Shown in pieces: positions 1-64,000 of a stretch of 64,000 nt of DNA. This stretch comes from Alistipes sp. (lineage in GTDB: Bacteria; Bacteroidota; Bacteroidia; Bacteroidales; Rikenellaceae). Under the pieces are notes generated by a model. The model saw nothing but the letters and a program-made list of their open reading frames with translations. It was not told where the DNA came from and ran no database searches. Numbering within the stretch: position 1 is the stretch's first letter; each line of letters starts with the position of its first letter. The DNA lies in contig JAGBTQ010000003.1 in NCBI GenBank assembly GCA_017631275.1, forward strand, positions 62,001 through 126,000, given 5' to 3'. Made by a program: the position numbers and the translations under genes.

Positions 1-95
1 ACGAGAGGATAACCACGCCCACTGATAAATTAAATATAGTTATGCAGAGGGGTGGCGGATTTGTTATAAAGTGTAAAATGAAGAGATAGAAGAGT
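1..95. other. Upstream region of the first GH92 gene
   Basis: This short stretch precedes the first mannosidase gene. I see no complete gene in it. A short open frame ending in TGA at 23-25 could be the tail of an upstream gene, but too little is visible to identify it. No full -33/-7 promoter is evident, so the GH92 pair may be transcribed from outside the window. Confidence 0.4.
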
Positions 96-2339
96 ATGAG
101 GCGACTACAACTAACGCTATTGGCGACAATATCATGCTTCACGCTTTGGGCTTCGGAGCCCGCAAAGTGGGTAGATCCATTTATTGGCACTGCCGACTAC
201 TCGGTGACACACCCTGGTGCTGTTGTGCCCCATGGCATGATGGCTGTTGTGCCATTCAATGTTACGGGCTCGGAGCTTAATCGCTACGACAAGGATAACC
301 GCTGGTGGTCAGCGCCTTACGACATTCGCAATAAGTATAGCGTGGGCTTTGCGCATGGAGCTTTGAGTGGTGTTGGCTGCCCCGAGCTTGGAGCCATAAT
401 CACGATGGCTACCGTGGGCGATGTCATGCCCGATAGGTATGACCATGGCTCGACATACACTGACGAGGTAGCTGTGCCTGGCTACTATGCTACTACGTAT
501 GATAAGTATGGCGTGCGCGCCGAGGCAACAGCTTCTGAGCGAGCATCTATCGAGCGCTACACCTTTACCGAGGGTGGCAAGGCAAATATCCTAATTAATT
601 TGGGCACTGCACTCTCTAATGAGACGGGAGCTATGCTTCGTCGTGTTAGCGATAGCGAGGTTGAGGGCATGCGCCTCTTGGGCACATTCTGCTATACCAA
701 CCAAGCCGTATTCCCCGTCTATTTCGTAGCTCGCATATCGCACAAGGCTGAGAGCACGGGCTACTGGAAGCTACAACCCGAGATGACGGGCGTTGAGGCG
801 CAGTGGTCGGGCGATAGTGGCGAGTATAAACTATATAGGAGCTATGCCCGCGAGATGATGGGCAACGATATAGGCTTCTACTTCTCGTTGGGCGATGTAG
901 CACCGGGTGCCGAGGTGGAGGTAAAGATTGGTATATCGTACACCTCTATTGAGAATGCTCGCAAAAACCTTGAAGCAGAGGTTGCTCGACGCTCGTTCGA
1001 CGAGGTGCGCACCGAGGCCTACAACACATGGAACGAGGCGCTCGGCAAGATACGTGTCGAGGGAGGGTCAAACGATGACCGCACAATATTCTATACGGGA
1101 CTATATCATGCACTGTTGCACCCCAACATTCTCAGCGACGTAAATGGCGAGTACCCAGCCATGGAGAGCGGCGCTACGGGTCTGGCTGAGGACTATAACC
1201 GCTATACTGTATTCTCGTTGTGGGATACCTATCGCAATGTTCATCAGCTACTTACGTTGATATGTCCTGATGTGCAGACCGACATGATACGTTCGATGGT
1301 GGCTATGTCGAAGGAGTGGGGCTGGCTGCCACGCTGGGAGCTATATGGCAGAGAGACATTTACCATGGAGGGCGACCCAGCAATCCCCGTGATTGTAGAT
1401 AGCTACCTCAAGGGGTTGCGCGATTTCGATGTTGAGGCGGCATACGAGGCTATGAAGCGCTCGGCAACAACCCCTGGCAAGAGCAACACTATGCGCCCCG
1501 ATATCGACCCATATATCGAGCGAAGCTATATCCCCGTAGGCTTGTTTGCGCAGGATATGTCGGGCGATAACTCGGTGTCGCACGCACTCGAGTACTACGT
1601 TGCCGATAATGCCCTTGCACACCTTGCCCGTGAGCTGGGCGACACAAAATTTGCTCAGGAGATGGAGCGTCGTGCCTCGGGTTGGCGACACTACTACTCT
1701 AAGGCTGATGGCGCTATGCGCCCTATTGGTGAGGATGGCAAATATGTCGGCGAGTTCGACCCTACGGCGGGTGCTAACTTCTCGAATACCATTGGTTTTC
1801 ATGAGGGTAGCTCGTGGAACTACACCTTCTTTGTGCCCCACGATGTTGAGGGCCTAATAAAATATATGGGTGGTAGCAAGGTCTTTACAAATAAGCTATG
1901 GAGCGTCTTCGAAAATGGTTACTACGACCCTACCAACGAGCCAGATATTGCCTACCCCTATCTCTTTAGCCGTGTTAAGGGCGAGGAGTGGAGAACGCAG
2001 TATCTTGTTAAGCAGCTTCTCGACGCGAACTACTCTACAAAGCCCGATGGTCTGCCTGGCAACGACGACACAGGAACAATGTCGGCATGGGCAGTATTCT
2101 CGATGATGGGCTTCTATCCTGACTGTCCTGGCGAGCCATACTACACCCTCACAACGCCACGCTTCGAGAGGGTAGAGATCGACACCGACAGTGGCATGCT
2201 TACTATTACCACTGAGGGCGAGGGCGACTATATCTCGCGTATTGAGCTTGGTGGCAAGCAGATAAGCAAGTATCGCATATCGCACGAGGAACTAACAAAG
2301 AGTAAAGAATTAAAAATAATATTAAAAGCTAACCTATGA
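96..2339 (+). CDS. GH92 family alpha-mannosidase, secreted
   Basis: This is a glycoside hydrolase family 92 enzyme, a calcium-dependent exo-acting alpha-mannosidase family used by gut Bacteroidetes on N-glycans and yeast mannan. The 747-residue length is normal. A signal peptide ends near residue 20 (LWAS|E). The family opening DPFIGT follows at once. The C-terminal catalytic domain carries HEGSSWNY at about 569-576, whose Glu 570 aligns with the family general acid, and GNDDTGTMSAW at about 655-665, which holds the catalytic Asp region. The stop overlaps the next GH92 start by four bases (ATGA), so the two are co-transcribed. The exact mannosidic linkage cannot be read from sequence. Confidence 0.93.
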   Translation: MRRLQLTLLATISCFTLWASEPAKWVDPFIGTADYSVTHPGAVVPHGMMAVVPFNVTGSELNRYDKDNRWWSAPYDIRNKYSVGFAHGALSGVGCPELGAIITMATVGDVMPDRYDHGSTYTDEVAVPGYYATTYDKYGVRAEATASERASIERYTFTEGGKANILINLGTALSNETGAMLRRVSDSEVEGMRLLGTFCYTNQAVFPVYFVARISHKAESTGYWKLQPEMTGVEAQWSGDSGEYKLYRSYAREMMGNDIGFYFSLGDVAPGAEVEVKIGISYTSIENARKNLEAEVARRSFDEVRTEAYNTWNEALGKIRVEGGSNDDRTIFYTGLYHALLHPNILSDVNGEYPAMESGATGLAEDYNRYTVFSLWDTYRNVHQLLTLICPDVQTDMIRSMVAMSKEWGWLPRWELYGRETFTMEGDPAIPVIVDSYLKGLRDFDVEAAYEAMKRSATTPGKSNTMRPDIDPYIERSYIPVGLFAQDMSGDNSVSHALEYYVADNALAHLARELGDTKFAQEMERRASGWRHYYSKADGAMRPIGEDGKYVGEFDPTAGANFSNTIGFHEGSSWNYTFFVPHDVEGLIKYMGGSKVFTNKLWSVFENGYYDPTNEPDIAYPYLFSRVKGEEWRTQYLVKQLLDANYSTKPDGLPGNDDTGTMSAWAVFSMMGFYPDCPGEPYYTLTTPRFERVEIDTDSGMLTITTEGEGDYISRIELGGKQISKYRISHEELTKSKELKIILKANL

Positions 2340-4510
2340 AAATTAAGAACTTATCACTTATCGCAGCGTTGTTTCTCTTCGCTGGTTGTGGCGTAACGAA
2401 TCAGGACTATGCCGCAAAGGTAGATCCAAAGATTGGCTCAGGTGGTCATGGCCACGTCTTTGTGGGTGCTAACGTGCCCTTTGGTATGACACAGGTAGGC
2501 CCTACAAGCATTACCCAGGAGTGGGACTGGTGCTCGGGCTACCACGACTCTGAGAATAGCGTTATCGGCTTCTCGCACACCCACCTCTCGGGTACTGGTT
2601 GTGGCGACCTATTCGACGTAACACTTATGCCTGTTGTTGGCGAGGTGCAGTATGGTCGTGGTCGTCTTGGTGACTACTCAACTGGTTTCTGGAGCGAGGC
2701 TGACCGCACACAGGAGGTTGTCGAGCCTGGCTACTACTCAGTGCCTCTTACTCGCTATAACATTCTTGCCGAGATGACAGCTACCGAGCGTGGTGGCTTG
2801 CATCGCTACACCTTCCCTGCGAGCGACGAGGCGGCTATCATCTTGGACTTGGCGCATGGTGGTTGCTTCGACCGTCCTGAGGATTTGTTTGCCGAGGCAG
2901 TAAGCGACACCCGCGTTGTTGGTCGTCGCCATAGCTGGGGTTGGTCAAACAACCAGAAGGTATATTTCGTTATCGAGTTCTCTAAGCCTTTCGAGAAGTT
3001 TGAGGCTATTGGCGAGCATGGTTTCTACTATCGCATCGACTTCAATACCGCTGAGGGTGAGCAGATTGGCGTTAAGGTTGCCCTTTCGTCAACAAGCCCT
3101 GAGGGTGCCGAGCTAAACTACAACACTGAGGTGGCAAACATCGAGTTTGACGCTGCACGCAAGCTCGCTACAAAGAAGTGGAACAACGAGCTTGGTAAGT
3201 TCCGAATTAAGGGTGCTACACCCGAGCAGGAGGAGATCTTCTACACTGGCGTATATCACATGTATGTTGCTCCATCACTCTTCTCAGACGTTGACGGTAC
3301 ATATCGTGGTGCTGACAACAAGATTCACGAGAATCCAGGTTACCACACCTATACTACCTTCTCGTTGTGGGATACCTACCGTGCTAAGCTTCCGTTGATG
3401 ACCATCACTCACCCAGAGCTTATGGACGACATCACAAATACTATGATTAACATCTGCGACGAGCAGGGCTTCTTGCCTATCTGGCACCTTTGGGGCTGGG
3501 ATAACGGCTGTATGGTAGGCTCGCCAGGTATCATCGCTGTGTCTGATGCTGTGACTAAGCGCATCGAGGGTATCGACCCAGAGCGTGCTTGGGAGGCTAT
3601 CTACAAATCGGCTATGCACGATATTCGCGGTGGTAAGCACCGTAAGCAGTATGGCTATATGCCTAACGACCTTCAGGGCGAGTCTATCGCTCACGACATG
3701 GAGTTTGCCATTGCCGATGCTGCTGCCTACGAGGTAGCTAAGATGCTTGGCAAGGAGGAGGCAGAGTACCTCGAGAAGCGCAGCCACTCATGGCTCAACT
3801 ACTTCGACCCAGAGGTTGGTTTCCCACGTGGTAAGTCATCAAAGGGCGAGTGGCGCGAGGACTTCAACCCATTCAACGCATCTCGCATCAACAACGAGTA
3901 TTGCGAGGGTAACGCATGGCAGTATTTGTGGCTTGTGCCTCAGGATTTGGAGAAGTTGGTTGAGTGCTTCGGTGGCGTTGAGCAGACTATCGAGAAGCTC
4001 GACGGCTTGTTCACTGCCGACACAAAGATGGAGGGCGAGGATGTAACTCCAGATATCTCGGGTCTTATCGGTCAGTATGTTCATGGCAACGAGCCAAGCC
4101 ACCATATCATCTACTTCTACACAATGTTGGGCCAGCCATGGAAGGCTGCCGACCGCTTGTACGAGGTTATGAATACTATGTATTCAACCAATGTTGATGG
4201 CTTGTCGGGTAACGAGGATGTTGGTCAGATGTCGGCATGGTACATCATGACAACATTGGGCTTCTATCCTGTTGAGCCTGCTGCTGGTAAGTATGTGTTG
4301 GGCGTGCCTATGGTCGATGAGGCTGAGGTTGACGTTGCTGGCGGCGTATTCCGTGTTAAGCGTACAGGCTATAGCGCGGAGAACCGCTATGTTCAGAGCG
4401 TTAAGCTCAACGGCGAGGATCTCAAGCGTGGTCATATCACCCACGACGAGGTTGTAGCTGGTGGCGAGCTCGAGTTTGTGATGGGCAGCGAGAAGGTATG
4501 TTGGTTCTAA
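2336..4510 (+). CDS. GH92 family alpha-mannosidase, lipoprotein
   Basis: This is a second GH92 enzyme of 724 residues. Unlike its neighbour it begins with a lipoprotein signal (LFLFAGC, lipidated Cys about 18), so it is probably anchored to a membrane while its partner is soluble in the periplasm. The family motifs are intact: KVDPKIGSGGHGH near the N-terminus, YCEGNAWQY at about 522-530 with the general-acid Glu 524, and GNEDVGQMSAW at about 625-635. It overlaps the upstream GH92 by four bases. The two proteins differ clearly, so this is not a recent tandem duplication. They probably act on different mannose linkages of one glycan. No SusC/SusD pair is visible nearby. Confidence 0.93.
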   Translation: MKIKNLSLIAALFLFAGCGVTNQDYAAKVDPKIGSGGHGHVFVGANVPFGMTQVGPTSITQEWDWCSGYHDSENSVIGFSHTHLSGTGCGDLFDVTLMPVVGEVQYGRGRLGDYSTGFWSEADRTQEVVEPGYYSVPLTRYNILAEMTATERGGLHRYTFPASDEAAIILDLAHGGCFDRPEDLFAEAVSDTRVVGRRHSWGWSNNQKVYFVIEFSKPFEKFEAIGEHGFYYRIDFNTAEGEQIGVKVALSSTSPEGAELNYNTEVANIEFDAARKLATKKWNNELGKFRIKGATPEQEEIFYTGVYHMYVAPSLFSDVDGTYRGADNKIHENPGYHTYTTFSLWDTYRAKLPLMTITHPELMDDITNTMINICDEQGFLPIWHLWGWDNGCMVGSPGIIAVSDAVTKRIEGIDPERAWEAIYKSAMHDIRGGKHRKQYGYMPNDLQGESIAHDMEFAIADAAAYEVAKMLGKEEAEYLEKRSHSWLNYFDPEVGFPRGKSSKGEWREDFNPFNASRINNEYCEGNAWQYLWLVPQDLEKLVECFGGVEQTIEKLDGLFTADTKMEGEDVTPDISGLIGQYVHGNEPSHHIIYFYTMLGQPWKAADRLYEVMNTMYSTNVDGLSGNEDVGQMSAWYIMTTLGFYPVEPAAGKYVLGVPMVDEAEVDVAGGVFRVKRTGYSAENRYVQSVKLNGEDLKRGHITHDEVVAGGELEFVMGSEKVCWF

Positions 4511-4587
4511 GCAAAATAGAGTGTGTAGCTGTGTAATGTGCTAAACCATAGTAAGTTACATATATCTTTGTAAAATAAATCAAATTT

Positions 4588-4620
4588 TTTGCACTTTTCG
4601 TGCTAAAGTTTGTACATTTG
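4588..4620 (+). promoter_or_regulatory. Promoter for the YitT-family gene
   Basis: A TTTG at 4588-4591 is followed after 21 bases by TACATTTG at 4613-4620, matching the Bacteroidetes -33/-7 consensus. Transcription would start near 4624, giving a leader of about 60 nt. A second -7-like box, TATCTTTG at 4563-4570, lacks a good -33 partner. Confidence 0.7.
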
Positions 4621-4685
4621 CGCCATTAAAAACAGGCTTTTATAAACAAAGTTTATTAACCAAACTTTATAAATTTTGAATTGAT

Positions 4686-5669
4686 ATGGGTGTTAAACTA
4701 TCTTCTCGTGACATCCTTGTAGGCATCAAGGAGTACGTTTTGATGACCTTTGGTATGTTCTGCTACGCCTTCGGTTGGCAGATGTGTGTATTGCCCGCAG
4801 GTGGTATGGGTGGTGGTGCTGCAGGTTTGGCAACACTTATCAACGCTATTCTTCCTACCTCACTATCAGCAGGTTTCTTAACTATCGGTAACCTTATCTT
4901 CATCATCAACTGTGTACTTCTCATCCTCGGTGTTATGATCGTTGGTTGGAAGTTCGGTATTAAGACTCTATACTGCATCTTGATGATGTCTGTGATGTTC
5001 AACCTTGTTAGCTTGCTCCCACCCGACACTGTAGTTAACGTGTTCAAGGGTGTTGATGCATGGCGTATTCTTATGGTTGTGCTTGGTGCTGCATCGTGCG
5101 GTGTTGGTATCGCAGTGTCGTTCATGCAGGGCGGCTCAACAGGTGGTACCGATATCGTTGCTATGATCATCAACAAGTTCCGTACAGTAAGCTATGGTAA
5201 GGTGTTGCTTATGACCGACTGCGGTATTCTTATCTCGTCAGTACTTCTTACAACAACTGTTCAGATGGCTAATGAGGCTGGCATCATCGAGATGATTACC
5301 ATCAGCCCTCTTGCACCTGAGGCATTTGCGCGTATGGTCTATGGTTTCATGATGATTGCAGTTATCGGCTACACCGTTGACTTTGTTCAGTCGGGCAACC
5401 AGCAGTCTAACCAGATTATGATCTTCTGTAAGGACTACGAGGCTATGGCCGAGATGATTAAGGTTAAGGCTAACCGTGGTGCTACACTTATCGACGCAAT
5501 GGGCTCATACTCAATGACTCCATCTAAGGCAGTTATGGTTGTGTGCCGCAAGCGCGATACCTCTATGATTCTTAAACTTGTTCGCGAGCAGGATCCTAAT
5601 GCATTCCTCACCGTTGGCTCAGTTATGGGTGTTTACGGTCAGGGCTTCGACGCTTTGAACAAGCTCTAA
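4686..5669 (+). CDS. YitT family membrane protein (DUF2179)
   Basis: This is a multi-spanning inner-membrane protein of the YitT family, 327 residues. About five or six hydrophobic segments fill residues 15-240, with the glycine-rich stretch PAGGMGGGAAG in the first half and GGSTGGTDI near residue 152. A soluble C-terminal domain of the DUF2179 type follows (about 245-320, with RGATLIDAMGSYS). Family members are thought to be transporters, but the substrate is unknown. It has its own promoter and stands just upstream of priA. Confidence 0.85.
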   Translation: MGVKLSSRDILVGIKEYVLMTFGMFCYAFGWQMCVLPAGGMGGGAAGLATLINAILPTSLSAGFLTIGNLIFIINCVLLILGVMIVGWKFGIKTLYCILMMSVMFNLVSLLPPDTVVNVFKGVDAWRILMVVLGAASCGVGIAVSFMQGGSTGGTDIVAMIINKFRTVSYGKVLLMTDCGILISSVLLTTTVQMANEAGIIEMITISPLAPEAFARMVYGFMMIAVIGYTVDFVQSGNQQSNQIMIFCKDYEAMAEMIKVKANRGATLIDAMGSYSMTPSKAVMVVCRKRDTSMILKLVREQDPNAFLTVGSVMGVYGQGFDALNKL

Positions 5670-5711
5670 ACCCCTTCGGGAGTTTAGTTCTAAACAGATA
5701 AAACTGCTGCC

Positions 5712-7970
5712 ATGCTTTACGCTCAGGTGGTTCTACCTTTGGCACAGCCAATCTATACCTTCTCTCTCGACGAGAAGTTGGCTGTTGGGGTGGGCGATGC
5801 CGTTGTCGTACAGTTTGGCAGCAGTCGTTTTTATACGGGCTTGGTGTGGGGCATAACCACCCAGAAGCCCGACTATCCACGCCTTAAGCCTATCCTCAAA
5901 AAGCTCTACTCGCACCCCATCATCGGTGAGCGCGAGCAGAGGCTATGGGAGTGGATTGCCGACTACTACATGTGCTCGTTGGGCGAGGTTATGCGCCTTG
6001 CTCTGCCGTCGTTGGCTAAGCCCTCGGCAACATCGTTTGTCGAGCTTGTCGAGCGTGCCATAGAGCCACCCACCGAGTCGTTTATCGCCCTTTCTGAGGA
6101 GCTTCAGTCGGAGGAGGCTTTGGCAAAGTATGTCGAGAAGCACTCTCGACGCTCACCACGCCGCACAGAGACTATGGATAGCATTGCGGCGCTTGCTGCG
6201 GAGCGCAAATCTCCTGATGGCTTTGTGCCTCGTCGCCTTGTCGATGCCACGTCACAACACCTCTCGGCACTACGTTCTAAGGGGCTTATCCGCACCGAGC
6301 TACGCCCCCGCGAGTGCCTTGCTGCCAACTCCACCAACAACTTCCTGCTCCCCACTCTCTCCGAGGCTCAGGCGCATGCCCTTAGCGAGATTAGAGAGGC
6401 GCACAGGGGTGGCAAGGTGGCACTGCTGCATGGCGTGACAGGCTCGGGCAAAACAGAGATTTATATTCATCTTATCGCCGAGGAGCTCTCGCGGGGTCGT
6501 GATGTCATAGTGCTTGTGCCCGAGATTGTCATCACCTCGCAGCTTATCGAGCGCCTTGAACGCATATTCGAGGGTCGCACAACAACCTACCACTCACGTC
6601 TAACGCCCATTCGTCGTGGTCAAACCTTCCTGCGTCTTGCCGCCTCGACAGGTGGCGAGCTTATCGTGGGCGTTCGCTCAGCGATATTTCTTCCTATGCG
6701 CAACCCCGGCCTTATTGTCGTTGACGAGGAGCACGACCCAGGCTATAAGCAGAGCGACATGCAACCCCGCTATAATGCTCGCGACTGCGCCGTGGTGCTC
6801 TCACGCCTCGACGGTGTAAGTGTGGTGTTGGGCAGTGCTACGCCCTCGTTGGAGAGCTACCTTAACGCCATCTCGGGCAAGTATCACTACGTGGAGCTCA
6901 ACGAGCGCTGGGGTAATGGTGTTCTTCCCGAGGTTATCGTGTCGGATACCATTCGTAGCGTTAAGCGTGGCGAGCGCAAGGTGCACTTTAACTTCGACCT
7001 GCTTAGAAACATCGAGCGTTCGCTAACCTCCCAAGAGCAAGTTATCTTGTTCCAAAATAGGCGCGGCTATGCACCCTATATCCAGTGTAGCACATGTGGT
7101 TACTCGCCACGTTGTCCGCACTGCAACGTGACACTAACACAGCATAAGGCAACATCGCGCATGGAGTGCCACTATTGTGGCTTTACGATGGACCGTCCTA
7201 GCGTATGTCCTAACTGCCAGGTGCAGGATATCAAGACCATGGGCTTCGGCACGGAGAAGGTAGAGGAGGAGGTAACGCGCCTATTCCCCGATGCACGTGT
7301 CGAGCGCCTCGATGGCGATACAACATCCTCTGAGAGTGCCTTTAAGCGCATCGTGCATCGCTTTGAGGAGCATCAGACAGATATATTGGTGGGCACGCAG
7401 ATTCTTACTAAGGGCTTCGACTTCGAGGGTGTCACCACGGTGGGTATCCTCAATGCCGATAACCTGCTATCTGCCCCCGATTTCCGTGCTGCGGAGCGTG
7501 CCTATCAGCTAATTATGCAGGTTGCAGGACGCGCTGGTAGGCATAATGACCGTGGACGTGTTGTTATACAAACTTCGCAGCCGCAACACCCAGTAATTAA
7601 GTATGTTGCCATGGGCGACTACCACTCTATGGCACGTGTCGAGCTTGCCGAGCGCAAGGCCTTTGGCTATCCGCCATACTCGCACCTTGTGCGCTTTATG
7701 TTGCGTAGCAAAGACTACGAGCTTCTGCGCCATGCGTCGCATGCCTTCGCTTTGATTATGCGCAAGAAGTTTGGCGATAGGGTTATGGGCCCTGTATCTG
7801 CGGCTTTGGAGATGTTGCGTGGCGAGCATCGTTCGGAGATACTCCTAAAAATAGAGTCGGGAGCATCGATGAAGCGAGCTCGTGAGCTAATGCGCGAGGC
7901 GCTTGATCAGATGGCTCAGGATAATAGGTTTAAGAGTGTGACGATAACCACAGATGTCGATTGTTGGTAA
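5712..7970 (+). CDS. priA: Primosomal replication restart helicase PriA
   Basis: PriA is the 3'-5' helicase that reloads the replisome at abandoned forks. At 752 residues it has the normal length. The order is an N-terminal DNA-binding domain, a Walker A motif GVTGSGKTE at about 241, the DEEH Walker B box at about 338-341, zinc-binding cysteine pairs at about 459-500 (CSTCGYSPRCPHC, CHYCG, CPNC), and the C-terminal helicase motifs including QVAGRAGR. The last 17 bases overlap comF in another frame, so the two are translated from one message. Nothing in it looks unusual. Confidence 0.96.
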   Translation: MLYAQVVLPLAQPIYTFSLDEKLAVGVGDAVVVQFGSSRFYTGLVWGITTQKPDYPRLKPILKKLYSHPIIGEREQRLWEWIADYYMCSLGEVMRLALPSLAKPSATSFVELVERAIEPPTESFIALSEELQSEEALAKYVEKHSRRSPRRTETMDSIAALAAERKSPDGFVPRRLVDATSQHLSALRSKGLIRTELRPRECLAANSTNNFLLPTLSEAQAHALSEIREAHRGGKVALLHGVTGSGKTEIYIHLIAEELSRGRDVIVLVPEIVITSQLIERLERIFEGRTTTYHSRLTPIRRGQTFLRLAASTGGELIVGVRSAIFLPMRNPGLIVVDEEHDPGYKQSDMQPRYNARDCAVVLSRLDGVSVVLGSATPSLESYLNAISGKYHYVELNERWGNGVLPEVIVSDTIRSVKRGERKVHFNFDLLRNIERSLTSQEQVILFQNRRGYAPYIQCSTCGYSPRCPHCNVTLTQHKATSRMECHYCGFTMDRPSVCPNCQVQDIKTMGFGTEKVEEEVTRLFPDARVERLDGDTTSSESAFKRIVHRFEEHQTDILVGTQILTKGFDFEGVTTVGILNADNLLSAPDFRAAERAYQLIMQVAGRAGRHNDRGRVVIQTSQPQHPVIKYVAMGDYHSMARVELAERKAFGYPPYSHLVRFMLRSKDYELLRHASHAFALIMRKKFGDRVMGPVSAALEMLRGEHRSEILLKIESGASMKRARELMREALDQMAQDNRFKSVTITTDVDCW

Positions 7971-8679
7971 CATACTTAGGCGTGTAGCGGCCGACCTCGG
8001 CTCGCTTATTTACGACGATGGCTGCATCATTTGCGGTCGTAGCATGCAGGGCGAGCTTGGTTCGATATGCCTCAAGTGTCGCTTCGAGATGCCCACAACA
8101 CGCTATCTATACACGAGCAACAACCCCGTCAAGGAGCGCTTCGAGATGATTGCCCCAATTGTCGAGGCCTCGTCGTATCTCTATTTTAAGACAGATGATC
8201 GTTGGCGCAAGATGGTTCATCGCCTGAAGTATGGTGGTGAGTGGCGACTCGGCTTGACCTTTGGCGAGTTGTATGGCGCGGAGCTTAGGTCGTCGGGGCT
8301 ATACGATGATATAGACCTCGTTATGCCTGTGCCACTGCACATTATGAAGTATCTTAAGCGCAAGTATAACCAGTCGGAGTATATCGCAGAGGGCATTGCC
8401 AAGGAGCTTGGCGTGAAGGTCGATAGGCGAGCTTTGCGTCGCCGTCGCAACAACCCCTCGCAGACACGCCAGCACGCCTCTGATAGGTGGCTCAATGTCG
8501 ATGACCTATTTGCTGTTCACAACCCAGAACGACTTGAGAATAAGCATATTCTATTAGTTGATGATGTGCTCACTACGGGTGCTACTCTTAGCTCGTGCCT
8601 CTATGCTCTAAGGCGTGATGTGCCCACGTGTAGAGTATCTATTGCTACGCTTGCTGTAGCCGGAAAATTCAAAGAGTAA
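7954..8679 (+). CDS. ComF family phosphoribosyltransferase-like protein
   Basis: This is a 241-residue ComF-type protein. The N-terminus has the four-cysteine putative zinc site CIICGR...CLKC (residues 24-42). The C-terminal half is a phosphoribosyltransferase fold with the PRPP-binding signature VDDVLTTGAT at about 202-211. ComF proteins are linked to DNA uptake in competent bacteria, but their role in Bacteroidetes is not settled. Sharing a transcript with priA would fit a role in DNA processing. It is followed by a strong terminator. Confidence 0.9.
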   Translation: MSIVGNILRRVAADLGSLIYDDGCIICGRSMQGELGSICLKCRFEMPTTRYLYTSNNPVKERFEMIAPIVEASSYLYFKTDDRWRKMVHRLKYGGEWRLGLTFGELYGAELRSSGLYDDIDLVMPVPLHIMKYLKRKYNQSEYIAEGIAKELGVKVDRRALRRRRNNPSQTRQHASDRWLNVDDLFAVHNPERLENKHILLVDDVLTTGATLSSCLYALRRDVPTCRVSIATLAVAGKFKE

Positions 8680-8715
8680 TCCAGTAAAAAAAAGGGTAAT
8701 TATGTAAAAAACAAG

Positions 8716-8755
8716 TAGAGTGCCAAGATTTTGGCACTCTATTTGTTCTATTTTG
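8716..8755. terminator. Terminator between comF and the LytTR gene
   Basis: Perfect 11-bp inverted repeat (TAGAGTGCCAA, GATT loop, TTGGCACTCTA at 8716-8741) followed by a T-rich run. It separates two convergent genes. On the minus strand a run of T also follows, so it may work both ways. Confidence 0.85.
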
Positions 8756-8773
8756 TTCACGTTTAGGGATTGG

Positions 8774-9751
8774 TTATGCTTGTGTATCGTTATCGGTTAC
8801 GGTGTTTATCTTCTCGCGCCAACTCTTCATTGTGTTAAGCGAGGCGAGTATCGACTCGTAGTAGCTCTTTGAGAGTGGTAGGCGACGAATAGAGTCGTCG
8901 TCGAGGGTGATGAAGTGAAGACGGTGCTCGTCGTGAATAAAGCGTATCTTGCTGATATTCACGATATATGAGCGGTGGCAGCGCTTCATGACGGTGTCAC
9001 GCAACGCCTCTTCAACGCTCTTTGTGCGACAACGTAGCATGTAGGTGGCTATCTTGTCATTATGTTTGTAGTGCACCTTTATATAGTTGTCCTCCGACTC
9101 GAGGTAGTATAGCGAGTCGAGGCTTATTGTTAGGCGCAAGGTGTTGTTGTTGTCGTAGAGGTTAATCATGCGTGGCGAGCGGTCGAGGGCTGCTGCCTGT
9201 GTTATTGCCTCCTCGCGGCGCTCCTTCTCGTGCTTGGTCATAAGCTCCAGGCGACGACACTCCTCGCGGAGTTTTTGTAGTTGATATTCAGAGGCTTCAA
9301 GCTCCTCGCACTTAGCACGATAGGCGGCATAGAACAGAATCATTCCGTTGGGTATGGCAAGTATCATCGTCACACAGAAGAGTGCTCGTGTGCCGAGTGT
9401 TCCAAAGTTTAAGCCATCTTCAGGAAAGAGTGAAAGGGTGATGATGGTATAGAGCAACGATATTGCTATGTTCTCCGCCATGAGCCATATCACGTAGCGG
9501 TTGATGCTTATCTCAAACCTATCTTGCAGGGCATACATCGTCGAGCGGCTCACAATAAGCACCACAATGGCTGCCACGTAGAAGAGTATCGTAAGCGAGA
9601 AATGGAGTGTGTCGCTAGTGCTAAACCAAACTGCCAATGAGAATGGTTTGTATATTACCATGAAGAGTGCGGAGAATGCTACAATGAAGGCGATGATTAC
9701 CGAGATGTAGCGTCGCGATATCATGTATTTTGGAATTTCACGGCTCTGCAT
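8774..9751 (-). CDS. Membrane-bound LytTR-domain transcription regulator
   Basis: This 325-residue protein joins a membrane part to a DNA-binding part. Four hydrophobic segments occupy about residues 15-155. A short charged helix with coiled-coil character follows (about 155-190), and a LytTR domain fills about 205-305, with LYYLESEDNYIKVHY and KRCHRSYIVNISKI typical of that fold. No histidine kinase or receiver domain is present, so it would sense at the membrane and bind DNA by itself. It is divergent from fabH, which makes the lipid-synthesis genes a possible target, though nothing in the sequence proves this. Confidence 0.88.
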   Translation of the reverse strand: MQSREIPKYMISRRYISVIIAFIVAFSALFMVIYKPFSLAVWFSTSDTLHFSLTILFYVAAIVVLIVSRSTMYALQDRFEISINRYVIWLMAENIAISLLYTIITLSLFPEDGLNFGTLGTRALFCVTMILAIPNGMILFYAAYRAKCEELEASEYQLQKLREECRRLELMTKHEKERREEAITQAAALDRSPRMINLYDNNNTLRLTISLDSLYYLESEDNYIKVHYKHNDKIATYMLRCRTKSVEEALRDTVMKRCHRSYIVNISKIRFIHDEHRLHFITLDDDSIRRLPLSKSYYESILASLNTMKSWREKINTVTDNDTQA

Positions 9752-9779
9752 AGACCTAAAATCTGTTTTGTTTTGACCA

Positions 9780-9810
9780 CAAATGTATTATTTTTTCGAA
9801 AAATGCCAAA
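9780..9810 (-). promoter_or_regulatory. Promoter for the LytTR regulator
   Basis: On the minus strand TTTG (9810-9807) is followed after 19 bases by TACATTTG (9787-9780), a full match to the Bacteroidetes consensus. The start codon lies about 25 bases beyond the predicted transcription start. Confidence 0.75.
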
Positions 9811-9864
9811 ACTTTTACCACATATATTGCAATTTTGCCACAAAATACCTAATTTCGCCACATA

Positions 9865-9942
9865 TTGCGCGTGCATACAATAGCACGACATATCTTTGCG
9901 TTGTCATTTGCACGGGGAGTGTAATGTTCCTGGTCGAATGAC
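9865..9942 (+). promoter_or_regulatory. fabH promoter and structured leader
   Basis: A good -7 box TATCTTTG (9891-9898) has a TTG 23 bases upstream, slightly wide for a -33 element. The predicted transcript starts near 9902 and begins with a hairpin: GTCATTTG (9903-9910) pairs with TGAATGAC-like bases at 9935-9942, followed by a small internal loop and a six-pair inner stem. The leader before fabH is about 100 nt and holds no gene that I can recognise. Confidence 0.5.
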
Positions 9943-10005
9943 GGCAAGGCAAGTTCTTAAGAGATTGGTTCATGCCTAAGTATTGTTGAACTAACACAGA
10001 AAAGA

Positions 10006-10959
10006 ATGAAAATTATTGGAACAGGATCGGCGCACCCTAAGTGTTCGGTAACAAACGAGATGCTCGAAAAGTTCCTCGAGACAACTGATGAGTGGATTAC
10101 AGAGCGCACAGGTATCAAGGAGCGCCTTGTAATATCGTCGGAGAAGTTGGAGGATATGGCTGTGATAGCTGCCAACAAGGCACTTGAAGATGCTAACCTC
10201 ACAGTGGCTGACATCGACTATATCATCTGCTCGAATGTGGTGAACGAGTATGTTACCCCAGCCCTCAGTTGTATTATCCAGGGCAAGTTGGGTGCAACAT
10301 GTCCTACTCTTGATATTAATGCTGCGTGTGCTGGCTTTATCTTCGCCCTCGACATGGCTGATGATAAGCTCAAGTGCAAGAAGGCGCGCAACATACTTAT
10401 CGTTTGTGCCGAGGAGCCTTCACGCATGGTTAGCTGGCAGAACCGAAGCACATGTGTGCTCTTTGGTGATGGCGTAGGTGCTGCGGTGGTAACCGATGGC
10501 GATGAGCTTAAGGCTATGCGCCTCACAACATCGTCGCTCACCGACGTGCTCTACTACCAGCGCAAGCTCGAGCCAACGCCCTATATCGACAAGGAGGAGA
10601 ACTTCGAGCCTTTGGTGATGAAGGGTCGCGAGGTGTTCAAGCATGCAGTAACAAACTCATGCCGTGATATTCGCAAGGTGCTTGCCGAGGCGAACGTTAA
10701 GGCTGAGGATGTCAAGTACTTTGTGTTGCACCAGGCAAACAAGCGTATCATCGACTCGATACGCAACTTCCTTGGTGTTGACGAGGAGCGCGTGCCACAC
10801 AACGTTGAGCGCTATGGCAACATCTCGTCGGCAGCACTTCCTGCTCTTCTCGACGAGCTTAACCGTGGCGGCAAGCTTCAGAAGGGCGACAAACTTGTAT
10901 TTAGTGCCTTTGGTGCGGGCTTCACAACAGGAGCTTGTGTCATCGAGTGGGCAAAATAA
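10006..10959 (+). CDS. fabH: 3-oxoacyl-ACP synthase III (FabH)
   Basis: FabH condenses acetyl-CoA (or a branched starter acyl-CoA) with malonyl-ACP to start fatty-acid synthesis. The 317-residue protein has the thiolase fold and the Cys-His-Asn triad: Cys 108 in NAACAGF, His 242 in LHQANKRI and Asn 272 in RYGNISSAA. The start ATGAAAATT gives the usual N-terminus with TGSAHP. It leads the row fabH-fabF-fabG with 27-base gaps, so the three form one operon. The rpmF gene often found before fabH is absent here, as are acpP and fabD. Confidence 0.95.
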   Translation: MKIIGTGSAHPKCSVTNEMLEKFLETTDEWITERTGIKERLVISSEKLEDMAVIAANKALEDANLTVADIDYIICSNVVNEYVTPALSCIIQGKLGATCPTLDINAACAGFIFALDMADDKLKCKKARNILIVCAEEPSRMVSWQNRSTCVLFGDGVGAAVVTDGDELKAMRLTTSSLTDVLYYQRKLEPTPYIDKEENFEPLVMKGREVFKHAVTNSCRDIRKVLAEANVKAEDVKYFVLHQANKRIIDSIRNFLGVDEERVPHNVERYGNISSAALPALLDELNRGGKLQKGDKLVFSAFGAGFTTGACVIEWAK

Positions 10960-10986
10960 TTAGGGTATTAATTTTTTACGAAAATA

Positions 10987-12240
10987 ATGGAACAGAGAGT
11001 AGTTATTACTGGTATTGGTGCAATCACCCCAGTAGGAAACCACGCTGAGGAGATGTGGAAGAACCTCGTAGATGGTAAGTGTGGTATCGACTTTATCCAG
11101 GGCTTAGACGAGTATAACCTTCCTGTTAAGGTTGCTGGTCAGATCAAGAATTTCGATCAGTCGGAGTATGAGCTAAACGCCGGTTTGGCACGTCGTAGCG
11201 ACAAGTTCTGTGTATATGCTATGGCTGCTGCCTCAGATGCAATGAAGGATAGTGGCTTGGTTAGTGGCGAGAATATTGCTCCTGAGCGTCTAGGTGTATA
11301 TATTGGCTCAGGTATCGGTGGCATGGATACCTTTGTAAATCAGACTAAGGTGTTGTTGGAGGAGGGCGTAGGCCGTATCTCTCCATTCTTTGTGCCTATG
11401 ATGATCTCGAACATCGCTTCGGGTAATGTGGCTATCTCGCACAATGCTCAGGGCGTATGTCTTCCTGTTGTTACTGCTTGTGCTACAGGTACTCACGCTG
11501 CGGGCGAGGCTTACCGCGCTATCAAGCATGGCTATGCTGATGCTATCATCTGCGGTGGTGCTGAGGCTTCGGTACACCCATTGGCTATCGGCGGCTTTGC
11601 TAATAGCAAGGCGTTGTCACGCTCGGAGGATCCTCTCCAGGCGTCGTTGCCATTCTCGGCTGACCGTCACGGCTTCGTTATCGCTGAGGGTGCTGGTATG
11701 ATGATCTTCGAGTCGTTGGAGAGCGCACAGAAGCGTGGTGCTAAGATCTATGCTGAGGTTGTGGGCTATGGTAATAGCTGCGATGCTCACCACTTCACTG
11801 CTCCACGTCCCGACGGTGTTCCTGCGTCACGTGCTATCAAGCAGGCCTTGGACGAGGCTCAGTTCGACGCTGAGAAGGATCTTCTATATATCAACGCACA
11901 CGGTACAGGTACTCCACTCAACGACGCTGCCGAGACTAAGGCTATCAAGCTCGCTATGGGCGAGGAGGCAGCAAAGAGGGCTATGATCACCTCTACTAAG
12001 TCGATAACAGGTCACATGCTCGGTGCTACAGGTGCTGTTGAGCTTATTGCCTCAGCCTTGTCGCTACACCACGGTGTTGTAACGCCAACCATTGGTCTTA
12101 CAAACCCAGACCCTGAGTGCGACCTCGACTACACACCACTTAAGGCTCGCAAGGCCGACCTTACGGTAGCCATCTCAAACTCTTTGGGCTTTGGCGGCCA
12201 CAACGCCTGCGTGGCACTTCGCAAGTGGGAGAATAAATAG
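10987..12240 (+). CDS. fabF: 3-oxoacyl-ACP synthase II (FabF)
   Basis: FabF elongates acyl-ACP with malonyl-ACP in the fatty-acid cycle. The protein has 417 residues, the usual length. The catalytic Cys 165 lies in VTACATGTH, and the two histidines sit in INAHGTGT and TGHMLGATGA. It lies 27 bases after fabH and 27 before fabG. A FabB role cannot be excluded from sequence alone, but the length and motifs fit FabF best. Confidence 0.96.
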   Translation: MEQRVVITGIGAITPVGNHAEEMWKNLVDGKCGIDFIQGLDEYNLPVKVAGQIKNFDQSEYELNAGLARRSDKFCVYAMAAASDAMKDSGLVSGENIAPERLGVYIGSGIGGMDTFVNQTKVLLEEGVGRISPFFVPMMISNIASGNVAISHNAQGVCLPVVTACATGTHAAGEAYRAIKHGYADAIICGGAEASVHPLAIGGFANSKALSRSEDPLQASLPFSADRHGFVIAEGAGMMIFESLESAQKRGAKIYAEVVGYGNSCDAHHFTAPRPDGVPASRAIKQALDEAQFDAEKDLLYINAHGTGTPLNDAAETKAIKLAMGEEAAKRAMITSTKSITGHMLGATGAVELIASALSLHHGVVTPTIGLTNPDPECDLDYTPLKARKADLTVAISNSLGFGGHNACVALRKWENK

Positions 12241-12267
12241 TAGAACGCAAAAAGTAAAATTCAGAAT

Positions 12268-13014
12268 ATGAAACTTCTTGAAGGAAAGGTAGCACTCGTA
12301 ACAGGTGCTGGACGTGGCATTGGCAAGGCTATCGCTTTGCGCTATGCCGAGGAGGGTGCTCACGTTGCATTCACCGATTTGGCTATTAACGAGGCTGTCG
12401 AGGAGACAGTGAAGGAGATTGAGGCTCTCGGCGTTAAGGCTAAGGCCTATGCCTCAAATGCCGCTAATTTCGACGAGACACACGAGGTTGTTAAGCAGGT
12501 TGTCGAGGACTTCGGTCGTATCGACGTGTTGGTAAACAACGCAGGTATCACCAAGGACGGCCTTATGATGCGTATGTCGGAGGCTCAGTGGGACGCTGTT
12601 ATCAACGTAAACCTTAAGTCGGCATTCAACTTTATCCACGCCGTGACTCCAGTTATGGCTAAGCAGCGCTCAGGCTCAATTATCAACATGTCATCAGTTG
12701 TAGGTGTTTCGGGCAACGCTGGTCAGTGCAACTACTCGGCATCTAAGGCCGGTATGATTGGCTTGGCTAAGTCTATCGCTAAGGAGATGGGCCCTCGTGG
12801 CATCCGTGCAAACTGCATCGCTCCAGGCTTCATCGTAACAGAGATGACCAACCAGCTATCGCAGGAGGTTAAGGATCAGTGGGCAGCACAGATTCCACTA
12901 CGCCGTGGCGGTACTCCTGAGGATGTTGCAAACGTTGCAGTATTCTTGGGTTCAGACCTTTCGTCATACGTTAGTGGACAGGTTATCCATTGCTGTGGCG
13001 CCATGAACTGCTAA
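12268..13014 (+). CDS. fabG: 3-oxoacyl-ACP reductase (FabG)
   Basis: FabG is the NADPH-dependent short-chain dehydrogenase that reduces 3-oxoacyl-ACP. The 248-residue protein has the Rossmann motif TGAGRGIG near residue 11, NNAG, and the catalytic Ser 143, Tyr 156 and Lys 160 (NYSASK). The C-terminus ends CCGAMNC in place of the more common GGM-type ending. The TAA stop merges with the first bases of a palindromic repeat element that probably ends the transcript. Confidence 0.95.
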   Translation: MKLLEGKVALVTGAGRGIGKAIALRYAEEGAHVAFTDLAINEAVEETVKEIEALGVKAKAYASNAANFDETHEVVKQVVEDFGRIDVLVNNAGITKDGLMMRMSEAQWDAVINVNLKSAFNFIHAVTPVMAKQRSGSIINMSSVVGVSGNAGQCNYSASKAGMIGLAKSIAKEMGPRGIRANCIAPGFIVTEMTNQLSQEVKDQWAAQIPLRRGGTPEDVANVAVFLGSDLSSYVSGQVIHCCGAMNC

Positions 13015-13143
13015 TTTGTTGTGATAAGGGGTCATTCTCGGCCCATCGCTAAAAGTAAGACCCCTCGGGCTGTACTTCTTGTACTATCCCGAGGGGTCTT
13101 CTTTTGCGATAGACCAAGCCTAACCCCTTCTAACAACAAATTT
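13013..13143 (+). repeat. Type 1 palindromic intergenic element (copy A)
   Basis: This is an imperfect palindrome of about 131 bp. The outer arms are AATTTGTTG at 13013-13021 and CAACAAATT near 13133-13141, with GATAAGGGGT against ACCCCTTCTA just inside. The core is a strong hairpin: AAGACCCCTCGGG (from 13057) pairs with CCCGAGGGGTCTT (to 13100), followed by CTTTT, which looks like a rho-independent terminator. Near-identical copies lie at 26330 and, inverted, at 39387. Where the end sequence changes (TTTGTTG to TTTCTTG) the other arm changes to match, so the pairing is kept. Confidence 0.9.
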
Positions 13144-13286
13144 ATTTCTCGTGATAAGGGCGCATCTGCGACCTTTCAATCAAAGCCACCAATGGGACGT
13201 ACATCAAGTACTACCCATCAGTGGCTTTTTCATGTCAAGGCCACATCTGCAACCCTTCTAACAAGAAATTATTTCTAGTGATAAGT
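13144..13286 (+). repeat. Type 2 palindromic element plus partial third unit
   Basis: A second palindrome directly follows copy A. Its outer arms, TTTCTCGTGATAAGGG (13145-13160) and CCCTTCTAACAAGAAA (13253-13268), resemble type 1, but the core hairpin differs: AAAGCCACCAATGGG with CCCATCAGTGGCTTTTT (13182-13230), again terminator-like. CATCTGC occurs on both sides of the core as a direct repeat. From 13271 a third left arm (ATTTCTAGTGATAAG) begins and breaks off. A full type 2 copy stands at 44262. Confidence 0.88.
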
Positions 13287-13292
13287 CTTCAC

Positions 13293-13910
13293 CTACTGCT
13301 CGTGTGGGCGGACCTTTAACGATGAGGGTGTCACACCGAAGTGGCGACGGAACGTTGCTATAAAGTGCGATACGTTGACAAAGCCACAGAGCGACGATAG
13401 CTCGGTAATAGATATGTCGGTCTTCGACATAATCTTTGCCGCGAGCATCAGCCTACAACGTAGCAGCCACTTATGTGGCGACTCGTTGAAATGCTGGTTG
13501 AAGCGTCGCTTGAAGGTCGATACCGAGTAGCAACACATAGTTGCCAGCTCCTCAATAGATAGGTTATAGACTATGCCCTGCATGATGGCATTGGTAAAGC
13601 GCTCACGCTCCCTACTGCTTGTGGAAGTCGTGCCTGAGTTCGATTCGACAACAAACAACACCTGCTCGAACGAACCCTCTTTGTTGGTAATGTTCTCCAC
13701 ACTCTCGGTGTGTTTGTCTATGACATAAAGCATGCGCTCAGGAATAACCCTCAATGCTCCATCTTGCCTAAGTTTGCAACTGCCGTTAATTATACAGCCT
13801 ACGGCACTGCTATTGCAGACATCGCGACTTGTCAAGTCGTTGGAATCCACAAACATCTGCTCCATTTTAGTGCGCAACAGAGCCATTTTCTCGATACTAT
13901 AACCACGCAT
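13293..13910 (-). CDS. AraC family transcription regulator
   Basis: This 205-residue protein ends in a two-helix-turn-helix AraC/XylS domain (about residues 105-200), with IEELATMCCYSVSTFKRRF as the first HTH and ITELSSLCGFVNVSHFIATF as the second. The short N-terminal part, about 100 residues with two or three cysteines, has no sensing domain that I recognise. It is convergent with fabG across the repeat cluster. A -7-like TACTTTTG (13940-13933) lies upstream without a clear -33 box. Its target genes cannot be read from the context. Confidence 0.9.
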   Translation of the reverse strand: MRGYSIEKMALLRTKMEQMFVDSNDLTSRDVCNSSAVGCIINGSCKLRQDGALRVIPERMLYVIDKHTESVENITNKEGSFEQVLFVVESNSGTTSTSSRERERFTNAIMQGIVYNLSIEELATMCCYSVSTFKRRFNQHFNESPHKWLLRCRLMLAAKIMSKTDISITELSSLCGFVNVSHFIATFRRHFGVTPSSLKVRPHEQ

Positions 13911-14021
13911 GTTATTTTAAATTATTACAATGCAAAAGTATGAAATATATTGTAACATTTTAATATAATAACGTTCAATTTATAAAAATTAAACCTTTTA
14001 AAACATTAAAGAACACTGCGT

Positions 14022-14065
14022 AATTAAAACAAAGATAGTGCCATGCGTCTGCAAAGCACTATCTT
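14022..14065 (-). terminator. Terminator after the CotH-family gene
   Basis: Perfect 10-bp inverted repeat AAGATAGTGC (14032-14041) / GCACTATCTT (14056-14065). Read on the minus strand it is followed by TTTGTTTTAATT, so it ends the transcript of the CotH gene. The rest of the 280-base gap between the AraC and CotH genes is AT-rich and holds no gene. Confidence 0.75.
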
Positions 14066-14190
14066 ATAGTGAGTTTGGTCTAACCCCAATATTTATCGAG
14101 CACTGTTTTGCCAAATATACTATATATACAATATATTCAAAAATTCTCCTCTATTGCCTCAATAGTGTTATTGGCATAGGTTTTTTAAGC

Positions 14191-15693
14191 CTACTTCGAA
14201 GGTATCGACTTAGCCTTTACCTTGAAGAAGTTCATCGACGAGTTAGCGTCGAGCAGGCGGTAGTCGTACATATTTCCCCAGCCCGCAGGACGATCCTTAA
14301 TCTCGCAATCCTCCTCAGTATCGTTCACAACATAGCTACTAATCATGTTGTGCCAAGCCTTAATACGTTTGATAGATGCCTGATAGTGGAAGAGGTTGTT
14401 GGCGGGGTCGCACAACTCATTAAGCGCCTCAACATATATCGCACGATAGTCGTCATACTTAAGAATCTTGCCGATGAGTGGGTTGCGATTAGTGTCGCCC
14501 CAGTTTAGTGGGTCGTGGCGGCCCGAGTCGCTCTGCACACCGCAGTTGTTCGACGTGCCGAGGGTGTTGTCGTAGTCGAACGGTATGAAGAAGAATTTGT
14601 AGTTATCCTTATCCGACGAGTTGAAATATATGTAGTAGTTGTTCGAGTTGTTCCAATAGTCGTCCCACATGCCCACAACAACATTTGCGGCATAGGTGCG
14701 TAGCAGTAGTCGCACGTCGCACACCTTGGCAATCCAGTCGTGGAACTCCTGACCGTTGAGGCGTGTCAGGTTTTTCGAGAACTCAAAGAGCTGCGCCTTA
14801 GCTGTGTCGAAGTTCTCGAGATTTGTTTTGAGCTCATACTGGTAGTTTGCACCCGAGCCGTCGTCGGCATGTACCGAGGCGCTCTTTATGTCGTTGTAGT
14901 TGAGCGAAGCGCCAAACCTACACTTCCATAGGTTGTGCTCGTGGTCGCCAAAGAGCTCCTTACGCTTCTTAACGTACTTGTCGTCGATGGCCTCAATCAT
15001 CTCATATACGCCGTAGTATGCTGGCTTGCTGTCGCCCTCAACATGTATCCATAGGCGGCAGTAGGAGCTATATGCCGATGTCCATATGCCGAAACGTCTA
15101 AATAGGTCGTAGCAGTATAGCTCACGGCAGTATGCTCTATCGTCCTTATGCCACTTTAGGTGGAGCTTACGCACGTTGTGCAGCTCGTGGGCGTCGTCCT
15201 TCTGATACTTGCGTAGGTTGAGCATAAAGTGGCAGTGGTGCCAATCGGCATTGTCGCGCTTGTGCTTCTCGCCACCATTACCCTCGGGGCGACGACGCGA
15301 GGTGTTGCCACGTAGGCGTAGGCCTGCATCTGTGAAGTTGTGGGTCTCGCCCTTCGACTTAAACTCAGCGTCGCAATGAATATAGTGGCTGGTGTTGCTA
15401 TCACGGTCGTACTCTTGTAGCAGCTCGTTCCACTGCGCCTCGCTTACGGTGATGTGTATCTGTGGCAAGACATTCATGTCGAATACCCAATCTAGCTCGC
15501 CCTCAGCCCATGAGGTGTTAGGGTAGTCGCCAATTGAGGGTGTGTTGCCACCAGTATTCTCGTTGCCGTCGTCATTGCCATCATCTGTGCCCTGACTTGG
15601 TGGAAATGGTAGGTCGATCTCGAAGCCCTCGCATGCCGAGAAGCCGAGGAGTGTGACCAACGCTACTGCTACAATATATATAAGCCTCTTCAT
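14191..15693 (-). CDS. CotH kinase family lipoprotein
   Basis: This 500-residue exported protein has a lipoprotein signal (TLLGFSAC) followed by a Pro/Gly/Asn-rich linker (about 25-60) and a CotH-type domain. Features of that domain seen here are the start with LPQIHITVSEAQWNELL, GLRLRGNTSRR, a Lys/His-rich HLKWHKDD segment and FIPFDYDNTLG. CotH proteins of Bacillus are atypical spore-coat kinases. In Bacteroidetes the family is common as surface lipoproteins of unknown substrate. The MscS-family gene lies 19 bases upstream, so the two may be co-transcribed. Confidence 0.85.
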   Translation of the reverse strand: MKRLIYIVAVALVTLLGFSACEGFEIDLPFPPSQGTDDGNDDGNENTGGNTPSIGDYPNTSWAEGELDWVFDMNVLPQIHITVSEAQWNELLQEYDRDSNTSHYIHCDAEFKSKGETHNFTDAGLRLRGNTSRRRPEGNGGEKHKRDNADWHHCHFMLNLRKYQKDDAHELHNVRKLHLKWHKDDRAYCRELYCYDLFRRFGIWTSAYSSYCRLWIHVEGDSKPAYYGVYEMIEAIDDKYVKKRKELFGDHEHNLWKCRFGASLNYNDIKSASVHADDGSGANYQYELKTNLENFDTAKAQLFEFSKNLTRLNGQEFHDWIAKVCDVRLLLRTYAANVVVGMWDDYWNNSNNYYIYFNSSDKDNYKFFFIPFDYDNTLGTSNNCGVQSDSGRHDPLNWGDTNRNPLIGKILKYDDYRAIYVEALNELCDPANNLFHYQASIKRIKAWHNMISSYVVNDTEEDCEIKDRPAGWGNMYDYRLLDANSSMNFFKVKAKSIPSK

Positions 15694-15712
15694 GTGTAGA
15701 TATTTTCGTCGT

Positions 15713-16942
15713 TTATGATTTTCTTATGTCGAGTCCCGACGGTGCCTGATATATGCGCAACTTGAATATTGGCGCAAGGGCTACTATATATGATATAATC
15801 TCCGCCTGCAGATGCTCGTATGGTATCCAATTTACGTTTGCCGAGAAGCAGTATATCTCGATAGGCAAGCCCCACTCTGTTGGCTGCAGCTGGCGCACCA
15901 TAGATATCATCTTCGAGTTTGTGCGTGGGTGGCGTGCAATGTAGCCATTCACACTACGCATAAACAGGTCGAGGTTGGTGAGTGTTGCTCCCTCTGCCGA
16001 CTTTAGCTCTACGCCCTCTAACGCCCTCTTGGCAAGCTCGTTCTGGGTGATTGTGTCGAGAAACTCGGGTGTTGCAAACTCCACACTCGTAACGTCGATA
16101 TTTAGCGAGCGCTTGATACGCCTACCTCCTGTCTCGAACATCGCCTGCCAGTTGTCGAAGGGCTCGTTGATAAGCAGGTAGGGAGGAATTGTTTGCAGTG
16201 TGTTGTCCCAGCCACGAATCTTGATTGTTGTGAGCGCCACCTCCTCGACGATGCCATCCACACCATGCTTAGGCATAGATATCCAGTCGCCCACCTTGAG
16301 CATCTTGTTGAGCGAGAGCTGAATGCCCGCCACAAAGCCGAGGATAGAGTTCTGGAATATCAACATGAGTACGGCTGCCGAGGCACCAAGTCCGGTGAGG
16401 AGCATCACGGGCGACTTGTCGATGATTATCGCCACAATAAGAATTGTGGCAATCATTATTATTATCACCTGTCCTGTCTGCATAAGACCCTTTATTGGTC
16501 TGCCATGCAGGGCGGGACGTGTGTCGGCAATGGCAAATGCCATGCGTATTATGGCGTTGAAGAATCGCACAAAGGCAATGACGATATATACCTCAACTAT
16601 GCGATTTATGATTGTTGCAATGAGGGTTGGCGACTCCTCGGTGGGGAGCGCTAAGGGAAGAAGGGCATAGATGGTTATGGGCACCACTATGCTACACATG
16701 CGCACGAGCACCTTGTGGTCGAAGAGCATGTCGTCCCACTTGGCGCTTGTTCGTGTCACAATCTTACGCACAAGGCGTAGCACCACCTGGCGTAGCACAA
16801 AGTCGACGGCAAGCGCAAGGAGTATGATGCTGAGTAGCACCACCCACTCGTCGATGATGTTGGCAATATGTGTCGAACACCCCCACTTTGTAAGTGTTGT
16901 GTTAATCCACTCAATCATGCTATTTTCGCCCTGCTCCAACAT
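15713..16942 (-). CDS. MscS family mechanosensitive channel
   Basis: This is a small-conductance mechanosensitive channel-like protein, 409 residues. About five hydrophobic segments fill residues 25-190. The pore-lining region includes TGLGASAAVLMLIFQNSILG, followed by the Sm-like beta domain (VGDWISMPKHGVDGIVEEV, about 215-235). The C-terminal part forms the cytoplasmic vestibule. It would release solutes on osmotic down-shock. It lies upstream of the CotH gene on the same strand with a 19-base gap. Confidence 0.9.
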   Translation of the reverse strand: MLEQGENSMIEWINTTLTKWGCSTHIANIIDEWVVLLSIILLALAVDFVLRQVVLRLVRKIVTRTSAKWDDMLFDHKVLVRMCSIVVPITIYALLPLALPTEESPTLIATIINRIVEVYIVIAFVRFFNAIIRMAFAIADTRPALHGRPIKGLMQTGQVIIIMIATILIVAIIIDKSPVMLLTGLGASAAVLMLIFQNSILGFVAGIQLSLNKMLKVGDWISMPKHGVDGIVEEVALTTIKIRGWDNTLQTIPPYLLINEPFDNWQAMFETGGRRIKRSLNIDVTSVEFATPEFLDTITQNELAKRALEGVELKSAEGATLTNLDLFMRSVNGYIARHPRTNSKMISMVRQLQPTEWGLPIEIYCFSANVNWIPYEHLQAEIISYIVALAPIFKLRIYQAPSGLDIRKS

Positions 16943-17021
16943 AATGTCTATTGCTTAAATTTTGTTAAACACGCATTTAAAGGCGAAAGTTAGCAAAAAT
17001 TGTGGAATTAACCGCACCGCC

Positions 17022-17062
17022 AAACAAAAATTCTCGCCACCCACAGCCGAGTAGCGAGAATT
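17022..17062 (-). terminator. Terminator after the first WG-repeat gene
   Basis: Nine-bp inverted repeat AATTCTCGC (17029-17037) / GCGAGAATT (17054-17062). On the minus strand the stem is followed by TTTTGTTTGG, fitting a rho-independent terminator. Confidence 0.75.
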
Positions 17063-17114
17063 GATGTGTTTAGATGTATATTGTTGGAGTAGAGATTGTG
17101 GTTATTTTGTTTTG

Positions 17115-17951
17115 CTACCATTTTGTTTTGCTACCATCGCGGAAAATAACATCAGCAATAACATTTCCATTATTGGGGTTAAGATTGGACTTTTGTATAG
17201 CAATGCCAGACCATCTTCCTGATGATGAGTCATTTGTTGTTCTAATAATTTCATATTGTGCAGTAACAACAAACTGCCCCGACTTATTAATAATGCCCCA
17301 CTTATTGTTTGTCTTTACTCGTGCCAAGCCATTATACTCATTCTCGCCAAAAGGACAAGCCTCCTGATATTGTGCCGAGATTACAAACTTGCCGGAGGTG
17401 TTGATATATCCCCACTTGTTATTTATCTTAACGGCAGCCATGCCCTCTGCAAAGTCGGTAGCCTCCTCAAACTGAGCAGCAATGACCATCTCGCCCTTAG
17501 CATTTACATAGCCATAGACCAAGCCATCCTTAACCAATGCTAAGCCATCTTTGATGTCACCTCTAATCTCATACTTAGGCTTCGACTCCTCAGCGGGCGC
17601 TGGTGTTGTTGGCTCAGTTGCTGATGTCTCTTTCTCCTCCTTGGTAGCTATTGCTGCTGTTGCCGACACCAACTCGTCAATCTTGGCGGTTAGCGCCACT
17701 ACCTGCTCAGAGTTCGATTTGTAGGCATTCTCCAAGTTCTCGTATGCTGCAACCATAGTCTGAAGTTGCTCAGCAAGTACCTTGTTGCTCTCAGCCACGG
17801 TTGTAAGCTCATCTATTTTGTTCTGTAGCTCAACCTCACGATCCTTGAGGGCGTTAATCTCATCGGTTAGTGCCAATACCTCCTTCTTCTGTGCTGAGGC
17901 ACTGCCTATTGTGGCACACACGAGCACCACAAAAATAAAGAGTCGTTTCAT
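17115..17951 (-). CDS. Exported coiled-coil and WG-repeat protein
   Basis: The 278-residue protein has a signal peptide ending at about residue 20 (GSASAQ), a heptad-rich coiled coil from about 22 to 100, a Thr/Pro/Glu linker, and three to four WG repeats from about 125 to 245 (YGYVNAKGEMVI, WGYINTSGKFVI, WGIINKSGQFVV). WG repeats form beta-structured binding modules, with no enzymatic activity implied. Its function is unknown. It begins 24 bases after the dxs stop, so it may be read through from dxs. A paralogue with the same domain order lies at 40733-41638. Confidence 0.85.
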   Translation of the reverse strand: MKRLFIFVVLVCATIGSASAQKKEVLALTDEINALKDREVELQNKIDELTTVAESNKVLAEQLQTMVAAYENLENAYKSNSEQVVALTAKIDELVSATAAIATKEEKETSATEPTTPAPAEESKPKYEIRGDIKDGLALVKDGLVYGYVNAKGEMVIAAQFEEATDFAEGMAAVKINNKWGYINTSGKFVISAQYQEACPFGENEYNGLARVKTNNKWGIINKSGQFVVTAQYEIIRTTNDSSSGRWSGIAIQKSNLNPNNGNVIADVIFRDGSKTKW

Positions 17952-17975
17952 AATGTGTTAGGTTATGTAGTATGA

Positions 17976-19841
17976 TTACAAAGTTTCGAGTGTTGCGAGG
18001 AGTGCCTCCTCGTCGTAGCCACACTCGGCATAGAGCTGTGCGGGTGTGCCCTGCTCAACAAACTTATCGTCGATGCCGAGGTGCTTGATAGTGGGGTGCA
18101 TGCCCTCGCTTGCAAGCATTGCGCTAATGGTCTGGCCCACGCCACCACGTATCACGCCATCCTCGATGGTTACAATCTTCGTAAAGCGTTTGCCGATATC
18201 CATAATAAGTGCCCTATCCAGAGGCTTGACGTAGCATAGGTCGTACACCGAAACACTGCGTGTTGAGCGCTCGGCAGCACGCATAGCCACATTTGCCATT
18301 GTGCCAATGGCGATTATGGCGATGTCGTCGCCGTTGCGAAGCATCTCGCCCTTGCCCTCCGCAAGCTCCTTAAACTCTGCGCCCTGCCACTCAACGCCCT
18401 CGCCAATGCCTCGTGGATAGCGAATGGCTGTGGGGTGGTCGTTGCGTAGTGCTGTGTACATCATGTTGCGTAGCATCAGCTCGTTGCGGGGTGCTGCTAT
18501 GGTGATGTTGGGCACACAGCCCAAGTATGCAAGGTCGAACATGCCATGGTGTGTAGCGCCATCCTCGCCCACTAGGCCACCACGGTCAAGGCACATCACT
18601 ACAGGTAGGTTTTGTAGCGCCACGTCGTGGATAACGTTGTCGTAGGCACGCTGCATAAAGGTGGAGTAGATGTTGCAGAATGGGCGCTTGCCGGCTGCTG
18701 CCATGCCTGCCGAGAATGTCACGGCATGACCCTCGGCGATACCCACGTCGAAGCAGCGCTCAGGCATTTCGCGCATAACGATGTTCATCGAGCAGCCCGA
18801 AGGCATTGCAGGGGTGATGCCCACAATACGCTCATCGAGGCGTGCCAGCTCAAGAAGTGTCTCGCCAAAGACATCTTGGTAGCGTGCAGCCTTATACTCC
18901 GAGCGCTTACGCTCGCCGGTAGCCACGTCAAAGCGACCTGGTGCATGCCATACCGATGGGTCGGCCTCAGCAGCAGCATATCCCTTGCCCTTCTTTGTCT
19001 TTATGTGTAGTAGCTTAGGTCCGCCAATGCTCTTTAGCGAGCGTAGGGTGTGTATCAAGCTCTTTAGGTCGTGACCATCTATAGTGCCGAAATAGCGGAA
19101 GTTAAGACTCTCGAATAGGTTACTATTTTGTAGCAGTCCTCGCTTGATGGCTCCACCCGCCCAGCGCACAAAGCGGTGCAGTGGTGGAATGATGCCAAGG
19201 GCACGCCATAGTGCATTTTTCAGACGATTGTAGAACTGCGATGTGGACATGCGCACGAGGTATCTATCCAACGCGCCCGTAGGCTTGTCTATCGACATCT
19301 CGTTGTCGTTGAGCACCACAAGAAGGTTTGTCTTGGGCGAAGCACCAGCATTATTTAGTCCCTCGAAAGCCAAACCGCCAGTCATCGCACCATCGCCAAT
19401 TACTGCTACTACATGGCCTTTCTCGCCACTCATCTCCACAGCCTTAGCCATGCCAAATGCTGCCGAGATGCTCACTGATGAGTGTCCAGCGCCAAAGGCG
19501 TCGTACTCGCTCTCTGCCATGCGTGGGAAGCCGCTGATGCCACCTTGCATGCGGTTTTTGAGGAATGCCTCGCGGCGACCTGTGATGACCTTATGGGCAT
19601 ATGCCTGATGTCCCACGTCCCAGACAATGCGGTCGTGGGGAGTGTCATAGACATAGTGTAGAGCCACGGTGAGCTCTATCGCTCCGAGGCTCGAGCCAAG
19701 GTGACCCGGGTTGGTTGAGCAACACTCCAAAATGTAGTGGCGAAGCTCATCGCAATAGCACTTTAACTCGCCGATAGACAACCTCTTAAGATCGTCGGGC
19801 GAATTTACTTTATCGAGATATTTATACTGAGCCTCTGCCAT
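17976..19841 (-). CDS. dxs: 1-deoxy-D-xylulose-5-phosphate synthase
   Basis: Dxs joins pyruvate and glyceraldehyde 3-phosphate in the first step of the MEP isoprenoid pathway, using thiamine diphosphate. The 621-residue protein has the TPP motif GDGAMTGG at 149-156, GHQAYAHK, and the second-domain Glu in GIAEGHA. I start it at 19841 (MAEAQYKYLD); an in-frame ATG at 19880 would lie right at the predicted transcription start. IspG of the same pathway is encoded at 52291. The WG-repeat gene follows 24 bases downstream. Confidence 0.95.
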   Translation of the reverse strand: MAEAQYKYLDKVNSPDDLKRLSIGELKCYCDELRHYILECCSTNPGHLGSSLGAIELTVALHYVYDTPHDRIVWDVGHQAYAHKVITGRREAFLKNRMQGGISGFPRMAESEYDAFGAGHSSVSISAAFGMAKAVEMSGEKGHVVAVIGDGAMTGGLAFEGLNNAGASPKTNLLVVLNDNEMSIDKPTGALDRYLVRMSTSQFYNRLKNALWRALGIIPPLHRFVRWAGGAIKRGLLQNSNLFESLNFRYFGTIDGHDLKSLIHTLRSLKSIGGPKLLHIKTKKGKGYAAAEADPSVWHAPGRFDVATGERKRSEYKAARYQDVFGETLLELARLDERIVGITPAMPSGCSMNIVMREMPERCFDVGIAEGHAVTFSAGMAAAGKRPFCNIYSTFMQRAYDNVIHDVALQNLPVVMCLDRGGLVGEDGATHHGMFDLAYLGCVPNITIAAPRNELMLRNMMYTALRNDHPTAIRYPRGIGEGVEWQGAEFKELAEGKGEMLRNGDDIAIIAIGTMANVAMRAAERSTRSVSVYDLCYVKPLDRALIMDIGKRFTKIVTIEDGVIRGGVGQTISAMLASEGMHPTIKHLGIDDKFVEQGTPAQLYAECGYDEEALLATLETL

Positions 19842-19851
19842 TTTAAACAAA

Positions 19852-19891
19852 TTGTAGTTGGCGCGCAACATGCACACCAACTACAAAGATA
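19852..19891 (-). promoter_or_regulatory. dxs -7 box overlapping a perfect inverted repeat
   Basis: TATCTTTG on the minus strand (19891-19884) is a -7 element about 43 bases upstream of the dxs start; no clear -33 box is visible. Its 3' half lies inside the right arm of a perfect 10-bp inverted repeat, TTGTAGTTGG (19852-19861) and CCAACTACAA (19877-19886), with a 15-base spacer. The repeat could be an operator or an mRNA 5' hairpin. Confidence 0.55.
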
Positions 19892-19946
19892 GGGATTTTT
19901 TATAAAAAAACGCAGACTTTGCAGATTTTTAGCAAAGATTGTCGCA

Positions 19947-21095
19947 CTACAACTCCTTGATAAAGGCTCTGCGTCGCTTGTGCTGTATATGGTCGTAGTC
20001 CGCAAAGTTGGCGAGGCTCTTATGGTTGGTCTCGAGAATTGCGGTTGTCTCTATTCGCTCTACGCCATACTTCGAGAAGTGAGGTGTCATCTCGTTGAAA
20101 ATAAGCGCTGTAACGCCCTTGTCTTGATAGTCGGGGCGCACAGCTATGAGCAACAAGTCGAAGTCGGTCATCTTCTTGGCTTTTAGGGCCTTGAGAAGGT
20201 GATACCAGCCAAACGGAAATAGACGACCACCACACTTGCGCAACGCCTCCGAGAGCGACGGCATGCCCAAGCCCACTGCCACAATCTCATCTTGCTCGTT
20301 GGCTACCATCGTAACAAAGTCGAAGTTGAGTATTGGGAAGTACATTTTGCAGTAGTACTGCTTCTGGCGGGGTGTCATCGGCTGATAGTTGTAGAGCTTC
20401 TGGTATGCCTCGTCCAATACATCGAAGTAGGTATATCCATACCTTTTTCTCAGCTCGCGCGAGTTTTTAACCTTCACAACATGTAGTCCGCATCTCCTCT
20501 CCACAAGCTTCACAATGCGCCTCATTCGCTCGGGAGCCTCCGTGGGCGGAGTGATTTGATACTCAATCCAGTCTGCCTCCTTGCGTAGGCCATATCGCTC
20601 GTAGTGGGCAACGTAATAGGGATAGGTGTATAGGCTCGCCATGGGGGCATTGTAGTCGAAACCCTCGAGTAGCAGGCCTTGATGGTCGAAGTCGGTGAAG
20701 CCCACAGGGCCATTTAAGCAACCCATGCCCTTGCTCTTGCCCCAATCGGCAACAGCATCTATGAGCGCCTTGAACACATCGTAGTCGTCGATAAAGTCAA
20801 ACCAACCGAAACGACACTTCTGTACGCCCCATGCCTCGTTGGCACGATGGTTAATGATACCCACTATGCGACCAACAATCTTGTTATGGCGGTATGCTAA
20901 GTATATCACATAGTCGCAGACCTCGAGTGCAGGGTTGCCCTTGGGATTGAAGGTGTTTACCTCGTCAAAAAATATTGGAGGGCAGAAGTAGGGGTTACCC
21001 TTGTATAGATCTATGCCGAACTGCACAAAGCGTCTGATATCGCGCTTTGTGGTTGCCTCTTTTATAATAATATCGCTTGGGTTGGTAGTATGCAT
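19947..21095 (-). CDS. GNAT-like acyltransferase, function unknown
   Basis: This 382-residue soluble protein is of a type conserved in Bacteroidetes that resembles the GNAT acyl-CoA N-acyltransferase fold. The N-terminal half has IIGRIVGI-like strands, a FDFIDDYDVF segment and GPVGFTDFDHQG. The C-terminal half has a second GNAT-like block (about 255-370, with LLLIAVRPDYQDKGVTALIF). The acyl donor and acceptor are unknown. It lies between the LysM-esterase gene (28 bases) and dxs (about 105 bases) on one strand. Confidence 0.7.
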   Translation of the reverse strand: MHTTNPSDIIIKEATTKRDIRRFVQFGIDLYKGNPYFCPPIFFDEVNTFNPKGNPALEVCDYVIYLAYRHNKIVGRIVGIINHRANEAWGVQKCRFGWFDFIDDYDVFKALIDAVADWGKSKGMGCLNGPVGFTDFDHQGLLLEGFDYNAPMASLYTYPYYVAHYERYGLRKEADWIEYQITPPTEAPERMRRIVKLVERRCGLHVVKVKNSRELRKRYGYTYFDVLDEAYQKLYNYQPMTPRQKQYYCKMYFPILNFDFVTMVANEQDEIVAVGLGMPSLSEALRKCGGRLFPFGWYHLLKALKAKKMTDFDLLLIAVRPDYQDKGVTALIFNEMTPHFSKYGVERIETTAILETNHKSLANFADYDHIQHKRRRAFIKEL

Positions 21096-21123
21096 AAGTA
21101 GTTGTTTCTGGGTTATGTTGTCG

Positions 21124-22647
21124 CTACTTCACTCTGAGCTTCTTGCCCAGCTTGAGTATGTCGGTCTTCTCCATGTTGTTGAGCTCGCAGAGCTTACTTA
21201 CGGTGGTGTTATACTTTAGGGCGATGTGGCCAAGAGTGTCGCCATCGGTGATGGTGTGATACTCTGCTGCCTCGCTCTTGGTTGAGCTCTTTGTATGCTT
21301 TGCTGGAGCACTCTTTTTTGTTGTGGTCTTGCCCACAATCATCTGCTCGCCAACACGATATATCTTAGGCTCGGTAAGGCCGTTAAGCTCCATGATAGCA
21401 TCTACCGTGGTGTCATACTTCTTGGCAATAGCCCAGTACGATGTATCCTCGGCTGTCACGGTATGGTAGATATACTCAACCTCTACTATCGCAGCCTCCG
21501 ACACCTGTAACTTCTTGCCGATATTGATGATAGCATCTTTTTCGATGTTGTTCCACTCGCAGAGCTTCTTTACCGTGGTGTTATACTTCACGGCAATGTG
21601 GCTGAGAGTCTCGCCCTCGGCAACGACGTGATACTGAACATCGCCCGACGTACTCTTTGTGCTCTTAACCTTCTCGCTCTTATTCTCTTTGCTCTCCTTG
21701 ACCTCTTTGTCCTGTTTGCCCTCTTTGTTCTCCTTCTTAGGGGCAGGTACCACAACCTCTTCGCCGAGGTAGCGACCCTTGGTTGTTGCCTTTGTTGGTG
21801 GGTCATAGACAGTTAGGGCTATGCCTCCACGTGGCAGACCCTTGTAGGCGTTGCTAAAGCGCTCATTAGGAATCTTCACACTCTTGTCCACAGGGCGGTT
21901 TTTATCTGTTGTGCGGTGCTTGAACAACCACTCGTATGCCTCGTCCATGTAGAAGGTGCGGGCATAGATGGAGTGTCCTGCACCCACCCACTCGTCGTAG
22001 CGCAGACGTGGAGTATTTGGGTTTGCCTTCTCCATGGCGCTCTTCACGCTGCGAGATGCGCTTACTGCCACCGAGGCATCGGCTGTGCCGTGCATAATCC
22101 ATAGCGGCACCTCGTTGAGCTTGCCAAGCGTTGCTGCCTTGAGTGTCGAGCCACCACATAGTGCTATGGCTGCTGCTGTGCGCTCAGGGTATGTTGCCGC
22201 AAAGTCGAGCGTTCCGTAGCCACCGAGGCTCATGCCCAAGACATAGAGGCGTGAGGTATCGACATCGTAGCGCTTAGCCACCCAATCAACAATGTTGAGC
22301 AGGCGCTCGGGACGCCACCAGTCGCCATGATTAACCTGTGGGGCGATGACCACAGCATTTACCTTACGGCCACGCTTCACAGCATCTATCGTTCCATACT
22401 TTCGCACGGTGTATAGGTCGGTACCACTGAGGCTGCGGCCATGCAAAAATAGCACGATTGGCATTGGCTCCTTTACCTCGTCGGAGTTAGGCTTTGCCAT
22501 GCGCACTTGGCGCATATCTTTGTATCCGTCAGGTAGATATAACCAGAAATTATATCCATTTTGCACCGAGTCGCGCATAGCATAGAGCTGTGCCGAGCAT
22601 ACCATCGGAGCAACCATTAATAGTGTCAATAAAATAAGTTTTCTCAT
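21124..22647 (-). CDS. Exported alpha/beta hydrolase with three LysM repeats
   Basis: The 507-residue protein begins with a signal peptide (about 1-19), followed by an esterase/peptidase-type alpha/beta hydrolase domain. The serine nucleophile 140 lies in GMSLGG, and Asp 190 (HGTAD) and His 225 (GAGHS) complete a plausible triad. A strongly charged Lys/Glu linker (about 303-333) leads to three LysM modules at about 338-385, 390-435 and 460-507, each starting Y-H-x-V/I-x-x-x-D/E-T. LysM binds N-acetylglucosamine polymers such as peptidoglycan, so the esterase is probably held at the cell wall. Its substrate is unknown. It lies 13 bases after the PQQ-propeller gene. Confidence 0.85.
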   Translation of the reverse strand: MRKLILLTLLMVAPMVCSAQLYAMRDSVQNGYNFWLYLPDGYKDMRQVRMAKPNSDEVKEPMPIVLFLHGRSLSGTDLYTVRKYGTIDAVKRGRKVNAVVIAPQVNHGDWWRPERLLNIVDWVAKRYDVDTSRLYVLGMSLGGYGTLDFAATYPERTAAAIALCGGSTLKAATLGKLNEVPLWIMHGTADASVAVSASRSVKSAMEKANPNTPRLRYDEWVGAGHSIYARTFYMDEAYEWLFKHRTTDKNRPVDKSVKIPNERFSNAYKGLPRGGIALTVYDPPTKATTKGRYLGEEVVVPAPKKENKEGKQDKEVKESKENKSEKVKSTKSTSGDVQYHVVAEGETLSHIAVKYNTTVKKLCEWNNIEKDAIINIGKKLQVSEAAIVEVEYIYHTVTAEDTSYWAIAKKYDTTVDAIMELNGLTEPKIYRVGEQMIVGKTTTKKSAPAKHTKSSTKSEAAEYHTITDGDTLGHIALKYNTTVSKLCELNNMEKTDILKLGKKLRVK

Positions 22648-22660
22648 AGACGGCTTCTAT

Positions 22661-24187
22661 TTAGATTATTTCAAAACGATATATTTCGCGACCACGGCTT
22701 CCGATAACTATCGAGTTGCCGATAACAACGGGCGACGACTCGAAGTTGTTTGCCATGGTCTGCTTAAAGAGTATCTTGCCACTCTCAGCGTCGATAAGGT
22801 AGGCGTTGCCATGAATGTCGCCGGTGAAGATGTACATGCGGTTGTCGGGGGTGTAGAGGGCTACGGGCGACGACCATGCGTATGTCGATAGGCGTGTGCG
22901 ATAGAGTATCTCTCCTGTTTTTCGGCTTATGGCAACGAAGGTGCCAACGTCAGATGAACCCATGCCACAGAGGTTTGTGAACATAAGGCCCTCGCAGTTG
23001 CCATGTCCGAGCAGGGGTGTGGTAAATGTGCCTCCCTCAACAGGTTTCTCGCTTGTGCCCAGCTTGCGACACTTGATCTTGTTTTGCCAGATAAGGGTGC
23101 CCGTTAGTGCGTCGAGCTTGGTGAAGTAGCAGTAGCCAGGTGAGCTCTGCTTGTCAACCTCGGTGGCGGTGTAGAGCACCATGCGTCCCTCCTCCTCGGC
23201 AAGTAGGATTGTTGCGTCGCTGTCGTCGTGGTTGTCGTACCACCATACTGGCTTTAATGTGTTGATATTCACGCACAATACGTTGCCTCGGTTGTCACAA
23301 GTGTACATGTAGTTTCGCCATACGGCGGGCGACGACTCGATGCCCGGGGCCTTGTCGTTTATGCGGTAGCGCATCGACGAGTGCAGCTTGAATGTAGTGC
23401 CGTCGGTGCAATATTTGTATATCGAGCCATTCTCCGATACGCGTATCATGAAGTTGTCCACGACGATGGCTGAGGGGTCATAAGCACCCCATCTGCGCCA
23501 CGCCTTGTTGTCGCGACCAAAGTATGACAACCTCTTGTGGCTAAATAGGTTGAACACCACAGCACCAATGGTATTGTCGGCGGCGGGAATGCCGTGACCG
23601 ATGTAGAGGTTACCATTTAGGCGTGGGTCGAGCGATACGCTGCCCTTGATTGGATTTTTGCCCTCGAAGGCCTTGCGCGAAGCCTTGCCCGTGTCGTAGT
23701 TGATGAAGTAGGTGTGGCCACATAGCGAGCCTACGATAATCTCGCGGCTACCAAAATTTGTGGTAAGCCCCACTGAATTAGCGCGTTGTAGCTCCATGAG
23801 TGAGTCGCTCCACTCAACATATACGGGCTGGCCTGTCCAGCCTGAGCCGCCACCCCATGTGCCATAGTCTGTCTCGCGACTGTCGTACGACGTTGTGAAG
23901 TACCACACACGGCGAATTTTTGAGGGTATGCTGTCAAGCGTTCCCGAGTAGGGCATGTCGCGACGTGGCGAACCACGGAATGTGAATATTCCTGGAGCAT
24001 CAGCATACAGATCTTTGAAGCTACGCAACTTAGGCGATGTTATGCTGTCGAAAACATCGACCTTATAGACAACGTTTCGAGCCGACTCAAGGCATGTGTC
24101 GGGCAGCTCCTCCTGGGCTAAAACGGGGGAAGTGATAGCCATAACAGCGGCTACAAACGCTACAAATTTTTGGATAGGTCTCTTCAT
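22661..24187 (-). CDS. Exported PQQ-like beta-propeller protein
   Basis: The protein has a signal peptide ending near ASPVLA|Q-type residues and then a repeated beta-propeller of the PQQ/BamB kind, with blades such as GEILYRTRLSTYAWSSPVAL, SPAVWRNYMYTCDNRGNVLC and AYLIDAESGKILFKQTM. Enzyme residues are not evident, and it may be a scaffold or binding protein. I start at 24187 because the earlier ATG (24229) lies upstream of a promoter-like TAACTTCG (24204-24197) and adds 14 atypical residues before the signal peptide. It heads a minus-strand run that goes on through the LysM-esterase gene. Confidence 0.82.
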   Translation of the reverse strand: MKRPIQKFVAFVAAVMAITSPVLAQEELPDTCLESARNVVYKVDVFDSITSPKLRSFKDLYADAPGIFTFRGSPRRDMPYSGTLDSIPSKIRRVWYFTTSYDSRETDYGTWGGGSGWTGQPVYVEWSDSLMELQRANSVGLTTNFGSREIIVGSLCGHTYFINYDTGKASRKAFEGKNPIKGSVSLDPRLNGNLYIGHGIPAADNTIGAVVFNLFSHKRLSYFGRDNKAWRRWGAYDPSAIVVDNFMIRVSENGSIYKYCTDGTTFKLHSSMRYRINDKAPGIESSPAVWRNYMYTCDNRGNVLCVNINTLKPVWWYDNHDDSDATILLAEEEGRMVLYTATEVDKQSSPGYCYFTKLDALTGTLIWQNKIKCRKLGTSEKPVEGGTFTTPLLGHGNCEGLMFTNLCGMGSSDVGTFVAISRKTGEILYRTRLSTYAWSSPVALYTPDNRMYIFTGDIHGNAYLIDAESGKILFKQTMANNFESSPVVIGNSIVIGSRGREIYRFEII

Positions 24188-24298
24188 AATATGGTGCGAA
24201 GTTAATATAATTATTTCGAAGTCAAGCATTTTAGCCCCAATATTCGTGCTTTATGGCGCTGAGTGAGGGGTAGTGTGAAAAAATGAGGGCTAAAAAAT

Positions 24299-24328
24299 TG
24301 TGAGTTCAAGCGAAAATTATTATCTTCG
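24299..24328 (+). promoter_or_regulatory. pyrH promoter
   Basis: TTG at 24299-24301 and TATCTTCG at 24321-24328 are separated by 19 bases. Transcription would start near 24332, only 9 bases before the ATG at 24341 but a normal distance before the ATG at 24368. Confidence 0.6.
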
Positions 24329-24367
24329 CATTCGATATATATGTTTAATCATATCGACATTCAAACT

Positions 24368-25084
24368 ATGGCAACAGCTAAATATAAGAGAATACTCCTC
24401 AAGCTCAGCGGCGAGTCGTTGCAGGGAGAGCAGAACTATGGCCACGATGTAAACGTTCTTCGTGACTATGCCGAGCAGATTCAGCGTATCCAGCAGATGG
24501 GCGTTGAGATTGGTATTGTTATCGGTGGCGGAAACATCTTCCGTGGCATCCAGGGCGCTGGTCGTGGCTTCGACCGTGTTAAGGGCGACCAGATGGGTAT
24601 GCTCGCAACAATCATCAACTCGCTCGCTTTGCAGTCGGCACTCGAGTCGTTGGGCGTTAAGTGCAAGGTGCTCACATCAATCCGCATGGAGCCTATCGGC
24701 GAGTACTACTCTAAGGCTAAGGCTCTCGAGTATCTCGAGGCGGGATATGTGGTTATCATCGGTGGTGGCACATCTAACCCTTACTTCTCAACAGATACCG
24801 CTTCGGCACTCCGAGGCATAGAAATTGAGGCAGAGGTGATGTTCAAGGGCACACGTGTTGATGGCATCTACACTGCCGACCCCGAGAAGGACCCAACAGC
24901 AACCAAGTTCGACACAATCACCTTTGACGAGGTTATTGACCGCCGCCTAAAGGTTATGGATCAGACAGCCTTCACCCTTTGCCGCGAGAACCACCTCTCG
25001 CTCATTGTCTTCGACATGGACACAGTGGGCAACCTCGAGAAGGTTGTTGCTGGTGAGAATATTGGCACAGTAGTAACAGAATAA
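24368..25084 (+). CDS. pyrH: Uridylate kinase (PyrH)
   Basis: PyrH phosphorylates UMP to UDP in pyrimidine nucleotide synthesis. From the ATG at 24368 the protein has 238 residues, the family norm; an in-frame ATG at 24341 would add nine. Family motifs are KLSGESLQG near the N-terminus, VIGGGNIFRG, and GTSNPYFSTDTASALRG in the nucleotide-binding part. It stands upstream of a thioredoxin-like gene and frr, as pyrH and frr often cluster. Confidence 0.96.
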   Translation: MATAKYKRILLKLSGESLQGEQNYGHDVNVLRDYAEQIQRIQQMGVEIGIVIGGGNIFRGIQGAGRGFDRVKGDQMGMLATIINSLALQSALESLGVKCKVLTSIRMEPIGEYYSKAKALEYLEAGYVVIIGGGTSNPYFSTDTASALRGIEIEAEVMFKGTRVDGIYTADPEKDPTATKFDTITFDEVIDRRLKVMDQTAFTLCRENHLSLIVFDMDTVGNLEKVVAGENIGTVVTE

Positions 25085-25103
25085 TTATTAAATAGTTAGA
25101 ATT

Positions 25104-25748
25104 ATGGCATTTGAAACAAAATATAAGAAGCGTGGCTCAAACTTTTCGCTTATCATCATGCTTATCGCCCTGCTTGGCCTTGTAGCAGCAATCATACTAT
25201 GGCCAGGTGCTGAGGAGCAGACCGTAACAACAGAACTTCCTGAAGAGGAGGAGGTGATTGTTGAGGAGCCTAAGGCAGATATGACAGACGAGGAGCGCGA
25301 GATTGAGGCTACAACACTCGTTAAGGTTGGTCAGGTGGCTCCCGACTTCTCGGTAGAGATGCTCGACGGACGTGTTATCAAGCTCTCGGAGCTTCGTGGT
25401 AAGGTTGTCATGGTATGTTTCTGGGCTACATGGTGTCCTCCATGTCGTCAGGAGATGGCCCACCTTCAGGAGGGTGTCATCGATCACTTTGCTGGTAAAG
25501 ACCTTGTTGTATTGCCTATCTCACGTGGCGAGAAGAGAGAGGTTGTCGAGAAGTTTATCACCGACAATGGCTACACCTTTGGTGTAGGCCTCGACCCTGA
25601 GCGTGCTATTTACGACCAGTATGCATCGAACTTCGTGCCTCGCACCTTCATCATCAACAAGCGTGGTAAGGTTACCTATCGTGTGGCTGGCTACGACGAG
25701 CAGACAGCTAAGGCTGTGAATGCCGCAATTGCCAAGGCGTTGAGATAA
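25104..25748 (+). CDS. Membrane-anchored thioredoxin-like (TlpA) protein
   Basis: The 214-residue protein has a single N-terminal membrane helix (about 14-33), an acidic stretch rich in Glu (about 45-70), and a TlpA/AhpC-type thioredoxin domain from about 78. The active site WCPPC has its cysteines at 111 and 114, and the cis-Pro loop NFVPRTFIIN is present. It probably reduces exported disulfides in the periplasm. Its position between pyrH and frr with short gaps (19 and 25 bases) implies co-transcription. Confidence 0.88.
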   Translation: MAFETKYKKRGSNFSLIIMLIALLGLVAAIILWPGAEEQTVTTELPEEEEVIVEEPKADMTDEEREIEATTLVKVGQVAPDFSVEMLDGRVIKLSELRGKVVMVCFWATWCPPCRQEMAHLQEGVIDHFAGKDLVVLPISRGEKREVVEKFITDNGYTFGVGLDPERAIYDQYASNFVPRTFIINKRGKVTYRVAGYDEQTAKAVNAAIAKALR

Positions 25749-25773
25749 TTTGCTAACTAATAAAACTAAAGAT

Positions 25774-26331
25774 ATGGATACTAAGACTATTCTAAGTGAG
25801 GCAACCGACCGCATGCAGCGTGCTGTTGACCATCTTGTTGAGGAGCTTCTCAACATTCGTGCTGGTAAGGCATCAGTGAATGTTCTTAATGGCGTTTTCG
25901 TTGACTACTACGGCTCGCAGACACCAGTATCTGGCGTAGCCAGTGTCACTGTTCCCGATGCTAAGACCGTGCTTATTCAGCCATGGGACAAGAACATGAT
26001 TCGCCCTATCGAGAAGGCTATCATCGACTCAAATATCGGTCTTACACCATCGAACAATGGCGAGCACATCCGCCTCTCAATACCACCACTTACTGAGGAG
26101 CGTCGTAAGGAGATCGTAAAGACCGTTAAGGGCGAGGGCGAGACTGCACGTATCAGCTTGCGTAATGCACGTCGCGATGCTGTTGAGGCATTCAAGAAGG
26201 CTCAGAAGGAGGGCATGTCTGAGGACGAGCAGAAGGACGGCGAGGCACAGGTACAGAAGCTTCTTGAGAAGTTTACCAAGGTTCTTGATGCAGAGCTTGA
26301 GAAGAAAGAAAAAGAGGTAATGACCGTGTAA
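25774..26331 (+). CDS. frr: Ribosome recycling factor
   Basis: RRF splits the post-termination ribosome together with EF-G. The ATG at 25774 gives 185 residues, the family length; the frame is open back to 25750 but the extra eight residues are not conserved-looking. Motifs include LNIRAGKASVNVL, the PWDKNMIRPIEKAI region and RISLRNARRDA. The TAA stop (26329-26331) merges with the start of a type 1 palindromic element. Confidence 0.96.
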   Translation: MDTKTILSEATDRMQRAVDHLVEELLNIRAGKASVNVLNGVFVDYYGSQTPVSGVASVTVPDAKTVLIQPWDKNMIRPIEKAIIDSNIGLTPSNNGEHIRLSIPPLTEERRKEIVKTVKGEGETARISLRNARRDAVEAFKKAQKEGMSEDEQKDGEAQVQKLLEKFTKVLDAELEKKEKEVMTV

Positions 26332-26477
26332 TTTCTTGTGATAAGGGGTCATTCTCGGCCCATCGCTAAAAGTAAGACCCCTCGGGCTGTACGTTTGAGT
26401 ACTATCCCGAGGGGTCTTCTTTTGCGATAAGCCAAATCTAACCCCTTCTAACAAGAAATTTCTTTCTCGTGATAAGC
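26330..26477 (+). repeat. Type 1 palindromic element (copy B) plus partial type 2 arm
   Basis: Outer arms AATTTCTTG (26330-26338) and CAAGAAATT (26452-26460) enclose the same core hairpin as copy A, built on GACCCCTCGGG and CCCGAGGGGTC. A truncated type 2 left arm (TTTCTCGTGATAAG, about 26463-26476) follows. The element begins inside the frr stop codon. Confidence 0.9.
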
Positions 26478-26690
26478 ACCAATCTTGTTTAACGAAAAAT
26501 AGTGCGCTGATTGAGGTGGGCTGGGGCAATAGGCATGATAGGGAAAATAGGGACGATAGGGACAGCAGAGACAACAGAGACAACAGAGAAACTCGAGTAT
26601 CAAAAAATAATAATCCCTGCTGTCCCTGTTGTCTATGCTGTCTCTCTGCGCTTCTCATTTATCCCATTCGTCCCATCTATCCCATAAAAT
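26478..26690 (+). repeat. G-rich simple-sequence tract with inverted symmetry
   Basis: This gene-free stretch is made of short iterated units such as ATAGGGA and AGAGACAAC, then their reversed counterparts (CTGTTGTC, TCCCATTCGTCCCATC). The two halves form a loose, long inverted repeat. The tract opens with CGCTGATTGAGGTGGGC, which has a near copy beside the element at 39387, and closes with the complement of GGGATAGATGGGACGAATGG, also found at 39187. Open frames across it are repeat translations, not genes. Confidence 0.75.
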
Positions 26691-26729
26691 AGCCCCCCTG
26701 CGAAGCACCACTCACCTTGTGCATAATTG

Positions 26730-26774
26730 TAAAAAAAACGATGGTACAGAGCAAATACTCTGTGACCATCGTTT
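26730..26774 (-). terminator. Terminator after the rlmD-like gene
   Basis: AAACGATGGT (from 26737) pairs with ACCATCGTTT (to 26774), with an inner CAGAG/CTCTG stem. On the minus strand a run of eight T follows. Confidence 0.88.
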
Positions 26775-26796
26775 AGCTATTTAGACTCCTAATGAG

Positions 26797-28206
26797 CTAT
26801 CTCTTTCGTAGCTTTACGACATTCTCCACGTGGTGGGTGTGTGGAAACATATCGACAGGCTGGACTGCCAAGATCTCGTACATGTCGTCGAGAAGGGCGA
26901 GGTCGCGGGCCTGCGTCGAGGGGTTACAGCTAACATATACCATGCGCTCGGGAGCAGCACGCTTGATAACCTCCAACACACGCTCATCGACGCCAGCGCG
27001 TGGTGGGTCGAGGATGATGACATCGGGGCGGCCATTGCGCTCGACAAACTCGTCGCTGAGCACATCCTTCATATCACCGGCATAGAACGTCGTATTGTCG
27101 ATATTGTTTATCTCCGAGTTGATCTTCGCATCGTCAATAGCCTCCTTAACATACTCCACGCCAACAACCTTCTTGGCACGGCGGGCGCAGAAGTTGGCGA
27201 TGGTGCCTGTGCCTGTATATAGGTCATACAACGTGTCGCTCTCCTTGAGCTCGGCGAACTCGCGAGTGACCTTATATAGCTCGTATGCCTGCTCCGAGTT
27301 GGTCTGGTAGAACGACTTAGGGCCAACCTTAAACTTCAAGCCTTCCATCTCCTCGATGATATGATCCTTGCCCGCAAAGCAGATAGGCTCGCGGTCGCCC
27401 AACGAGTCGTTCCACTTCTCGTTAATCATATATATGAGCGAGGTAATCTCGGGGAACTCGCTCTTAAGGTGCGACATGAGTGCGTTGATGCGCGCCTTGT
27501 CGTCCTCGTTGAAGACCACGATAACCATAACCTCGCCAGTAGATGCTGTGCGGATAACCATCGTGCGCATCAAGCCCTCGTGGGCGCGAGCATTGTGGAA
27601 CGAGTAGCCGTTATCCAAGCAGAACTGCTTGGTGGCAAGACGTATGCGGTTTGAGAGATCCACTTGGAGGTGGCACTTGTTGATATCCAAGACCTTGTCG
27701 AAGCAGCCAGGAATGTGGAAGCCTACGGCGGGCTGTGGCTCGATGTCGCCACCCTGAGCTATCTCCTCGTATGTGAGCCAACGCTTATCGGCAAAGGTAA
27801 ACTCTAGCTTATTGCGGTACTCACGTGTGCGCTCCGAGCCGAGGCATGGACGCACCTCGGGAATGTTGAGGTGGCCGATGCGCACAAGCTGATCCTCTAC
27901 CTGCTGGCGCTTCTGCTTTAGCTGCTCGGAGTAGGGTAGGCTCTGCCACTTGCAGCCGCCACACACGCCAAAGTGCTCGCAGAAGGGCTCGGTGCGTAGT
28001 GGCGACTTCTCCACGAAGCGCACTACCGAAGCCTCCATATATCGGCGGTGGTGCTTTCTCACCTGAACATCGACAATGTCGCCAGGCACGGTCATAGGCA
28101 CAAAGACAACCTGGTTGTCGACCTTACCCATTGCCTTGCCCTCGGCAGCAAGAGTCGTGATATGTAGACCCTCGATAAAGGGTAAATCCTTTCTTCTCTT
28201 TCCCAT
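26797..28206 (-). CDS. rlmD: 23S rRNA (uracil-5-)-methyltransferase, RlmD/TrmA family
   Basis: The protein methylates C5 of a uridine in RNA, most likely 23S rRNA. It has 469 residues: an N-terminal TRAM domain (about 10-70), iron-sulfur cysteines in CEHFGVCGGCKW (about 78-90), a central RNA-binding part, and a C-terminal SAM methyltransferase with LYDLYTGTGTIANFC and the nucleophile Cys in YVSCNPST. The family name is secure. The precise target base and the gene symbol are assigned by family resemblance only. Confidence 0.88.
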   Translation of the reverse strand: MGKRRKDLPFIEGLHITTLAAEGKAMGKVDNQVVFVPMTVPGDIVDVQVRKHHRRYMEASVVRFVEKSPLRTEPFCEHFGVCGGCKWQSLPYSEQLKQKRQQVEDQLVRIGHLNIPEVRPCLGSERTREYRNKLEFTFADKRWLTYEEIAQGGDIEPQPAVGFHIPGCFDKVLDINKCHLQVDLSNRIRLATKQFCLDNGYSFHNARAHEGLMRTMVIRTASTGEVMVIVVFNEDDKARINALMSHLKSEFPEITSLIYMINEKWNDSLGDREPICFAGKDHIIEEMEGLKFKVGPKSFYQTNSEQAYELYKVTREFAELKESDTLYDLYTGTGTIANFCARRAKKVVGVEYVKEAIDDAKINSEINNIDNTTFYAGDMKDVLSDEFVERNGRPDVIILDPPRAGVDERVLEVIKRAAPERMVYVSCNPSTQARDLALLDDMYEILAVQPVDMFPHTHHVENVVKLRKR

Positions 28207-28249
28207 AGTTTAAGCGGGATAATGTGTAGGTATTATATTACTCTCTTAA

Positions 28250-29002
28250 TTAAAATGCTTTTGTGCGGTTCTCCTCGGCGTCCTTCTCTAGTACGTCGTC
28301 ACCCTCCCAGTCGAAATACTCAAACTCGTTGCAGCCCTGAAGGCTAAAGCGTGTGTAGGTGATAGGTAGGCCCATAGCCACGAACTTGCTCTCGTAGGCG
28401 GTCTTCACCGATAGCACCTCGTCGGCATATCCCGAGCCGTAGATGTCGTCGTTCTGCACCTCGACCCTAAGACCAAGGCGCTCGATAACGGCTGCCGTGT
28501 AGGCAAACAGGTGCTTCGAGTCGGTCTTGAGGTTGATGACGCCATCGTCGGTGAGCATCTTCTTGTAGTCGGCAAGGAACAGAGGCGATGTCAAGCGCTT
28601 CTTGGCGCGGCGGCTCTTGAGTTGAGGATCGGGGAAGGTGATCCATATCTCTGCAATCTCGCCCTCGGCAAAGAACGAGCGGATAAACTCGATGCGTGTG
28701 CGCAAGAAACCTACGTTGGTCATGTTGCGCTCGGTGGCTGTCTTAGCACCACGCCACATGCGGGCACCCTTGATGTCGATGCCGATATAGTTCTTGTCGG
28801 GGTTGCGCTCAGCAAGGGCTACGGTATATTCGCCACGGCCACAGCCAAGCTCAAGAATAATGGGGCGGTCGTTGTGGAAGAAATCCTCGTGCCAGCGACC
28901 CTTGAGCGGGTGGTCCTTGTGGAATATGTCGTCGAACTCGGGCTGCACCATGCACTTAAAGGTGAGGTTCTCGGCAAACTTTCTTAACTTATCTTTTCCC
29001 AT
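28250..29002 (-). CDS. trmB: tRNA (guanine-N7-)-methyltransferase
   Basis: TrmB forms m7G46 in tRNA. The 250-residue protein shows the SAM site LELGCGRGEYTVALAERNP, GIDIKGARMW, and the family signature ITFPDPQLKSRRAKKRLTS with the catalytic Asp. It sits 43 bases downstream of nothing coding and 20 bases before the end of gldH on the same strand, so ricT, gldH, trmB and rlmD may be one transcript. Confidence 0.95.
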   Translation of the reverse strand: MGKDKLRKFAENLTFKCMVQPEFDDIFHKDHPLKGRWHEDFFHNDRPIILELGCGRGEYTVALAERNPDKNYIGIDIKGARMWRGAKTATERNMTNVGFLRTRIEFIRSFFAEGEIAEIWITFPDPQLKSRRAKKRLTSPLFLADYKKMLTDDGVINLKTDSKHLFAYTAAVIERLGLRVEVQNDDIYGSGYADEVLSVKTAYESKFVAMGLPITYTRFSLQGCNEFEYFDWEGDDVLEKDAEENRTKAF

Positions 29003-29022
29003 GGGTTACTCTTATTTGCGGT

Positions 29023-29454
29023 TTACAACTCGTCAACAATGATGCCTACGGCAGCAATGCCCTTGGCAGGCTTTTCTGGCGTTAGGCGGAAGTGGTATGT
29101 TCCCTTGCGCTTAAGAAGCACGTTGTTGCGATAGACGAACGTATGCTCGTCGGGGCGCATGTCGGCAAGCTGAGGTATGCGTAGCGTGAAGCTCTCCTCG
29201 AGCACCATCGAGTCGGGCGATACGGTGAGTATGGTCACGGGCACCTCCTTCTCGACATATTCGCCATCATAGCGCACGGTGATTAGTATCTTGCGGCGAT
29301 GTAGCGTGTCGCTATTCTCGTACCTAAACTTCTCACTCTGCGACCATGTCTTAGCCTCGGTGTCGTGCATCTCTACGGTACGCTCCGAGCCACCACAGCC
29401 AACCATCATCAGCGTGAGGAGGCTTAGGGCAAAAGTAAATACTCTGCTTAGCAT
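29023..29454 (-). CDS. gldH: Gliding motility lipoprotein GldH
   Basis: GldH is a lipoprotein named for gliding in Flavobacterium but widespread in non-gliding Bacteroidales. The 143-residue protein has a lipobox (LMMVGC) and a beta-rich body ending FRLTPEKPAKGIAAVGI, a typical GldH finish. It starts four bases after the ricT stop, the usual ricT-gldH neighbourhood. In this phylum its exact role is not clear. Confidence 0.85.
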   Translation of the reverse strand: MLSRVFTFALSLLTLMMVGCGGSERTVEMHDTEAKTWSQSEKFRYENSDTLHRRKILITVRYDGEYVEKEVPVTILTVSPDSMVLEESFTLRIPQLADMRPDEHTFVYRNNVLLKRKGTYHFRLTPEKPAKGIAAVGIIVDEL

Positions 29455-29457
29455 GGC

Positions 29458-30951
29458 CTACTCCGTTTTTGGGTTATCGTGGCGCTGTGTCTCGCCACCC
29501 TCCGCACGACGCTCGCCACGGTGTGGACGGTGGTGACCACGGCCACGACGACGATTGTTGTGCTGGTGGTCGCGACCCTCTCTCTGCTCCTTATTCTCGC
29601 CCTCAGTGGTAGGCGTTACCTCCTGAGGCTTTGCCTCCTGCTTCTCGGCATGCTCGCTACGGCGCTCATGTCTATGTCCTCGGCGCTCACGACCCTCGCG
29701 ACCCTCGCGATTTTCTCTATTCTCGCGGCCCTCGCGCTTAGGCTCTGCGTCAGCCTCTGGTGCCGACTCGCTATTTACAGGCTGTGTGGTCTGCTCCTCG
29801 CTTGGTTTACCCTGTTTATCCTCCTTGCCACCACGGCGCTTTGAGCGCTTCGAGCGTTTCGACTTGTTATCGAAGCGGGTGATGCTATCCTCCTCGTGGC
29901 GGTATGTTGGCTCAGCAACAACCTCTGCACCCTCCTCGCCAAGAAGCGTCTCGGCCTTCTGTCCTGCACGGTTCAGGGCGATAATCTCCTTAACACGGTT
30001 TATTGAGAGCGTTGTGAGGTTTACCATAGCCCCCTTGCTTGTTGAGAAGGTCATAGTCTGTGCCAATGGGTCGATCTTTACGAGGAAGTACTCGCCATCG
30101 AGCGTCTGCAGTGGCTCGCGTAGGCGTGGTATGGTGCGACGTGCGTCAGCATAGGTGTCGTACTCATACATAAGGCAGCACTTAAGCTTCGAGCACTGGC
30201 CAGCGAGCTTCTGTGGGTTGAGCGATATCTCCTGCATGCGTGCCGCATTTGTCGTCACGCTCGAGAAGCTCGACATCCACGAGGCGCAACATAGCTCTCG
30301 GCCACAAGCGCCAATACCGCCAATGCGGCCAGCCTCCTGACGAGCACCAATCTGCTTCATCTCGATACGAATGCGGAACCTGTCGGCAAAGACCTTGATA
30401 AGCTCGCGGAAATCGACACGCTCGTCGGCGATGTAGTAGAATATCGCCTTGATCTTGTCGCCCTGATACTCCACGTCGCCAATCTTCATGTTAAGGCCCA
30501 TCTCGGCAGCAATCTGTCGTGAGGCGATCATTGTCTCGTGCTCGAGGGCTATCGCCTCCTGCCACTTCTCAAGGTCGTAGGGGCGTGCCTTGCGGTATAT
30601 CTTCTTAAACTCGCCGTTGTAGGGGTTGAAGCCTGTGCGTCGCATCTGCTTAGCCACCATGTCGCCCGTGAGCGAGATGATGCCTATGTCGTGACCTGGC
30701 GACGCCTCGACAGCCACAATGTCGCCACGCTTGAGCTCAAGGTTGTTGATATTCTGATAGTACGAGCGGCGTGTATTTTTGAAGCGCACCTCGAAAATGT
30801 CGGTAGGGATATTGTCGGGATACTCCTCCAGCCAGTTGGTCTCGTGGAGCTTGTAGCAGCCCTCCACAGCTACAGCATCGAGCTCATCTTTGCAGTCGCA
30901 GAAGCAGCAGCCACGACCCAACTCGGGTGTATGTTTTTTATTGCAACTCAT
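29458..30951 (-). CDS. ricT: RicT/PSP1-family protein with long charged tail
   Basis: The protein has 497 residues. The N-terminus carries CCFCDCKDELDAV. A PSP1/YaaT domain fills about 60-290, with cysteines in GACGRELCCASW and CSKLKCCLMYE that may hold the iron-sulfur cluster described for the RicT-type complex in Bacillus. From about residue 365 the rest is low-complexity: Arg, Glu, Gly and His in short repeats such as REGRENRENREGREGRERR. That tail looks disordered and nucleic-acid binding. It heads the ricT-gldH-trmB run. Confidence 0.88.
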   Translation of the reverse strand: MSCNKKHTPELGRGCCFCDCKDELDAVAVEGCYKLHETNWLEEYPDNIPTDIFEVRFKNTRRSYYQNINNLELKRGDIVAVEASPGHDIGIISLTGDMVAKQMRRTGFNPYNGEFKKIYRKARPYDLEKWQEAIALEHETMIASRQIAAEMGLNMKIGDVEYQGDKIKAIFYYIADERVDFRELIKVFADRFRIRIEMKQIGARQEAGRIGGIGACGRELCCASWMSSFSSVTTNAARMQEISLNPQKLAGQCSKLKCCLMYEYDTYADARRTIPRLREPLQTLDGEYFLVKIDPLAQTMTFSTSKGAMVNLTTLSINRVKEIIALNRAGQKAETLLGEEGAEVVAEPTYRHEEDSITRFDNKSKRSKRSKRRGGKEDKQGKPSEEQTTQPVNSESAPEADAEPKREGRENRENREGREGRERRGHRHERRSEHAEKQEAKPQEVTPTTEGENKEQREGRDHQHNNRRRGRGHHRPHRGERRAEGGETQRHDNPKTE

Positions 30952-31111
30952 CGTTATAACTTATTATTTTGCTTGCGAGTGCCTGAGCACCCGTGTGTTC
31001 ACATATATACAATTTGGCGTAAAGATAGGCAAAAAATATGAAATATTCATATTTCGCCCCCAAAAGTTTGTCGTTGCGTGGTGTGTGCGGTGCTAAACCA
31101 ATAATTTTACC

Positions 31112-31119
31112 TATCTTTG
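31112..31119 (+). promoter_or_regulatory. -7 box directly before a GNAT gene
   Basis: TATCTTTG ends five bases before the ATG at 31124. By the usual spacing transcription would begin at or within a base or two of the start codon, so the message may be leaderless. No clear -33 box is seen. Confidence 0.5.
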
Positions 31120-31123
31120 CTCT

Positions 31124-31669
31124 ATGAACAATTCATTTAGCATACGCCCAGCAACCCTTGCCGATGCCGAGAAGATAGCCTTGGCGGTGTGCATGGCTGT
31201 GGGCTACGACTCTACACATGCACTATACCCTGTGTTTCTGACACTTGCACGCATGGAGCACTCGCAATATAGCTACCGCAATGCGCTCGTTGCCGAGGCT
31301 GATGGCGCTGTTGTTGGCGCCCTTGTGGGCTACGACGGAGCACGCCTTAAGGAGCTTCGCGAGCCTATCTTTCCGCTTCTAAGGCAACATCTTGGCGAGG
31401 TGATAAATATCGAGGACGAGACCGAGGCTGGCGAGTTCTATCTCGACTCGTTGGGCGTTGTGCCCGAGTATCGCGGACACGGCATAGGTAGGGCACTTAT
31501 CGAGGCTATGCGCGATAGGGCCTTTGCCGAGGGCCACGAGCGTGTGGGACTTATTGTCGATATAGATAACCCCTCTGCCGAGCGCCTCTACCAGTCGTTG
31601 GGCTTCCGATGGGTAGGCGATAAGCGCTTTTTGGGCCATGCCATGCACCATCTTCAGGCGTGGCGCTAA
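31124..31669 (+). CDS. GNAT family N-acetyltransferase
   Basis: The 181-residue protein is a single GNAT domain. The acetyl-CoA-binding motif is VVPEYRGHGIGRALIEAM (about 110-127) and the C-terminal signature is NPSAERLYQSLGF. Its substrate is unknown. The start is supported by the GNAT fold beginning at residue 5 (FSIRPATLADA). A short repeat relic follows 15 bases after the stop. Confidence 0.88.
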   Translation: MNNSFSIRPATLADAEKIALAVCMAVGYDSTHALYPVFLTLARMEHSQYSYRNALVAEADGAVVGALVGYDGARLKELREPIFPLLRQHLGEVINIEDETEAGEFYLDSLGVVPEYRGHGIGRALIEAMRDRAFAEGHERVGLIVDIDNPSAERLYQSLGFRWVGDKRFLGHAMHHLQAWR

Positions 31670-31683
31670 GCACAAAAAGCGAG

Positions 31684-31728
31684 ATTGTTGTGATAAGAGC
31701 GCATCTGCAACCCTTCTGATAACAAATT
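31684..31728 (+). repeat. Core-deleted type 2 palindromic element
   Basis: ATTGTTGTGATAAG on the left and CTTCTGATAACAAATT on the right are the outer arms of the type 2 element, joined by a single GCGCATCTGC. In full copies CATCTGC occurs on both sides of the core hairpin, so this copy looks like the product of a deletion between those direct repeats. Confidence 0.7.
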
Positions 31729-31861
31729 TAGTGGTGTTAATTTCGGGATTTTTGCTAAAATGGGGTTTGAAGCCTAAAAAAATGTTGCATTCGTATGTTA
31801 TTAAGTTTCAATATGATGAGTGTGGTGGCAGTAAAAAAGTGAAAAATATTTTCGTTTTTTG

Positions 31862-31893
31862 TTTGGTAGATTAAAAAACTTGTTATACTTTTG
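31862..31893 (+). promoter_or_regulatory. tRNA-Ser promoter
   Basis: TTTG (31862-31865), 20 bases, then TACTTTTG (31886-31893): a full consensus match ending six bases before the mature tRNA. Confidence 0.8.
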
Positions 31894-31899
31894 TCCCTT

Positions 31900-31984
31900 G
31901 GAGAGGTGGCAGAGTGGTCGATTGCGGCGGTCTTGAAAACCGTTGAGCTGCGAGGCTCCGGGGGTTCGAATCCCTCCCTCTCCG
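31900..31984 (+). tRNA. tRNA-Ser (UGA anticodon)
   Basis: GGAGAGG (31900-31906) pairs with CCTCTCC (31977-31983), with discriminator G. The anticodon loop CTTGAAA gives TGA at 31934-31936. A long variable arm, as in serine tRNAs, and a T-loop with GGTTCGAATC complete the cloverleaf. CCA is not encoded. Confidence 0.97.
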
Positions 31985-32001
31985 CTCGATCACAAAGCAG
32001 A

Positions 32002-32034
32002 ACGGACGACTGAAAGGTCGTCCGTTTTGTTTTT
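32002..32034 (+). terminator. Terminator after tRNA-Ser
   Basis: Perfect nine-bp stem ACGGACGAC (32002-32010) / GTCGTCCGT (32017-32025) with a six-base loop, then TTTGTTTTT. Confidence 0.9.
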
Positions 32035-32103
32035 GTGTCTGTGTGTCTGAGAGCAAGCTCTCACCCCCAGCCCCAAAATCAATCTGCCTATAGCCGTGTG
32101 TCA

Positions 32104-32135
32104 TTTGTTTTTCTCGGCAATAATATCTATATTTG
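32104..32135 (+). promoter_or_regulatory. Promoter for the clostripain-like gene
   Basis: TTTG (32104-32107), 20 bases, TATATTTG (32128-32135), a full consensus match. Confidence 0.75.
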
Positions 32136-32180
32136 TGCTATGTGTAGTAGATAATGTCTAACATCATAATAGTTAGGGCT

Positions 32181-33551
32181 ATGAGAAACAGATTCAGATG
32201 CTTATTTATGGTAGCCATAATCTCTATGTTTATGGCGTGTAGCGCCAACGATCCTGGCAACACAACACCTACGCCAACACCCGGGCCAGAGCCAGCACCA
32301 ACCCCCACCGAGATTAATAGCTACACCATCATGACCTATGGCTGTGGTGGCGGAGAGCTCGACGAGTATTACGAGGCGTGCATAAAGGTTGTAGCACAAC
32401 TTGATCCTCCGAGCCACATAAACATTGTGGGACAGATGAAGTGGAGCAACGGCTACAAATCGAAGTGGTCAAACGGCGAGGGTGGCGTAACACGCTTCTC
32501 GTATAACCACGCCCTAAAAACGTTTGACAACAAGCACTTCAGCGACAACAGCTTCAAGATAGATGACCCTGCAAACCTTGCAGAGTTTATCGAGTGGGCA
32601 CGTGACGTAGCGCCTGCCGATGAATACATCATCGTATTTATGGGTCATGGCAACGCCTATCACCCAAGCTTCGAGGGCGATGCCACCCGAGCAATAATGC
32701 GTGACGACGAGAGTCCAGAATACCTCGGGTTGAGTGGTATAGTAGATGCCTTCGAGGCGGCAGATGCGCACTTCGGGCTTACGTTTATGATGAGCTGCCT
32801 GATGAATAGCATAGAGTATGTCACCGAGCTTGAGCCATACACCAACTACTACCTCGCATCGAGCCACGTTACATCTATCAGTGGCGGCGAGATATACTCC
32901 ATCGTCGAGAGTCTTATGGGCATGAGTGAGTATGATGAGCATAGCATAGCCGAGGCTGTGACATACTACATCGATCAGGACTACGACATGTGGTGGTGTC
33001 AAAACCCATTAGCCATAGACCATACGCTGACTAAGTGTAGTAATATGGCGGAGCTAAACGGGGCTATACGTGAATTTACTGACATCGTCGTAGGCTTATA
33101 TGACGAGCAGGCAAAGATTGGCGCAGATGCTATGGATAGCCGCTATGGTTTTACTGTAGCCACTATTGACAAGGCGCTAAGCGAGGCATACTATCCCGTT
33201 AATGCATCAATCTCGGAGAGCCAAATAGAGATGGTGCAATGGTATCGCCTGGACTACGCCTTCGATATTGTTGATATAGCCTCAAAGGTTGCCAATGCCA
33301 CCAAGCATGGCGAATTGGTGAGTACTGCCGAGAAGATTAAGAGTGCTGCTACTAAGACAATCACCTATCAGCGTGATGCTAACTTAGAGGCGGTTGATAG
33401 AGTCTATTACACCGCGGTGCTCATAAATAGAGAGCAGTGGGAGAGTCTCGGCATGGAGCTTGCGGGCTACGAAGATACAGCCTTTGACAAAGCCACGGGC
33501 TGGAGTCGCCTACTAAAGATTAATGGCGCTACCTTCATGCATTGTAGGTAG
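32181..33551 (+). CDS. Clostripain-family (C11) cysteine peptidase lipoprotein
   Basis: Starting at 32181 (MRNRFRCLF) the protein has a lipoprotein signal (ISMFMAC) and a Pro/Thr linker (PTPTPGPEPAPTPT). The peptidase domain shows the His-Cys dyad of clan CD: His 156 in FMGHGNA and Cys 206 in MMSCLMNSIEY. A SSHVTSISGGEIY segment matches the SQE..GxGxxY region of clostripains. Family members cut after Arg or Lys. It would act at the cell surface or in the periplasm. The alternative start at 32154 adds nine residues ahead of a normal signal peptide. Confidence 0.85.
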   Translation: MRNRFRCLFMVAIISMFMACSANDPGNTTPTPTPGPEPAPTPTEINSYTIMTYGCGGGELDEYYEACIKVVAQLDPPSHINIVGQMKWSNGYKSKWSNGEGGVTRFSYNHALKTFDNKHFSDNSFKIDDPANLAEFIEWARDVAPADEYIIVFMGHGNAYHPSFEGDATRAIMRDDESPEYLGLSGIVDAFEAADAHFGLTFMMSCLMNSIEYVTELEPYTNYYLASSHVTSISGGEIYSIVESLMGMSEYDEHSIAEAVTYYIDQDYDMWWCQNPLAIDHTLTKCSNMAELNGAIREFTDIVVGLYDEQAKIGADAMDSRYGFTVATIDKALSEAYYPVNASISESQIEMVQWYRLDYAFDIVDIASKVANATKHGELVSTAEKIKSAATKTITYQRDANLEAVDRVYYTAVLINREQWESLGMELAGYEDTAFDKATGWSRLLKINGATFMHCR

Positions 33552-33576
33552 TAGTGGCGGTCTTGCTGACGCAAAA

Positions 33577-33620
33577 ACATAAGGGGTCAGATCAATCACA
33601 TTGACTCCTTATGTTTTTTT
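33577..33620 (+). terminator. Terminator after the clostripain-like gene
   Basis: ACATAAGGGGTCA (33577-33589) pairs with TGACTCCTTATGT (33602-33614), followed by seven T. Confidence 0.88.
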
Positions 33621-33758
33621 GTTTTGTGACGGAGAGTGCTGGTGGGTGACTAAGCTTTGGTTGCACCTTATCAGAAAATATTAAATAATTACGGCGCACC
33701 ATAAATATATCAAATAATTTTCCTATTTTTGTCAGCGAAAAATAAATAAAGTATGACT

Positions 33759-34046
33759 ATGAATTTTACAGGAATTATCGTGGGTTTGGCAACCTTTATA
33801 ATTATTGGCATCTTTCACCCGATAGTTATCAAGGCTGAGTATTATTGGGGCACAAAGTGTTGGTGGTTGTTTCTTGTTGCAGGCATCATGTTTGGTGCTC
33901 TCTCCATCATTGTTGAGAATATGGCCCTCTCTACCATATTGGGTGTTACGGCATTCTCATCTTTTTGGAGCATCTTGGAGCTTATACACCAAAAGGAGCG
34001 AGTTCGCAAGGGCTGGTTCCCCGAGGGCCCAGGCCATAAGAGATAG
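33759..34046 (+). CDS. DUF4491 family small membrane protein
   Basis: This is a 95-residue protein with three hydrophobic segments and an Arg/Lys-rich C-terminus ending KGWFPEGPGHKR. Its opening MNFTGIIVGLATF and the motif HPIVIKAEYYWGTKCWW match DUF4491, a Bacteroidetes-typical family of unknown function. An in-frame ATG six bases earlier (33753) is possible. A -7-like TATTTTTG is at 33724-33731. It stands alone between two terminators. Confidence 0.85.
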   Translation: MNFTGIIVGLATFIIIGIFHPIVIKAEYYWGTKCWWLFLVAGIMFGALSIIVENMALSTILGVTAFSSFWSILELIHQKERVRKGWFPEGPGHKR

Positions 34047-34060
34047 ATTGATAAGCAACT

Positions 34061-34096
34061 ATAGCCGACCTTAAACGAGGTCGGCTATTTTGTTTT
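34061..34096 (+). terminator. Terminator after DUF4491 gene
   Basis: Perfect 11-bp stem ATAGCCGACCT (34061-34071) / AGGTCGGCTAT (34078-34088) and TTTTGTTTT. Confidence 0.9.
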
Positions 34097-34100
34097 GGTG

Positions 34101-34131
34101 TTGCGTTTTGCGAAATAATTTGTTATATTTG
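34101..34131 (+). promoter_or_regulatory. Promoter for the YD-repeat-like gene
   Basis: TTG (34101-34103), 20 bases, TATATTTG (34124-34131). Confidence 0.65.
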
Positions 34132-34181
34132 TTGTGCGATACTCTTATTGCGTATGTTCTAACCTAAATTCCTGATAATCT

Positions 34182-35240
34182 ATGAAAAAGCTCATCTTAT
34201 TACTTGCTGCAATGACTGCGGTGAGCGCCTATGCACAAAAGGCAGCAGAGGCCCCAGAGAGAAAAAATTGGGATAGCAAGCAACCACTATATGGCAATGT
34301 GCAGAGCCTAAGGGTGATAAATAGCACGTACGATGTCGATAGTGGCGAGTTTTATACTGAAAGCGAGGAGAGCTACAAGTTTAACAGCAGAGGCGATGTC
34401 ACAGAGAAGCCGGACACTGACGGAAATAGTGGATATGCAGCGTTGTACAGATATAAATATGACGCAAATAGAAATGTTGTAGAGAGGGTTAGTTGCTCTG
34501 CTACAGGCGAGGTATATGCAAAGTATATCTACAAATATAACTCTTTGGGCAAGGTTGCCGAGGAGTTCTACTACCACCCCACCGACCTAACGAACTACGC
34601 CTCAAGGCGACACTATCTATACGACAAGAAGGGATTGTGTCTTGGTGCTGTGGACTACGATAGCGATGGCTCTGTGCTCAGCAAGTACGACTTTAGATAC
34701 GACGACCAGGGCAACCGCATCGAGGAGACATATAGTCGCTCGCGTTATCTGTTCGAGTATGACGGCAGGGGTAATTTGTTGGGGCAGCACGTGTTTGAAG
34801 ATGAAGTGTTGGTTGAAAGAGCCCAATTTATATATGACGACCAAGATAGGCTCATAGAGGAGACATTGATGGACGGCAATGGCGTTATATATGAGCACTC
34901 TACGAAGAGGTACAACAGCCAGAATAAGCCTATTGAGGCGGCGTTATACGGCGAGGGCAACACCTTGATAGGCACAGCAACCGTAACCTACGACTCATAC
35001 GGAAAGGTCATCAAGCGCATAGATAAGTATCAGGGCGAGGAGGATATTGTGCAAAGCTTCAAGTATGACAGCCGCGGAAACCTCGTCGAGCATGTCATCG
35101 ACTATCAGGAGTATTTGCAGGTTATGGCTTACACCTACGACTCGCACAACAACCTGACACTAAAGGAGGTCTTCGAGGTATATGGCGAGAACACATTCCC
35201 AACGTCGAAAACCTCGTACGAGATAGTCTATCGCCAGTAA
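34182..35240 (+). CDS. Exported YD/RHS-repeat-like protein
   Basis: The 352-residue protein has a signal peptide ending near residue 18 (SAYAQ) and then a chain of about ten short repeats of the form Y-x-Y/F-D-x-x-G/N-x (YKYDANRNVVE, YIYKYNSLGKV, FRYDDQGNRIEE, FEYDGRGNLLG, FIYDDQDRLIEE, FKYDSRGNLVEH). This resembles the YD repeats of RHS and teneurin shells, but it is far too short for a toxin shell and lacks the RHS core. It may be a secreted binding protein. It is monocistronic, with its own promoter and terminator. Confidence 0.8.
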   Translation: MKKLILLLAAMTAVSAYAQKAAEAPERKNWDSKQPLYGNVQSLRVINSTYDVDSGEFYTESEESYKFNSRGDVTEKPDTDGNSGYAALYRYKYDANRNVVERVSCSATGEVYAKYIYKYNSLGKVAEEFYYHPTDLTNYASRRHYLYDKKGLCLGAVDYDSDGSVLSKYDFRYDDQGNRIEETYSRSRYLFEYDGRGNLLGQHVFEDEVLVERAQFIYDDQDRLIEETLMDGNGVIYEHSTKRYNSQNKPIEAALYGEGNTLIGTATVTYDSYGKVIKRIDKYQGEEDIVQSFKYDSRGNLVEHVIDYQEYLQVMAYTYDSHNNLTLKEVFEVYGENTFPTSKTSYEIVYRQ

Positions 35241-35250
35241 CCAAAAAGAA

Positions 35251-35280
35251 CGACCCGAGTGACACTCGGGTCGCTTTTTT
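35251..35280 (+). terminator. Terminator after the YD-repeat-like gene
   Basis: CGACCCGAGT / ACTCGGGTCG stem (35251-35273) with GAC loop, followed by TTTTTT. Confidence 0.92.
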
Positions 35281-35352
35281 GTTGTAGATGTGCTTGGGCG
35301 GCATGGCCGAGTATGTTGTTTATGCCATGTAAAGTGCAATTACGCTCCACAA

Positions 35353-35386
35353 TTTGATGACAAATACAAATATTCGACTAATTTTG
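35353..35386 (+). promoter_or_regulatory. Promoter for the DUF5106/thioredoxin-like gene
   Basis: TTTG (35353-35356), 22 bases, TAATTTTG (35379-35386). It supports the start at 35416, about 26 bases further on, over an upstream ATG at 35290. Confidence 0.55.
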
Positions 35387-35415
35387 TCGGAGCAACCACT
35401 CATTACGCCAAGATC

Positions 35416-36288
35416 ATGTTACGAAAGATACTCATAGTTGCAGTTGCAACACTCCTATTTTCTGGCAAGCTATGCGCCCAAACTGTGGACGTGGGGTTTG
35501 TGCTTCCTGCCATTCCCGAGAGCCTGACCTCGCCCGAGGAGCGTGCCAACTATCTCGCCCTGCACTACTGGGACAACCTCGATGTGGCATTGCTCGATGG
35601 CGAGATACAGAGTGCTGTGCAGCAGGCATTTGCCGACTTTGTGTCGATACTGCCATATACCACTCTGCGTAGTGAGGCATTTGCGGCGATGTGGACAAGA
35701 TGCTACCCGCATGAGGCGTTTTACAAGATGCTGGAACTTACGGAGTTATACCTCTACGACGTGGCATCGCCCATGCGTAATGAGGAGTACTACATCGAGG
35801 CATTAGAGGCTATAAGGGCAAGCCATGGGATTGATGAGGAGGATAAACTCGCTGCAACAATCCAGCTCGATAGGCTTAAGCGTAATAGGGTGGGTGAGCA
35901 TGTAGCCGACTTTACGTTTGTGGATAAGCAGGGTGTCGAGCACCACCTCTCAGACTATAGGGCAGAGTATGTCGTGCTGATGTTTCTATCGGCAGATTGC
36001 GAGGATTGCAAGCGCCTCAAGCAGGCAATAGATGCCAACACCCGCCTGTGGGCGATGTTGCGCCGAGGCACACTTCATATTGTGGCAATAACCATTACCG
36101 ATGACGAGTCGGCATGGCTCACTACCACCGTTGCTGACCGTTGGACGGAGGGCTGGGATAGGGCGCAGAATCTCGGTACACTCTACGACCTAAGCACACT
36201 TCCCCGTCTCTATCTCTTAGATGGCGAACATAGAGTGATACTCAAAAATACAACGCCCTCAGCCATTGAGGAGTATTTTAGAGGGTGA
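35416..36288 (+). CDS. Exported thioredoxin-like protein with DUF5106-type N-domain
   Basis: The protein is about 290 residues from the ATG at 35416, which gives a clean signal peptide (LLFSGKLCAQ). The first half is alpha-helical and resembles DUF5106, a domain often found ahead of TlpA-like folds in Bacteroidetes. The second half is thioredoxin-like, with a Cys-Glu-Asp-Cys site at 195-198 and a TLPRLYLLD cis-Pro loop. The acidic CEDC motif differs from the usual CPPC, so the redox potential may differ. It is probably periplasmic. Confidence 0.8.
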   Translation: MLRKILIVAVATLLFSGKLCAQTVDVGFVLPAIPESLTSPEERANYLALHYWDNLDVALLDGEIQSAVQQAFADFVSILPYTTLRSEAFAAMWTRCYPHEAFYKMLELTELYLYDVASPMRNEEYYIEALEAIRASHGIDEEDKLAATIQLDRLKRNRVGEHVADFTFVDKQGVEHHLSDYRAEYVVLMFLSADCEDCKRLKQAIDANTRLWAMLRRGTLHIVAITITDDESAWLTTTVADRWTEGWDRAQNLGTLYDLSTLPRLYLLDGEHRVILKNTTPSAIEEYFRG

Positions 36289-36388
36289 GAAGTAGGGCAA
36301 AACAAAGAGAGCAGACCGAGCAGAGAAAAATATAATACTTGAGTTTCGTTCTCCTCTCTTTCGACTTCGCTTTTCCCCATATAACAAC

Positions 36389-36426
36389 TATGCCTCGGCA
36401 CTGCATATAAACAGCGCCGAGGCATA
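36389..36426. terminator. Hairpin between convergent thioredoxin-like and aspartokinase genes
   Basis: Perfect 11-bp inverted repeat TATGCCTCGGC (36389-36399) / GCCGAGGCATA (36416-36426). T runs on either side are weak, so termination is only probable. The rest of the gap has purine-rich simple sequence. Confidence 0.55.
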
Positions 36427-36450
36427 TATAAATCGCTCCTATTGTCGAGC

Positions 36451-37704
36451 CTATTTGGTCCTCACAAAGCGTAGTGTGTGAGGTGTTGACTGCTTAATTA
36501 TGATGCGCTCGTCGAAGGCATATTTGCGGTATAGCTCCTCGTTGTAGTAGCGTATAGTAACCATCTCCACATCCTCGCTCTTCTCCACGTCGAAGCCCTC
36601 AGCCTCGAACTCCGAGATAGCGTCGTCGATATGCCATGATGCATCTACCGACATATATAGATCTACTGCCGAGTTGTGCACAAGGTTTGTCTTTATGCGG
36701 TGGCTCTCCAACGTGTTGAACACCTTCGCAAACTTCTCCTCGAGCACGAACGAGAGGTCGCGCGAGTGTAGCTTGAGCAGCACCTGGTTGCTCTTTTGAA
36801 TCATTATAGGCTCGTAGGCACGCTCCACATCGCCCGTGATTACCGAGCCCGCAGCATGCTTGTTGCCAAATGGACGAACATACAATGGTATGTTCTTCTG
36901 CTGCAATGGCTTGATGGTCTTGGGGTGGATAATCTGCGCACCGCTATATGCCATCTCGATGGTATCCATGTAGTTCAGGCGCTCAATCTTACGAGCATCA
37001 GGAAATACCTTAGGGTCGGCATTCAAGATACCATCTACATCCTTCCACACGCTCATCGACTCGGCGCCTAGCACGTTGGCAACGATAGCTGCCGAGTAGT
37101 CCGAGCCCTCACGACCGAGCGTTGTTGTTGTGCCATCGGGAGCACCGCCAATAAAGCCCTGACCCACAAACACCGACACATCGGCACCCGCTATCTCGCG
37201 CTTTAGGCGCACCTCCGTAGCCTCAAGGTTCACGTTAGCGTCCTTGTGTCGCTGCTCGGTGAGAAAGGCGCGACGCATATCGACCCAGCGGTTTTTCACG
37301 CCATGGCCATTGAGGTAGTTCGAGATGATTGTTGTTGATATTAGCTCGCCAAAGGCAACTATTGTGTCGTACCAGAGCTCGGCATCCGACGAACGATATT
37401 GGGTGTTGCGCACGATGTTGCGTAGCTGCTCGAAGAGTGTATCTACCGCCGAGATAGTGATATCGGCACCCATCAACTCGTCGATAATCGAGCGGTGGTA
37501 GGCATAGCTCTCAGCAATGCACTCCATAGCACGCTCCTCGTCGCCCTTCTGCATCGCTGCAAATACCGCCTCAAGGGCATTTGTTGTCTTGCCCATGGCA
37601 GATACGATGATGAAGAGCTCCTGCTCGTCACGAACAATATCCAAAAGGTTGCGCACACCGGCAGCATTCTTCACCGATGCACCACCAAACTTATATACTT
37701 TCAT
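36451..37704 (-). CDS. Aspartate kinase
   Basis: Aspartokinase makes aspartyl phosphate, the first step to lysine, methionine and threonine. The 417-residue, single-function protein begins MKVYKFGGASVKN, the family signature, and has GREGSDYSAA and IIHPKTIKPLQ. An ACT-like regulatory region fills the C-terminal 100 residues. The lipoprotein gene 16 bases upstream is on the same strand. dapD, a later step in lysine and meso-diaminopimelate synthesis, is divergent. Confidence 0.93.
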   Translation of the reverse strand: MKVYKFGGASVKNAAGVRNLLDIVRDEQELFIIVSAMGKTTNALEAVFAAMQKGDEERAMECIAESYAYHRSIIDELMGADITISAVDTLFEQLRNIVRNTQYRSSDAELWYDTIVAFGELISTTIISNYLNGHGVKNRWVDMRRAFLTEQRHKDANVNLEATEVRLKREIAGADVSVFVGQGFIGGAPDGTTTTLGREGSDYSAAIVANVLGAESMSVWKDVDGILNADPKVFPDARKIERLNYMDTIEMAYSGAQIIHPKTIKPLQQKNIPLYVRPFGNKHAAGSVITGDVERAYEPIMIQKSNQVLLKLHSRDLSFVLEEKFAKVFNTLESHRIKTNLVHNSAVDLYMSVDASWHIDDAISEFEAEGFDVEKSEDVEMVTIRYYNEELYRKYAFDERIIIKQSTPHTLRFVRTK

Positions 37705-37720
37705 ATTCTATGAGTCAGTG

Positions 37721-38125
37721 CTACTTGACCTGCTTGGGGATAGGTCGACGATTTACTATTTTGTTTATCTTGTTCACCTGCATCATCATGTGGAAATAAT
37801 CCTTGTCAGCAATCTCCAGCTTGCCAAACTCTCTGAGCTTCTGCTTATCCTCCTCCGAGAGGCTCTTCTGCCACTCTATCATCTCTCGGCGAATAATCTC
37901 GATGTCGGCACACGTCTCCATCACGCGCGTCTGCTCTGCCTCGCTAAGCTCGCCAAACCACTTCTTAAGGTCACCAGCCCCTAAGACTTCCATCTTATTG
38001 AGCGTCTCCAATGACGCTTTTATACGGTCCTGATACTGAGCCATCTGTTCCTCAACAGAGAGCTGCTTATCGCCACATGCCACGGCAAACAATAGAGTCA
38101 CCGCCAAAATAAAAAGTCGTTTCAT
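37721..38125 (-). CDS. Small lipoprotein of unknown function upstream of aspartokinase
   Basis: This 134-residue protein has a lipoprotein signal (LLFAVAC) and a helical, charged body (about 25-125) with Glu, Lys and Met but no recognised domain. It begins the transcript that continues into aspartokinase after 16 bases. A -7 box lies at 38193-38186. I do not know its function, and the link to lysine synthesis may be no more than co-expression. Confidence 0.75.
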   Translation of the reverse strand: MKRLFILAVTLLFAVACGDKQLSVEEQMAQYQDRIKASLETLNKMEVLGAGDLKKWFGELSEAEQTRVMETCADIEIIRREMIEWQKSLSEEDKQKLREFGKLEIADKDYFHMMMQVNKINKIVNRRPIPKQVK

Positions 38126-38185
38126 ATATAATCTTTTTTAATTATTACTTACTACTTTTACATATATATACACTTAATGCAGAGT

Positions 38186-38193
38186 CAAAGATA
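38186..38193 (-). promoter_or_regulatory. -7 box for the lipoprotein-aspartokinase pair
   Basis: TATCTTTG on the minus strand, about 60 bases before the lipoprotein start. No good -33 box is visible. Confidence 0.45.
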
Positions 38194-38236
38194 CTAATTT
38201 TTCTATAAATATCGTCGTCATTTGCACGAAATTTCA

Positions 38237-38281
38237 TATCTTTGCTACGAATGAACATTAACTGCGTTTATCGATAAACGC
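38237..38281 (+). promoter_or_regulatory. dapD -7 box and leader palindrome
   Basis: TATCTTTG (38237-38244) would start transcription near 38248. At 38264-38281, within the predicted leader and 19 bases before the dapD ATG, lies the perfect 18-bp palindrome GCGTTTATCGATAAACGC. It could bind a dimeric regulator or fold into an mRNA hairpin close to the start codon. Confidence 0.6.
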
Positions 38282-38300
38282 TCAAATAGAGAGAGAAATT

Positions 38301-39125
38301 ATGTTTGAACAGGAGAAGATAATCATTGAGAGCGCGTGGAATGAGCGCGAGCTCCTTGCTAAGGAGGAGGTGCGCGAGGCTATACGTCGCACCGTTGAGG
38401 CAGTAGATAAAGGCGTGTTGCGCTGTGCCGAGCCTATCGACCTAGAGGCGAGCAAGTGGCAGGTTAACGAGTGGGTTAAGAAGGCTATCATTATGTACTT
38501 CCCAATCCAGACCATGCGTACTATGACCGCTGGTGAGTTGGAGTGGTACGACAAGATGGAGCTTAAGCGTGGCTACGAGGAGCTTGGCGTACGTGTTGTG
38601 CCTCAGGCTGTTGCCCGCTATGGCGCATATATCGCACCTGGCGCTATTCTTATGCCTTCGTACGTGAATATCGGTGCCTATGTCGATTCGGGCACTATGG
38701 TCGATACGTGGGCTACTGTGGGCTCATGCGCGCAGATTGGCAAGAATGTTCACCTTTCGGGTGGCGTGGGTATCGGTGGCGTGTTGGAGCCTGTGCAGGC
38801 AGCGCCCGTAATTATAGAGGACAACTGCTTCATCGGCTCACGCTCGATTGTTGTTGAGGGTGCACACGTATGTCGCGAGGCTGTCTTGGGCTCGAACACT
38901 GTTATCACCGGCTCGACACATATCATCGACGTTACGGGCGAAGAGCCAGTAGAGTATAAGGGATATGTTCCACCACGCTCAGTTGTTGTGTCGGGAACAT
39001 ACACCAAGAAGTTCCCTGCAGGCGAGTATGGCGTTCAGTGCGCCTTGATTATCGGTCGCCGTAAGGAGTCAACCGACAAGAAGACCTCGCTCAACGACTG
39101 CTTGCGCGACTTCGCAATATCTTAA
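38301..39125 (+). CDS. dapD: Tetrahydrodipicolinate N-succinyltransferase (DapD)
   Basis: DapD adds succinyl to tetrahydrodipicolinate in the succinylase branch of lysine and diaminopimelate synthesis. The 274-residue protein has an N-terminal helical domain and then a left-handed parallel beta helix of hexapeptide repeats (GAYIAPGAILMPSYVNIGAY, GGVGIGGVLEP, SRSIVVEGAHV). The family motif is well kept throughout. It is divergent from the lipoprotein-aspartokinase pair and is followed by a terminator. Confidence 0.95.
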   Translation: MFEQEKIIIESAWNERELLAKEEVREAIRRTVEAVDKGVLRCAEPIDLEASKWQVNEWVKKAIIMYFPIQTMRTMTAGELEWYDKMELKRGYEELGVRVVPQAVARYGAYIAPGAILMPSYVNIGAYVDSGTMVDTWATVGSCAQIGKNVHLSGGVGIGGVLEPVQAAPVIIEDNCFIGSRSIVVEGAHVCREAVLGSNTVITGSTHIIDVTGEEPVEYKGYVPPRSVVVSGTYTKKFPAGEYGVQCALIIGRRKESTDKKTSLNDCLRDFAIS

Positions 39126-39150
39126 TGGTGTTCTTCACCTTAAAAACGCG

Positions 39151-39186
39151 AGATGCCGACCTATGTGGGTCGGCATCTATTGTTTT
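39151..39186 (+). terminator. dapD terminator
   Basis: Perfect 11-bp stem AGATGCCGACC (39151-39161) / GGTCGGCATCT (39168-39178) with downstream ATTGTTTT. Confidence 0.85.
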
Positions 39187-39386
39187 GGAAGGGATAGATG
39201 GGACGAATGGGATAGATGGGGAGTGCAGAAATAGAGAGTTTAGGGAGATTAGGGAATTTAAAGAGTTTAAGGAGGTGCTGCGCTTAATAGGGTTAATGGG
39301 GGTGATAGGGGTAATAGGGACGATAAGACGAGGATATCATAGCCCTATCTTCCCTATGCCCCTGCCCACCTAAATCAGCGAAAAAT
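39187..39386 (-). repeat. G-rich simple-sequence tract beside copy C
   Basis: This gene-free region carries GGGATAGATGGGACGAATGG and many GGG triplets spaced 6-8 bases apart, then CCCACCTAAATCAGCG next to the palindrome. Read on the minus strand it matches, in order and orientation, the tract after copy B at 26478-26690. The open frame at 39125-39373 is a translation of these repeats. Confidence 0.75.
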
Positions 39387-39517
39387 AATTTCTTGTTAGA
39401 AGGGGTTAGGCTTGGTCTATCACAAAAGAAGACCCCTCGGGATAGTACTCAAATGTACAGCCCGAGGGGTCTTACTTTTAGCGATGGGCCGAGAATGACC
39501 CCTTATCACAAGAAATT
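39387..39517 (-). repeat. Type 1 palindromic element (copy C)
   Basis: Arms AATTTCTTG (39387-39395) and CAAGAAATT (39509-39517) enclose the GACCCCTCGGG/CCCGAGGGGTC core. Relative to fba it has the same orientation that copy B has to frr. Its end merges with the fba TAA stop (complement of 39516-39518). Confidence 0.9.
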
Positions 39518-40514
39518 ATGCCTTGTTGTCCGAACCAAGAACCTCCTTAATCTTATGAATATAGAGCTTCTTCATGTTGTCGCGAGCTGGGCCCAAGTAC
39601 TTACGTGGGTCGAACTCTGCTGGCTTGTTGGCAAACACCTCGCGAACAGCTGCGGTCATTGCAAGACGTGAGTCAGAGTCGATGTTGATCTTGCACACAG
39701 CGCTCTTAGATGCCTTGCGCAACTGCTCCTCAGGAATACCTACAGCAGCCTTCAATGCACCACCAAACTTGTTGATTGTGTCAACCTCGTCCTGTGGCAC
39801 TGATGATGAGCCGTGGAGAACGATAGGGAAGCCAGGAAGCTGCTTCTCGATCTCTGCCAACACGTCGAATGCGAGCGGTGGAGGTACAAGGCGGCCTGTC
39901 TCTGGGTCAAGTGTGCACTGCTCAGGAGTGAACTTGAAGGCACCGTGTGAAGTACCGATTGAGATAGCCAATGAGTCGCAACCAGTCTTTGTCACGAAGT
40001 CAACAACCTCCTCAGGCTTAGTGTAGTGGCTCTCAGCTGCCGACACCTCGTCCTCAACGCCAGCCAACACGCCAAGCTCGCCCTCAACAGTCACGTCGAA
40101 CAGGTGAGCATACTCAACAACCTTCTTTGTTAGAGCTACGTTCTCGTCGTAAGGGAGGTGTGATCCGTCGATCATCACTGATGAGAAGCCCATGTCGATA
40201 CAGCTCTTGCAAGTCTCGAAAGCATCGCCGTGGTCGAGGTGAAGCACAATCTGTGGCTTCTCCCAGCCAAGCTCCTTAGCATACTCCACAGCACCCTCAG
40301 CCATGTAGCGAAGGAGAGTCTGGTTAGCATACTGGCGAGCACCCTTCGACACCTGAAGAATCACTGGCGACTTAGTCTCAGCTGCAGCCATGATGATAGC
40401 CTGAAGCTGCTCCATATTGTTGAAGTTGAAGGCAGGAATAGCATAGCCGCCGTCAACAGCCTTGCGGAACATCTCACGTGTGTTCACAAGACCCAAATCC
40501 TTGTAATTAATCAT
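39516..40514 (-). CDS. fba: Class II fructose-bisphosphate aldolase
   Basis: This zinc enzyme splits fructose 1,6-bisphosphate in glycolysis and works in reverse in gluconeogenesis. From the ATG at 40514 it has 332 residues. Class II marks are the zinc-site LHLDHGD, the EGELGVLAGVEDEV segment and PIVLHGSS. The ATG nine codons upstream (40541) is less likely. A -7 box lies at 40587-40580. The stop merges with the palindromic element copy C. Confidence 0.95.
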   Translation of the reverse strand: MINYKDLGLVNTREMFRKAVDGGYAIPAFNFNNMEQLQAIIMAAAETKSPVILQVSKGARQYANQTLLRYMAEGAVEYAKELGWEKPQIVLHLDHGDAFETCKSCIDMGFSSVMIDGSHLPYDENVALTKKVVEYAHLFDVTVEGELGVLAGVEDEVSAAESHYTKPEEVVDFVTKTGCDSLAISIGTSHGAFKFTPEQCTLDPETGRLVPPPLAFDVLAEIEKQLPGFPIVLHGSSSVPQDEVDTINKFGGALKAAVGIPEEQLRKASKSAVCKINIDSDSRLAMTAAVREVFANKPAEFDPRKYLGPARDNMKKLYIHKIKEVLGSDNKA

Positions 40515-40579
40515 CTTACAAACTATATTAATGTTAAACAAAATTTCGTTGTTGTTGGCTCCTCAGAGCAAATACCCTA

Positions 40580-40587
40580 CAAAGATA
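40580..40587 (-). promoter_or_regulatory. -7 box for fba
   Basis: TATCTTTG on the minus strand, about 65 bases before the fba start. The leader contains a short GCTCTGAGGAGC hairpin. Confidence 0.45.
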
Positions 40588-40663
40588 TAAACTTTTTCTG
40601 AGCATTAGCCTAATATTTTGCAAATTTTTTATTAATATTAATAAATAGTCGCCATTTTGCGCC

Positions 40664-40700
40664 AAAACAAAGACCTCACCGCCTTTTTAGCAGTGAGGTC
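40664..40700 (-). terminator. Terminator after the second WG-repeat gene
   Basis: GACCTCAC (40672-40679) / GTGAGGTC (40693-40700). On the minus strand the stem is followed by TTTGTTTTGG. Confidence 0.75.
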
Positions 40701-40732
40701 CTATTGTTAGTATACTGATTGCTAAATGCAAA

Positions 40733-41638
40733 TTAGTAGTATTTTACAATTGTGCCACTCGTGTTGATATCATAATTCTTGCTGCCTATTTGGACCATTG
40801 CAGTGCCATCATCCAGGAAAGAGCCGACCCAATCATACTTTGCAGCAATTGCAATCTTTCCATTTTCATCGAAGAACCCCGACTTATTATTGATGCACAT
40901 TTCTGCACGCTGGCAATTTATTTTCAATCTTATTTTAGAATATTTAACAGCCTGAACAAGTGTGCCATTTGCAGCTGAAACCAAACCATACAAATCACCC
41001 TTCTTCACTCTCCAGATAGTGCCGTGATAGTGTTCGATTTCGTCGTAAGAGCAAGCCACGGTTACCTTGCCGTTGGTGTCGATCATACCCCACTTATCGT
41101 TTAGCTTAACACGGGCATGACCATTATGGAAATCTTCAACTTGCTGATACTGAGCCTTGATAACGTACTCGTTTTTGCTATTGATAAAACCATACAAGAA
41201 ACCCTCTTTCACAGCCACCATGTTATTGCTGAGCTTACCAACAACCTCATACTGAGGCTTTGCTGGCTCGGCAGGTGCTGCAGCAGCGGCAGGTCGTGCA
41301 GATAGTTTTACAATGCTATCGTTGAGTGCAGTAACCTGAGTAGCAAGCCCGTTGATTGTTGTTCTGAGGGTCTGCACATCTGTAGCCACAAGCTGATACG
41401 ACTGAGCGAGCGATGTGTAGTTGCCCATCAACTGCTCGTGCTTTGCGTTTAGCTCCTGGAGCTGCTGCTTAAGAGTTGTGTTCTCAGCCTTTATGCCATT
41501 CATCTCTGTCTGCACAGCCTCGATACTACTCTTCTGTGCCTCAACCGTAGTGACAAGCTCCTCGACAACCTTCCTCTGTGCCGACGCACTGCCAATGGCA
41601 ATAAACATCACGGCAACAATTGCAAAAAATCGTTTCAT
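40733..41638 (-). CDS. Exported coiled-coil and WG-repeat protein (paralogue)
   Basis: The 301-residue protein has a signal peptide ending GSASAQ, a coiled coil from about 22 to 115, an Ala/Pro linker, and WG repeats from about 135 to 295 (YGFINSKNEYVI, WGMIDTNGKVTV, YGLVSAANGTLV, SGFFDENGKIAI). It shares signal sequence, domain order and linker type with the protein at 17115-17951, so the two are paralogues at distant sites. Its function is unknown. A -7 box TATCTTTG lies at 41698-41691. Confidence 0.85.
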   Translation of the reverse strand: MKRFFAIVAVMFIAIGSASAQRKVVEELVTTVEAQKSSIEAVQTEMNGIKAENTTLKQQLQELNAKHEQLMGNYTSLAQSYQLVATDVQTLRTTINGLATQVTALNDSIVKLSARPAAAAAPAEPAKPQYEVVGKLSNNMVAVKEGFLYGFINSKNEYVIKAQYQQVEDFHNGHARVKLNDKWGMIDTNGKVTVACSYDEIEHYHGTIWRVKKGDLYGLVSAANGTLVQAVKYSKIRLKINCQRAEMCINNKSGFFDENGKIAIAAKYDWVGSFLDDGTAMVQIGSKNYDINTSGTIVKYY

Positions 41639-42107
41639 AGTTAGTGGTTTTTATGTTTTAATTTGATAAATACGAGTAAATAATCTAATACAAAGATAGG
41701 ATTTTTTTCGAAGCTGATGCCCGATATGTCGAAATTTATTATCTGTAGCTAAACAAATAACGAAATTCGTCTATCTCCTTTACTTTACCATAGCCCAATT
41801 TTTCGGCTTTAGGCTCGATAATGATTTTTGCAAATTTATGCAGAGTATCACATAATTATTTACGCCCTGCATCTACCTTCCCACCTATATATATTATGAG
41901 GCATTTGGCTCATATTGCAAAAAAATTGGCCTATTTTTTAAAAAAATTAGTTTTTTATTTTGTAGTTCGAAAAAAAGTCTTTAATTTTATAATCCGTAAA
42001 GCGAGTTAAGCACGTAAAATAGCATCTGGATAGGGTGAAAAAAGAGGGCTTTCGCTCGCAAAACCAAGGCTTGAGAACTAACAATAAAAACCAAAAACTA
42101 TTATACT
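41639..42107. other. Gene-free AT-rich region upstream of the EF-G2 gene
   Basis: The 469 bases between the WG-repeat and EF-G2 genes hold no credible gene. The left part contains the WG-gene -7 box. The middle and right are very AT-rich, with runs of A and T near 41925-41985. I could not find a consensus -33/-7 pair for the elongation-factor gene, which may therefore depend on an activator or start from a weak box. Confidence 0.6.
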
Positions 42108-44261
42108 ATGAAAAACTATTCAGCAAAAGAGCTTAAGAACATCGTTCTTATTGGTGCTCCTGGCGCCGGTAAAACTACCCTTGCAGAGGCAATGGCTTTC
42201 GAGGGTAAGGTTATTGATCGCAGGGGTAGTATCGAGAATAACAACACAATCTCGGACAACACAGATATCGAGCACGAGTACAAGCGTTCGATATACTCTA
42301 CAACCCTCTTTACTGAGTTTATGGATCGTAAGCTCAACATCATCGACTGCCCAGGTTCTGACGACTTCTGCGGTTCGTTGTTCTCTGCTTTCAAGGTAGG
42401 TGACGTTGGCGTTATGGTTCTCAACGCACAGAATGGCTGGGAGGTTGGCTCTGAGCTTCAGTCACGCTATGCTCGCATCCTCAACAAGCCACTTATCGGC
42501 GTTATCAACCAGCTCGATGGCGACAAGGCTAACTACGATGCTACTATCGAGGGCATCCGCGCTAACTCTTCTGTTAAGCCAGTTATCGTTCAGTATCCTG
42601 TTAACCAGGGCGCAGGCTTCGACTCATTCATCGATGTATTGATGATGAAGCTTTATAAGTTTGTTGACGAGAATGGTAAGCGCGAGGAGTATCCTATTCC
42701 TGAGAGCGAGATGGAGCGTGCTCAGGCTCTCAACCAGGAGCTTGCTGAGGCAGCTGCCGTTTATGATGACGCACTCATGGAGCTCTACTTCGAGAAGGGC
42801 TCACTTACTCAGGACGACATCCGTGCTGGTTTGAAGCTCGGCGTATCTAAGCGCGACATCATGCCTATCTTCTGTGCATCAGGTAAGCGCGACATCGGTA
42901 CTAAGCGTCTTATGGAGTTCATCATCAACGTGGCTCCAGGCCCACTTAAGGCACCTGCATTCCTCACAACCGAGGGCGAGGAGCTCTTGGCAGAGGCAGA
43001 CCAGCCAGCAGCACTATTCGTATTTAAGAGCCAGATCGAGCAGCATATCGGCGAGATTACCTACTTCCGCGTAGTTCGTGGTAAGGTAACTGAGGGCATG
43101 GAGCTTGTTAACTCACGCACAGGCAACAAGGAGAAGCTATCACAGCTCTTCGCCGTAGCTGGTAAGAACCGTATCAAGGTTACTGAGCTTTCGGCAGGTG
43201 ACATCGGTTGCACCGTTAAGCTTAAGGGCACACGCACAAACGACACTTTGGCAGCTCCAGCAACACCTGTTACTGTTGAGCCTATCGTATTCCCAGAGCC
43301 ACGCTACCGTGCCGCTATCAAGGCTAAGGATCAGGGCGACGAGGAGAAGCTCGGTAAGCTTTTGAACGATGCTAAGTATGAGGATCCTACAATCCTTGTT
43401 GAGTACTCTAAGGAGCTCAAGCAGACCATCATTCAGGGTCAGGGTGAGCACCACCTCAACATCCTCAAGCAGCGTCTATCGTCTGAGAACAAGATGGAGA
43501 TCGAGTACTACGCTCCAAAGATTTCATATCGCGAGACTATCACTAAGGTAGCTCAGGCCGACTATCGCCACAAGAAGCAGTCTGGTGGTTCAGGTCAGTT
43601 TGGTGAGGTTCACATGGTTATCGAGCCTTACTACGAGGGTATGCCAGAGCCTACTAAGTACAAGGTAAATGGTCAGGAGATTGCCGTTAGCGTTAAGGGT
43701 AAGGAGGAGTACGACTTGCCATGGGGCGGTAAGCTTCAGTACTACAACTCAATCGTTGGTGGTGCTATCGACGCACGCTTCATGCCTGCGATTTTGAAGG
43801 GTATCATGGAGAAGATGGACGAGGGTCCATTGACAGGCTCTTATGCTCGTGACATCCGCGTTGTTATCTACTACGGTAAGATGCACCCAGTAGATTCAAA
43901 CGAGCTCTCATTTAAGCTTGCTGGCCGTAACGCCTTCAAGGAGGCATTCCGCAATGCTGGTCCAAAGATTATGGAGCCTATCTACAACGTTGAGGTATTG
44001 ACACCAAGCGAGTATATGGGTGCTGTGATGAGCGACCTCCAGAACCGTCGTGCTATGATCATGGGTATGGAGTCAGACAAGGGCTTCGACCGCCTCAACG
44101 CACGTGTGCCTCTTGCTGAGTTGTATCGCTACTCAACATCTCTATCATCACTCACCTCTGGTGCTGCAACCTACACCATGCAGTTTGCATCATACGAGCA
44201 GGTGCCAGCAGATGTTCAGGATAAGTTGTTGAAGGCTTACACCGATACTGACGAGGAGTAA
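42108..44261 (+). CDS. EF-G2-type elongation factor with altered GTPase site
   Basis: This is a 717-residue EF-G paralogue with the G domain, domain II, and the C-terminal domains III-V of translocases. The P-loop GAPGAGKTT (16-24) is intact, but the DTPGH box reads DCPGSDDF (80-87), so Ser 84 replaces the His needed for GTP hydrolysis. The switch I region also lacks the RGIT sequence, and the NKxD box is NQLD (134-137). A Bacteroides EF-G paralogue, EF-G2, is known to drive translocation without GTP hydrolysis, and this looks like the same kind of protein. Codons favour GGT, GCT and CGT, as in highly expressed genes. The stop merges with a type 2 palindrome. Confidence 0.88.
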   Translation: MKNYSAKELKNIVLIGAPGAGKTTLAEAMAFEGKVIDRRGSIENNNTISDNTDIEHEYKRSIYSTTLFTEFMDRKLNIIDCPGSDDFCGSLFSAFKVGDVGVMVLNAQNGWEVGSELQSRYARILNKPLIGVINQLDGDKANYDATIEGIRANSSVKPVIVQYPVNQGAGFDSFIDVLMMKLYKFVDENGKREEYPIPESEMERAQALNQELAEAAAVYDDALMELYFEKGSLTQDDIRAGLKLGVSKRDIMPIFCASGKRDIGTKRLMEFIINVAPGPLKAPAFLTTEGEELLAEADQPAALFVFKSQIEQHIGEITYFRVVRGKVTEGMELVNSRTGNKEKLSQLFAVAGKNRIKVTELSAGDIGCTVKLKGTRTNDTLAAPATPVTVEPIVFPEPRYRAAIKAKDQGDEEKLGKLLNDAKYEDPTILVEYSKELKQTIIQGQGEHHLNILKQRLSSENKMEIEYYAPKISYRETITKVAQADYRHKKQSGGSGQFGEVHMVIEPYYEGMPEPTKYKVNGQEIAVSVKGKEEYDLPWGGKLQYYNSIVGGAIDARFMPAILKGIMEKMDEGPLTGSYARDIRVVIYYGKMHPVDSNELSFKLAGRNAFKEAFRNAGPKIMEPIYNVEVLTPSEYMGAVMSDLQNRRAMIMGMESDKGFDRLNARVPLAELYRYSTSLSSLTSGAATYTMQFASYEQVPADVQDKLLKAYTDTDEE

Positions 44262-44389
44262 TTCTTTTCTCGTGATAGCGGCGCATCTGCGGCGCTTCAA
44301 TCAAAGCCACCAATGGGACGTACTTAGGTACTACCCATCGGTGGCTTTTTCATGTCAGCGCCACATCTGCACCACTCTGACGAGAAAAT
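44262..44389 (+). repeat. Type 2 palindromic element behind EF-G2 gene
   Basis: Outer arms TTTTCTCGTGATAG (about 44266-44279) and CTCTGACGAGAAAA (about 44375-44388) enclose the core hairpin AAAGCCACCAATGGG / CCCATCGGTGGCTTTTT (44303-44350). CATCTGC occurs on both sides of the core. The sequence differs from the copy at 13144 in both arms but keeps pairing. The element starts at the TAA stop. Confidence 0.88.
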
Positions 44390-44403
44390 CACCTCGCCAA
44401 ACA

Positions 44404-44434
44404 TTGTCTATCTTAACTAATTTTCGTATCTTTG
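44404..44434 (+). promoter_or_regulatory. Promoter for the GH2 gene
   Basis: TTG (44404-44406), 20 bases, TATCTTTG (44427-44434), a good consensus match about 15 bases before the first ATG. Confidence 0.75.
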
Positions 44435-44448
44435 CCTAAGACTATAAA

Positions 44449-46959
44449 ATGAATTTAGATATGAGACAATTAGTAATGTTACTCGTGGCGATGTTTGCGC
44501 TCACAACGTCGCTCTACGCACAGCGTACAGAACAGCTCTTGGATAGGGGTTGGCGCTTTACGCGTGAGGATAGCGAGGAGTTTAGCCAAGTGGGCTACAA
44601 CGACAGTAAGTGGCAGAGCGTCACTATTCCCCACGACTGGGCTATCTACGGACCCTTCAGCGTAAACAACGACAAGCAGAATACTGCCATTACGCAAGAT
44701 GGTCAGCAGGAGGCTATGGAGCACGCAGGACGCACGGGTGGTCTTCCGTTTGTGGGTGTCGGCTGGTACCGTCTTAAGTTCGAGGCCCCCGCTTTCGAGG
44801 AGGGCAAGCGTGCCACGCTCCTCTTTGATGGTGCTATGAGCCATGCTCGCGTATATGTCAATGGCGAGGAGGTGGGCTACTGGCCCTATGGCTACAACGC
44901 CTTCTACTTCGACATTACCGATCAGCTCAAGGTGGGTGAGGTCAACGAGCTTGCCGTACGCCTTGAGAACGAGACCGACTCGTCGCGCTGGTATCCTGGT
45001 GCGGGCCTCTATCGCAATGTGCACCTTATCATCACCAACGATGTGCATATCGACATGTGGGGTGTGCAGGTGACTACGCCCGAGATTCTCTCCGACCGTG
45101 CTACAATACGTGTCAAGACCAACTTCGTGCTCCCTCCGGGTAAGGAACTTGGCAACTGTGGCGTCTCGGTCGATATCCTCGATGCTGATGGCAAAATGGT
45201 ATATGGTACATCGACCCTCCCAGACGTATTTGCCACTAGCCACTTTACACAGGAGATTGTGCTCTACAACTACAAGCTATGGACCCTCGAGAATCCATAC
45301 CTCTACACCGCCCTTGTCAGGATTTACGACACTGGCGACAAGTACGATGAGTGCTATGTGCGCTTTGGTATCCGCTCTATCGAGGTGCGCCCCGAGGAGG
45401 GCTTCTTCCTAAATGGTGTCGAGACCAAGTTTAAGGGCGTGTGCAACCACCACGACCTCGGCCCTCTGGGTGCTGCCGTGAACGAGGCGGCTATACGTCG
45501 CCAGATACGCCTTTTGAAGGATATGGGCTGTAATGCTATCCGCACATCGCACAATATGCCTGCGCCCGAGCTTGTTGAGGCTTGCGACGAGATGGGTATG
45601 ATGCTTATGCTCGAGTCGTTCGACGAGTGGCGCACGCCAAAGCTTAAGAATGGCTACCATAAGCACTTCGACGAGTGGGCTGAGCGCGACCTTCAGAACC
45701 TTGTTCGCCACTTCCGTAACAACCCAAGCGTTGTCATGTGGTGCATCGGCAACGAGGTGCCCGACCAGGGCGATGTCATCTGGGGCTCGAAGCTATCGCG
45801 TTACTTGCAGGATATATGCCACCGCGAGGACCCCACACGCCCCGTTACGCAGGGCATGGATCAGCCTCACAACGTGGTATATAACAACATGGCGGCGGTG
45901 ATGGATGTCGCTGGCTTCAACTACCGCCCACACCACTACCCCGACAACTATCTACGCCTACCACAGCAGATTATCCTCGGCTCGGAGACCGCCTCGACAA
46001 TAAGTAGCCGTGGCGTATATAAGTTCCCCGTTGAGCGTCGCTCTATGGCTAAGTACGACGACCACCAGGCATCGTCATACGACGTGGAGCACTGCGGCTG
46101 GTCGAACCTCCCCGAGGACGACTGGATTTGGCACGACGACTTTAGCTGGGGCATCGGCGAGTTTGTGTGGACAGGCTTCGACTACCTTGGCGAGCCTACA
46201 CCATACTACTCCGACTGGCCAAGCCACTCATCGCTCTTCGGTATTATCGACCTTGCGGGTCTGCCTAAAGATCGCTACTACCTCTATCGCAGCCATTGGA
46301 ACACAGAGGCTGAGACCCTACACATCCTACCACACTGGACATGGCCAGGTCGTGAGGGTGAGGTAACCCCTGTGTTTGTTTATACCAACTACCCATCAGC
46401 CGAGCTCTTTATCAATGGCGTGAGCCAGGGCATCCGCACCAAGGACACCTCTATTACTGCCGAGGGCACATGGGAGGAGCAGGAGACAGCAACGTCGTTT
46501 AAGCGTCAGCAGCGCTACCGTCTCATGTGGTTCGACACTAAGTATGAACCTGGCACGGTGCGTGTTGTTGCCTACGATGCTGAGGGTAATGCCGTTGCCG
46601 AGAAGGAGATTTGCACCGCTGGAGTGCCTCACCACCTTGAGCTTGAGGCCGACCGCTCGACAATCAATGCCGACGGCAAAGACTTGGCATTCATCACAGT
46701 GAAGGTTGTAGATAAAGATGGCAACTTATGCCCCAATGCTCAGCACTTGGTTAAGTATAGCGTCAAGGGCGAGGGTAGGTACCGTGCTGGCGCTAATGGC
46801 GACCCTACATCGTTGGAGTTGTTCCATCTGCCCCAGATGAAGGTCTTCAACGGCATGATGACCGCCATTGTCGAGAGTAGCGAGAGTGCTGGCACAATCA
46901 CCCTCACTGCTACGGCTAAGGGCCTAAAACCAGCAAAGATAACCATCAAAACAGAGTAA
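44449..46959 (+). CDS. GH2 family glycosidase, secreted (beta-galactosidase-like)
   Basis: This 836-residue enzyme has a signal peptide (ending TTSLYAQ), an N-terminal sugar-binding jelly roll (ending near YWPYGYNAFYFD), an immunoglobulin-like domain, and the GH2 TIM barrel with acid/base Glu 436 in GNEVP and nucleophile Glu 513 in GSETAS. C-terminal DUF4982-like and Ig-like domains follow. The family includes beta-galactosidases, beta-mannosidases and beta-glucuronidases; the domain order suggests beta-galactosidase, but the substrate is inferred. An ATG at 44461 is an equally good start. Confidence 0.9.
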   Translation: MNLDMRQLVMLLVAMFALTTSLYAQRTEQLLDRGWRFTREDSEEFSQVGYNDSKWQSVTIPHDWAIYGPFSVNNDKQNTAITQDGQQEAMEHAGRTGGLPFVGVGWYRLKFEAPAFEEGKRATLLFDGAMSHARVYVNGEEVGYWPYGYNAFYFDITDQLKVGEVNELAVRLENETDSSRWYPGAGLYRNVHLIITNDVHIDMWGVQVTTPEILSDRATIRVKTNFVLPPGKELGNCGVSVDILDADGKMVYGTSTLPDVFATSHFTQEIVLYNYKLWTLENPYLYTALVRIYDTGDKYDECYVRFGIRSIEVRPEEGFFLNGVETKFKGVCNHHDLGPLGAAVNEAAIRRQIRLLKDMGCNAIRTSHNMPAPELVEACDEMGMMLMLESFDEWRTPKLKNGYHKHFDEWAERDLQNLVRHFRNNPSVVMWCIGNEVPDQGDVIWGSKLSRYLQDICHREDPTRPVTQGMDQPHNVVYNNMAAVMDVAGFNYRPHHYPDNYLRLPQQIILGSETASTISSRGVYKFPVERRSMAKYDDHQASSYDVEHCGWSNLPEDDWIWHDDFSWGIGEFVWTGFDYLGEPTPYYSDWPSHSSLFGIIDLAGLPKDRYYLYRSHWNTEAETLHILPHWTWPGREGEVTPVFVYTNYPSAELFINGVSQGIRTKDTSITAEGTWEEQETATSFKRQQRYRLMWFDTKYEPGTVRVVAYDAEGNAVAEKEICTAGVPHHLELEADRSTINADGKDLAFITVKVVDKDGNLCPNAQHLVKYSVKGEGRYRAGANGDPTSLELFHLPQMKVFNGMMTAIVESSESAGTITLTATAKGLKPAKITIKTE

Positions 46960-46964
46960 ACACT

Positions 46965-46997
46965 AAGGGCTGCCCCACTGAGGCAGCCCTTTTTTTA
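46965..46997 (+). terminator. GH2 terminator
   Basis: AAGGGCTGCC (46965-46974) / GGCAGCCCTT (46982-46991) followed by six further T. It lies between convergent transcripts; the minus-strand T run is weak. Confidence 0.9.
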
Positions 46998-47009
46998 TTG
47001 TGTTCAAGT

Positions 47010-48086
47010 CTACTTTGTTAGGCGGTGGTAGTGGCAGACGAGAAGGTTTTCGTCATCGTCGTAGAGGTGCATGCCGTTGCCCTCGCAGTATTGCCACATC
47101 TTGCAGTCGGCACACTTGCCCTTCTTTGCCCACGCACGGTTGCGGAACTTCTCGAAGCGGTTTTGCCACACGTCCCAGAAGCTATCCTTATAAATATTGC
47201 CCTGCGTGAAGTTGGCACGTACCGACGTGCAGCCCGAGATGTCGCCATTGACACGTATCGACGCCACGCCGATGCCTGCATGACACTCGAACGGATTGGT
47301 GCGCACACGTAGCTCGTAGCCCCCAAGGAAGCCCTCGCAGCCATACGAAGCTATGACACGACCCTCCTTTCTACACTCCTCGATAAACTCCATGAGGTAG
47401 GTGAACTCCTCGTCGTTAAGTTGCATAGATAGGTCCTCCGCAGCACGTCCCACAGGGAAGATGGTGAACAAGCGCCACTGGCGCACGCCGAGCGAGTAGA
47501 GAAACTCTTTGAAGCGGTGCAGGTGTGGCAGCAGAGCTGGGGTAACGCACGTAACGACATCTGAGGCGAGCTCCTTATCTGCCGATATCATGCGTATAGC
47601 CTCCACAGCGCGACCAAAGCTCTCCTTGTTTTGGCGTATGTGCAGGTGGTGCTCCTCGAAGCCATCGAGCGACACGGTTATAGAGTGCAAGCCCGCACGT
47701 ATGAGCGAGTCGAGCCTCTGGCGTGTGAGTGCCAAACCATTGGTTACCATGCCCCAGGGGTAGCCACGACGGTAGAGGTTGATACCTATCTGCTCGAGGT
47801 CTTTGCGCACGAGCACCTCGCCACCCGACAAGATTACAAGCACCTTGTTGGGGTTTACGTTGGGCGTAATCTCCTTATCTAAGACCTTGAAGAAGTCCTC
47901 GGCGGGCATGTCGCTAAGCGCACTATCCACACGGCAGTCGCTACCGCAGTGACGACACTGTAGGTTGCAGCGCAGCGTACACTCCCAAAAGAGGGTATTC
48001 AAAATATGCTCCTCAGCACGTATCTTACGTAATTTTTTGAATAGCTTTAGCGCCAGCCACTGACGCATACCAAGTCGTTTTCCCAT
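47010..48086 (-). CDS. Radical SAM/SPASM enzyme, last gene of the lipoprotein operon
   Basis: The 358-residue protein has the radical SAM cluster site C40-X3-C44-X2-C47 (CNLQCRHC), LSGGEVLVRKDL, and a C-terminal SPASM region with cysteines in FECHAG, SGCTS, KCADC, QYCEGN and LVCHYH that could hold two auxiliary clusters. SPASM enzymes usually modify peptides or proteins. I recall a Bacteroidetes radical SAM family (TIGR04133) that pairs with small lipoproteins (TIGR04134), and this gene with its neighbours matches that description. It ends an eight-gene operon; the preceding lipoprotein gene stops six bases upstream. Confidence 0.88.
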   Translation of the reverse strand: MGKRLGMRQWLALKLFKKLRKIRAEEHILNTLFWECTLRCNLQCRHCGSDCRVDSALSDMPAEDFFKVLDKEITPNVNPNKVLVILSGGEVLVRKDLEQIGINLYRRGYPWGMVTNGLALTRQRLDSLIRAGLHSITVSLDGFEEHHLHIRQNKESFGRAVEAIRMISADKELASDVVTCVTPALLPHLHRFKEFLYSLGVRQWRLFTIFPVGRAAEDLSMQLNDEEFTYLMEFIEECRKEGRVIASYGCEGFLGGYELRVRTNPFECHAGIGVASIRVNGDISGCTSVRANFTQGNIYKDSFWDVWQNRFEKFRNRAWAKKGKCADCKMWQYCEGNGMHLYDDDENLLVCHYHRLTK

Positions 48087-48092
48087 AGCTCG

Positions 48093-48449
48093 TTACTCTT
48101 TCTGTTTGCGCTCAAGTACAATATCGCCCACGTCGTTGGGGCCATAATACAACAGGTCGATATCCTTGCGTTCGAACTCGCCACCATTCTCCTCGCCGTC
48201 GATGTCGATGAGTGTGAGCTTGCTATAGTCGAAGCTTTCGACGTAGAAGTGGCCGTTGGCCTTCGTGAGCACCTTGTTTGTGCCTACCGATGCCTCAATG
48301 CCCGGGATAGGCTCGCCCGCCTCATCAACGACACGTCCCGATGCGCCAAAGTATGGCTTAAACTCTTCGTAGGGTGTGCCGTAGCATGCCACGCATGTTA
48401 GCGTGATGCCAAAGAGCGCAAATAGCTTAGTTAAAATTCGTCCCCACAT
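48093..48449 (-). CDS. Radical SAM-associated putative lipoprotein 1
   Basis: The 118-residue lipoprotein has a lipid-attachment Cys at 22 (TCVAC), immediately followed by YGTP (23-26). The body is one beta-rich, carboxypeptidase-regulatory-like domain: VVDEAGEPIPGI (about 40-51), then IDIDGEENGGEFE, and a final VGDIVLERK. These three blocks occur in the same order in the lipoproteins at 48468, 48878 and 51571. The likely role is as a surface protein modified by the radical SAM enzymes of this operon, but that is inference. Confidence 0.85.
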   Translation of the reverse strand: MWGRILTKLFALFGITLTCVACYGTPYEEFKPYFGASGRVVDEAGEPIPGIEASVGTNKVLTKANGHFYVESFDYSKLTLIDIDGEENGGEFERKDIDLLYYGPNDVGDIVLERKQKE

Positions 48450-48467
48450 AGTATCAAATATTTAGGT

Positions 48468-48875
48468 TTACATTATTCTTTTTAGCACTATCGTTCCTAT
48501 GTCAACAAGGCTGCTACCCGAATAGCCCCACTCGTCGGGCTTGATTGGGGGTGTCACCTTGTCGGTGATATCTACCGATAGACTCTCATACTCGCCTCTG
48601 TTGTGCTCGCCATCGACATCCTCGAAGCGTATAACCCAGCGGTTGCGTGGCGCAAGATGGGTAAATCCTCCAAACTTACCTTCGTAGTCGGTATATCCCT
48701 CACGACCAGCAAAGTCGCCGCCCTCGGGGTAGGCATGAATGCCCTGAATGGGCTCGCCCGCCTCATCGACAACGGTGCCATAGACCGTGAGCACGTAGTA
48801 AGGCTCATGCTTCTCCTCGCAGCCCACAAGCGTGAGCAATGCTAATGCAAATATACAAAAAATAGATTTACGCAT
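48468..48875 (-). CDS. Radical SAM-associated putative lipoprotein 2
   Basis: This 135-residue lipoprotein has its lipid Cys at 19 (LTLVGC). It has the shared blocks VVDEAGEPIQGI, FEDVDGEHNRGEYE and DIGTIVLKR, with YGT running directly into the first block in place of the separate YGTP seen in its relatives. The longer loop between the second and third blocks is rich in Pro and Asp. It lies two bases downstream of the gene at 48878, so translation may be coupled. Confidence 0.85.
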   Translation of the reverse strand: MRKSIFCIFALALLTLVGCEEKHEPYYVLTVYGTVVDEAGEPIQGIHAYPEGGDFAGREGYTDYEGKFGGFTHLAPRNRWVIRFEDVDGEHNRGEYESLSVDITDKVTPPIKPDEWGYSGSSLVDIGTIVLKRIM

Positions 48876-48877
48876 AG

Positions 48878-49348
48878 CTACTCCTCCTCAGTGTTAGTGT
48901 TTTCCTCCTCTGTGCTCTCAGGCTCAAGGGTCATCACCACATCGCCAATCTCGGCAACGTAGCTACCATTATCCCAGTTGCCGTCGCCCTCGTCGGTCTG
49001 CACGATGTGGTCGCTGATGTCCACCGTCTTACTCTCGAACTTACCGCCATTAGCCTCGCCGTCGGGGTCTATGAAGATAATCGTGTGATCCATGCTATGC
49101 ATATTTCCCGTGTGTGCATCTATCTCGCCAAGGTAGTTGGTTACTCCTGTGCGGTTGTCGAAAGGTGTGTAGTGGTCGCCCCAGTCCACCTTAACACGTG
49201 CCTCGATGCCCTCGATAGGCTTGCCAGCCTCATCAACAACACGTGCCTTAAGGTTGAAGTGTACGTGAGGCGTGCCATACTCAACCCTCATACAACCCGT
49301 AGCACTGATGCCAAGTAGGGCGAGAAGCATGTATAAAAGCTTTTTCAT
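48878..49348 (-). CDS. Radical SAM-associated putative lipoprotein 3
   Basis: The 156-residue lipoprotein has its lipid Cys at 19 (SATGC) and YGTP at 24-27. It has the shared blocks VVDEAGKPIEGI, IDPDGEANGGKFE and EIGDVVMTLE. It ends in an acidic tail of Glu, Thr and Asn that its shorter relatives lack. The nearest relative in the operon is the protein at 51571 (same VMTL ending and DxGxGxW loop). Confidence 0.87.
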   Translation of the reverse strand: MKKLLYMLLALLGISATGCMRVEYGTPHVHFNLKARVVDEAGKPIEGIEARVKVDWGDHYTPFDNRTGVTNYLGEIDAHTGNMHSMDHTIIFIDPDGEANGGKFESKTVDISDHIVQTDEGDGNWDNGSYVAEIGDVVMTLEPESTEEENTNTEEE

Positions 49349-49370
49349 ATCGTTTAAGTTTTATAGTTTA

Positions 49371-49997
49371 TTAATATTCGTTGCACCCCTTGCCGCCTCG
49401 CCAGCAAACACGGCAGTCGGTGAATGTGCCCTTGCGAAGCTCTATCGTATCGTCCTGCTCGCTGCGACCTCTAAACGAGAACTCGCCCGAGAAGAGGCAA
49501 CCCGACGAGCCGTATGGCTCCTGCTCGCGGAATATTATCCAGCCGTCTATGGCGTGGTAGCTGTAGGTAACAATGTCGGTTACGGTGCCACCACCAGGCA
49601 GAGGTGTCGAGGCTCCTTGCTCCCTAAAGCTGATGCATGCTCGCGAGCCCTCAACATCTATGAGCGTATATACCTTGTCGAGCTCGAATGTCGAGTCCTC
49701 GAAGTCGATGTCAATGTCGAGCATTGCGCCAATGCCCACCGTCGAGTCGAGCTCGCGATATAGCTCGAAGCTAAAGCCGCCACCCTCACGAATTACTATC
49801 TCGGGGTGGTTGTGGTCGGTGAAATATCCCGTGTTGCTCGTAAAGAGTGTCGAGCGAAAGTCGTAGCGAGAGCCGCTAAGCTCCACAGATATTGGAGCAT
49901 CGGTATCGACACCAAATAGGCTGTAAAAATCCTTCTTGCAACCCACCGTAAGGAGTAGCGAGAGAAGCACGAAGCAGTATCGAAGCCAAGTTCTCAT
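49371..49997 (-). CDS. Lipoprotein with Cys-rich C-terminus, function unknown
   Basis: This 208-residue protein has a lipoprotein signal (LLLTVGC, lipid Cys 20). Its body is beta-rich and unlike the four VVDEAG lipoproteins. The C-terminus is unusual: DCRVCWRGGKGCNEY in the last 16 residues, with three cysteines plus Trp, Arg and Gly. It looks like a metal site, a disulfide knot or a target for modification. It sits between the second radical SAM enzyme (18 bases) and lipoprotein 3. I do not recognise the family. Confidence 0.75.
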   Translation of the reverse strand: MRTWLRYCFVLLSLLLTVGCKKDFYSLFGVDTDAPISVELSGSRYDFRSTLFTSNTGYFTDHNHPEIVIREGGGFSFELYRELDSTVGIGAMLDIDIDFEDSTFELDKVYTLIDVEGSRACISFREQGASTPLPGGGTVTDIVTYSYHAIDGWIIFREQEPYGSSGCLFSGEFSFRGRSEQDDTIELRKGTFTDCRVCWRGGKGCNEY

Positions 49998-50015
49998 ATA
50001 ACAAATATATAAAAA

Positions 50016-51050
50016 TTATTCGTTCGTGGTGTTCATCACAGGGTCTATTCTGTCGAACGTGCCATACATCTGCTCCGACGCGGCACGACAACCGCCACGG
50101 CACCTCTGCCATAGCTTGCACCCTGCACAGCTCTCGGGCACGCTGTCGAAGTATCCGTCCGAGGCTGAGCGCTCGATAATCGAGCGTAGCGACTCAGAGT
50201 ATATGTTGCCCAGCACACGTGGCGAGTGGTTGCAGAAGCGAACATCGCCACGATAGTTCACCGTGAGCGGGCGACTGCTAAGGTCGGTCGAGCAGTTGGT
50301 AAATATTATGTGGGGGTACTCCTTCGGGTCGAGCAAACACATTGGCGTACATACGCCGCTATGTATGGTCATCTTAAGCTCCGCGGCCATCGCATCTACT
50401 CGTCGAAAGGCGTTGCGCAGCTCGTCATGCGTGAGCGTTAGCTCCTTATGATATACCTTGCCTAAGCCTCCGATGTTGAAGCGGTTGACCATGATGTAGC
50501 GACACCCCATCTCGGCATACATGCGCATGGTGGGCTCTATGGCGTCGTAGTTTAGGCGTGAGAGTATCAGCACGGGCGTTAGCCAACCCTCTTTTCTCTC
50601 TGCTACGCGGCGTGCTGCTGTTGTAGCACGAAGCCACGAGCCACAAAGTTGTGTTATGCTGTCGTGGATGTCGGCATTGTGGCTAAGCATAGGTATTTGC
50701 AGTGTGCCTACGCCAAGGTCGTCAAATATTGCTATGTCGTTGTCGGTAAGCAGAGTGCCATTTGTCAAGATATTGACGTTGCTTCCCGCCATGCGGGCAC
50801 GTAGCACAAGGTCGTGGATGCGTGGTAGGAGCATGGGCTCGCCTCCAGACAATGATAGCGAGCCTATGCGTGCCTCGCTAAGTAGGCGCTTTAGTGTGCG
50901 TCGTGCAAGGCGGAAGTTGGGCGCCTCGACCAGGCATGTGCCCTCGCCCTTTAAGTGGTTGTAGCAGAACTTACACGCCTGATTACAAGCATCGGTAAGC
51001 TCGAATACCACGATGCCAATATCTAACTTATCGCCACGACGAAACCACAT
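50016..51050 (-). CDS. Second radical SAM/SPASM enzyme
   Basis: The 344-residue protein has the radical SAM site C22-X3-C26-X2-C29 (CNQACKFC), LSLSGGEPML, and a SPASM region with cysteines in FTNCS, RFCNH, CAGCKLWQRC and GGCRA. It is clearly distinct from the enzyme at 47010, so the operon contains two divergent enzymes and not a duplicate. It follows the membrane-type protein at 51052 with one base between them, and precedes the Cys-tailed lipoprotein, one of which may be its substrate. Confidence 0.88.
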   Translation of the reverse strand: MWFRRGDKLDIGIVVFELTDACNQACKFCYNHLKGEGTCLVEAPNFRLARRTLKRLLSEARIGSLSLSGGEPMLLPRIHDLVLRARMAGSNVNILTNGTLLTDNDIAIFDDLGVGTLQIPMLSHNADIHDSITQLCGSWLRATTAARRVAERKEGWLTPVLILSRLNYDAIEPTMRMYAEMGCRYIMVNRFNIGGLGKVYHKELTLTHDELRNAFRRVDAMAAELKMTIHSGVCTPMCLLDPKEYPHIIFTNCSTDLSSRPLTVNYRGDVRFCNHSPRVLGNIYSESLRSIIERSASDGYFDSVPESCAGCKLWQRCRGGCRAASEQMYGTFDRIDPVMNTTNE

Positions 51051-51051
51051 A

Positions 51052-51549
51052 TTACTCCACGATTACGAAGTCTAAAGCCAACTCGATAGGCTCATTCTCA
51101 TAGACATTGTAGCACACCTTTAGCGTAGCCTTGCCACGATAGTCGCCAACATTGAGTATAAAGTGAATATACTCATCAGCAGGCTCAAGTGTGAGCACCT
51201 CGCTCTGAAGCTCTACACCCTCTTCCGAGAGCACGCTAAGCGAGAGGGTAGCAGCAAAGTCGAAGGCGTAGTAGATGTTAATCTCGTCGCCATTGCGGAA
51301 CTCTGTGCCAACATTTGCGTTGATGTGTACCTCGTTGTGTGGAGGTGGTGCAGGGTCGTAGCAGCTAACCATAAAGCCACCATTCTCACAGCTTGCCAAA
51401 GACGTGAGGCTCACGAGGGTGAGTATTGCGCCACCCAAGCGGAACTTGGCTCTTATGGCCTTGGCACTGCGACCGCCACTGAGCATAACCCAGAGCGATG
51501 CACCAACAAAGGCGATACCCAAGCCGATAAGCATTATTGTACGTTTCAT
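51052..51549 (-). CDS. Exported protein with two N-terminal hydrophobic segments
   Basis: The 165-residue protein opens with a membrane helix (about 5-24), a short basic loop (RSAKAIRAKFR), and a second hydrophobic stretch ending SLTSLASCENG, which resembles a lipobox at about residue 53. A CYDPAPPP motif near residue 62 follows, and the rest is a beta-sandwich-like domain. The odd start could be a true two-helix anchor or mean that translation begins later. It overlaps nothing and lies one base before the second radical SAM gene, so the two are probably coupled. I do not recognise the family. Confidence 0.72.
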   Translation of the reverse strand: MKRTIMLIGLGIAFVGASLWVMLSGGRSAKAIRAKFRLGGAILTLVSLTSLASCENGGFMVSCYDPAPPPHNEVHINANVGTEFRNGDEINIYYAFDFAATLSLSVLSEEGVELQSEVLTLEPADEYIHFILNVGDYRGKATLKVCYNVYENEPIELALDFVIVE

Positions 51550-51570
51550 AACCTATATATATTATATGTT

Positions 51571-52011
51571 TTACTTCTGCTCGTCACTCTCTTCTTTGAG
51601 CGTCATCACTACGTCGCCAAGGTCGGCCTTATAACCACCCTCATACCAGCTACCAGAGCCCTCTTCTACCTGCTCAACCTTGTCTGCGATGTTGAGTTCC
51701 AATGTCTCGAACTCGCCACCATTCTCCGCACCATCTACATCGGTGAAGACCAGATCAATGTTAGTGTCGGGCCACATGCCCACCTTAAGGTCGATATTAC
51801 CCTCAGCATCGGAGTAGTTGTCCGCGTAGAAGGCGTTCCTATTGGTCTGCACCTCGATACCCTCGATAGGCTTGCCCGCCTCATCTATGACACGAGCCTT
51901 AAGCGAAAAGGTCATAGTGGGACAGCCATACTCCACAACAGTGTGGCTGCCATTGCATGCTACAGCACCAAAACCAAGTAGCGAAAGTAGGAAATAGATA
52001 AATCGTTTCAT
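51571..52011 (-). CDS. Radical SAM-associated putative lipoprotein 4, first gene of the operon
   Basis: The 146-residue lipoprotein has its lipid Cys at 19 (GAVAC) and YGCP at 28-31, the variant of YGTP with Cys in place of Thr. It has the shared blocks VIDEAGKPIEGI, TDVDGAENGGEFE and DLGDVVMTLK. It leads the operon, about 20 bases after the predicted transcription start. Together with the proteins at 48093, 48468 and 48878 it forms a set of four paralogues, pointing to local expansion of the substrate. Confidence 0.87.
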   Translation of the reverse strand: MKRFIYFLLSLLGFGAVACNGSHTVVEYGCPTMTFSLKARVIDEAGKPIEGIEVQTNRNAFYADNYSDAEGNIDLKVGMWPDTNIDLVFTDVDGAENGGEFETLELNIADKVEQVEEGSGSWYEGGYKADLGDVVMTLKEESDEQK

Positions 52012-52040
52012 AGCTCAAAGTTTTGTTGGTTTTCCTATTG

Positions 52041-52072
52041 CAAAGTTACTACTCAAAGAGTAGGATGCCAAA
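52041..52072 (-). promoter_or_regulatory. Promoter of the radical SAM/lipoprotein operon
   Basis: On the minus strand TTTG (52072-52069) is followed after 20 bases by TAACTTTG (52048-52041), a full consensus match. Transcription would start near 52037, giving a leader of about 25 nt. Confidence 0.8.
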
Positions 52073-52114
52073 TTTTTGGGGCTCAAATTTTTCCGCGAGG
52101 CGGTATTTAAGACA

Positions 52115-52219
52115 TTGAAAATCAGTGTGTTGCAAATCGCAATTTTACGAATTTTTCAACTCATTGATTATCAGTGAGTTACGTACATAATACACAAAGT
52201 GTTGATTTTCAGTGAGTTA
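52115..52219. repeat. Three iterated motifs between divergent promoters
   Basis: TTGAAAATCAGTGTGTTG (52115-52132), TTGATTATCAGTGAGTTA (52164-52181) and TTGATTTTCAGTGAGTTA (52202-52219) are direct repeats. The middle one is also half of an inverted repeat, AACTCATTGAT (52158-52168) / ATCAGTGAGTT (52170-52180). All lie between the promoter of the radical SAM operon and that of ispG, where a regulator or a mobile-element remnant could sit. Confidence 0.7.
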
Positions 52220-52235
52220 AAATATAGTTGCAAAA

Positions 52236-52270
52236 TTTGGTGGCACTCTCCGAAAAAAAAATTAACTTTG
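52236..52270 (+). promoter_or_regulatory. ispG promoter
   Basis: TTTG (52236-52239) and TAACTTTG (52263-52270) are 23 bases apart, somewhat wide. Transcription would start near 52274, 17 bases before the ATG. Confidence 0.5.
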
Positions 52271-52290
52271 CGTAAAAGTTTAATGCGACC

Positions 52291-53775
52291 ATGAAAAACA
52301 ATCTAAAATATAGCCGCCGACACTCGCACGAGGTGAGCTTCGGAGGTGTTACAATAGGTGGTGTACGCCCTATTGCGGTGCAGTCGATGACCAACACGCC
52401 AACAGCTGACGTGGAGCTGACGGTTGAGCAGACAAAGCGCATAGCCGAGGCGGGAGCAGAGATTGTGCGCCTAACAGCGCAGGGCAAACGTGAGGGCGAG
52501 GCACTCGCTCCAATAATGGAGAAGTTGCGCGCGGAGGGTTGCGCCGCAGCCATCGTTGCCGACATTCACTTCACGCCCGAGATAGCGATGATTGCTGCCG
52601 AGAGCGTGGATAAGGTGAGAATAAATCCTGGTAACTTCCGCACAACAAATGGCGAGCTTGAGCGACTAATTGAGATATGTCGCCGCCGTGGCGTGGCACT
52701 GCGCATAGGCGTAAACCATGGCTCGCTTGCCAAGCGCATATTCGACGAGTGGGGCGACACGCCCGAGGGCATGGTGGCTTCGGCAATGGAGTTCCTAAAT
52801 ATGTGTCGCCGTGCAGATTTTCACGATGTGGTGGTGTCGATGAAGTCGAGCAACACACGTGTTATGGTGCATGCCTATCGTCTGCTTGTCGAGGCTATGG
52901 AGCGTGAGGGCATGACCTATCCGCTACACCTCGGCGTGACTGAGGCGGGCGATGGCATCGAGGGTCGCATAAAGAGCGCTGTGGGCATTGGAGCACTCCT
53001 CGCCGACGGCATTGGCGACACGTTGCGTGTGTCGCTCACCGAGGACCCCGAGTGCGAGGTGCCCGTGGGTCGTATGCTTGTAGATTATTTCAGCAAACGT
53101 AGTGGCGAGTTTGAGGTGGAGAGCACCGAGGCCTACTCACCAACAACATTTAAGCCACGCACACAAGCGAAGCCTATTGTGCATAGCGAGCTTAGCGACG
53201 AGTATGATGTTGTTGAGGCTAAGAGCGAGAACCCTACCCACGAGTGGCGAGCAGCGATACTCAACCGCACAGATTCTAGACCTGTGGTCTTGCGCCGTAG
53301 ATACGACTCAGATGATGTTGAGCGCGTGGCGATATATGCCGCTGCGGATATGGGTCAGTTGCTCCTCGACGGCTTGGCTGAGGGCGTGTGGGTCGATGCT
53401 CCAAACATCTCTGCTGAGGCGGTGCACGACATTGAGCTTATGATACTTCAGGCGGCACGCCTACGCTTCTCGCGCACCGAGTATATCGCCTGCCCAAGCT
53501 GCGGACGTACGCTCTACGATATTCAGGCTACGCTTGCCGAGATCAAGGCACGCACCTCGCACCTCAAGGATCTCAAGATTGGCGTTATGGGCTGCATTGT
53601 GAATGGCCCTGGCGAGATGGCAGATGCCGACTATGGATATGTGGGCTCATCGCCCGAGCATATCACGCTATATCGTGGCCGTGAGATTGTTGAGCGCAAC
53701 ATCCACCAGAGCGAGGCTCTCGACCACCTCGTAGAGATAATCAAGCGTGATGGACGCTGGCACGACCCCGAATAA
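52291..53775 (+). CDS. ispG: 4-hydroxy-3-methylbut-2-enyl diphosphate synthase (IspG/GcpE)
   Basis: IspG reduces MEcPP to HMBPP in the MEP pathway, using a 4Fe-4S cluster. The 494-residue protein has the TIM-barrel part with VQSMTNTPTAD and VRINPGNF, and the cluster ligands Cys 401, Cys 404, Cys 435 and Glu 442 (ACPSCGR, GCIVNGPGE). Most Bacteroidetes IspG proteins carry a large insert domain and exceed 600 residues; here the insert (about 265-395) is much smaller. The TAA stop overlaps the recO ATG (TAATG). Confidence 0.93.
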   Translation: MKNNLKYSRRHSHEVSFGGVTIGGVRPIAVQSMTNTPTADVELTVEQTKRIAEAGAEIVRLTAQGKREGEALAPIMEKLRAEGCAAAIVADIHFTPEIAMIAAESVDKVRINPGNFRTTNGELERLIEICRRRGVALRIGVNHGSLAKRIFDEWGDTPEGMVASAMEFLNMCRRADFHDVVVSMKSSNTRVMVHAYRLLVEAMEREGMTYPLHLGVTEAGDGIEGRIKSAVGIGALLADGIGDTLRVSLTEDPECEVPVGRMLVDYFSKRSGEFEVESTEAYSPTTFKPRTQAKPIVHSELSDEYDVVEAKSENPTHEWRAAILNRTDSRPVVLRRRYDSDDVERVAIYAAADMGQLLLDGLAEGVWVDAPNISAEAVHDIELMILQAARLRFSRTEYIACPSCGRTLYDIQATLAEIKARTSHLKDLKIGVMGCIVNGPGEMADADYGYVGSSPEHITLYRGREIVERNIHQSEALDHLVEIIKRDGRWHDPE

Positions 53776-54503
53776 TGGCACTTAAGAGCTATAAGGCACG
53801 TGGCATAGTTCTCGGCACACTAAAGTATGGCGAGAAGGGTGTTGTTGTGCACATGCTCACCGATGTGTGTGGTCGCCAAAGCTATATGATACAGGGCATA
53901 CGCCCCACGGCTAAGGGCTCGAAAATGGCACTTTTTCAGCCGATGTTTGCCGTTGAGTTCGAGGGACTTACCTCGACAAAGATGTCGATGCATAGGCTCA
54001 AGGATGCTGTGAGTGGCATAGTCTTGCAATCTACGCCCTTCGACGTGCGTAAATCTACGATGGCTCTCTTTATGGCGGAGGTGCTCTATCGCCTTATTAA
54101 GGATAACGAGCATGGCGAGGGGTTGTTTGACTTTGTGTGGGGCTCGGTGGCGGCGCTCGACGTGCTGGAGGAGGGTATCGCCAACTTCCACCTATGGTTC
54201 TTGGCAAACCTAAGCCGACCCCTGGGCTTCTCTCCCGACAATGAGTATAGCGATGGTGCTTGGCTCGATATACGTGACGGACACTTTACGCCTCACCCCC
54301 TTATCCCGAGTGTGGCTCTCACGCCCGAGAATGCCCGCATACTGCACGATATGCTCGAGTGCGACGTGCGCTACCTTGGCGAGATAGGCCTCAACCGCAC
54401 CGAGCGTGTGGAGTTTTTGGAGGCAATGCTCAAATATTATAGCTACCACCTCGATTCTATCCGCTCCGTCGAGTCGATACGAGTGTTAAAAGAGGTTTTC
54501 TAA
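53775..54503 (+). CDS. recO: DNA repair protein RecO
   Basis: RecO helps load RecA on single-stranded DNA in the RecFOR pathway. The 242-residue protein has an N-terminal OB-fold (KARGIVLGTLKYGEKGVVVHML) and a helical C-terminal part. The four-Cys zinc site of some RecO proteins is missing. Its ATG overlaps the ispG stop, so translation is coupled. A strong terminator follows. Confidence 0.88.
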   Translation: MALKSYKARGIVLGTLKYGEKGVVVHMLTDVCGRQSYMIQGIRPTAKGSKMALFQPMFAVEFEGLTSTKMSMHRLKDAVSGIVLQSTPFDVRKSTMALFMAEVLYRLIKDNEHGEGLFDFVWGSVAALDVLEEGIANFHLWFLANLSRPLGFSPDNEYSDGAWLDIRDGHFTPHPLIPSVALTPENARILHDMLECDVRYLGEIGLNRTERVEFLEAMLKYYSYHLDSIRSVESIRVLKEVF

Positions 54504-54513
54504 CAAAAGTAAA

Positions 54514-54545
54514 GGGCTGTCCGATGTGGACAGCCCGTTTTGTTT
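54514..54545 (+). terminator. Terminator after recO
   Basis: GGGCTGTCC (54514-54522) / GGACAGCCC (54528-54536) with GATGT loop, then TTTTGTTT. Confidence 0.9.
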
Positions 54546-54576
54546 ACGAAGACTTACGCCTTCATTTTTTTTGAGA

Positions 54577-55716
54577 TTAGTCAATGTACTCGTAAGTCTT
54601 AGACTTGTCAGCAAGTGAGCAGTATGCTGAGTTAACAACCTCCCAACGGCCCTGAGCGTTCTTAGCAGAAACGATTACAAGAACACCCATGTTCTCATAG
54701 TTCCACTTTGTGCTGATGATAGGAAGCTGGAATGCGCAGTCAAGAGTCTTGCCAGCCTCGATAACGCCTACTGACTCGCCTGATACATTTGAAGCGCTGT
54801 ACTTACCGCTGATGTTACGGATAGCGTAGTTGTAGATACGGTGAGTATCATTCTGAGCACCAGCCTGGCTCTTGTTGTAGATGTTGCTCTCGAGCAACCA
54901 AGCAACAGCCTTGTACTCCTGAGCAACCTTAGCCTTAATCTGAGCAGCGCAGTATACGTTTGTAGCGTCACCCTCGAGTGCCATTGCGATACCAACGTCA
55001 GCGCCGTCCTTCTTAACGCTATTGTCGAGAGCTGACTTGATATTGTTTAGAGCAGCAGCGCTGTTCACAATCTTTGCACCAGCGAAGTTAATACATACTG
55101 TAGGCATACCGAACGAACCGAATATGCTTGCATGGTACTGACCCAGCATCTCCGCAGCGTTTGAGTTAGCAGGGTCACCCTGAGTAAGACCACCACCATT
55201 ACCGTGGCATGTTACCTCGTTGTAGTTATTGTGGTAGCTTGTGCCAGCCAACTGAATGAGCTTGTCGGTCATCTGTGGGCAGTATGGGCAGTTACCACCA
55301 GTGTGGTCAACCAACACTACACGGTGGTTGAATGCCAAGCATGATGGATCTGGATCAGAAGGAACCTCAGGCATCTGAGCCAATACGGTGATGGTGATTG
55401 ACTTAGCAGCCTCAGCACCGTAAGTAGCTGAAATGTTGTAGTAGCCAGAAGCTGTTGGGGTAAATGGGTTTGAAATAGTGTTAAGATCGCCATCGAAGAG
55501 CTCTGCATATGCAGTAACATCTACAACCTCACCTGTAGTCTTGTCGGTCTGCTCTACCTTGAATGTTACACTCTCGCCAAGAGCGATGGTAGTCTTGTCA
55601 GCAGAGAGAACAATCTTACCCTCAGTTGATGGCTCTGGACCTGGACCGGGAGTAGGCTCACAAGCTGCGAAGGCAGCTACTGCGCCAAATAGCGCAAGAA
55701 ACTTTGCGAATTTCAT
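54577..55716 (-). CDS. Omp28-like lipoprotein with thioredoxin-like CxxC
   Basis: The 379-residue protein has a lipoprotein signal (AAFAAC, lipid Cys 19), a Pro/Gly linker, an Ig-like domain (about 33-112), and a thioredoxin-like domain in which LVDHTGGNCPYCPQM places Cys 143 and Cys 146. It resembles the Omp28 outer-membrane protein family of Porphyromonas. It is the last gene of the run TlpA, DUF6029, Omp28-like, Omp28-like. The role of the redox pair is unknown. Confidence 0.82.
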   Translation of the reverse strand: MKFAKFLALFGAVAAFAACEPTPGPGPEPSTEGKIVLSADKTTIALGESVTFKVEQTDKTTGEVVDVTAYAELFDGDLNTISNPFTPTASGYYNISATYGAEAAKSITITVLAQMPEVPSDPDPSCLAFNHRVVLVDHTGGNCPYCPQMTDKLIQLAGTSYHNNYNEVTCHGNGGGLTQGDPANSNAAEMLGQYHASIFGSFGMPTVCINFAGAKIVNSAAALNNIKSALDNSVKKDGADVGIAMALEGDATNVYCAAQIKAKVAQEYKAVAWLLESNIYNKSQAGAQNDTHRIYNYAIRNISGKYSASNVSGESVGVIEAGKTLDCAFQLPIISTKWNYENMGVLVIVSAKNAQGRWEVVNSAYCSLADKSKTYEYID

Positions 55717-55749
55717 AATAGTAATTAATGTTTTAAGTTATTGAATAAA

Positions 55750-56823
55750 TTATTTGTAATCGTATGTGATGCTCTGGTTAAGTGGGCAGATAGCCACGTT
55801 TGCCACATCGTACTTGCCCTTATCGTTCTTCTTCGATACGATGAGCATAACCTTGAGGTTGTCACGATTCCAAGCTGCTGATGTGATGTCGAGGCTTAGC
55901 ACCTGCTCAACACACTTGCCCGCTTCGATTGTGCCAAGCTCGTAGCCTGTCAAAGGCTCGGTTGTGGCTGCATTGCGGATAGCATTGTTGTGAATGTTCA
56001 TCCACTCAGCAGTAGCATTTGTCTGCTTAGCCTCGATGCCATCCTCCAAGAGCCATGCGTTGATGCTATACTCAGCACTTACAGCAGCCTTGATCTCGGT
56101 GTTTACAACAACGCTCTTTGTTGCGAGGCTTGTAGTTGCAGCTACAGATACCTCAGCATACTCCTTCCACAAGGCATTAATCTGGCTCTTGATGTGCTCA
56201 GCATTGTAGCTCGATGATGTTGGGTGGTAGAAGTTATAGGTGAGCGTAGGGTAGTTGTTGATACCATGGTGACCCGATACAGCAAAAGCAGCGCTTGACG
56301 ATGCAGGATCCGACTGGTTGTAAGAGTGTGCTATAGCCTCGTAGTACTTTGAGTGGTAATCACCAGTCTCGGCAACCTCCTTAAGAGCCATCATCATCTT
56401 AGGGCAGTAGCCACACTCGGTACCTGTGTGGTCAACGAGCAAGATGCGGTGCTTGAACTCGGTGTTCTCAGGCTTAGCATCCTCAGGAAGTGCTGGCACG
56501 GTAGGTGTCACCACAACATCTACATAGTTAGAGATGGCGTCGCCATATACAGCATAGAACTTATACTTGCCATCGGCAGTAGGAGTAAATGGGTTTGATA
56601 CCTCGTCGAAGGTAGTAGCATCGAAAATCACAGACTCTGCTGTAACATCGTTGCCATTGACATCCTCAACGATAAACACGATAGGGGTGTTCACCTCAAG
56701 AACGCTCTTAAGGACGCTGAGCTTAGCATCAGCGCTTACAGGGTCCTCCTGTGGTGTTGGCTCGCAACCCGCAAAGAGTGTTGCAGCGGCTGCGATGAGT
56801 GCGATAAATTTTGTAAATTTCAT
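55750..56823 (-). CDS. Omp28-like lipoprotein, paralogue
   Basis: This 357-residue protein has the same layout as its neighbour: lipid Cys 20 (LFAGC), Ig-like domain, then a thioredoxin-like part with LVDHTGTECGYCPKM (Cys 137, Cys 140). The two are clearly tandem paralogues, 33 bases apart, but have diverged well beyond recent duplication. It lies 19 bases after DUF6029. Confidence 0.82.
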   Translation of the reverse strand: MKFTKFIALIAAAATLFAGCEPTPQEDPVSADAKLSVLKSVLEVNTPIVFIVEDVNGNDVTAESVIFDATTFDEVSNPFTPTADGKYKFYAVYGDAISNYVDVVVTPTVPALPEDAKPENTEFKHRILLVDHTGTECGYCPKMMMALKEVAETGDYHSKYYEAIAHSYNQSDPASSSAAFAVSGHHGINNYPTLTYNFYHPTSSSYNAEHIKSQINALWKEYAEVSVAATTSLATKSVVVNTEIKAAVSAEYSINAWLLEDGIEAKQTNATAEWMNIHNNAIRNAATTEPLTGYELGTIEAGKCVEQVLSLDITSAAWNRDNLKVMLIVSKKNDKGKYDVANVAICPLNQSITYDYK

Positions 56824-56842
56824 ATTTTTGTCTTTCTCCTTT

Positions 56843-58555
56843 TTAGAATGAGAGTGTGATAGCGAGGTTTAGACCTGTATATGCTGGCTGGAAGCGGCAT
56901 ACACCACCCGAGCAAACATATCCTGCACGGTTACGACCATACGAGAGCTGTGCACGAAGGCTGTTGTGAGTGAAGCTTGCGCCCACCTGGTAGTAGTGCA
57001 AGAGGTAGTGATCCTCCTCCCATGTAGTGAGGCTTCTGTAGTAGTTACCATACATGCCGTCCTGCATCTTCTCGCAGTTCCACATATCGCTAACGTAGAA
57101 GCTAAACTTTGGTGCGAAGTTATACTCGATGCTTGCTGCCACCCAGTCGCCCTCGTAGTCGTTAGATGCGAGATACTGAGCCTCGAAACGCAATGAGTGC
57201 TTCTTGTTGATCTTGTAGGTTACGTCACCCACGAAGATGTGTGAACGGCAGTAGTGAGCATCAGCCGAGTCGAAGTGGTTGATCTCCTCGTCCCAGCGCT
57301 GGAATGAGTAGAGGAACGTGGTCTTAAGCTGCTTGTTCCACTGACGCTCAACATCGAAGTTGAAGTCGAGCCATACGTTGCGGCTCTCCATATCCATATC
57401 CATGTAGGCGTTGTAGTGGTTCAATGTGTTGAACATCGAGAAGTTAGCATGGAAGTTCCAATACTTGTTACGCACCTTAGGGTTACGCAATGAGTAGTAG
57501 AGGTCTACCTGACCACCAATCTCGCCACCTGTGTGTACGCTTGAGCCACGGTATGGGTTGAGGTTAGCAAGCGAGTAGGTGTGCTGACGAGTGAGCAATG
57601 GCACATAGTTCATCATGTTGCCACCGCCAATACCCATAGGCACCATAACCGATGGTGTTGTCATGTTCTCCTGACGGCGGAATGTAGCAGAAGCAGAGAA
57701 GCGCTTGTAGCTATAGCCGAGGTCAACGTTGATAACGCTACCCTTAGCTGCAGGGAGTGATGGGTTGAAGACATCCTCGTTGAGCTTCGATACATACTCA
57801 CCACGCAATGTGAAGCCGGCAGTCTCGAAGTTCAAGCGACCCGATACCATGTTGAGAAGCTTCTGGTCGGTGAGGTAGCTTATCTCGTCCAAGTTGTTCT
57901 GGTAACGACCAACGTAGCTACCCTCAAGAGCGAGCATACCGTTGTACCAGCCAATCATATCAGAGAGCGAGAGCGAGAGGTCAGCACCAAAGATAGCGTT
58001 CTTTGTGCGTGAGTCGTACAAGCGTGGCATACCTGCAACAACCTTAACATTTACCATGTTGTTGAAGTTGTAGTATGCACGAGCACCTGCCAAGGCGTTG
58101 TTGAATGCCAAGGCGCGATCCTCGTATGTACGGAAGATAAGACCGTTACCAAACTGGTCATAAATATCACCAAGGCGAACACCCCAGTTCTGGTCCTCCC
58201 ACTGAACATACTTAGTGATGAAGGCAGTGAGCTTAGAGTCGCGCTGCTGATACTCGTAGAAGTCGTAGCCATAGAGGCCTGGGAGGTAGCCCTCCACCTG
58301 AACACCTGCCGAGAACTTGCCTGTGTTGTAGTCAACCTTGAGGTAGTCGTTCGAGCCGAAGTTGCCACGGAAGCGCTTTGATGGCATAATAAGACCGATA
58401 TCCTCGAGGGTCTTATCCTCGAGGTAGTAGCTGCTGTTGCTCTCCAAGGCGATAGATACCTGGCCATTTTCGCCAGCCTTGATCTGAGCCGATGCCTCAT
58501 TAACCACAAAAGTTGCACATAGTGCAACACCTAAAAAAAGTAGAAATTTCTTCAT
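56843..58555 (-). CDS. DUF6029 family outer-membrane beta-barrel protein
   Basis: The 570-residue protein has a signal peptide ending NEASAQ and a long run of amphipathic strands with many aromatic residues, as in outer-membrane barrels. The last strand ends in Phe (LNLAITLSF). Sequence features such as RLGDIYDQFGNGLIFRTYED and YEGDWVAASIEYNF fit DUF6029, a Bacteroidetes family of unknown function often beside Omp28-like and TlpA genes. It could be an outer-membrane partner of the redox lipoproteins that follow. Confidence 0.82.
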   Translation of the reverse strand: MKKFLLFLGVALCATFVVNEASAQIKAGENGQVSIALESNSSYYLEDKTLEDIGLIMPSKRFRGNFGSNDYLKVDYNTGKFSAGVQVEGYLPGLYGYDFYEYQQRDSKLTAFITKYVQWEDQNWGVRLGDIYDQFGNGLIFRTYEDRALAFNNALAGARAYYNFNNMVNVKVVAGMPRLYDSRTKNAIFGADLSLSLSDMIGWYNGMLALEGSYVGRYQNNLDEISYLTDQKLLNMVSGRLNFETAGFTLRGEYVSKLNEDVFNPSLPAAKGSVINVDLGYSYKRFSASATFRRQENMTTPSVMVPMGIGGGNMMNYVPLLTRQHTYSLANLNPYRGSSVHTGGEIGGQVDLYYSLRNPKVRNKYWNFHANFSMFNTLNHYNAYMDMDMESRNVWLDFNFDVERQWNKQLKTTFLYSFQRWDEEINHFDSADAHYCRSHIFVGDVTYKINKKHSLRFEAQYLASNDYEGDWVAASIEYNFAPKFSFYVSDMWNCEKMQDGMYGNYYRSLTTWEEDHYLLHYYQVGASFTHNSLRAQLSYGRNRAGYVCSGGVCRFQPAYTGLNLAITLSF

Positions 58556-58581
58556 TTTTCTAAGCTTATATCATTGTACAC

Positions 58582-58609
58582 AAGGGAGCTACACTGCTGT
58601 AGCTCCCTT
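58582..58609 (-). terminator. Hairpin between TlpA and DUF6029 genes
   Basis: AAGGGAGCTAC / GTAGCTCCCTT with ACTGCT loop (58582-58609). The minus-strand T run is short, so it may only attenuate transcription into DUF6029. Confidence 0.55.
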
Positions 58610-58630
58610 TGAAATTACGAATTAAAATGA

Positions 58631-59113
58631 TTACTTCAACGCCTTGATCTTCTCGAAGAGCTCCTCCTCGCTACCTGGAGTGTAGCCAGAGTGTGAGTAA
58701 ACGATGTTACCACTGCCGTCAACGATGAATGTGTGAGGAGTGAGGCTCACGTTCATTGCACGCTTGAGGTCCTGGTTCTTGTCGTAAAGACATGTGAAGT
58801 CGTCCCAGCCCTGACCCTGAGTCATAGCGCGTGCACGGCTAACAGTACGTGCGTCGTCAACAGATACGGCAACAACCTTCATGTCTACCTCCTCCAACCA
58901 ATCTGGGAGGTTGTTGTTGATGGCGTTAAGCTCCATGATGCATGGCTTGCAAGTAGTTGACCAGAATGAGATGATCATAGGAGTACCATCTACAACCTCG
59001 CGGATAGATACTACCTTGCCCTCCTGATTCTCAACCTTAACATCTGGCAAAGTCTGTGCTGAAGCACTGAAACCCATTACAAGGGCAAACATCAAAAACA
59101 ATAGCTTTTTCAT
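58631..59113 (-). CDS. TlpA-family thiol-disulfide oxidoreductase
   Basis: The 160-residue exported protein has a signal peptide ending FSASAQ and a TlpA-type thioredoxin fold with active site WSTTCKPC (Cys 55, Cys 58) and cis-Pro loop SLTPHTFIVD. It heads the run that includes DUF6029 and two CxxC lipoproteins and probably reduces their disulfides. A -7-like TACTTTTG (59125-59118) ends only a few bases before the ATG, so the message may have almost no leader. Confidence 0.9.
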   Translation of the reverse strand: MKKLLFLMFALVMGFSASAQTLPDVKVENQEGKVVSIREVVDGTPMIISFWSTTCKPCIMELNAINNNLPDWLEEVDMKVVAVSVDDARTVSRARAMTQGQGWDDFTCLYDKNQDLKRAMNVSLTPHTFIVDGSGNIVYSHSGYTPGSEEELFEKIKALK

Positions 59114-59401
59114 GGTTCAAAAGTATTTTAAGTTAATTTTGTTTCTTGCCTATCGTGGTATCTCTCTTTTCCAATTTGCTCCTACCTCTATAACGCGCAT
59201 CTGCACCGCTTTGGTATGCAGCAACTTAGTCGCTCGACACCTTATTATATATTTTATTTGTGCGCAAGATAGTGATTTTTTAGCAAACCGATACTATATT
59301 TAGCAAAAAAAATAGGTGAAACGCCCAAAATAGTGGCTGAACAGCATGTGATGAATTGCTGGTGGCTGCCCAGAATTAGTCGTAGAATAAGTTGTGGCTA
59401 A
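59114..59401. other. Gene-free region between TlpA and GH5 genes
   Basis: I see no gene in this part of the divergent gap. A short GCGCATCTGCACCGCT near 59194 resembles the flank of the type 2 palindromic elements but lacks arms and core, so it is at most a relic. Confidence 0.5.
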
Positions 59402-59432
59402 TTGCTAATTACCTATTTATTTCATATCTTTG
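59402..59432 (+). promoter_or_regulatory. Promoter for the GH5-CE7 pair
   Basis: TTG (59402-59404), 20 bases, TATCTTTG (59425-59432), with transcription starting near 59436 and a leader of about 30 nt. Confidence 0.72.
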
Positions 59433-59466
59433 TCCGAGATAACGAAACATAAAACAATATTATACG

Positions 59467-60798
59467 ATGAAGAGACTATTTACAATCTTGAGCCTCGCGC
59501 TTATTTGTGCGGTGGCGGTTTTGGCTACTTCGTGCAACTGCTGCAAGGAGCCTAAGCAGGGTTTTATCACCGTTGAGAACGGTCAGTTTATGCGTGATGG
59601 CAAGCCCTACTACTTCGTAGGCACCAACTTTTGGTATGGCGCTATCCTCGGCTCTGAGGGCGAGGGTGGCAACCGTGAGCGCCTATGCAAGGAGCTCGAC
59701 TTTATGAAGGCTAATGGCATCGACAACCTCCGTATCTTGGTTGGTGGCGAGGGTGAGAATGGCCTCTTGGGTAAGATTGAGCCTAACCTACAGCCAAAGC
59801 CCGGCGAGTATAACGACGAGGTGTTGGCAGGTCTTGACTACCTTCTAACTGAGCTTGGCAAGCGCAAGATGACCGCTGTGCTCTACTTCAACAACGCTTG
59901 GGAGTGGAGCGGTGGCTATACGCAGTATGTGGCGTGGGCAAACAACACCCCTGTGCTTGTTCCACGTGTCGATGGCTGGTTCTCCTACAACGCCTTTGCT
60001 GGCGAGTTTGTGCGTAACGAGCGCGCTAAGCAGATATTTTACGACCACGTGAAGTTTATCGTGGGTCGCACAAACCGCTATACAGGCATCAAGTATATCG
60101 ATGACCCAGCAATCTTCTCATGGCAGATTTCGAACGAGCCACGTGCCTTCAGTTCGAAGGAGCAGGACAACAAAGAGCACTTTGCAGAGTGGCTTGCTAC
60201 ATCGGCTAAGCTTATCCGCGAGCTCGACCCTAACCACATGATTTCCACCGGCTCAGAGGGCTACTACGGCTGCGAGTGGGATATGGAGCTATGCGAGAAG
60301 ATTCACGCCATCGACGAGATATCGTATATCAACTGCCACGTGTGGCCATACAACTGGAAGTGGTTGCGTGGCGACCACATGCGCGATGATTTGCAGAAGT
60401 CGTGCGAGAATACCGAGGAGTATATCAACATGCACCTCGAGCTTGGCGAGAAGATTAACAAGCCCGTTGTTGTAGAGGAGTTTGGCATGCCACGTGACAA
60501 TATGGACTTCCATAAGGGTAGCCCCGTTGTTTGCCGTGACCTATACTACACCTTCGTGTTCGACCTTATCGTGAAGGCTAAGAATAGCAATGGCGTATTT
60601 GCTGGTTGTAACTTCTGGAGCTGGGGTGGCTATGCCCAGACAAATGTTGAGGACCACGAGTACTGGGCTAAGGGCGACGACTACACTGGCGACCCAGCGC
60701 AGGAGCAGCAGGGCCTTAACTCAATATTTGTTGAGGACGAATCGACGATGAACATCATTCGCAAGGCAAATATAGATCTCGGAAACCTCGCCGAGTAA
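59467..60798 (+). CDS. GH5 family glycoside hydrolase lipoprotein (mannanase-like)
   Basis: The 443-residue protein has a lipoprotein signal (AVLATSC) and a GH5 TIM barrel. The acid/base Glu 224 is in WQISNEPR and the nucleophile Glu 338 in VVEEFGMPR. The sequence NEPRAF and the long loops suggest subfamily GH5_7, the endo-beta-mannanases, though other GH5 activities cannot be excluded. It is anchored to the membrane and followed 20 bases later by a CE7-like esterase, which may remove acetyl groups from the same polysaccharide. Confidence 0.85.
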   Translation: MKRLFTILSLALICAVAVLATSCNCCKEPKQGFITVENGQFMRDGKPYYFVGTNFWYGAILGSEGEGGNRERLCKELDFMKANGIDNLRILVGGEGENGLLGKIEPNLQPKPGEYNDEVLAGLDYLLTELGKRKMTAVLYFNNAWEWSGGYTQYVAWANNTPVLVPRVDGWFSYNAFAGEFVRNERAKQIFYDHVKFIVGRTNRYTGIKYIDDPAIFSWQISNEPRAFSSKEQDNKEHFAEWLATSAKLIRELDPNHMISTGSEGYYGCEWDMELCEKIHAIDEISYINCHVWPYNWKWLRGDHMRDDLQKSCENTEEYINMHLELGEKINKPVVVEEFGMPRDNMDFHKGSPVVCRDLYYTFVFDLIVKAKNSNGVFAGCNFWSWGGYAQTNVEDHEYWAKGDDYTGDPAQEQQGLNSIFVEDESTMNIIRKANIDLGNLAE

Positions 60799-60818
60799 TA
60801 ATTTAGAGGAGTGTAACT

Positions 60819-62090
60819 ATGAGAAGATTAGCTGGTTATATATGTGCGTTGCTGCTGCTATGCGTGGCAGCTACGCCCCTTCGTGCCGAGGGCTTATATG
60901 AGATTCGCACCGAGTGCACCAACGATTGGATATATACCGACGAGGCATTCTTCAATGTTATGCTCACCGCTGGAGGGCGAGGTGCATCGGGTGCTGTAGT
61001 CCTAAAAATCTACACCGATAAAGGTGTGGAGATAAAGAACTTGGTGCGTAGCTACGCCATAAAGCCGGGCGAGCCTCAGCAACTGCAATTTGTTGTCGAG
61101 GGGCTCGATGCGGGCTTCTACATCGCCGAGGTTGTTGATGACGGTCGTAGCGTTAAGAGGTTTAACTTCGGTGTTCGTCCCGACGATATTATCTCGCCTA
61201 AAGATGGCGCGGAGGATTTGTGGGAGTTTTGGGAGCGTGGACTACGTGAACTTGCCGAGGTTGAGCCCGAGTATAAGCTTACGTTGCAGCCGCAGCTATC
61301 TGGCTCAAAGCGAAATGTTTATGAGGTAGAGATGAAGTCGTGGGGTGGCGAGACTATCCGTGGCTACTGGGCAGTACCAAAGGCTGCCGGCAAGTACCCC
61401 GTGGTAGTTACCTATATGGGCTATGCCGCACGCACATGGTCACCCAATGCCAACCGCAATGGCGACCGTTGCGAGTTTATCCTCTCGATTCGTGGTCAGG
61501 GACTTAACACACCATACAACACCTATGGCGAGTGGATGTGCTATGGTCTTGATAATAAGGAGCATTACTACTATCGTGGCGCTATTCTCGACACCATTCG
61601 TGCTATCGACTTTGTCCTTTCGCAAGATGTTGTAGATGAGCGTTGTGTGCTGCTTGAAGGTGGCTCGCAGGGTGGTGCTCTTACGCTTGCTGCCGCCTCG
61701 CTCGATAGGCGTGTTGCTGGTGCTGCGCCCTATGTTCCATTCTTGGGCGATTTTCGCGATTACTTCGATATTGTTGATTGGCCTGGCTCAAAGTTCTTTG
61801 CCGAGGCTAAGCGTCTGGGTATCAGTCTAGATGCGATGTTTAAGACGTTGACCTATTTCGACCTTAAAAACCTTACTGAGCGCATCGAGTGCCCCGTGCT
61901 TATGGGTTTTGGCTTGCAAGATGTCATCTGTCCGCCACACACAAATTTTGCGAGCTACAATAGCATCGTAGCCCCCAAGCGCTGGATAGTTTTCCCCGAG
62001 AAGGGACACAACGTGGGCTTCGAGCGTAAGTGGCTCGATAGCCGCGAGGAGTTCTTCCAAAATATTATAAAAGAGCGACTTGCAAAATAA
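60819..62090 (+). CDS. Acetyl xylan esterase/cephalosporin-C deacetylase family (CE7)
   Basis: The 423-residue exported protein has a signal peptide (TPLRAE), an N-terminal beta domain (about 22-125) and a CE7-type alpha/beta hydrolase. Ser 283 lies in EGGSQGG, the Asp is in GFGLQDVICPP, and the His is in PEKGHNV. CE7 enzymes remove acetyl groups from short xylo- or manno-oligosaccharides. Pairing with GH5 suggests breakdown of an acetylated beta-mannan. The N-terminal domain is not part of the classic CE7 enzyme and may bind the sugar. Confidence 0.87.
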   Translation: MRRLAGYICALLLLCVAATPLRAEGLYEIRTECTNDWIYTDEAFFNVMLTAGGRGASGAVVLKIYTDKGVEIKNLVRSYAIKPGEPQQLQFVVEGLDAGFYIAEVVDDGRSVKRFNFGVRPDDIISPKDGAEDLWEFWERGLRELAEVEPEYKLTLQPQLSGSKRNVYEVEMKSWGGETIRGYWAVPKAAGKYPVVVTYMGYAARTWSPNANRNGDRCEFILSIRGQGLNTPYNTYGEWMCYGLDNKEHYYYRGAILDTIRAIDFVLSQDVVDERCVLLEGGSQGGALTLAAASLDRRVAGAAPYVPFLGDFRDYFDIVDWPGSKFFAEAKRLGISLDAMFKTLTYFDLKNLTERIECPVLMGFGLQDVICPPHTNFASYNSIVAPKRWIVFPEKGHNVGFERKWLDSREEFFQNIIKERLAK

Positions 62091-62120
62091 AATTAGGCTG
62101 ACCCTCAGGTCAGCCTAATT
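62091..62120. terminator. Shared terminator for CE7 gene and rpoN
   Basis: Perfect 13-bp inverted repeat AATTAGGCTGACC (62091-62103) / GGTCAGCCTAATT (62108-62120) with CTCA loop, between convergent genes. T runs are moderate on both strands. Confidence 0.85.
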
Positions 62121-62122
62121 TG

Positions 62123-63550
62123 TTATATCTGCTTTCGCATGCGGGCAACGGGTATGTCGAGCATCTCTCGATATTTTGCCACCGTGCGGCGTGCTATGCG
62201 GTAGCCTCGCTCGTTGAGAATATCCATCAGGTTCTCGTCGGTGAGCGGGTGGCGCTTATCTTCGTTGTCGATATATTCGCTCAAAATGGTCTTTATCTCG
62301 TGGCTCGATACCTCCTCGCCCGACGACGTGAGCATAGCCTCCGAGAAGAGCGACTTAAGAAGAATTATGCCAAAGTGAGTCTGTATGTACTTGCTATTTA
62401 CCACACGTGATATGGTCGATACGTCGAGCTCTGTGCGGTCGGCTATATCCTTAAGTATCATCGGCTTAAGCTTGCTCTTGTCGCCATCTTGGAAGTACTC
62501 GCGCTGAAAGTCGAGTATCGTCTGCATCGTGCGCATGAGTGTGTCGTGGCGCTGCTTGATAGCCGAGATAAACCACTTAGCCGAGTCGATTTTCGACTTA
62601 ACAAACTGCACCGCCTCCTTATCTTCTGCCTTGATGTTGCCGTCGGGACCTACCAGGTCGCGCATCATCTCCTTATATCGGCGAGATATGCGCACCTCGG
62701 GAATGCCCTGCGAGTTGAGCATCAGCCTAAGCTCGCCATCGCTGTTATCTAAGAGGAAGTCGGGGGTGATGTATGGCGTGGTGTCGATGCCACCTTCGGT
62801 GTATAGGTTGCCAGGTTTGGGCGAGAGGCTGCGAATGTAGTCGATAGCCTCCTTAAAGTCCTCCTCGCTGCAGCCAAGGCGGGCGATTAGTCGCTCGTAG
62901 TGCTTCTTGCTAAATGCCTCGAAGTGCGACGATATAATCTTGTGCGCCAGACGCTTAGTCTTGCTATCGAGGTTTCGCTCGGGCATCTGCAACAGTAGGC
63001 ACTCTTGCAGTGTGCGTGCGCCAATGCCTGCTGGCTCAAGCTCGTGCACGATATGAAGTATGCGCTCGAGCTCCTCGACCGACACGTCCATGCCTCGTGT
63101 GAAGGCGAGGTCGTCGCTAAGCGAACCTAGGTCACGACGTAGATAGCCATCGTCGTCGATGCTACCCACTATGTATGCAGCTATGGTAAGCTCCTCGTCC
63201 GACAGTGAGCGGAAGCTTAGCTGCTCGATGAGCGACTCGCCAAGCGATCTGCCCTCAGAGATATAGACGGGGCGCTGCTTGTCGTCCTTCGAGAAGTTGT
63301 TCACGCGAGCCTTATACGATGGGGTGTCGTCCTCGCGACCGATGTACTCATCAACCGAGATTTTTGTTGGCTCGTCGCCACCATCGCTCTGAGTATCAGG
63401 CTCCTCCTCCAACACAATATTCTCCTCGATTTCGCGCTTTATGCGCTCCTCGAGTTGCATTGCTGGTAGCTCCAGTAGTTTTATCATCTGGATCTGTTGC
63501 GGCGAGATTTTGGTCTGCAGCGCAATGGTTTGTTGAAGTCGGTTTGCCAT
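62123..63550 (-). CDS. rpoN: RNA polymerase sigma-54 factor
   Basis: The 475-residue protein has the Gln- and Leu-rich region I (ISPQQIQMIKLLELP), an acidic region II, the core-binding domain, a helix-turn-helix (VSTISRVVNSKYIQT), and the diagnostic RpoN box ARRTVAKYRE near the C-terminus. It directs transcription from -24/-12 promoters with activator ATPases. No such activator gene is in this window. It is convergent with the CE7 gene. Confidence 0.96.
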   Translation of the reverse strand: MANRLQQTIALQTKISPQQIQMIKLLELPAMQLEERIKREIEENIVLEEEPDTQSDGGDEPTKISVDEYIGREDDTPSYKARVNNFSKDDKQRPVYISEGRSLGESLIEQLSFRSLSDEELTIAAYIVGSIDDDGYLRRDLGSLSDDLAFTRGMDVSVEELERILHIVHELEPAGIGARTLQECLLLQMPERNLDSKTKRLAHKIISSHFEAFSKKHYERLIARLGCSEEDFKEAIDYIRSLSPKPGNLYTEGGIDTTPYITPDFLLDNSDGELRLMLNSQGIPEVRISRRYKEMMRDLVGPDGNIKAEDKEAVQFVKSKIDSAKWFISAIKQRHDTLMRTMQTILDFQREYFQDGDKSKLKPMILKDIADRTELDVSTISRVVNSKYIQTHFGIILLKSLFSEAMLTSSGEEVSSHEIKTILSEYIDNEDKRHPLTDENLMDILNERGYRIARRTVAKYREMLDIPVARMRKQI

Positions 63551-63577
63551 TGTTCATTGATTTAATTGTACCCTAAT

Positions 63578-63610
63578 ATTAAAAAACGGCCAGCCTTGGG
63601 CCGGCCGTTT
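63578..63610 (-). terminator. asnS terminator
   Basis: AAACGGCC and GGCCGTTT with inner GCC/GGC (63583-63610). On the minus strand six T follow. Confidence 0.9.
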
Positions 63611-63628
63611 GTAAGGCATTGTGTTGGT

Positions 63629-64000
63629 TTAGAACTCTGCGTTCTTTGGCGTACGTGGGAATGGAATAACATCGCGGATGTTGCCCATGCCTGTGACGAA
63701 CAAAAGCAGACGCTCGAAGCCAAGACCGAAGCCAGAGTGAGGTGCTGAGCCCCAACGACGTGTGTCGAGGTACCACCAAAGCTCCTTACGGCTCATGCCT
63801 AACTCGTCAACTCTAGCACAAAGCTTGCCAAAGTCTGCCTCACGCTCCGAACCACCGATAATTTCTCCAATTTGTGGGAACAAAACGTCCATAGCACGTA
63901 CTGTCTTGCCGTCCTCGTTCTGCTTCATATAGAAGGCCTTAATCTCCTTAGGATAGTTGATAAGGATTACTGGACGCTTGAAGTGCTCCTCTACCAAGTA
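63629..64000 (-). CDS. asnS: Asparaginyl-tRNA synthetase, C-terminal part
   Basis: Only the last 124 codons are in the window; the gene runs past base 64000. The visible part has class II synthetase motif 3 ([16 protein letters not shown]) and the ending [15 protein letters not shown], which is typical of AsnRS. The segment [18 protein letters not shown] fits the AsnRS active-site region. AspRS would end differently, so AsnRS is favoured. Confidence 0.95.

Follow-up and report, generated by a model that had tools for sequence, protein, structure and literature searches.

What do two different radical SAM/SPASM enzymes act upon when their genes lie in a single operon among genes for exported proteins? 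In the window (the whole 64,000-nucleotide stretch of Alistipes sp. DNA analysed here), eight minus-strand open reading frames, designated A to H, fill positions 52011–47010. The reading that we consider probable is that two modules share one transcript, where H would be a tyramine splicease acting at Xaa-Tyr-Gly (XYG) and C would act at Cys-Tyr (CY).

Composition of the Operon

The features of the locus are presented in Table 1. The intergenic gaps from A to H were found to be 21, 1, 18, 22, 2, 18, and 6 bases. The promoter-like pattern upstream of A, which we take to be the Bacteroidetes promoter consensus, occurs five times in the window versus 0.34 expected, and five or more copies were obtained in 0 of 100 shuffles.

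Table 1. Genes and promoter-like site of the operon, with positions in the window
Feature	Positions	Strand	Description	Evidence
Promoter-like site	52041..52072	-	TTTG-N20-TAACTTTG, just upstream of A	
A	51571..52011	-	TIGR04134 lipoprotein, 146 aa, stalk motif VEYGCP	81.9 bits
B	51052..51549	-	Two-helix exported protein, 165 aa, motif VSCYDPAPPP, candidate substrate of C	
C	50016..51050	-	Radical SAM/SPASM enzyme (rSAM1), 344 aa, module 2	Pfam domains, invariant columns
D	49371..49997	-	Lipoprotein, 208 aa, C-terminal CxxC...C tail	Homologues in L127, L128, L129, L135
E	48878..49348	-	TIGR04134 lipoprotein, 156 aa, motif VEYGTP	81.8 bits
F	48468..48875	-	TIGR04134-like lipoprotein, 135 aa, EPYYVL replacing YGxP	37.1 bits, below cut-off
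G	48093..48449	-	TIGR04134-like lipoprotein, 118 aa, motif ACYGTP	35.6 bits, below cut-off
H	47010..48086	-	TIGR04133 radical SAM/SPASM enzyme, 358 aa, module 1; CNLQCRHCGSDC	574.5 bits

The first-pass annotation had named a TIGR04133/TIGR04134 pairing, and the NCBIfam profile searches agree with it. H passes the TIGR04133 cut-off of 425 bits, A and E pass the TIGR04134 cut-off of 39.8 bits, and F and G fall marginally below the latter. C and H both carry the Radical_SAM and SPASM domains above the Pfam cut-offs, and C scored 38.9 bits against TIGR04133, below its cut-off. No match to an RRE-type model was found among the eight operon proteins in NCBIfam or Pfam, and neither B nor D belongs to a Pfam or NCBIfam family above cut-off.

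Within 295 sampled genomes of the order, TIGR04133 is above its cut-off in 61 and TIGR04134 in 40. The enzyme is above cut-off in 38 of the 40 TIGR04134 genomes; the other two are G288, with a 355-bit match that lies below cut-off, and G227, with none. Lipoproteins that are kept where the enzyme never occurs, the case that the first-pass annotation had put forward as speaking against a modification system, are therefore rare. The genome of the window has a second TIGR04133 gene (L066:4479-5552), which follows a gene for an MYGVP lipoprotein (L066:4113-4457).

The XYG sites of the window are carried by A, E, and G. In the predicted structure of A (mean pLDDT 80.4), a beta-sandwich is modelled with confidence from residue 33 onward, and confidence is low at residues 18-27, just before Y28-G29; the model thus suggests that the motif sits in a stalk within reach of the enzyme. 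Foldseek returned weak matches for this model, the best covered being 9hfj, a SusC NTE domain. The model of D is beta-barrel-like (pLDDT 70.8). The CYG of G fits XYG and CY alike; in the G homologues of L132 and L135 this sequence is CYA, so that there solely a CY site is possible. F and D have neither an XYG/YGxP nor a CY motif in their sequences, and the idea that all the remaining genes of the operon encode substrates finds no support in these two.

The XYG Motif and the Relationship of H to PlpX

The sequences flanking 61 TIGR04133 genes were fetched, comprising 60 of the 72 matches above cut-off and one below, with H of the window excluded. A same-strand neighbor with YG.P within 2 kb was found by script at 52 of 59 loci, compared with 11 of 451 control genes. 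A stricter recount, confined to exported ORFs shorter than 330 aa and with the enzyme located in all 61 loci, gave 50 of 61 on the same strand within 2 kb and 3 of 61 on the opposite strand. Inspection by eye added L116, L119, L120, L123 (ACYG[TVM]P), and L125 for a total of 55 of 61; the proteins from the first four have weaker hydrophobic segments that miss the hydropathy threshold, and the ACYG-type/YG.P partner in L125 is 2.4 kb upstream of the enzyme. Counted per gene, YG.P is present in 58 of 88 operonic exported genes versus 4 of 131 control exported genes. XYG is present and Pro absent in L107, L108, and L124, which count for little because bare YG occurs in 45 of the 131 control exported genes. 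A credible XYG partner was not found in L093, L096, and L114.

Position X of XYG is most often E, K, M, or C, and YG is followed by T, S, V, A, I, C, M, P, G, N, or F. Among 68 YG.P neighbors shorter than 300 aa, 14 have no TIGR04134-like match at E 0.01, and 13 of these are plausible partners (the other is sigma-factor-like). The hydropathy test is passed by 12 of the 13; L103_2 fails it, yet is lipobox-like.

The same tripeptide is the site of a described reaction. PlpX, acting with PlpY, excises tyramine from Xaa-Tyr-Gly to leave a ketoamide, as described in PMC11002830 and PMC10533398, the mass lost being 135.0757 Da (PMC10533398), and the PlpX class is given in PMC11002830 as nif11-class peptide radical SAM maturase 3, IPR026482. 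On a plasmid of Nostoc sp. C057, a gene annotated with this name is preceded by that of a Nif11 precursor ending in SIALYGLPPELF, whose C-terminus, LYGLPPELF, combines XYG with a Pro spaced as in the lipoproteins. The NCBIfam model for nif11-class peptide radical SAM maturase 3 (IPR026482) is presumably TIGR04103. L217, whose gene precedes that of a protein with six KYGYP repeats, scored 178 bits against TIGR04133 and 218 bits against TIGR04103. TIGR04133 is the third-best NCBIfam model for the other TIGR04103-like rows tested (L213, L214, L216, and L222), and the fourth for L217.

The sequence HCGS follows the radical SAM cysteines in 59 of 59 TIGR04133 enzymes and in 12 of 12 PlpX-class/GDL rows. 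It was found in 0 of the 16 other tree rows (seven of them rSAM1) and in 0 of 88 rSAM1 enzymes. The first tree, of 43 rows, placed TIGR04133 and the PlpX-class enzymes without resolution. Six rows were removed (L002, L003, L006, L008 from the genome of the window, L231, and L218, a PlpX-class hit), five on the basis of a long branch or odd composition in the first tree and one own-genome row joined to them. The resulting 37-row tree united TIGR04133 and the PlpX class in one clade with support of 99/96. When an AhbD-like outgroup was added together with plasmid-borne enzymes of the PlpX class, the GDL type, and related kinds, the clade was recovered in a 43-row tree at 100/99. Three alternative groupings were rejected only at p-AU values of 0.0255, 0.025, and 0.0217, the outgroup set in these trees being thin. 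Because of HCGS and this shared clade, H is tied to the PlpX-class enzymes. No tree or match places C near H.

Instead of excising tyramine, H might alter XYG by cross-linking of the Tyr, epimerization, or oxidation. We regard this as unlikely, although SPASM enzymes are chemically diverse and several observations lean in that direction. H scored 96 bits against TIGR04103, failing the cut-off of 725, and its scores against TIGR04053, AhbD, NirJ2, and NirJ are all higher; the TIGR04133 stem branch is long (1.34 in the second 43-row tree), and the operon yielded no RRE partner. Against these stand HCGS, the shared clade, and the Gly directly after Tyr, which is held even where Pro is lost. In addition, Gly or Pro can occupy the position two residues beyond Tyr, so that a three-residue Tyr cyclophane formed via the beta-carbon of the residue there is less likely. 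It is still less probable that YGxP and CY serve a structural or sorting purpose and that the enzymes have other targets. Such a role would accommodate F, a paralogue within the operon that is without YGxP, and lipoprotein sorting signals lie close to the lipidated Cys. However, the motifs are repeated two to six times within some partners, they are found far from the lipidated Cys or near the C-terminus in L103, L106, and L111, they occur in partners with no detectable similarity between their domains, and the pairing is far above that of the same-locus controls.

The Second Module and Its Probable Joining to the First

C was compared with the NCBIfam models, and none of its best 25 of 78 matches (E up to 1) is above its own cut-off; the highest is GeoRSP_rSAM, at 96.9 of 400 bits. 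C-type enzymes were found at E 1e-35 in 14 of the 295 order genomes, including that of the window. In most of the 13 other stretches (each up to 14 kb), the C-type gene comes directly after one to four B-type genes, and an H-type gene was not seen in any of these stretches. B itself was found as a single copy in its own genome. Common to the B-type proteins are a membrane segment, a basic stretch with K-x-K-I-G or similar at its end, another hydrophobic segment, and the C-Y motif, and the rest is variable; TonB_C is above the Pfam cut-off in 4 of 10 scanned. Short partners in L181, L192, and L203 contain two or three CY in otherwise dissimilar tails.

Genome contigs were scanned with the 14 C-type enzymes as queries, and of at least 379 relatives confirmed by tblastn, 80 were kept. 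In 88 of 88 C-type enzymes, the radical cysteines are followed by CYN and the SPASM region contains CNHS. A contiguous exported neighbor with CY was found by script at 60 of 80 distinct rSAM1 loci versus 28 of 147 other exported genes. Rescue by eye raised this to 71 of 85 loci (seven misses, and four of five loci whose enzyme the script had missed), a figure to be read with the facts that the rescue was used on the loci and not on the controls and that the control rate of 28 in 147 is high. Among the 14 loci that do not count, seven lack upstream sequence (L060, L138, L150, L183, L189, L205, and L206), L191 has CH, and six have enough upstream sequence and no CY partner (L156, L177, L184, L198, L200, and L201). 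Taken over 133 sites from 98 proteins, the consensus reads P-x-V-[T/S]-C-Y-[D/E]-P, and 34 of the 98 proteins have at least two CY. C and B are a candidate enzyme/substrate family with [T/S]-C-Y as the putative site.

Two contigs of Alistipes metagenome-assembled genomes, L127 and L128, have A-B-C-D-E-F-G-H in the identical order, with C 88% and H 95-96% identical to the proteins of the window. Since all eight genes are kept in order in both, the gene set is not readily attributed to chance. The first-pass annotation had described an eight-gene, one-strand operon with gaps of 1-22 bases, and the order of the ORFs, the gaps, the promoter, and this synteny bear it out. Six loci of Alistipes carry the two modules together: L127, L128, L129 (D-G-A-B-C-H), L130 (B-C-(gene)-A-A-G-H), L132 (G-B-C-H), and L135 (F-B-D-A-F-(gene)-G-B-C-H). 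An H-type match is absent from the remaining kept C-type loci in the stretch covered, several of these contigs being short. The second enzyme and the extra genes noted at the outset are thus real. However, the operon looks like two radical SAM/substrate modules that have been joined rather than one enlarged pair, because H goes with XYG lipoproteins and because C and B are a family of their own that is found away from TIGR04133 in 13 other order genomes.

Our guess for the product at CY is a Cys-centered link. An alternative that we take seriously and yet do not favor is that module 2 alters the Tyr, or the Tyr and the next acidic residue, in the manner of PqqE or MftC. C scored 81 bits against the PqqE profile and matched the PqqE structure along its full length in a profile search of the PDB, and Asp or Glu is next after Tyr at 60% of the 133 CY sites. 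On the other side, the Cys is kept in partners that have another residue in place of Tyr, namely His in the five tandem ones of L191 and Asp in one S-C-D partner of L192, and the best PDB match was SkfB, over the radical SAM domain only; SkfB is a thioether-forming maturase. As for the joining of the modules, it is doubtful that the eight genes are a passing neighborhood with no single function. A TIGR04133 enzyme was not seen within 5 kb in most of the 80 kept rSAM1 loci, some on short contigs, which speaks for a passing neighborhood. However, the gaps are short, the exact order is kept in L127 and L128, and six Alistipes loci combine both modules in differing gene orders.

Proposed Modifications and Known Systems

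We propose, from the sequence relationships, that TIGR04133 enzymes install backbone ketoamides in lipoproteins. H would act in the cytoplasm on the pre-lipoproteins A, E, and probably G prior to Sec export. Within the stalk that joins the lipid anchor to the folded domain, it would cut out tyramine at X-Tyr-Gly and rejoin the chain, and the resulting alpha-keto-beta-amino (ketoamide) residue would then be displayed on the cell envelope. C would act, also before Sec export, on the Cys-Tyr of B and perhaps of G, most likely to form a Cys-centered link such as a thioether. For both enzymes, the membrane or signal segment is probably the recognition leader. Spliceotide products are called protease inhibitors in PMC11117315, which suggests that the ketoamide, as an electrophile, could act as a surface trap or inhibitor of proteases. 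The original proposal of a protein-modification system is well supported by the short motifs that the exported partners have in common; its extension to all the other genes as substrates found no support.

For the order as a whole, we judge as evenly balanced the broader reading that many Bacteroidales splice tyramine from the stalks of their own envelope lipoproteins, so that ketoamides with residue-specific side chains (from E, K, M, or C in most cases) are displayed at the surface, and that Alistipes couples this splicing with another, undescribed radical SAM family, which modifies the Cys-Tyr of exported and TonB-domain proteins. If true, noncanonical backbone splicing would be common at the cell surface of Bacteroidales from the gut and the environment, beyond natural products. 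A TIGR04133/TIGR04134 pair of undefined chemistry becomes testable through one mass loss at one tripeptide. The C-type enzymes would be a second family, of at least 379 relatives, that has a clear candidate site and, among the matches listed for C, no NCBIfam model.

The newness of module 1 is uncertain because the splicease survey of Scott (2022, Chem 8:2659) may already include these lipoproteins. PMC11002830 calls the splicease modification widespread. The words "lipoprotein" and "splice" are absent from the main text of PMC10352776, which surveys the RiPP clusters of Bacteroidales. Relative to the TIGR04133/TIGR04134 pair, to which H, A, and E belong by curated cut-offs, the operon adds a second enzyme, C, with its own partner B, and D. 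The NCBIfam entries for the pair state no chemistry, and several TIGR04133 partners are not TIGR04134.

With PlpX/PlpY, the H system has in common the XYG partner motif (with Pro also in Nostoc), HCGS, and the clade. It differs in the score of H far below the TIGR04103 cut-off and in the operon, where no RRE protein comparable to PlpY was found, and its partners are exported lipoproteins, whereas those of PlpX are Nif11/NHLP-leader peptides. C shares the SPASM architecture with PqqE, SkfB, and GeoRSP enzymes, which are its best matches; however, its NCBIfam matches are far below the cut-offs, and it has CYN, CNHS, and CY partners. The GDL-motif maturases (TIGR03913) have HCGS as H does, and PYG or LYG is located close to the N-terminus in several, not all, of their DUF1843 peptides; those peptides are small and without a signal sequence, whereas the partners of H are lipoproteins.

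XYG motifs beside radical SAM enzymes

The window's genome (G000) encodes a second TIGR04133 enzyme (contig C23) besides H, the TIGR04133 radical SAM/SPASM enzyme of the operon. It is 62% identical to H and directly follows a short lipoprotein with MYGVP, the two genes together spanning L066:4113-5552. Elsewhere in this genome, three radical SAM domain matches fall within 4.5 kb (C26:1628-6085).

At L217 (4428-6559), a radical SAM enzyme scores between TIGR04133 and TIGR04103, the PlpX splicease class, and the protein after it carries six KYGYP repeats. On an Agathobacter rectalis plasmid (L235), a PlpX-class-like enzyme is preceded by a small ORF, possibly a spliceotide precursor, with the C-terminal letters PVMYGTGVRM.

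Variation around the CY motif

A TonB C-terminal domain was found behind the CY motif in 4 of 10 scanned B-type proteins, B being the two-helix partner protein of module 2; the loci concerned are L053, L055, L064, and L065. The exported proteins in tandem at L181 (2901-4756), L192 (3304-4439), and L203 (4512-7975) mostly contain one to three CY motifs, their tails being otherwise dissimilar. Five short tandem exported proteins at L191 (3842-5001) have TCH-type motifs where relatives have TCY. The G-type (TIGR04134-like) lipoproteins of L132 and L135 show ACYA where ACYG is expected from the motif; Cys-Tyr is retained and Gly is gone.

Promoter-like sites

Besides the operon's own, the window holds four more full-pattern Bacteroidetes promoter-like sites.

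Coordinates of the L235 gene pair and the additional promoter-like sites
Feature	Location	Positions	Strand
Small ORF	L235	2695-2901	
PlpX-class-like enzyme	L235	2983-4137	
Promoter-like site, full pattern	window	4588-4620	+
Promoter-like site, full pattern	window	9780-9810	-
Promoter-like site, full pattern	window	31862-31893	+
Promoter-like site, full pattern	window	32104-32135	+
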